Origin: a virus
Virus record (IMG/VR): IMGVR_UViG_3300048112_000013
Location: 1 to 22,992 of that record
Length of the DNA stretch: 22,992 nucleotides
Strand: one strand, 5' to 3'
Below are positions 1-22,992 of the stretch, piece by piece (within the stretch, counting starts at the first letter, position 1; each line of letters opens with the position of its first letter). The notes under the pieces were generated by a model. The model saw only the letters and a list, made by a program, of their open reading frames with translations, searched no databases and was not told where the DNA came from. Both the position numbers and the translations under genes were made by a program.

Positions 1-1170
1 TTCGTAAACTACGGTTGATGTATCGCGGTTCGTGGTCGTTGCGCGGCTAGTACCAGTCAAATGGTTAGTAGACCGCGTAGTGTTGGTATTAAACGCTGTA
101 GTCGTGCTGTGGCTTGTGCCATGCGATGTTCCAAACGTAGTGGTCGTATTAAACGAGGTCGTTGTGCTTTTGCTTGTGCCAAACGTAGTCGTGTAAGAGG
201 TTGTTGTAGCTTTGGACGTACCGAACGTAGTCGTAGTGTTGTATGACGTAGTCGTAGCTTTGGACGTCCCACGCGAGGTGTTGAAGTAAGTAGTCCAGCT
301 CGTAGTCGTAGCTTTGGACGTCCCACGCGAGGTGTTGAAGTAAGTAGTCCAGCTCGTAGTCTTATTAGTGCTTTTGCTTGTTGTGCGGGACGTTGCGCGT
401 GAATGGCTGCTGCTTTGTTGTCTGTGGACTCTGTGGTAAGCAATATATTCTGTTTGACTGAACACACTACCCTTGTAATAAGTCCAGCCACCAGATGAAA
501 AAGAAGTTCCAGAGGCACTATTTGAAATCTGCACGTTATTCCATCTAAGAGCGTTACTGTCAGTCCAGTAGTACGTGCCTGTATTTGCATACGTACCAGA
601 AGATGGCTGACGAGTCGTAGATGTCCAGGATGTAGTGTAGCTAGTTGAGTAACTAGTTGTTTTGGCTGTTGCGCGAGATGTCCCACGCGACGTACCGTAA
701 GTAGTCGTGTAACTAGTTGTTGTTGCTCTACTAGTGCCCCGACTAGTTCCATAGGTTGTGGTGTATGACGTTGTCGTACTCTTACTTGTCCCTGTTGCAC
801 GGCTAGTGTTGTACGAGGTTGTAGTGCTCTTAGAAGTCCCACGGCTAGTGTTGTACGAGGTCGTGGTGGATCTCGATGTCCCTGTAGCACGGCTCGTGTT
901 GTACGAAGTCGTGTAGCTAGTCGTTGTTGCGCGAGAAGTGCCTGTAGCGAACGTAGTGGTATACGTTGTTGTTGTATTAAACGAGGTAGTCGTAGAAAAC
1001 GCTGTTGATGTGTCACGACTAGTTACATACACCGCGTTCCAAACAGTCCCTAACGTACCGTTGTTATTGACCACAACATAGTTAACGCCATAAAGCGTAC
1101 CCGAATCTCCTTTCGCAAAGATTTGGGTAGGCTCTTTCAAAGTGCCACTGTCGTTAACTTTAATAGACAT
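1..1170 (-). CDS. Thr/Ser-rich repetitive tail fibre protein, 3' end outside window
   Basis: This is a probable tail or receptor-binding fibre. The ATG at 1170 follows an AAGG-type ribosome site and lies 9 bases after the preceding fibre gene. From it, 390 codons run open to base 1, so the C terminus is missing. Residues 1-50 (MSIKVNDSGTLKEPTQIFAK...) look like the short attachment segment seen at the N terminus of many phage tail proteins. Residues about 52-180 and 256-385 are almost entirely Thr/Ser with regularly placed aromatic and Arg/Lys residues, in units such as STTTSYNTSRGTSK. Between them, residues about 185-250 form a normal-complexity segment rich in Tyr, Trp and Asn (GTYYWTDSNALRWNN). 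Because the codons are so repetitive, other frames also stay open here; only this frame has a start next to the upstream gene and a sensible N terminus. The fibre role is inferred from position and repeat style; no catalytic motif is visible. Confidence 0.75.
   Translation of the reverse strand, partial: MSIKVNDSGTLKEPTQIFAKGDSGTLYGVNYVVVNNNGTLGTVWNAVYVTSRDTSTAFSTTTSFNTTTTYTTTFATGTSRATTTSYTTSYNTSRATGTSRSTTTSYNTSRGTSKSTTTSYNTSRATGTSKSTTTSYTTTYGTSRGTSRATTTSYTTTYGTSRGTSRATAKTTSYSTSYTTSWTSTTRQPSSGTYANTGTYYWTDSNALRWNNVQISNSASGTSFSSGGWTYYKGSVFSQTEYIAYHRVHRQQSSSHSRATSRTTSKSTNKTTSWTTYFNTSRGTSKATTTSWTTYFNTSRGTSKATTTSYNTTTTFGTSKATTTSYTTTFGTSKSTTTSFNTTTTFGTSHGTSHSTTTAFNTNTTRSTNHLTGTSRATTTNRDTSTVVYE
247..354 (-). 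repeat. Perfect 54-base tandem duplication inside the Thr/Ser fibre gene
   Basis: Bases 247-300 and 301-354 are identical over 54 positions, and the first seven bases of a third copy follow at 355-361. In the fibre frame each copy encodes SWTTYFNTSRGTSKATTT (residues 273-290 and 291-308). The lack of any silent difference suggests a recent slippage or unequal-recombination event. The rest of the gene carries only diverged copies of similar units. Confidence 0.97.
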
Positions 1171-1179
1171 GGATGGCCC

Positions 1180-1917
1180 TTAGCTCACTACATACCAGAC
1201 ATGTCCGTTAGCAAAGCCACTGGCGCTGGTAGGAGCCGTAGTGACAACAGATTGTGTTCCAACGTTCGAGGGTAGCGAGTAGTTGTTCGCGTTCGCGGCT
1301 ACACCGTTTAGCTTCGTGTGATCTGCATCAGTAAACACATTCGAGTCGCCTGCGCTTTCTACTAATGTTCTGATCTCTGCTGCTGTTTGGTCAGCAGTCG
1401 CACTAGCCTCTATACCATCTAGCTTCGTGTGGTCTGCATCAGTAAAAGCATTGGTATCTGAGTTGGTCTCGTAAGCAGTTTTAATTTCAGCAGACGTTTG
1501 ATCAGCAGTAGCACTAGCCTCTATACCATCGAGCTTCGTCTTGAGCGCATCAGTGAAATTGTTTTGCGTTAGACCACCGTCGCCCACAGAGTAAGTCGTG
1601 TCCGTATCAGCCTGCGTAGCAACATCGTTTAAACCTGCGGCAGTAAGCCGAAGCTCTGCTTTATCAGCAGTGCTAAACGTACGTGCAGAAGAACCGTCTT
1701 GCGCCCTGGTAATCGTCAGCGTGTTACCACTGCGAGCCGTACACTTAACGATCTCTTTCAGTGTAGGGTCGCTGTCCACTTCAAGTGTGAGATAGAAGTA
1801 GTCACTCCCAGAAAGCGAAGGGAAAACAGAGCCATCTGTCACTGTAATAGATGTGGCAGAGTCTCCAACGCCCGCTGACAACGTGGTAGTCGCGTTGTTT
1901 ACAAATAAAACTGACAT
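1180..1917 (-). CDS. Tail fibre protein with 37-residue repeats
   Basis: This is a 245-residue structural protein, probably part of a tail fibre or its adhesin. Residues 1-100 (VNNATTTLSAGVGDSATSITVTDGS..., then TLTITRAQDGSSARTFSTADKAELRLTAAGLND) resemble the beta-rich N-terminal module found in many marine phage fibres. Residues 121-157 and 158-194 are a near-perfect tandem repeat beginning FTDA..TKLDGIEASATADQT, and a shortened third copy (FTDADHTKLNGVAANANNY) follows at 195-213. The C-terminal tail (ASGFANGHVWYVVS) is typical of fibre ends. It sits 11 bases after the preceding tail gene and 9 before the Thr/Ser fibre gene, so these are probably cotranscribed. The family resemblance is from memory; the repeat is seen directly. 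Confidence 0.75.
   Translation of the reverse strand: MSVLFVNNATTTLSAGVGDSATSITVTDGSVFPSLSGSDYFYLTLEVDSDPTLKEIVKCTARSGNTLTITRAQDGSSARTFSTADKAELRLTAAGLNDVATQADTDTTYSVGDGGLTQNNFTDALKTKLDGIEASATADQTSAEIKTAYETNSDTNAFTDADHTKLDGIEASATADQTAAEIRTLVESAGDSNVFTDADHTKLNGVAANANNYSLPSNVGTQSVVTTAPTSASGFANGHVWYVVS
1279..1557 (-). repeat. 37-residue (111-base) coding repeats in fibre gene
   Basis: There are two full units, at 1557-1447 and 1446-1336, and a partial third from 1335. Each begins with Phe-Thr-Asp-Ala and contains TKLDGIEASATADQT or a variant. The units keep the reading frame and differ mainly in their second halves, as expected for a modular fibre shaft. Confidence 0.9.
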
Positions 1918-1928
1918 CTAAACCTCTC

Positions 1929-2354
1929 TTACGAAGCGGTTATAGCCCACGTAATCGTCATTGCATCTGAAGCCCCTTTGTTCACTGTTGAAAACACAGT
2001 GCGGCAAAGAAGAGTGCCGCCACTAGAAGCATTCATTATCGCCGCTTCTGTTAGGGCCGCTGTAGCTGTCCCAGCAGCGAACGTGGCTACGTAGGTAATA
2101 ACGTTGTTAGTAACTGTGGTAGAAGACAAAGTGGCTCGACCTGACTCTGTGCCTAGTGCGGTATCGCCAGCGGCGGCGGCAGTACTGCCTGTGCCTACTG
2201 CCATATGACTCATGGCATTCGCGGTGGTGTCTTTCATTCGACTCGCCACGTATTCCTTGCCTGCTGTAACAACAAGGTTAGGGATCTCTTGAACGACTTC
2301 GTCGTTAACAGCCACTGTTACATGGCCTGTGAGTTTCAAGTGTTCGTTAATCAT
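1929..2354 (-). CDS. Small phage tail structural protein
   Basis: This 141-residue protein is rich in Ala, Thr, Val and Ser. It has the pattern I know from small tail-fibre-associated proteins of many phages: a central NLVVTAGKEYVASRM segment, then MAVGTGSTAA, a glycine-containing SSGGTLLCRTVFSTV motif and a final MTITWAITAS strand. It is most likely an all-beta virion component at the tail tip. The ATG at 2354 lies 9 bases after the preceding tail gene. No enzymatic motif, signal peptide or membrane segment is visible. The role is inferred from family resemblance and from its place within the fibre cluster. Confidence 0.6.
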   Translation of the reverse strand: MINEHLKLTGHVTVAVNDEVVQEIPNLVVTAGKEYVASRMKDTTANAMSHMAVGTGSTAAAAGDTALGTESGRATLSSTTVTNNVITYVATFAAGTATAALTEAAIMNASSGGTLLCRTVFSTVNKGASDAMTITWAITAS

Positions 2355-2363
2355 GGTTTTATC

Positions 2364-3056
2364 CTATGAATTAAGTGTGTATGTATTTAGTGCCGACGCG
2401 TTCAGCACACTGTTGTGACCTATCCTGATTTCGTAACTAAAGCTCTCCGTAAACGAAAAGACGTTTGTCTTCTCTACACCCCAGTTGGGGCTAACGTTCA
2501 CCGATTCGTCTAACCCAAACGCATCGGCAAAACTTCTCTGGTAGGTCACAGTTCTTCCAAACGAATCAGCAACTGAAAACGCATCAGTTACTGGCCTTGT
2601 AAATAAACTGCTATACGTATCGCTTATCGATACACCGTCTGTTTTGCTTGTCTCAAAGTCTTTGCTTAGGACTTCTGAGAACGTGACGCTCTCGTTAACA
2701 CCTTTGTTCAAGGTCATAACGACAACGTCAGAAACCGATAGCGAATCTGCGTGGCTTCGGCCTATTTCAAGCACCACCAACGCTGTGTCGCTAAACGCAA
2801 CAGTGTCAGCAATACCTTTCGCTACGCTTATTGCCTGCGACTCAGTGAGACCAAAGCTGTCTAGCGTTGCCTTTTCGGTGCTAATGCCAAGCGATTCCGC
2901 CATCTCAAACAGGTCGTCTAGATACCTGTTTACTGGGTAAGCATCGAGTTTTATTTCAGTAGCTGTCACAGCAGTCCACGAAATCTCGCTTTTCGCTAGT
3001 TGGTGCGCTGCTTTAACTTTTATCAGCGCCCAATTGACGCTAGCTTTTGGACCCAT
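2364..3056 (-). CDS. Tail-module protein with nine degenerate 18-20-residue repeats
   Basis: This 230-residue protein of unknown function is probably a virion surface or fibre component. After about 45 residues it becomes a chain of short repeats of the form (A/T)D-x-hydrophobic-(S/T)-hydrophobic-(S/T/A)-(D/E)-S. Units begin near residues 46, 65, 83, 103, 121, 139, 157, 177 and 197, for example ADTVAFSDTA, ADSLSVSDVV, NESVTFSEVL and ADAFGLDESV. The regular spacing suggests a stacked beta-strand or solenoid-like fold. Its ATG shares a base with the stop of the upstream BppU-like gene (TAATG), so the two are probably translationally coupled. I do not recognise a named family with certainty, and no catalytic residues stand out. 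Confidence 0.65.
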   Translation of the reverse strand: MGPKASVNWALIKVKAAHQLAKSEISWTAVTATEIKLDAYPVNRYLDDLFEMAESLGISTEKATLDSFGLTESQAISVAKGIADTVAFSDTALVVLEIGRSHADSLSVSDVVVMTLNKGVNESVTFSEVLSKDFETSKTDGVSISDTYSSLFTRPVTDAFSVADSFGRTVTYQRSFADAFGLDESVNVSPNWGVEKTNVFSFTESFSYEIRIGHNSVLNASALNTYTLNS

Positions 3057-3430
3057 TAGTCAAAATCACTTCTGACTTTCAACTTAATCAGGTCATACAC
3101 AGTCTGGATGCCGCCGTTCGCAAAGGTGATTTCAATCTCCCCTTCGAACGTACCTGCTGCATTCAGCGTGCCTGTAGGAAAATTAGTAGCCACTTGGCCT
3201 TCTGCGCCGTTAGTAATCGTGCAGCTCAACGTGTTCCTAACTGTGGTGGTTCCGAGTTCCCGTAGACGTAGTTTCACTTGACCGCCAGTTACGTTGATCG
3301 GTGCCCATGTAGCACTGTCGTTTGTGTCTAAATTCAAACCCGTAGCAGCAGACTGACTGTCCTTTAGTGTAAAGGTCAGCTCTGGGAGAGTGTCGCCTGT
3401 AACAAGATTTATGGTTTGCGAATACGCCAT
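3056..3430 (-). CDS. BppU/DUF2479-like tail protein
   Basis: This 124-residue beta-rich protein opens with INLVTGDTLPELTFTLKD, continues with VKLRLRELGTTTVRNTLSCTI, and ends with FEGEIEITFANGGIQTVYDLIKLKVRSDFD. That layout matches my memory of the N-terminal domain of phage baseplate upper proteins (BppU, DUF2479), which anchors receptor-binding proteins to the tail. It is the first gene of the tail module. An AGGTG ribosome site precedes the ATG, and a promoter-like palindrome lies about 27-44 bases upstream of the start. Its stop overlaps the start of the next gene by one base. The domain assignment is by pattern only. Confidence 0.55.
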   Translation of the reverse strand: MAYSQTINLVTGDTLPELTFTLKDSQSAATGLNLDTNDSATWAPINVTGGQVKLRLRELGTTTVRNTLSCTITNGAEGQVATNFPTGTLNAAGTFEGEIEITFANGGIQTVYDLIKLKVRSDFD

Positions 3431-3450
3431 CTTTTACACCTGTATGTAAT

Positions 3451-3485
3451 CCGATTATATTAGCACAGCTAATAAATGTATACCT
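3451..3485 (-). promoter_or_regulatory. Promoter-like palindrome upstream of tail module (copy 2)
   Basis: The minus strand reads TATTAGCTGTGCTAATATAAT (here in one piece of 18 plus TAAT overlap: core 3474-3457, then the -10 at 3459-3454). TATTAGC and GCTAATA form a perfect 7-base inverted repeat with a 3-base spacer. It runs directly into a perfect TATAAT -10 hexamer, and the tail module starts at 3430. A near-identical core occurs at 17084-17101 and 4287-4304. This could be a promoter whose spacer holds an operator, or a promoter for a phage polymerase or sigma factor. Confidence 0.6.
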
Positions 3486-3833
3486 TTAATAGCACCAGAG
3501 GACCGGCGTGGTCTTTCTGATATCTACATGTACGAAGCCCTTTGCGACACCAACAGACATTCCCATCGCTAATGCATGAGCCACAATTGCGCGCCGTTGA
3601 GCGCCACCTTGTACTGCGACATCTGCGGCAATACCCTGTGCATGGGTGCCTGGTTCTGCTTTTCGCTTCTCAACGCTGTGCTTTTTACTTCTAAAACCGC
3701 TCGTTATGTAGAACGGGAAACCGCATGCCGCCCTCAGCTGATCTAATACGTGGATAAAATCTTCTTGCATTTCGTTCTCGCCGGTCTCTTGGCAGTCGAA
3801 ATCTTCTATCTTGAAGTACTTAAAATCTGTCAT
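3486..3833 (-). CDS. Peptidase M15-family endolysin
   Basis: This is a 115-residue peptidoglycan peptidase of the M15 (D-Ala-D-Ala carboxypeptidase-like) family, most likely the phage endolysin. The family signature is clear: ITSGFRSKKHS at residues 43-53, GTHAQGIAADV at 62-72, and KGFVHVDIR at 98-106. The expected zinc ligands are His64, Asp71 and His102. The protein is a single catalytic domain without a cell-wall-binding domain or signal peptide, as is usual for small endolysins of phages of Gram-negative hosts, so it would need a holin to reach the cell wall. It starts 2 bases after the stop of the one-TM protein and closes the lysis cassette. A virion-associated role cannot be excluded. 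Confidence 0.85.
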   Translation of the reverse strand: MTDFKYFKIEDFDCQETGENEMQEDFIHVLDQLRAACGFPFYITSGFRSKKHSVEKRKAEPGTHAQGIAADVAVQGGAQRRAIVAHALAMGMSVGVAKGFVHVDIRKTTPVLWCY

Positions 3834-3835
3834 TG

Positions 3836-4117
3836 TTATTCTCTAAACAAGTAAAAAACGAAGCCGAGCAATGCCGCCCATATAGAAGCTACAAGTCCTT
3901 GGCCAACCTTCACGACCTGACTATTAGTAGCTACTTGCTCAGCAACTTCTTCGAGCTTCTTTTCACCTTCATCGAGGCGTAACTCGTGGCGTTTAAGGCG
4001 AGCATCTGTGCCAATCAACTTCTCTTCGATTCTCGCGATGTGAGTCAACACCTCGGTCAGCTTGTCTATCTTCAGTTCAAGGCGATCAAACCGTCGGTTT
4101 GTTTCTGGGTCGGTCAT
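3836..4117 (-). CDS. Coiled-coil plus C-terminal TM protein (XhlA/holin-like)
   Basis: This 93-residue protein starts at the ATG at 4117, which overlaps the stop of the upstream gene as ATGA. A longer reading from 4198 would only duplicate sequence inside the upstream gene. Residues 1-70 are charged and helical with heptad-like spacing (FDRLELKIDKLTEVLTHIARIEEKL), predicting a coiled coil. Residues about 73-91 (GQGLVASIWAALLGFVFYL) form one membrane segment, followed by a short FRE tail. This architecture resembles haemolysin XhlA-type proteins and some phage holin partners. It lies between a two-TM holin candidate and the M15 endolysin, so a lysis role (holin, antiholin or accessory) is likely, but which one is not decided by sequence. 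Confidence 0.65.
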   Translation of the reverse strand: MTDPETNRRFDRLELKIDKLTEVLTHIARIEEKLIGTDARLKRHELRLDEGEKKLEEVAEQVATNSQVVKVGQGLVASIWAALLGFVFYLFRE

Positions 4118-4485
4118 TTGCGCATTCCCATAAGTTTCGATGCGCCCTTGATTCCAAAAGAACTCGAGATCGCGATAAATAGTAAGTACTGATACCACTC
4201 TGGTAGATCGTTCAGCGTTGAGAATGCCTGCCGCACACGATCTACAACTGTCATGTCGTTAGCTATAATTGCGTAGCCGACCATGAATATTGGTACAGCT
4301 AATATTATAGTCCAAAACTCATCTTTCCACGAGCTGCCAGAAGCATCTGCCATCTTCGCTTCCCAGTCTGCATCGTTCTGGATCACGTTCATTTTGGCTT
4401 CGTGCTTAGCCTGCTTCTCTGCGGCTTTGTTGCTGAGGTAGGTCTTGCCTAAATCTGCGATGGGGCCTAGTAATAGTTTCAACAT
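4114..4485 (-). CDS. Holin candidate (GTA_holin_3TM-like)
   Basis: This is a 123-residue membrane protein. Residues 1-12 are hydrophobic/amphipathic, 15-50 are charged and helical, and there are two clear membrane segments at about 57-75 (FWTIILAVPIFMVGYAI) and 97-112 (WYQYLLFIAISSSFGI). A short basic tail (KGASKLMGMRK) follows. The LPEWYQYLLFIAISSSFGIKG region is reminiscent of phage holins in the 3-TM family first described from gene transfer agents. Position supports this, since it directly precedes and overlaps (ATGA) the coiled-coil/TM protein and the M15 endolysin. A third copy of the promoter-like 18-mer lies inside this gene at 4287-4304. Holin function is inferred. Confidence 0.6.
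   Translation of the reverse strand: MLKLLLGPIADLGKTYLSNKAAEKQAKHEAKMNVIQNDADWEAKMADASGSSWKDEFWTIILAVPIFMVGYAIIANDMTVVDRVRQAFSTLNDLPEWYQYLLFIAISSSFGIKGASKLMGMRK
4287..4304 (-). promoter_or_regulatory. Intragenic copy of promoter-like 18-mer (copy 3)
   Basis: The minus strand reads TATTAGCTGTACCAATAT, one base different from the copy at 17084-17101. It lies within the holin candidate and points toward the downstream lysis genes. The hexamer in the -10 position is TATTCA, a weak match, so this copy may be a weaker promoter or only a binding site. It is also constrained by coding (Ala-Val-Pro-Ile-Phe), so chance or coding origin is possible. Confidence 0.35.
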
Positions 4486-4498
4486 TAGAGAAGTCCTG

Positions 4499-7400
4499 TT
4501 AGTAAACGATGCTGTAGCCAGGGAGTATGCGATCGGGGATTACTTCAAATCCATCCAATACAGCTGACTCTGCAAGGTCGTAAGTTGGGCCTAGTAGCGG
4601 CGCTAGTGGGGTGCTCCCCCATTTGTCGGCGTTCATCATGTTGGTAGCAATTGACATGGGGCCATTAAAACCAGACCGATCGAAAATTTCAGTCATGTAC
4701 TGGCCCCAGTCCATGCGATCAGATCGGAAGTATCTACCACCGCTCTGGTTGACGCCTGGGAGTACGCCTGCAATCAGGTACTTCGCTAGCTCGCGCAATT
4801 CGAGGCTGATCATGGCGAGTGGCATGAAGGCGACACCAGCTAGCGCCAGAGTAAGTCCAACACCACCTAGCTTCTCAAGACCTGTCATCCCTGGCTCAGC
4901 TGCTCGTGCTTTAGCCTCGCGAATAATGCCGCCACCAATAGTTTTGGAGAAGGAGTACAAGAAACTCTTTAACTGCCAGATCAAAGCGAAGCGGGGATCG
5001 TTTGCCCATGAAGGCCGCTCTGCTGAGTTCGGACGTAACATTGAACTTTCAACGAATCTTGTAAGGCCATCTTGAACTCGACGCCCTGCATCAGAGTCAA
5101 ACGATCTGCCGTCTGCTTCCCATGCTTTTACATCTGCCGCCGACACGCCAAGGTCTCTTAGGTAACGCTCCGAGCGTGGGTTACCACTATCGTTCACTGC
5201 ATGGCGCAACATGAACTGTACACCCATGTTAGAAGCGAACTCTCGGGTGAAACGGGTAAACCAATCAAGGCCAATTACTCGGAAGAACTTATCGCCAATG
5301 GCTCGCGCTTTAGGGTCCATGTACTCATGGTCAGCGTCGGTCATCATCATGTTTTCCATTGTGCGCTCTGAGGTAACACCCAGATCTTCGCCCAGTTCTT
5401 TAGCTTCTATGGGGTTCTCGATGGTGTCCTTCATTGCCTTCCACGCCATACCGAACGCATCAAAGTCTTTACCGTTTAGTACCGCTCCGCCAAGTTCCGT
5501 GATCGAGGACACAGTAGCGAGAGGAAGCAGCGTGACCCACTGGAACAACTGCAACCAGCTGTTCGCGGCTCGTAGCTTGGGACCGAGCGGTTTGCGGCTG
5601 TAGCCCATGTGTCTCTCGAGCATTGCAACAACTTCTTCTCTATCAACAGGCGACAACTTGTCGAGCTCTTGCTGCAAAAGGTCAGTACCGTCAGGCGCGC
5701 GAGTTGCACGAAGGAACTCGTTACGAGTTGATTGGTCTCGTATATATTCCTGCAACGCTTCCGCTGGGGGTAAGCTAAAGTCTTTTAGTTCGGTAGGGCT
5801 CAGGCTGTTTGTAAATACTCGAGCAGCCTCTGCTACAGCTGATGGATCTGTTGCATCAACGTTGATCTCGTTTTCATCGACTATGCGTTTCTGTAGCTGG
5901 ACTAGTTTGTGTACGGTGTCGCGTATCTGGCTCCCAGTCATCTGAGAGTCTTTGCTGAGCATCAACCCCACAAAGGCTTCTGGGTCCTCTGCAATCTTCG
6001 CGAGATCCAAGGCAACTGGGAAATAGTTATCTCTTTTAAGAACTGTGTTACCTGGAGTCTTCGAGATGTAGTTGTCATACAGCTTGCTCAGGAACTCTCG
6101 TATCTTGCGCGCATCTTCTGGGAGCTGATCTGTTGGGATATTAGCGTCTCTTGCTGCTTCCAATGTTGCTGTAGCTTCAGGTGTAGTCCAATCAGACCCA
6201 AGAATCTTCCGCACTTCGTTCATCATGCGCTTACGAATTGCTGCTTTACGCTTTACGAAGCCCATGTCTGAGCCTTTGCCTTCAGATTGAGCAGGTATAT
6301 ACATCATGTCTGCAATCTTGGTGCTAATGGTTCGCAGTACGCCGTCCTCTGTACGAACAAGCTGTGTTGCTTTGCGCACAGTAGGATTGCTCAGTACTTC
6401 GTTAACTAATCGAGATAGAGACTCAACACCTTTCTCAAACTTAGACTTAGGCATTGCATCTTCAATAGCTCTGACAAGAGCCTTCTGCTGGAACGTAGCT
6501 TCTTTCGTACCGACCTTGTTCTTCGCAGCAGTCCAGTAGCGGCGCTTGTTCTCGGTGAGCGAGTCCATGTACTCAGTGAACTGCTGGCTCTGTGCGTCTT
6601 TACCGAACCTACGTCGCATCTCTTGCGACATGCTCTTGAACATAGACACGAGCTTGTCTGCAACTTTCTTGAAGTGACTAGCCGACAAGTTCTTGGCTGG
6701 TAGGGTTTGTTTCAGGTATATATTCTTCGCGTAGATTGCTACTTGGTCGGAATACCATTCCTCAAAAGCCAGCTCGTTATTAGGGTCTTGGTAGGCAGCA
6801 GGGGCATCCTTAGCAGCGCGAGCCTTCTCGAAGTCATTAACTAAGCGGCGGTATAACGCTGAGTTCTCCAGTGAGCCAGCCATCTCTTCTTGGATCAACG
6901 CATGTCCCAGCTCGTGGGCCGTGGTCAATGCTGTCTGAAGCTGGTTGTCTGAACGATTGTCTACAAGAATCACATGCGCGTCATTGAAGCCCATGTATCG
7001 GCCTAACGCGGTATTATTGTCTAGAAGCGCGTTCATCTGCTCGCGCACAGCAGCTGCTACGCGGGGGTCAAATGTTTCTATACGGTTTCCGTCTTTGTCA
7101 GTAGTAACAGACGTAAACATCTCGTTGAACTTACCCTCAGACATCGCAGCTAGTTCTTTGATACCGAGAATAGAAACGGGTTTCTGGAGACGAAGTTTTT
7201 TCACCAACCCAGATGCAACTTGTGAAGCTAAGCGGCCAATGCTACCCGCTGGGTAAGTCGCGTTCATTGGGTTGCGACCGCCTTTGCTCTTAGGCTTCGC
7301 GGATGAGTAGCCCCTGTTCTCGACAGGGCCAGCTTCTATGTTTAAGGCAGAGAGCGGGAGGTCCCCGAGAAAACTCCTTGCGTCTTCGTCAGCCTGCTCT

Positions 7401-10042
7401 TCAACTGTGAGTCCAGCACGCTGTTCTGGTCGCTCATTCGTCCCGCCATAGTAAGTGTTGTTTTCCGTGATACGTACGCCGTTTGCACCGCGATTTTCAA
7501 AATCGGTTTTTGCTGCGTTCGCTTCTTTTTTTGTATTAAAGCTGTATTCAAACGGCCCGCCTTGATCATACCCTGAGACTGTATATGACTTTGGTGTTTT
7601 TTCTGTAGGCTGCGTCTGAGTCAGAACTTGATCAAGGGTGAGAGGTGACTGTTTAGTGCCGCCAGCGCGTAACCCGCCAGTGCTAGTTTTAAGCTGCTGC
7701 TGATCCATAGACAACAAGGACTCACCCGTTGCTTGGTCACGAACGTCATAATTAGAGAGCTGTAGCTCCGACATTATTGCTGAGAATGCCGCGCCAGCAG
7801 ATTCAATGGGGCCTCCCTGGTTAAAGTTCGAACCCTCGCGTGTCTGTAGGATTCTCCGGCCAGCGTTAACTAGGTCAGCCAGAATAGCCGTCGTCTCTTT
7901 ACCGTCCTCATCGACAACGGTCACTTTAGCTTCAGCAGAGTCTTTGTTATTAAAGTCATCGTTCTTTGCAACACGGTCTGCGTCTTTTATTGACTGTGAT
8001 AAGAACGTGCCAATAGGTAACTTCTGATCTTGTCCCCCAATAGAGAACGTCTCCGTGTCTGGAGTGGTCTCGAGGTTTAAGTCATACGCGCCGTCTTTGC
8101 CCTCAGTAATAGTTACCAAAGCAGTAGGGTTTGCCTTCTTAGCTGCAACAGCCGCCTTCATGAGGCTTTCACTCATGCCGCCGTAGTAGTCACTGTCCCA
8201 ATCGATGACCATCTCATCGCCGAACTCTTTCTTAAAGGCCTTACGAGTGGGGTCGGTGTTCTCGTACTCTCTATCTGTATTTCGTGGGGCGTACTCTTTA
8301 AGCTTCGTGGTTTCAGACTCAAATATATCGCCGCCTTCGTCGAACCCAGTAGCCTTGCTACCAAAGCCCATATCTTTATCGACTTGTTCAGAGTCTTCGT
8401 CATTCATCGGACGAACTACAGGGCCGCGCTCTTTCTCGACGCGCTTCTTACGTTCTTCCAGTGCTTGTTGAGCAGATATTGTTTTGAAACTTCCGCCTTC
8501 TGGCATCAGCTTGCGAGCCGCGTTTTCTGCCGCGGGTCGATTCTCTTCGGTCGTTAACTCTTCAGAGACTACGCGCCCCTGACTGTCAGTAACCACAACA
8601 GCTAAGTTGCCATCATCAGTCTTAACGTTACTGTATCCAAGTGCTGCTTGGAGAATAGAGTCAGAGGCTTCGCCTGCAATTACGTCAGCAACAATCTGCT
8701 CGCTGGTAGAAACGATAGTGCCTCGCCCAGGTACAAACGCTGCATACGCTGGCTTGTCTGATCCATCGATTTGCACGGGAGTGATTGTGTTCTCTTTAGC
8801 TCCGAATACGGGTTGCTTGCCAGAAGACCAGACTGCTTGCTTAGAGCTAGTGGAGTCGAGCATTGCTTCGACTTGGCCTGCAATATCGCTCTGTGATTCT
8901 TGGGACGTGTACCCGCCGAATACCTCGTCACCGTACTGCTCTTCGTTGACCTGCTGATCAACCTCTGCTTGGCGACCTTTCTCGATGAGCTGATTCGCTT
9001 GGCTGAAAATACTACCAACGGTTCCACCGGCACCAGCCGCTGCACCGCCTCCAAAGAAGCCTGCAAACGCGGACTGTGCCAAACGCATCTTCGCGTCTTG
9101 GGCGGTGTAGGTATCGTCCATATCCATACGGTTGAGGACACCAATACCTTCTTGAGCGACCTCAGTAGCGCCTTCCATAACGCCGCCTTTAAGCGCGGTG
9201 CCACTAATATCTTTGGCGAGTTTGCCAAACAGTGAGCCTTCTTTGACAGCGCGCTTTTTAGCAACGTTGCCAATTAGCTTTAGCATTCCCGCTTCAGCGC
9301 CAACACCCAATATAGCTTGAGGAGCAGCAACTAGCGCCGCTCGACCCGCGGTATCTGCATTGAGTTCTTGCCCAACTTCGAGGGCTTCTGACAAGTTGCC
9401 GCCAGCGAGCGGTGCGAACTCTGATGCACCTGCGCCGACAAACGCGCCTGCTTTAAATACGCCCCATGCTGACTGTGCGAGTTCTCTTTCCATCGCATCT
9501 GCCGTACCGTCAGCAGTTTTTTGTAGAGAGTCTTTTACAATACGGTTTGCTACGGATTTACCGACCTTACTTAATCCCGCTTTACCGACTACTGCGGCTA
9601 CGCCACCGACGCCGCCGCTTGCGATACTAGAAATAGCTGAAGGGAAAACCTCACCGGTGCCTTTACCGATCTGCATGAAAAAGCCTTCGATCGTCGGTTC
9701 ATTGTAGAACTCTTCGAAAGACTCCATTGTGGAAACAGGGATCGCAGCTTGCGCTTCTTTGATACGGGCACGACGGACATTGTCCTCTGCCGCTTCTTGA
9801 TCGCCAGTAAGCGTATTGAACAACGCGCCGAAGTACTCGATGTCTGCATCGAGAGCCGCGCCACCTGACTTACGGCCCGCCTCAAACGCTTCTGTCACGG
9901 ACTCTGGCCCAATTACACCGATTGGGTCTTCTACGGTCCCTTGCGCTATGTCCCTGTTACTTGGACCACCATCAGGTCCCCGATCTTCGGGGAGGTCAAA
10001 AGTGCCGCTATTGTAGAAAACTTGGAGTAAATCCCTTTCCAC
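4499..10042 (-). CDS. Giant internal/ejection protein with HELGH metallopeptidase domain
   Basis: This 1847-residue protein is probably carried in the virion and ejected with the DNA. It starts at GTG (10042) after a GAGGG ribosome site; no early ATG exists. Residues 1-360 contain several Gly/Ala-rich hydrophobic stretches (SIASGGVGGVAAVVGKAG, FAGFFGGGAAAGAGGTVG). A charged, mixed region follows. Around 925-1110 is a metallopeptidase-like domain with TAHELGHALI (His1043, Glu1044, His1047) and a downstream ELAFEEWYSDQ motif near 1090-1100, giving a gluzincin-like layout. The remainder is mostly helical, with hydrophobic segments near 1490-1515 (FQWVTLLPLATVSSITELGG) and 1720-1770. This matches the very large 'polyvalent' or internal virion proteins of podoviruses. 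No lysozyme or transglycosylase signature was recognised. It follows three other ejection-type genes and precedes the lysis cassette. Confidence 0.7.
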   Translation of the reverse strand: MERDLLQVFYNSGTFDLPEDRGPDGGPSNRDIAQGTVEDPIGVIGPESVTEAFEAGRKSGGAALDADIEYFGALFNTLTGDQEAAEDNVRRARIKEAQAAIPVSTMESFEEFYNEPTIEGFFMQIGKGTGEVFPSAISSIASGGVGGVAAVVGKAGLSKVGKSVANRIVKDSLQKTADGTADAMERELAQSAWGVFKAGAFVGAGASEFAPLAGGNLSEALEVGQELNADTAGRAALVAAPQAILGVGAEAGMLKLIGNVAKKRAVKEGSLFGKLAKDISGTALKGGVMEGATEVAQEGIGVLNRMDMDDTYTAQDAKMRLAQSAFAGFFGGGAAAGAGGTVGSIFSQANQLIEKGRQAEVDQQVNEEQYGDEVFGGYTSQESQSDIAGQVEAMLDSTSSKQAVWSSGKQPVFGAKENTITPVQIDGSDKPAYAAFVPGRGTIVSTSEQIVADVIAGEASDSILQAALGYSNVKTDDGNLAVVVTDSQGRVVSEELTTEENRPAAENAARKLMPEGGSFKTISAQQALEERKKRVEKERGPVVRPMNDEDSEQVDKDMGFGSKATGFDEGGDIFESETTKLKEYAPRNTDREYENTDPTRKAFKKEFGDEMVIDWDSDYYGGMSESLMKAAVAAKKANPTALVTITEGKDGAYDLNLETTPDTETFSIGGQDQKLPIGTFLSQSIKDADRVAKNDDFNNKDSAEAKVTVVDEDGKETTAILADLVNAGRRILQTREGSNFNQGGPIESAGAAFSAIMSELQLSNYDVRDQATGESLLSMDQQQLKTSTGGLRAGGTKQSPLTLDQVLTQTQPTEKTPKSYTVSGYDQGGPFEYSFNTKKEANAAKTDFENRGANGVRITENNTYYGGTNERPEQRAGLTVEEQADEDARSFLGDLPLSALNIEAGPVENRGYSSAKPKSKGGRNPMNATYPAGSIGRLASQVASGLVKKLRLQKPVSILGIKELAAMSEGKFNEMFTSVTTDKDGNRIETFDPRVAAAVREQMNALLDNNTALGRYMGFNDAHVILVDNRSDNQLQTALTTAHELGHALIQEEMAGSLENSALYRRLVNDFEKARAAKDAPAAYQDPNNELAFEEWYSDQVAIYAKNIYLKQTLPAKNLSASHFKKVADKLVSMFKSMSQEMRRRFGKDAQSQQFTEYMDSLTENKRRYWTAAKNKVGTKEATFQQKALVRAIEDAMPKSKFEKGVESLSRLVNEVLSNPTVRKATQLVRTEDGVLRTISTKIADMMYIPAQSEGKGSDMGFVKRKAAIRKRMMNEVRKILGSDWTTPEATATLEAARDANIPTDQLPEDARKIREFLSKLYDNYISKTPGNTVLKRDNYFPVALDLAKIAEDPEAFVGLMLSKDSQMTGSQIRDTVHKLVQLQKRIVDENEINVDATDPSAVAEAARVFTNSLSPTELKDFSLPPAEALQEYIRDQSTRNEFLRATRAPDGTDLLQQELDKLSPVDREEVVAMLERHMGYSRKPLGPKLRAANSWLQLFQWVTLLPLATVSSITELGGAVLNGKDFDAFGMAWKAMKDTIENPIEAKELGEDLGVTSERTMENMMMTDADHEYMDPKARAIGDKFFRVIGLDWFTRFTREFASNMGVQFMLRHAVNDSGNPRSERYLRDLGVSAADVKAWEADGRSFDSDAGRRVQDGLTRFVESSMLRPNSAERPSWANDPRFALIWQLKSFLYSFSKTIGGGIIREAKARAAEPGMTGLEKLGGVGLTLALAGVAFMPLAMISLELRELAKYLIAGVLPGVNQSGGRYFRSDRMDWGQYMTEIFDRSGFNGPMSIATNMMNADKWGSTPLAPLLGPTYDLAESAVLDGFEVIPDRILPGYSIVY

Positions 10043-10045
10043 ACT

Positions 10046-12232
10046 TTAACCCTCATTCGCTGTTTGCGCGGCTTTTGCTCTTGCGGCGGATGCTTTCCGA
10101 GTATTTGCGATAGCAATTCCCACAGCGGTGTTATAAATATCGGGGCTCAGACCTTTCAGCTCCTGGAGTCCTGCATCCTCGTCAAGAATGAGTCCATCTT
10201 CGTCGTTGTAGTAGAGCATTGTAGGTTTGTCAGGGTCATCTACTGTGACGCGACTTAAATCGAAGTCTGCTGGATCAAATCCTTCGTCAACTTCATCGCG
10301 GGATATGAAGTCTTGTAGTGTCTCCCTCAATGCGCCAGTGAAACCTCTGCCGCCTGATTCTTCGGCAGCTAGAGATGCAACGGTCATACTAATTACTCCG
10401 GTCATCCCAATCAGCGCATTGTCTATTTCTGCCGCGGTTCGATCACTTTGCTTCAGCCACACGTTGAATTTTGCGAACTCAGTGGACCGTATGAACTTTT
10501 GGGCTGGAACCTTCCCGAGGTTTAACTCTCCATCGTCCTCGCCTGGCGCGTAAATATTCAGCGCGGCAGATATAACGTCTGCCGCTTGTTTATTCGCTTC
10601 ATTGAGATAGCCTCGCATCAGCTGTTTTTGATCGGCATAGAACTTTCTGTATTTGTAAGTACGGTCAGAGGAGCTATTTGCTAGGCTCAACTCGTCTTTG
10701 CGGCTCACACTAGGACTGCCTTCAAGTCCGTCTAAGATGTTGACCATCTCAGTAGCCATCTGCTTACGGATATTGACGTCTTGCGATGAGGAGATAATAG
10801 CCGCGCGAGCAATTGCAGCGTCTCTGCTCTTCAGGCGTCTGAGGTCACGCAACTCCCTAATGCCTTCTCTCTGGAGCTGGGCTGCAACTTGCGCCTGAGT
10901 CTTTTTATCGACCACAATAGTTCCGTCATTAACGCCTTGTTCAATCTCAGATCCGCTCTTGCCTTCTATCTGCTTCGCCACTGGGTCTAAGTCTGTCGAA
11001 AACACGGCGACTTGATCTCTTTCGAGGTAGCCGTCAATCATCGCTAGCTCAGCTTTATCTTTGAGAAGACCATCATTTTCAGGGGGTGGCGTTTTAAAGT
11101 TAGGTAGGCTCGCTCGGTTTTTCTCAGTGGTTGCTATCTGCTGTACTAATTCCTCGCGTCGCTCGTCCAACTTCGGGCGGTTTCTCTCCTGCATCCATTT
11201 TTTGGGTTTCGCTGCTCTCGGATTCACTGCACCGTTACCTTCGATCGATAGAATTAAACGGCCTGCCTTGGTAGAGCGATCAACGGTCTTCATGTCAAAC
11301 GCGTTTACAGGTGGGTCTCCAACAGGTGGGTCTCCAGCAGTAGCATCTGTGGTTACAGGTGGATCTCCAGCAGTAGCAACAGGCTTACTATCATCAACCG
11401 TTTTTTGCGGTCTACTTACGCCAAGGTCATCACCGATTGCTTGCGCGGTTTCCATACCACCATCAGCAATAGCGGTCTCAACGCCTCTAGCTAAACCAAC
11501 GTTCCCTGTCTGTTTTGCGGCTTGGGAGACAGTTTTTATGTAGTTCTGCTCTGCTAAAAAGTCCTGTTCTTCGTCACGTAAACCCTGAACGCCTGAGTCC
11601 CCATCAATAAGATCAAGATTGTCGCGCATGTAATCTGGGTTAAACCTACTAGTATTAACAACGACTTCTGTCTGAAACTTTGAGTTCGCAAGTCTACCCA
11701 GCTGCCCAGGTTGAAAGCGTACTACGCTCGATTCTGGGCCGCTCGATCCGTCTTCAGTTACCACACCTTTTGAACCATCGGCATTGGTAACGGTGATGGC
11801 ATATCCACCACCATCCAGTGCTTCTACGCTTGTCGCTTTTGAGCCTTCAGGTAGGTTCCCGAACTGAGTGGCGAAACCCAAAACAATTTGCTCTGCAGCG
11901 CCGAATCGGTCACTGCCTCTTCCCGCGGCAATATCTTCGTTTATCTTGTTGTAATTAAGACCCAGCCTGTCTTGGTTAAGGTAACCAGCCGTTTGATAAG
12001 TTTTATATATCTTATCGTTAGTCTGTATTAAGAGCCTCTCATCTTCCTTCTGCTGGGCAATATCTGACGTTCGTTGCTGGCGCTCGTTAAGCGCCGCATT
12101 GTACGTGTCGTTGATATTGAACTGGCGCTTTTGTTCCTCGAACTTGTCTTTCGCGAGCTTGTTCTCAAACTGTTGTTGACCGAACTTCATTACTGAGTCC
12201 GCGCCACCAACCAAACCTTCTAGAAGTGCCAT
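10046..12232 (-). CDS. Putative internal virion/ejection protein (728 aa)
   Basis: This 728-residue protein of no recognised enzymatic family is mostly polar and helical. Residues 1-100 are charged and coiled-coil-like (FGQQQFENKLAKDKFEEQKRQ). Residues about 100-180 look beta-rich (GGGYAITVTNADGSKGVV). A flexible linker near residues 285-310 carries three GDPPV repeats. After that a long charged helical region runs to the C terminus (RELRDLRRLKSRDAAIARAAII...), ending in an Ala-rich helix. Its length, composition and position between two Gln/Ala-rich small proteins and the giant HELGH protein match the ejection-protein cluster of podoviruses (compare T7 gp14-gp15-gp16 by order, not by detectable sequence). 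The ATG at 12232 has an AGAGAG ribosome site. The role is inferred. Confidence 0.55.
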   Translation of the reverse strand: MALLEGLVGGADSVMKFGQQQFENKLAKDKFEEQKRQFNINDTYNAALNERQQRTSDIAQQKEDERLLIQTNDKIYKTYQTAGYLNQDRLGLNYNKINEDIAAGRGSDRFGAAEQIVLGFATQFGNLPEGSKATSVEALDGGGYAITVTNADGSKGVVTEDGSSGPESSVVRFQPGQLGRLANSKFQTEVVVNTSRFNPDYMRDNLDLIDGDSGVQGLRDEEQDFLAEQNYIKTVSQAAKQTGNVGLARGVETAIADGGMETAQAIGDDLGVSRPQKTVDDSKPVATAGDPPVTTDATAGDPPVGDPPVNAFDMKTVDRSTKAGRLILSIEGNGAVNPRAAKPKKWMQERNRPKLDERREELVQQIATTEKNRASLPNFKTPPPENDGLLKDKAELAMIDGYLERDQVAVFSTDLDPVAKQIEGKSGSEIEQGVNDGTIVVDKKTQAQVAAQLQREGIRELRDLRRLKSRDAAIARAAIISSSQDVNIRKQMATEMVNILDGLEGSPSVSRKDELSLANSSSDRTYKYRKFYADQKQLMRGYLNEANKQAADVISAALNIYAPGEDDGELNLGKVPAQKFIRSTEFAKFNVWLKQSDRTAAEIDNALIGMTGVISMTVASLAAEESGGRGFTGALRETLQDFISRDEVDEGFDPADFDLSRVTVDDPDKPTMLYYNDEDGLILDEDAGLQELKGLSPDIYNTAVGIAIANTRKASAARAKAAQTANEG
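11307..11368 (-). repeat. GDPPV-encoding short repeats
   Basis: The 14-base unit acaggtgggtctcc occurs at 11307-11320 and 11322-11335, and a one-base variant occurs at 11355-11368 (plus-strand reading). In the 728-residue protein they encode three GDPPV motifs in a Pro/Thr/Ala linker, probably a flexible hinge between two halves. Confidence 0.85.
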
Positions 12233-12244
12233 AAAATTCTCTCT

Positions 12245-12829
12245 TTAAAAGGCAAAAGCCATAATTGCCATTGCACCTAAACTACCTACAGTGCTCATAG
12301 TCTGTGCTTTGGACGCGGCTTTTGCTGAGTCGTATGCGTTTTTCCGTTGTGTAGCGTTACCAGCGGCAGATCCCATTTGTGACAAAGAGGACCGGTTTAC
12401 ACCCTGACCAATATTTATTAGGTCGGCGAGCTTGCCCTGGTTAAGTTCGGATTGAGCAATGCGTGCATCATTGACTGACTGGATAGCGCCAAGTGTGTTG
12501 CCTCGTGCTAAAGCGCGCTCTTGCGCCTGCTTTTGTGCTGGTGTTAGCGTGCCACCGTAACGCTCAGCATTACGATCAGAAACACCTTGCGCTAAACCAG
12601 AGGCGATAGCGGCGTTCTCTCTTGAAGAATCAATCAGCGAAGTATCAGTGGTAGCTTCGTTGATCATCTGCTCTTCAAAATCTCGATACTCATTTACATA
12701 ATCGAGATATTCTTGACGTGTGATATCCGCGTAGGTTTTGTCGGGGTCGGTGACAGTAGGTAGGCTATTTATGTAGTCACCGCCACCGTAATTCATCGTG
12801 TTAGGGTTCCAAGTACCGAGCGCGGCCAT
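12245..12829 (-). CDS. Small internal virion protein candidate (194 aa)
   Basis: This 194-residue protein has an aromatic N terminus (NYGGGDYINSLP), a polar helical middle rich in Gln, Ala and Asn (TLTPAQKQAQERALARGNTL), and a C-terminal hydrophobic segment (MSTVGSLGAMAIMAFAF) ending at the stop. A strong GGGAGG ribosome site precedes the ATG at 12829. Composition and position resemble the small Ala/Gln-rich internal proteins that head the ejection cluster of podoviruses (the T7 gp14 position). The hydrophobic C terminus could insert in the host outer membrane or pack inside the portal channel. No sequence family is recognised with confidence. Confidence 0.5.
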   Translation of the reverse strand: MAALGTWNPNTMNYGGGDYINSLPTVTDPDKTYADITRQEYLDYVNEYRDFEEQMINEATTDTSLIDSSRENAAIASGLAQGVSDRNAERYGGTLTPAQKQAQERALARGNTLGAIQSVNDARIAQSELNQGKLADLINIGQGVNRSSLSQMGSAAGNATQRKNAYDSAKAASKAQTMSTVGSLGAMAIMAFAF

Positions 12830-12832
12830 CTT

Positions 12833-13501
12833 TTAACCTCCCGTGAAAAAGTTGGAGTGAGAAAGGCGGTTACCAAAACCGCTTACCTTGTTACCTGCAT
12901 CATCGACGGGGCTGAAGAACGAGCCTTTGACGGTTTCCATTATTGGTTTTCCATCTGCGCCGACTTTACCCGTGTCCCGCTGACCTGTTGTCGCTTTGTT
13001 CTGCATGCCTTTCATAAGAGCCGCGCCCGCAACTTGACCGACAGCTGTCATTTTGGCGTTAGATACTGCCTGCTTATTCTTGGCACGATTTAAGGCTTCA
13101 GAGGTTTGAAGGTTCGCTGCTTGGGCCATACCGGACTGAGCATCGCCAGCTTGCCCTCGAGCGACACCTAGCACATTCATCTGCTTTTGGTTCCGAATCT
13201 TCTCAGCGGATTTATCAGCTATGCCGAGCTGCCCCTGATAAGCCTGAGCTAAATCCTCTGCGCCTTGGCCATCTAGAGCGAACTTCGCCATAGGGCCAGT
13301 CGTCAATGCCTGCATCGTGTCAGCGTTGGCTCTGCCGCGCAGGGTTTTATCTGCACGATCCGTCAAAGACTCGTCGCGCATCTTCTGTAACAAGGGGTCA
13401 TACTTCTCTTTGAAGTACGTATACTCGGCCATCGCTACTGAAGCAGATGCCTTCTCACCTTCTGACGGTTTGTAGTCTTGCTTCTTTGGTTTACTACCCA
13501 T
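12833..13501 (-). CDS. Putative internal virion protein (222 aa)
   Basis: This 222-residue protein is rich in Ala, Gln, Lys and Gly (KIRNQKQMNVLGVARGQAGDAQSG, SNAKMTAVGQVAGAALMKGM). I place the start at the ATG at 13501, which shares a base with the preceding stop (TAATG). A longer frame opens at 13687, but its extra 62 residues lie over the upstream gene and have no protein-like character. The sequence is mostly helical and then becomes Gly/Ser/Phe-rich toward the C terminus (GSFFSPVDDAGNKVSGFGNRLSHSNFFTGG). It is the first of four consecutive ejection-type proteins, so I infer a place inside the capsid. No known family was recognised. Confidence 0.5.
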   Translation of the reverse strand: MGSKPKKQDYKPSEGEKASASVAMAEYTYFKEKYDPLLQKMRDESLTDRADKTLRGRANADTMQALTTGPMAKFALDGQGAEDLAQAYQGQLGIADKSAEKIRNQKQMNVLGVARGQAGDAQSGMAQAANLQTSEALNRAKNKQAVSNAKMTAVGQVAGAALMKGMQNKATTGQRDTGKVGADGKPIMETVKGSFFSPVDDAGNKVSGFGNRLSHSNFFTGG

Positions 13502-13956
13502 TACAGTTCTCTCGTGTAAATGACCGTATCTTTCTTCCAACCTTCCGCTAGCAGGTATTCTTCTAGCGCAGTAATTGGCGTTCTGACTTCTATATGGGAG
13601 AAGTCGTGTTGTTTGGCTATCTGAGCAAAGAAGGAGTAGTACTTGACTACGCAACTTTGCCCACGGTTCTTGGCCCATGCCAACCAAACAAAAAACGTCT
13701 TTTTCCCTGTAAACTCATCCCGCTCTGCGGTGGTGATTACAAATCCCTCTGGTGCTACCCAAAGGTGGGCTTCTTCATTCAGACAAGCGGCGTATACATC
13801 CTCTGGTCTAAACGTAAGCTGAGGTTGCTCAGCTAAAATCTCTTCAATACCGCGTTTTACCCAAACCCACTCTTCACGTATGTGAGCGAGGATAGGTTTA
13901 TCCGCCGTTGCCGTACCTTCTGCGCCTTGTTCTCCAAGCTCCACTTGTACCGCCAT
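13501..13956 (-). CDS. GNAT-like acetyltransferase fold protein
   Basis: This 151-residue protein has a pattern resembling a degenerate GNAT acetyltransferase. There is an N-terminal helix (HIREEWVWVKRGIEEILA), central strands (AHLWVAPEGFVITTA, then KTFFVWLAWAK), a helix at the usual acetyl-CoA position (VVKYYSFFAQIAKQHDFSHIEVRT), and a C-terminal LEEYLLAEGWKKDTVIYTREL typical of GNAT ends. The canonical Arg/Gln-x-x-Gly-x-Gly/Ala loop is not obvious; NRGQS occupies that place. Proteins of this sort occur between connector and internal-protein genes in other podoviruses. Its start lies 59 bases inside the upstream adaptor gene and no later in-frame ATG would fit. Enzymatic activity is uncertain. 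Confidence 0.5.
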   Translation of the reverse strand: MAVQVELGEQGAEGTATADKPILAHIREEWVWVKRGIEEILAEQPQLTFRPEDVYAACLNEEAHLWVAPEGFVITTAERDEFTGKKTFFVWLAWAKNRGQSCVVKYYSFFAQIAKQHDFSHIEVRTPITALEEYLLAEGWKKDTVIYTREL

Positions 13957-14578
13957 ATCTCACGCTCCTGCGAACTGCCGTGTCTGCATTACGCGACCTG
14001 CGCTCTGCATCAGTGACACCTTGATTAAATAACTGCCCATAAACTGACGCGCTCTGCAGGTCCGACCAGTCTTTGTTTGGGACTCGTAGCAAACGGAACA
14101 ACGTGCCGTTAACGATCGTGTCTCTGTAGTCGTTCATAACGTCGTTGTCGCAAGCTGTGCTCGTATGTGTTGGCCTAAGAACAGCCCTAACAATCGTGCT
14201 ACCAACGAGGGTGGCCGCTGGGATCGGGGCTACCAGAAAGGTTTCAGAGGTTTTTTGTACGAAATACTCTGGGACTCCTGACTCTTCGCGCCATTTGGGC
14301 AGACGCTGCTCAAGCAGGGTCGTAGTTAAAGGCTCTAGATCTTTACCCTTGTGTGTAACCCAAAGAATTCTTCGTACAGAAGTATCTTGAGGGGTTTCAA
14401 GGTCGTATTCGAAAATGCCAGATACTGTAGTCAGTGGGTCTAACTCGACTTGATAAACATTTGCGCGCTCGCAAAGCTCAATCACAGCCGCCCGAATGTT
14501 GCTCTCAATAAGAGTATCTGGACAACCTGGAACCATCGGTAGTATTTCGGGGAGTAGCGCCTCGTAGGTGATCGCCAT
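13898..14578 (-). CDS. Head-tail adaptor-like protein (second)
   Basis: This 226-residue protein begins AITYEALLPEILPMVPGCPDTLIESNIRAAVIELCERA, a helical opening I associate with podovirus adaptor/connector proteins (SU10-adaptor or DUF6682-like). Strands follow (FEYDLETPQDTSVRRILWVTHKGKDL, ETFLVAPIPAATLVG), then a helical section containing NDYRDTIVNGTLFRLLRVPNKDW. The C terminus is Arg-rich (RRRRYGNGG) and overlaps the next gene by 59 bases. It lies 3 bases after the other adaptor-like gene. The two probably form successive rings below the portal. The role is inferred from fold pattern and gene order. Confidence 0.6.
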   Translation of the reverse strand: MAITYEALLPEILPMVPGCPDTLIESNIRAAVIELCERANVYQVELDPLTTVSGIFEYDLETPQDTSVRRILWVTHKGKDLEPLTTTLLEQRLPKWREESGVPEYFVQKTSETFLVAPIPAATLVGSTIVRAVLRPTHTSTACDNDVMNDYRDTIVNGTLFRLLRVPNKDWSDLQSASVYGQLFNQGVTDAERRSRNADTAVRRSVRYGGTSGAWRTRRRRYGNGG

Positions 14579-14581
14579 GTT

Positions 14582-15268
14582 TTATGCTCCCATCTGCGCT
14601 CGACGTTCGATGTTCGGATTACTAATCGCGTCTATCTGACCTTTGCCCGTAACTGACGCCGTGAAAAGCTGGTAGTGGCTGGAAGCACGTTGCTGGTTAC
14701 CAGCAAACTCAGCGTCTTTCATGTAAGCCATATATAAGACGTAGTTCATTATTGCGTTAGCGAATATGTCTGGAATCGATAGGTTGTCAGAAAGAGTTAC
14801 CGTTGCTGGGTTTGCTGAATAGACAAGCTCTACATAAGCATTGCCACTAACCCCTGGGTACACATAAAAGTTTCTGGGGTTAGCCTCTTCATACGAGTAG
14901 TGCTTTACGACGTTTGTATGAGCAGCATCACCAGTTGTAGCGGGGTCATGCCAATTTGGAGTTTGTGAATCCAAGACCGACAAGTCGACCAGCCGTATAG
15001 CGCGTTTACCAACGCCTCCGCTTGAAGCGGACATGTTGCGTATAACCTTTAACAGTCTATTGCCTGCCGATGGGATCTCTTGTTTGGTGCCAGTTGCAAG
15101 AGTTACGGTGGTGTTAACGGCGCTTGCATCAGGCTTTAGCAAAGCCACTTCCCGCTGTGCGTCGTTTACCCACAGAACAAGCTCGTTGGTAACAGGCCAT
15201 CTAACGCCAGTAGTGTCTTGTAAGACAGATTGAACTCTATCGATAACGCTTTGAACTGTTACTGACAT
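14582..15268 (-). CDS. Head-tail adaptor-like protein (DUF6682-like)
   Basis: This 228-residue protein has an opening (VQSVIDRVQSVLQDTTGVRWPVTNELVLWVNDAQREVALLKPDA) that matches my memory of the DUF6682 phage family. Those proteins sit next to capsid genes in podoviruses and are thought to act as adaptor or gatekeeper proteins. The middle is beta-rich (NFYVYPGVSGNAYVELVYS). The C-terminal helical part (DIFANAIMNYVLYMAYMKDAEFAGNQQRASSHYQLF) resembles the closing helices of that family. It is 9 bases downstream of the head-associated protein and 3 bases upstream of the second adaptor. Family assignment is fairly confident; function is inferred. Confidence 0.68.
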   Translation of the reverse strand: MSVTVQSVIDRVQSVLQDTTGVRWPVTNELVLWVNDAQREVALLKPDASAVNTTVTLATGTKQEIPSAGNRLLKVIRNMSASSGGVGKRAIRLVDLSVLDSQTPNWHDPATTGDAAHTNVVKHYSYEEANPRNFYVYPGVSGNAYVELVYSANPATVTLSDNLSIPDIFANAIMNYVLYMAYMKDAEFAGNQQRASSHYQLFTASVTGKGQIDAISNPNIERRAQMGA

Positions 15269-15277
15269 TTTCTATAC

Positions 15278-15658
15278 CTATGAGTTAAGTATTGATTCCC
15301 AAGCTGCTTCTCGGGCATCTGTATCAACCGTTCTACCGAGCGCTTTGTTAACAGCCGCTGCTTTGGGGTAGCCGTCGGTTTTAAAATTCTTTGGATCACC
15401 TTCATCCATCATTTTTTCGAGGGTGGTGACAAGCTCATCGTCAACCTGTACCGAATTTGGTACATCGTTTACCTCGTCAAAATCAGCAATCTCAGCTGTC
15501 TCTTCTTCAACATACTTTTCATCGTATGCTTTTGCGCCCATTTGGATGGCTAACAAACCAACCTCTTCGGCGATTTCTCTGGGTACACCTGCTTGAAATA
15601 AAACTGCTGTACCACCAAGGGTCGTGACTCTTAAATCTTCACTGCTAACAATCTTCAT
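15278..15658 (-). CDS. Small head-associated protein with HeH-like C terminus
   Basis: This is a 126-residue acidic protein. Residues 1-45 (MKIVSSEDLRVTTLGGTAVLFQAGVPREI, then LLAIQMGAKAYDEK) form a beta-rich unit that I have seen directly downstream of N4-gp56-type capsid genes in podoviruses. The middle is an acidic linker. The C terminus (NFKTDGYPKAAAVNKALGRTVDTDAREAAWESI) looks like a helix-extended-loop-helix (HeH/LEM-like) motif, which can bind DNA or protein. It lies just after the capsid gene and its terminator, so its expression is probably lower than capsid. A minor head or head-completion role is inferred. Confidence 0.55.
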   Translation of the reverse strand: MKIVSSEDLRVTTLGGTAVLFQAGVPREIAEEVGLLAIQMGAKAYDEKYVEEETAEIADFDEVNDVPNSVQVDDELVTTLEKMMDEGDPKNFKTDGYPKAAAVNKALGRTVDTDAREAAWESILNS

Positions 15659-15671
15659 GATTAGGTCCTAT

Positions 15672-15705
15672 ATAAAAGAAACCTCTCCCCCCGAAGGAGG
15701 AGAGG
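15672..15705 (-). terminator. Intrinsic terminator with UUCG tetraloop after capsid gene
   Basis: On the minus strand, CCUCUCCUCC-UUCG-GGGGGAGAGG forms a 10-bp stem with one U-G wobble, closed by a C(UUCG)G tetraloop. The tract TTTCTTTT follows (15681-15674). It begins 13 bases after the capsid stop codon. It should end part of the capsid transcripts and lower downstream expression by read-through control, since no new promoter is obvious before 15658. Confidence 0.88.
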
Positions 15706-15717
15706 ATTTAGTCTTGC

Positions 15718-16863
15718 TTACTGGGCAGTATCTAGAGCGATGATGCCGAAGTCCTGTACGTCGCCAGTGATGTCACTGTTGTACTTAGGCTTACGGAGAC
15801 CAAAGATCTTGCCTACGCTGATACCAGACTGGTTGCCATAGTCGAAAGTATCTTCAACCATCTCAGGCAGACCAATGTCAGCCAGTGCCAGAGCCTGAGC
15901 ACCACAGAACAGAGCACGTCCACCAACTACGTCAGCGTCAGCACCCCACTTGTAGCCAGCTGCGCCAGCGTTAGAGGAAGTACCAGTAGTAGCGCCAGCA
16001 GTGTTAAACACATGGCGGAACTCATGGATCATTACACCGTCAACCATCAGGCTAGAAGAACCAGCGAACAAGCTGTTTGACGCGCCGCGTACACCAGCGT
16101 TACGAACGTTAGCGATGAAGTCAGCGTCTAGCTTCAGGTCAGCCATTTGCTGTGGAGTAACAAACATGTGGAAAGTTTCTTGGTTACCAGCACCACGAAT
16201 ACCACGGATGTATTGATCTTTGGCATAAGCCTTCAGATTTACAATGTGCTTGTACTTCAGAGTGTCACCAGCTACCAAAGCAGTAGTGTCACCAGCAAGT
16301 AGGTCGTCGCCGTCTACTCGACGGTGGCGTGCGGCAGTAGGTGCAGAAACGTCTGAAGCGAACTCAAGACCTGACAGCACATCGCCAGTTACAGCAGTAG
16401 CAGCACGCAAGCCGCCGTTGTTTTTGTGAGTGTAAGCAACACCTGACATAGTCAAGAATGCTAACTGGTCACAACGATCGGCGATTGCATAAGCAAGTGC
16501 GTCACGAGATTGCTCACGGAAGTTAACAACAGTCTTCTGGTCGGTCATACGGCCAGCGATGCGGTTAGCAAAACGTAATTGATCCAGCTCAATGCTGATG
16601 TCATACGCGCGGAGGGCTTCTTCGTTGCCTTCCAGAGTCGCATCACCAGTGATACCGTCATTAGTCATGTCAGCTAGCAAAGTGATGTTAGCTTTTGTAC
16701 CTTTCTGGTTCTTAGTCAGTTCAGTTACTCGCTGAACCATTGCGTTAGAACCTGAGCCAGCGAACTGGTTGATGAAAGATTGATTACGAGCTACGCGCCA
16801 AAAGTCGCGGCTCCAAGTTTGAAGTTGGTCGCCAGAAAGCGTACCGAAATTTGTTAAAGCCAT
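15718..16863 (-). CDS. Major capsid protein, N4-gp56/DUF4043 family
   Basis: This is the 381-residue major head protein. The opening (MALTNFGTLSGDQLQTWSRDFWRVARNQSFINQFAG), the segment AYDISIELDQLRFANRIAGRMTDQKTVVNFREQSRDALAYAIADRCDQLA, and the later FHMFVTPQQMADLKLDADF are characteristic of the N4-gp56 family (HK97-type fold). It lies downstream of portal and scaffold in the usual head-gene order. It has the best ribosome site in the window (AGGAGG, five bases before ATG). It also has its own promoter-like palindrome about 220 bases upstream and an intrinsic terminator after the stop. This separate transcription unit fits the need for hundreds of copies per virion. Length is typical for the family. 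Confidence 0.9.
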   Translation of the reverse strand: MALTNFGTLSGDQLQTWSRDFWRVARNQSFINQFAGSGSNAMVQRVTELTKNQKGTKANITLLADMTNDGITGDATLEGNEEALRAYDISIELDQLRFANRIAGRMTDQKTVVNFREQSRDALAYAIADRCDQLAFLTMSGVAYTHKNNGGLRAATAVTGDVLSGLEFASDVSAPTAARHRRVDGDDLLAGDTTALVAGDTLKYKHIVNLKAYAKDQYIRGIRGAGNQETFHMFVTPQQMADLKLDADFIANVRNAGVRGASNSLFAGSSSLMVDGVMIHEFRHVFNTAGATTGTSSNAGAAGYKWGADADVVGGRALFCGAQALALADIGLPEMVEDTFDYGNQSGISVGKIFGLRKPKYNSDITGDVQDFGIIALDTAQ

Positions 16864-17115
16864 GATGGCCTCCTATTAAATAGACAAAATAATTTATGCG
16901 GCACACGCCGCCTTATCAGCCGACTTAAAGGAGCGGCTAATCCGTATTCCCGTATCGTGGGACAACGAACTAGCGCTTATTTACGAGGTGCGACCTCGGC
17001 AGGTTTTACGCCTTGTGCAGGCGAGGGGTACGTTTTTTACGGCTACGGGCCGACCAGTTATCGTACTGATAGACGTATGAATCATATTAGTACAGCTAAT
17101 AATACAATGCAACCA
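16864..17115 (-). other. Non-coding leader of the capsid gene with hairpins
   Basis: This 252-base gap is the only long one in the window and holds no convincing gene. After the promoter-like site at its right end, the minus-strand transcript would carry about 210 bases of leader. Small GC-rich hairpins are visible with plus-strand stems at 17009-17013/17019-17023, 16984-16989/16993-16998, 16918-16922/16934-16938 and 16898-16902/16907-16911. The AGGAGG ribosome site follows. The leader may stabilise the capsid mRNA or regulate translation. A 34-codon minus frame from 17085 lacks a ribosome site. Confidence 0.6.
17081..17105 (-). promoter_or_regulatory. Promoter-like palindrome upstream of capsid gene (copy 1)
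   Basis: The minus strand core is TATTAGCTGTACTAATAT (17101-17084), a near-palindrome (TATTAG/CTAATA) overlapping a TATGAT -10-like hexamer at 17086-17081. It shares 17 of 18 core bases with each of the copies at 3457-3474 and 4287-4304. It lies about 220 bases upstream of the capsid ATG. A standard -35 is not convincing (TTGTAT sits 15 bases upstream of the -10), which leaves room for an activator or a phage-specific polymerase. Confidence 0.6.
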
Positions 17116-17511
17116 CTATCTATGGCGGGCTGTTTTTTTAGCGATCTTCTTAGGTTGCTTGCTGAACTGCTTGCCTGCTTTAGTATCTCTGCGCTTCTTA
17201 GCGCTGGTTTTTGCATACTCTTTCTTACTTAAAGACTCACGAGCTTTCTTCGGCAAGTACCGTTCGCCTGTAGCTTTTTTGCCTTGGGTGCTGTTCTTAC
17301 CGGATTTAGTACCCCATTTCTCCTTAGTCCACTTCGATAGAGACTTTTGAGCTTTAGTTTTGGCTCCAGAATAGCCGCCGCCCGCTTTTTTATAGCGTTG
17401 CGTTGCCAGTTGAGCTTTGCGAGCTGACCATTGCCCAGGTTTTCCGCCTTTAGACCCAGCTTTAACGGCTGCGACAATTCGTTTCCACTTAGTTTCGTCG
17501 GTTCTGGCCAT
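17116..17511 (-). CDS. Small very basic DUF5872-like protein
   Basis: This is a 131-residue, strongly basic protein. The order of motifs (TKWKRIVAAVKAGSKGGKPG, QWSARKAQLATQRYKKAGGGY, LSKWTKEKWGT, then ERYLPKKARESLS and KQPKKIAKKTARHR) matches the DUF5872 family as I remember it from marine phages and large algal viruses. The function of that family is not known to me. The charge and its location between scaffold and capsid suggest an internal head component or nucleic-acid-binding protein, but nothing in the sequence proves this. It follows the other basic protein by four bases and lies just before the capsid leader. Confidence 0.7.
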   Translation of the reverse strand: MARTDETKWKRIVAAVKAGSKGGKPGQWSARKAQLATQRYKKAGGGYSGAKTKAQKSLSKWTKEKWGTKSGKNSTQGKKATGERYLPKKARESLSKKEYAKTSAKKRRDTKAGKQFSKQPKKIAKKTARHR

Positions 17512-17515
17512 TAGA

Positions 17516-17806
17516 TCACCACTTAACTCGGTTTGCCCAATAAGCCGCGCTCATCTTGCCCTTCGAAATGTTACGGCGGTGCCTAGCCTTGAAAGAAGCA
17601 CGCTTCTTCTTCATCTTTTCGGACTCACCGGCCTTTGGCTTGCCTGCAGTAGACGCACCTTGCTCACCAAAACGTATGGTTTTGATCTTGTCACCTTCTT
17701 TAGCCACAACAATGTGTGACTTCTTGGGGTGACTGGGGGTCCTTTTTGGCTTGTTAAAGCCCGAGACTCCAGCTCGGGCTAATCGTGGGTCTTTTTTAAC
17801 TGGCAT
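17516..17806 (-). CDS. Small basic phage protein of unknown function (DUF6321-like?)
   Basis: This is a 96-residue basic protein. The N-terminal third is Pro/Lys-rich (FNKPKRTPSHPKKSHIVVA). The core EGDKIKTIRFGEQGASTAG is followed by a helical, very basic tail (KMKKKRASFKARHRRNISKGKMSAAYWANRVKW). The tail pattern SFKARHRRNI..GKMSAAYWANRVKW recurs in small proteins of marine phages; I believe these are called DUF6321, but the name is from memory. It sits between scaffold and the DUF5872-like gene with short gaps on both sides. It is likely made with head proteins; the function is unknown. Its first codons contain a strong 8-bp hairpin (17758-17780). Confidence 0.6.
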   Translation of the reverse strand: MPVKKDPRLARAGVSGFNKPKRTPSHPKKSHIVVAKEGDKIKTIRFGEQGASTAGKPKAGESEKMKKKRASFKARHRRNISKGKMSAAYWANRVKW

Positions 17807-17816
17807 AGTTACCTCG

Positions 17817-18839
17817 TTATAAAATATCGCCTCTTAGACGCTTTAACGTTGCTTCGGGAAGGGCGTCAAACTCTTCCTCAGTCATACTGGCGAGGTCTAA
17901 CCCTTTCTCGCCATGATTTGAGGAGCTTTCACCTGGAAGTTCTGGGGGTTGAGCCTCTGCGGCTTTCAACTTCTTACTTACTTGCGCGCGTTTTTTGGCC
18001 AATTCATCACTTTTCTGCGCTTTTCCAGCCAGACTTGGCACACTTTCTTGCGGTTGGTCTAAGTCGTGGTCTTTCACGACGTATTTCACCGCTTTTGACA
18101 GTGCGTCTACTGCTTCATAGCCTTTCATGATGAACGCATCTCGCAATTCAACGACTTCGTTAGTCATATCTTCGTTGAAATCATCAGAGTTACGGTTAAA
18201 CACTGGATATGCGTCTTCCATAGCGTTCGCGGCCTGTTGTAATGCGGTCATCTGGCGGTCTTGGTTCACCGTCTGATTCATTTCTTGCCGCATTTCGTAC
18301 TCTAATGTGTCTCGTTCTGCCTTTCTGATCTCTCTGCGCAGAGCAACTGCTTTCTCCGTTTCGCCATCAAGTACCATGTTTTGGTATTCAACTTCTTTCG
18401 CATCGAAATCGTAAGATTCGGGTGCTTCCTCAGCTTTTTCATTTGCGGCATTTATCTCGTCTAGTTGTTTCTGTAGTGCTTTCTGTTTTGCCAACACTTC
18501 ATCGAGTCGCGCTTTTGGCACCATCGGCTTTTTAGCAGGTTTTTCCGCAGCTACTGGCTCTTCTTCTAGCTCTTCTTCTAGCTCGGCTTCTGGTTCTGTT
18601 TCTTCTTCTGTACTTTGTTCATCTTCAGAAACAATTTCCTCGGATTCTTCGGTAGTGGTTTCCTCTTCTGCATCCTCTGCCACAACTTCGCTTTCTTCAG
18701 CAACCTCTTCTGGCTCCTCTTCGGGGGTTTCAAAACTAAGATCTAGCTGAGGCGAATCATCTTCCTCTGGCCGATCTGCTCCAGGCATTACGTCAAACTC
18801 AATTGCTTTTTCTTCTACTGCTTCATCTTTCTTACTCAT
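17817..18839 (-). CDS. Capsid scaffolding protein
   Basis: This is a 340-residue, very acidic protein between portal and capsid, the classical scaffold position. Residues about 20-100 are dominated by Glu (EEETEPEAELEEELEEEP). Residues about 105-140 predict a coiled coil (KARLDEVLAKQKALQKQLDEI). The middle is helical (AVALRREIRKAERDTLEYEMRQEMNQ). A basic helical stretch (KSDELAKKRAQVSKKLKAAEAQ) precedes a short acidic C-terminal helix ending in LPEATLKRLRGDIL. This layout, disordered acidic N terminus plus charged C-terminal helices, is typical of podovirus scaffolds that guide capsid assembly and are then removed. No protease domain is seen. Confidence 0.8.
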   Translation of the reverse strand: MSKKDEAVEEKAIEFDVMPGADRPEEDDSPQLDLSFETPEEEPEEVAEESEVVAEDAEEETTTEESEEIVSEDEQSTEEETEPEAELEEELEEEPVAAEKPAKKPMVPKARLDEVLAKQKALQKQLDEINAANEKAEEAPESYDFDAKEVEYQNMVLDGETEKAVALRREIRKAERDTLEYEMRQEMNQTVNQDRQMTALQQAANAMEDAYPVFNRNSDDFNEDMTNEVVELRDAFIMKGYEAVDALSKAVKYVVKDHDLDQPQESVPSLAGKAQKSDELAKKRAQVSKKLKAAEAQPPELPGESSSNHGEKGLDLASMTEEEFDALPEATLKRLRGDIL

Positions 18840-18848
18840 ATCAAAGTC

Positions 18849-20963
18849 CTATTGCGGTTGTGGGGTGGTGCGAGAGGTCTGCATAGCAGTTGTTGCTATC
18901 TTAGTTGCAGCACTTGTCTCGGCTTGTCCTTGACGGATTTGGTTTGTTGCAGATGAAAGGTCTCTGCGCAGTTGTAGCTGCTCTTGGTTCATCGCAATCT
19001 TGGCTTGTAGCTCTTGCATCCTCATCTGAGGATCGATTTCAGCAGTGTCCTGTACCTTCGCAATGTTCAGCGCGGCTTCTGACTGGATCTTCTTAACTTC
19101 AGCTTCCATCTTCGCGATCTCTAGCTGGATCTGAGCCATCTGAATTTGCTGCTGTTGCGCCATAGCTTCTGCTTGCTCTGGAGTCGGTGGCTCTTGGCCA
19201 GTCATCTGACGGATACGCTTGGCAAGTTCACCCTTACGAGCAAGGTGGCTGTATTCAATAATCGCGTCATCTGGTACGACAACACCGGCTTGTCTGAGGC
19301 TGAGCGCTTCAGCAAACTGAGTCTCATCGAAGCTGTCTCTGGCTGGAGCGGTAGCTACGACAACGTCATATTCGCCCACCATCAGGTTGTTAATGACTTC
19401 GCCCTCTGGGGTCATCTCATTAACGATCACTTCTTCCCGAGGCTTGAGCGGGTCATCCTCATTAGTCACTTGAATTACGCGTTCTTCGGTGTAGAAAGTC
19501 TGAATAAGGTTGAGAACTTTCTCTGCTAGGTATTGGCGAGTCTTCCGTAAGTTATCTAGCGGCACTTGGATCATAATCGCGCCACGGTTCTGTTTTGCGC
19601 GGATGGCGATACCTGATACTTCGGCGCTGTCCGTACCCAACATCGAGTCATTAACGCCAGATATCGTTTTTATGTTAGCCGCAGCTTTCAGCGCGATACG
19701 ATCAAGCCCAGTAGGTATCTGGTTAGGCTGTATCTTGGACGGCGCGTTAGTGCCACGCGCGTACTCAAGTACCAGTCCTGTCTCAGCGCCATGCTCCTCG
19801 AGGTCATCTGCGGTCATACCAACCAATGAGCCCGACTCAACCATCCAGCCACTATTAGCTGTGGTATTAACTATATGCAGCTCTTGAGATGCAATCTTGT
19901 TCAGCTGCTCCTGCGGTGACAGCAGGTTACGAACTACACCAAACGGACGGCCTCTGCGGAAGTAGCAGAAGAACGGGACAATTGTGAAGTCATTGTATGG
20001 GGACCAGTCATCGTGGAGTACGACCTGATCACAAGTAACAGTCCACCGTACTTTGCGAATGACCTTACTCATTACAGAGAGTTGGTGCTTTTTAGCGAAC
20101 TTCTTAACCTTAGCGTCAGACCACGCGTCGGGTGCTTGGCGCTGGTCGCCTGTATTAGGGTCGACGAAGAAAGATACACGGCTCAGCTTCTTGTGCTGAC
20201 GTTCCACGACGCGGAGTGACTTAACAGCTCGATACTCGTCATCCCCAGGGATTGAATCACCGAAGTATTCGTTGGAATTTTCAGTGTCACCAAAGCGGGT
20301 CTCTTGGTATTCCACCGAGTCGGGACCAAAACTCATGCCGTTCTCAGCAACAAAAAGTAGGCGTTCTGCTTTGTCTTTACCATACAACTCTTCGATCTCA
20401 TCGAGAGTCATCCACTTGGTCTCAAATACTTCGTTCCAAGTTTTAGGGTTTGCGTCTTTGGCATCTGGATCAATAAGTATGTCTAGTGGATCTTTGGCCG
20501 TGATTCGGATTTCACCCTCAACGTGATCGCTGAAGTCCATGCGTACATCGAAGTACCCACGACCGTCCATAATCAAACCGTCCGAGAAGACCTGCTGCTC
20601 GACCCAGTCCAACTTGTTGTTGTCGGCTATTTGCATGTACAACTTAGTCAGGGTGTGGGCTACAGCTCCGTCACCGCTTCTTCGCGGTTTGAACTGAATG
20701 TCAGCTCTGCGGGTGGACTGCTCCCCAAGGATGGTATTAATAGTAGGTAGAATCGTATTAATAGTGAGAGCGGGGCGACCTTCGCTTTCCAGTGCGGCTT
20801 CATCGTCGTCGTCCCATTGATCTCCTCGGTAGTAATCGTCGCATTTCTGCGCCATATATACGTACTCGAGGTGGCCGTTGTCCCGTGCGCGCTCATAGCG
20901 CGACCACTGGATACGAGTGATTTCTTCTTCCTTCTCAGGACTTATCTTTTTGTTTTTAACCAT
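18849..20963 (-). CDS. Portal protein, P22-like
   Basis: This 704-residue portal would form the ring at the head vertex through which DNA enters and leaves. The N-terminal segment (YVYMAQKCDDYYRGDQWDDDDEAALESEGRPALTINTILPTINTILGEQ) is characteristic of the P22-type portal family. It is followed by the core with AKDPLDILIDPDAKDANP and, further on, GVVRNLLSPQEQLNKIASQELHIVNTTANSGW. Residues from about 590 to the end are a long Gln/Met/Ala-rich helical region (QQQQIQMAQIQLEIAKMEAEVKKIQ), consistent with the extended barrel at the C terminus of P22-like portals. It starts two bases after the large terminase stop, and its product would dock that terminase during packaging. Confidence 0.88.
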   Translation of the reverse strand: MVKNKKISPEKEEEITRIQWSRYERARDNGHLEYVYMAQKCDDYYRGDQWDDDDEAALESEGRPALTINTILPTINTILGEQSTRRADIQFKPRRSGDGAVAHTLTKLYMQIADNNKLDWVEQQVFSDGLIMDGRGYFDVRMDFSDHVEGEIRITAKDPLDILIDPDAKDANPKTWNEVFETKWMTLDEIEELYGKDKAERLLFVAENGMSFGPDSVEYQETRFGDTENSNEYFGDSIPGDDEYRAVKSLRVVERQHKKLSRVSFFVDPNTGDQRQAPDAWSDAKVKKFAKKHQLSVMSKVIRKVRWTVTCDQVVLHDDWSPYNDFTIVPFFCYFRRGRPFGVVRNLLSPQEQLNKIASQELHIVNTTANSGWMVESGSLVGMTADDLEEHGAETGLVLEYARGTNAPSKIQPNQIPTGLDRIALKAAANIKTISGVNDSMLGTDSAEVSGIAIRAKQNRGAIMIQVPLDNLRKTRQYLAEKVLNLIQTFYTEERVIQVTNEDDPLKPREEVIVNEMTPEGEVINNLMVGEYDVVVATAPARDSFDETQFAEALSLRQAGVVVPDDAIIEYSHLARKGELAKRIRQMTGQEPPTPEQAEAMAQQQQIQMAQIQLEIAKMEAEVKKIQSEAALNIAKVQDTAEIDPQMRMQELQAKIAMNQEQLQLRRDLSSATNQIRQGQAETSAATKIATTAMQTSRTTPQPQ

Positions 20964-20965
20964 TG

Positions 20966-22609
20966 TTATGCGCTCATAGCTGATTTGGTGCGTTCGCCTT
21001 TCAATAATCCAGGGAGCTTGTCTCGCCAGCTCGGTTGATACTCGACCTTTTCAGAAAACGTGCTGAACTCAGTCATCATCAAACCAATCCAAGCCAGGGC
21101 ATCCACCTGGTCGTCGTGTACCCCATTCGGGAAGCGCAATAACTCTGCTACCAGAGGGCCTGTAAATTCTTCATCTCTAGGCATGAACACCATGCCCTGT
21201 TGCATCCGACCTTGGATTGCTCTGGCACGCGCTTCTTTATCCCTGCGGCCAGTCTTGAGATCTTTGAAGTACGCTTCGTAGAGCCCGCGCTCACGAACAC
21301 GCTTCTCGAGAAATGGTCCGAGGGCCATCTCGATGTGTCCTTTCTCAATACCAATGATGGATGGCTTCCAGACCTCATACATATCTAAGATCTGCTCAAC
21401 CAATTCAAAGCCGTCGAATCGGCCTCGCACCATGTCCATCACAAACATCTGGTCGTACTCGTCGACGCCTACAACGATTCCAACGGTGTAGTCGTTTCTG
21501 TCGTTCTTACCGATCGCCAAGTCCCACGCGCAGTAGTAACGCATACGATCTTCGTCTACATCCTCGCGGTCGTAGTACTGAATCATGTCTCTGGTGAAGT
21601 AGTCACCATCGTCAGCCACGGGGTTCTGTTGGTACAGCGCAGACCAGTCTCGTGGTCCAACGGCTTTCTCAATACGAGTAAGGGCGTCTTCGTCGTAGCG
21701 TTCACGATGCAGGGCTTCTCCCTGCTTGCGAAACTCTTCGTCGACCTCAGCTCGGGCGGGGTAGTTAACAACTTCCCATTGCTCGCCATTATCTGCTGCT
21801 GCTTTAAGTAATCTCCCTGCAAGGTCATCATCGTGCCAGCGAGTAAGGATAACCAACACACCGCCACCAGGAGCAAGACGTGTGTACGCCGTAGATGTAT
21901 ACCAGTCCCAAGCAGAGTCACGTGCGTTTGATGATTCGGCGTCGTCACGGTTCTTTACCGGATCGTCGATGACAAGGATATGAGCACCCTTACCAGTAAT
22001 ACCGCCGCCAACACCGGCAGCAACGTAACCGCCGCCAGAAGTAGTAAGCCATGCTTCAGCAGACTGCGACTGTGGATCAAGACGCGTTTTAAATGCTGAC
22101 TTAAATCCCTCTTCACGTAGGAGTCCACGAACTTTACGGCTGAACCCCATAGCGAGCGAGCCCGAGTAAGAACAACTAATAAACTCATGTTGAGGATTTC
22201 GACCGAGGTGCCAAGCTGGGAATGCCACCGACGCAAGTGTACTTTTACCGTGTCGGGGTGGCATAAATAGCATAAGTCTTGGAGACTTCTTTTCACTGAC
22301 ATCTCTAGAGAACTCCTCGAGCCGCTTACATATATCTTTGTGTACCCATCCCGCTTGGTAATCGGGGTTAAACCTCTCCACGAACGGTAGTAGCCGTTTA
22401 CGGGTCAGGAACCGTAGAGCGAGTTCCGCGCGCGCCTTATCTTCCAACGATTCTTCAACCGTGGGCTCCGGTTCGGGGCTCGCGGCTAGTGGTTCTTGCT
22501 CCGCGATGTCTGCCTTGCAATAAACACAGAGTCGATCATCCCCCGAGTACAGTGTCTCGGGGTGCGACGCTTTGCAGCGTATGCATTCGACCTTTGTGAC
22601 TTCAGTCAT
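20966..22609 (-). CDS. Terminase large subunit with N-terminal Cys4 motif
   Basis: This is the 547-residue DNA-packaging motor. The ATPase half shows Walker A PPRHGKST at 117-124, Walker B ILVIDDP at 211-217 (acidic Asp215, Asp216) and the coupling motif ILTRWH at 254-259. The nuclease half shows AWDLAIG at 361-367 (Asp363), GIEKGH at 420-425 (Glu422) and HDDQVDALA at 498-506 (Asp499/Asp500), the expected metal-binding acidic residues. Unusually, residues 9-31 hold CIRC...CVYC (Cys9, Cys12, Cys28, Cys31), a possible zinc ribbon, followed by a Pro/Glu-rich linker to about residue 55. The ATG at 22609 lies three bases after the Lys/Pro mini-gene stop. It would act with the small terminase upstream and the portal downstream. 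Confidence 0.95.
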   Translation of the reverse strand: MTEVTKVECIRCKASHPETLYSGDDRLCVYCKADIAEQEPLAASPEPEPTVEESLEDKARAELALRFLTRKRLLPFVERFNPDYQAGWVHKDICKRLEEFSRDVSEKKSPRLMLFMPPRHGKSTLASVAFPAWHLGRNPQHEFISCSYSGSLAMGFSRKVRGLLREEGFKSAFKTRLDPQSQSAEAWLTTSGGGYVAAGVGGGITGKGAHILVIDDPVKNRDDAESSNARDSAWDWYTSTAYTRLAPGGGVLVILTRWHDDDLAGRLLKAAADNGEQWEVVNYPARAEVDEEFRKQGEALHRERYDEDALTRIEKAVGPRDWSALYQQNPVADDGDYFTRDMIQYYDREDVDEDRMRYYCAWDLAIGKNDRNDYTVGIVVGVDEYDQMFVMDMVRGRFDGFELVEQILDMYEVWKPSIIGIEKGHIEMALGPFLEKRVRERGLYEAYFKDLKTGRRDKEARARAIQGRMQQGMVFMPRDEEFTGPLVAELLRFPNGVHDDQVDALAWIGLMMTEFSTFSEKVEYQPSWRDKLPGLLKGERTKSAMSA

Positions 22610-22612
22610 ACG

Positions 22613-22729
22613 TTAGGCGTAGCCGCGCTTCTGCTTTTTCTTGCGGGCACCAGCCATTTGCCCTGCAGGCGGTTTTGGCCTTGGTTTCGCCTTCGGTTTT
22701 GGCTTCGTAGGTACTTTTCCATATCCCAT
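22613..22729 (-). CDS. 38-residue Lys/Pro-rich basic mini-protein
   Basis: A short open frame from ATG 22729 to TAA 22613 encodes 38 residues: MGYGKVPTKPKPKAKPRPKP, then a Pro/Gly/Ala stretch, and an ARKKKQKRGYA end. It fills the space between the small and large terminase genes almost exactly, with gaps of 2 and 3 bases, which argues that it is a real gene. It is strongly basic and probably disordered. Small basic proteins of this kind are common in phage packaging regions. Binding to DNA or to the terminase is possible but not shown. Confidence 0.6.
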   Translation of the reverse strand: MGYGKVPTKPKPKAKPRPKPPAGQMAGARKKKQKRGYA

Positions 22730-22731
22730 AA

Positions 22732-22992
22732 TTAATCACTCTTCGGTTCGAGGTAATCGAGGTCTTTACCCGCGATCTTCAACAAGTCTTCGTCGCTCAT
22801 TCTCTCGAGCTGTTTCGTTCCGTTAATGTTGATGTTCACTTGGGTGGCGTTTTCTGGTGCAGCAAGACCGTGTAGCTTCACCAGTGAATCGGTGGTGTTC
22901 TTCATCTCAGTGGCGTTCGCTGAGGTGTTGTACGCTTCCATGTACATCATGTGCGCGTGCTGATTGGTGAACTTCACCTCTTCACGCATCTC
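22732..22992 (-). CDS. Probable terminase small subunit, C-terminal part
   Basis: The frame is open to the right edge; the ATG at 22989 may be internal, so the N terminus probably lies outside. The visible 85-plus residues are helical and polar (KFTNQHAHMMYMEAYNTSANATEMKNTTDSLVKLHGL), followed by QVNININGTKQLERMSDEDLLKIAG and an acidic end. The asparagine-rich NININ strand plus a SDEDLLKIA helix is a common closing pattern for small terminases, which recognise the packaging site and load the large subunit. Its position directly upstream of the large terminase supports this. The DNA-binding N terminus is not visible, so the call is mainly from context. Confidence 0.55.
   Translation of the reverse strand, partial: EMREEVKFTNQHAHMMYMEAYNTSANATEMKNTTDSLVKLHGLAAPENATQVNININGTKQLERMSDEDLLKIAGKDLDYLEPKSD

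Follow-up and report, generated by a model that had tools for sequence, protein, structure and literature searches.

The window, that is, the whole 22,992-base virus record analysed here, is a fragment of a short-tailed phage genome whose genes lie on the minus strand. The gene set comprises a terminase, a P22-like portal, a scaffold-like protein, a major capsid protein, two SU10-type adaptors, internal-protein-sized genes, lysis genes and tail fibres. A gene for an 1847-residue protein at 4499–10042, already recorded in the preliminary description, is flanked by head/adaptor genes on one side and by lysis genes on the other; it lies on the minus strand, which that description did not give, and begins with GTG. 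The gene order is kept in relatives and runs from the adaptor through genes for 151-, 284-, 194- and 728-aa proteins to the giant gene, followed by lysis or tail-fibre genes. The features of the locus are as follows:

3486–4485, minus strand: lysis-like genes directly downstream of the giant gene, encoding two small membrane proteins (one holin-like) and an endolysin (PHROGs)
4499–10042, minus strand: gene of the putative giant ejection protein (1847 aa, GTG start; synteny conserved in relatives)
4523–6361, minus strand: C-terminal all-helical block, residues 1228–1840 (homology to KPP25, tf and LUZ24 virion proteins and to phiA008)
4793–4870, minus strand: single strongly hydrophobic stretch, residues 1725–1750, a possible membrane segment (hydropathy above 1.6 over 19 residues)
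6362–6562, minus strand: second variable linker, residues 1161–1227 (14% identity in divergent relatives; conserved among near relatives)
6563–7282, minus strand: predicted zincin (gluzincin-type metallopeptidase) domain, residues 921–1160 (alignments A1 and A2, AlphaFold model, Foldseek)
6743–6766, minus strand: FEEWYSDQ, residues 1093–1100 (F, E, E, W, Y and D invariant in A2)
6902–6916, minus strand: HELGH, residues 1043–1047 (H, E and H invariant in A2)
7283–7762, minus strand: variable inter-domain linker, residues 761–920 (block conservation across relatives)
8423–9910, minus strand: N-terminal conserved block, Gly/Ala-rich, residues 45–540 (25–46% mean identity in divergent relatives)
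10046–12232, minus strand: 728-aa protein upstream of the giant gene, candidate second ejection protein (synteny; T7 gp15-like by size and place only)
12245–12829, minus strand: 194-aa protein, phrog_596 (unknown), candidate small ejection protein (PHROGs, synteny; T7 gp14-like by size and place only)
13898–15268, minus strand: two adjacent SU10-type adaptor genes, head-to-tail connector (Pfam SU10_adaptor)

The two adaptor genes are consecutive paralogues (Pfam 7e-35 and 1.5e-12), and the 728-aa protein matched no family and no isolate in searches of Pfam, PHROGs and the isolates. Between the scaffold and capsid genes (17116–17806, minus strand), two small neighbouring proteins are very rich in Lys/Arg and are possibly DNA-binding head proteins. 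An open-ended 390-aa protein at 1–1170 (minus strand) consists almost entirely of short Thr/Ser/Tyr-rich repeats and is probably a tail-fibre-like repeat protein; three DNA tandem arrays are present in the same interval. The conservation of the giant protein itself falls into three blocks (residues 45–540, 921–1160 and 1228–1840) separated by variable linkers. The N-terminal block has no family match in Pfam or PHROGs, and no peptidoglycan hydrolase family matched the window protein in these two collections, which agrees with the earlier statement that it carries no recognised hydrolase motif.

The central block contains both motifs named in the preliminary description. HELGH begins at residue 1043, exactly as its His1043/Glu1044/His1047 numbering had it, with the two His residues as predicted zinc ligands and Glu1044 as the predicted general base, and FEEWYSDQ follows downstream from residue 1093, providing Glu1095 as the predicted third ligand together with Asp1099. 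The ligand role of Glu1095 is assigned from the ExxxD pattern, which is the arrangement of gluzincins such as thermolysin; since Glu1095 and Asp1099 reproduce this pattern, the label gluzincin-like is supported. By composition, 0.0027 HExxH motifs are expected per protein of this make-up. All 25 giant proteins examined in relatives, down to approximately 20% identity, contain HExxH with F[ED]EW[YF][SA]D downstream, and the isolated Aeromonas phage phiA008 also keeps both motifs, as HELGH and FDEWFAD. With about 0.003 occurrences expected and both motifs retained in all these relatives and in phiA008, the HExxH of the giant protein is not a chance occurrence. Loss of the His or Glu residues in homologues, which the preliminary description had named as the result that would count against it, was not seen in any relative examined.

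In the A2 alignment of 23 sequences, the only invariant columns of the zincin domain are H, E, H and F, E, E, W, Y, D of the two motifs. Scans of viral contigs yielded close relatives at 69–92% identity and, among the matches listed, divergent ones at 25–44% over the zincin domain. Outside its catalytic residues, which form an invariant core, the aligned domain is approximately 20–40% identical. The domain is under purifying selection, with dN/dS values of 0.02–0.07 against near relatives. The domain is very likely catalytic, as neither the predicted general base nor any of the predicted ligands varies. A degenerate DNA pattern for FEEWYSDQ was found in 17 contigs among 2.9 million viral contigs, 16 of which belong to the giant-protein family. 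The remaining contig, an apparent counter-example carrying FEEWYTDQ without HExxH (L056), was rejected: stops interrupt its frame, and the match is fortuitous. The only bacterial genome among the matches listed (L043) was likewise rejected as a family member, as its sequence looks like an M3-type oligopeptidase.

Structure prediction and fold search had both been proposed in the preliminary description. AlphaFold on A2 returned a mean pLDDT of 64.8 overall, about 80 over the core and block means of approximately 75–88 over most of model residues 30–260. The predicted order is a helix, a mixed sheet, the HELGH helix and a later FEEWYSD helix, and the model is zincin-like, with both motifs in helices behind a small sheet. 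Residues 1043–1047 are covered by a model helix, as is characteristic of gluzincins (clan MA(E)), and the downstream Glu and Asp of ExxxD, which also characterise this clan, lie in a further model helix as E1095 and D1099, both invariant in the 23 sequences. Foldseek against solved structures produced weak matches only, with lethal-factor type zincins at the top (E 5.6e-3, TM 0.26 normalised to the query); against predicted viral proteins, the weak matches included IrrE, SprT and polyvalent-protein entries. The domain is therefore named here at the fold level, with no closer membership claimed. Conserved predicted catalytic residues, purifying selection and a zincin-like model together support the metallopeptidase originally proposed.

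Searches of Pfam, NCBIfam, PHROGs and PADLOC returned nothing above cut-off for the zincin domain of the window protein. The best score to Peptidase_M78/IrrE (PF06114) was 16.3 bits, under the Pfam gathering cut-off of 22; among the relatives, 13 of 23 matched this family at E values up to 1, the best being 3.5e-7. Since no Pfam, NCBIfam or PHROGs entry reaches its cut-off on this domain of the window protein, the FEEWYSDQ clade is, as judged by sequence comparison, an unlabelled subfamily. Several candidate relatives were discarded. Snake venom metalloproteinases, found as PDB sequence matches at E values of about 0.1–1, resemble the domain in HExxH only. A common family with the zincin of N4 vRNAP was rejected, the comparison not being significant even with an 8-sequence N4-like profile: hhalign aligned the N4 C-terminal region over the HExxH helix only (probability 2.9%, E 0.016) and C2 had no match. 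The HExxH region of KPP25 was also set aside, as it does not match the window zincin profile.

The link to the virion comes from the C-terminal block. Its profile matched phiA008 (E 1.7e-86), KPP25 (E 4.7e-70), tf gp51 (E 1.8e-37) and LUZ24 gp50 (E 1.5e-21, profile positions 30–595 of 611), and the annotation of the KPP25, tf and LUZ24 homologues is that of virion structural proteins. For LUZ24, an ESI-MS/MS analysis of virions is cited in a passage in which gp50 is not named (PMC3517423). No fold match and no sequence match to solved structures was obtained for this block. Its homology to the three virion proteins and the position of the gene between head/adaptor and lysis genes argue for a podovirus ejection protein in the style of the polyvalent proteins. 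Thus, we consider it highly probable that the giant protein is a metallopeptidase-bearing ejection (internal virion) protein of a LUZ24/KPP25-related podovirus, and we infer from homology and gene order that it is ejected with the DNA.

Relatives of the giant protein differ in the modules that accompany the protease. The N-terminal module is a phage lysozyme in two of them (L021 and L022) and endolysin/transglycosylase-like in one (L027), making three relatives with wall hydrolases in the giant protein, and the zincin is kept in each. The phiA008 protein (L011, 6967–13158) begins with a staphylococcal-nuclease-like domain, followed by the same zincin and C block. A further relative (L006), with N and C blocks 99–100% identical to those of the window protein, has a first linker longer by approximately 150 aa (residues about 781–930, locus about 9516–9965), again with the zincin retained. 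In Roseobacter phage CRP-810 (L033, 722–9290), the C block and two HExxH motifs are split over two neighbouring genes of 851 and 2026 aa. Within the clade of the window protein, the enzymatic module that stays constant is the protease, whereas wall hydrolases and other inserts vary from relative to relative, an observation that is new here. Since the zincin is kept through these changes, is absent in LUZ24 and tf and has another HExxH region in its place in KPP25, the protease is constant inside the clade and can be replaced or missing beyond it.

We propose that the giant protein consists of three conserved blocks on variable linkers, namely the N-terminal block, a gluzincin metallopeptidase and the helical C-terminal block, of which the last would be the virion part, by homology to LUZ24 gp50. 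In the virion, the protein would reside inside the head, to exit together with the DNA or ahead of it, and an active metallopeptidase would then work, during or after ejection, on the giant protein or its ejected partners, a cleavage that may free modules or remodel the ejection complex. Taken as a whole, this is our best explanation, held at a little short of even confidence. Self-processing during or after ejection is the leading, still tentative, reading of what the protease does, since variable linkers join the domain to the blocks on either side and since such a role has been proposed for the class: Iyer, Burroughs and Aravind suggested autoproteolytic processing for polyvalent-protein metallopeptidases, citing P1 DdrB, which is cleaved and processed before packaging (PMC5512222). 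Against it, no conserved cleavage-like motif stands out among relatives in either linker (residues 761–920 and 1161–1227), and the analogue that has been studied most, N4 vRNAP, is packaged in uncut form although it has an HExxH domain (PMC5512222). Moreover, HExxH is lacking in LUZ24 gp50 and tf gp51, both of which possess the C block, so that ejection in general does not depend on processing. The lack of a linker motif speaks for the main rival reading, which we regard as somewhat unlikely: early in infection, the protease would cut a host protein, be it a factor of defence, of the envelope or of transcription. Host proteolysis is among the possible roles listed by Iyer et al. (PMC5512222), the weak fold similarities are to toxin-type and IrrE-type zincins, and the zincin is the constant enzymatic module of its clade while wall hydrolases vary. 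However, the domain is not free but embedded between blocks of a large structural protein, and an arms race would not obviously produce such strict, long-lasting conservation around the active site. The stronger form of this proposal, in which the enzyme that the clade's ejection protein cannot do without is the ejected protease rather than a wall hydrolase, and this protease acts on a host protein as infection begins, appears rather doubtful.

As proposed for P1 DdrB, the protease might instead cut the giant protein or further head proteins, either ahead of packaging or while it is under way. This would suit a late-operon gene beside structural genes and has the processing of DdrB before packaging as a precedent (PMC5512222); nevertheless, N4 vRNAP is packaged whole (PMC5512222) and the related podoviruses LUZ24 and tf assemble without HExxH in their C-block protein, which leaves head-assembly maturation improbable. 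Slightly less probable still is a zincin fold that serves only as a structural or encapsidation domain. The N4 C-terminal region containing HExxH is required for encapsidation, and the sources consulted report no protease activity for it (PMC12633501, PMC5512222), but the only invariant positions in 23 sequences of the window family are His, Glu, His and FEEWY.D, and a general base such as Glu1044 would be needless in a purely structural domain. The preliminary description had also suggested that the protease opens the cell envelope, acting on the peptidoglycan or outer-membrane layer for DNA passage. Some metallopeptidases do cut peptidoglycan peptides, and the window protein has no recognised wall hydrolase of its own. 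Yet L021, L022 and L027 combine a lysozyme or transglycosylase-like module with the metallopeptidase in a single chain, and what weak fold similarity there is points to zincins that cleave proteins instead of M15/M23 wall peptidases. With a constant protease beside variable wall hydrolases, the protease is probably not a stand-in wall hydrolase, and because the two co-occur, envelope opening is less likely than first suggested and, in our judgement, very improbable. Self-processing remains the reading we prefer.

By size and place, the giant protein resembles T7 gp16, the internal core protein that ends a run of 196-, 747- and 1318-aa proteins and bears an N-terminal lytic transglycosylase domain: it is the last and largest of a run of 194, 728 and 1847 aa. 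Unlike gp16, it has no lytic transglycosylase domain in Pfam or PHROG searches. The protein belongs to an already described class, the polyvalent virion proteins with zincin-like peptidases, of which metallopeptidases, published as 12 clades, are the commonest domain (Iyer et al. 2017, PMC5512222). As in that class, a giant multidomain protein is encoded among virion genes and holds, in a middle position between other domains, an HExxH helix and a second helix with Glu; in contrast to those proteins, no named domain corresponds to the FEEWYSDQ block or to the helical C block. Despite their frequency, the sources consulted give no demonstrated substrate for such a metallopeptidase in an ejected protein (PMC5512222, PMC12633501). 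Literature searches found nothing on the giant protein.

N4 vRNAP gp50 is likewise a giant ejected podovirus protein, with a zincin-like C1 directly before a large all-helical C2 (PMC12633501), and its HExxH domain was placed in the zincin-like superfamily via HHPRED by Iyer et al. (PMC5512222); unlike gp50, the window protein lacks an RNA polymerase domain, and the helical domains of the two share no sequence match. Closer to the window protein, KPP25 ORF088, like the phiR18 virion structural protein (phrog_30152), has a homologous C block with an HExxH (HESMH) just N-terminal to it, but the KPP25 region neither matches the zincin profile nor contains FEEWYSD. LUZ24 gp50 and tf gp51 are homologous to the C block nearly end to end and occupy a similar late-operon place, whereas they measure about 1,030–1,055 aa and lack the HExxH domain. 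Aeromonas phage phiA008 pA_gene0066 (UIS74281.1) has the same zincin (HELGH, FDEWFAD) and the same C block, differing in its N-terminal nuclease-like (SNase) domain; the N block of the window protein was not detected in phiA008. As phiA008 is an isolated phage, the role of the protease is open to experimental test. Together, these proteins offer a natural comparison, in which one C-terminal virion block occurs with the FEEWYSDQ zincin (the window family and phiA008), with another HExxH region (KPP25) or with none (LUZ24 and tf).
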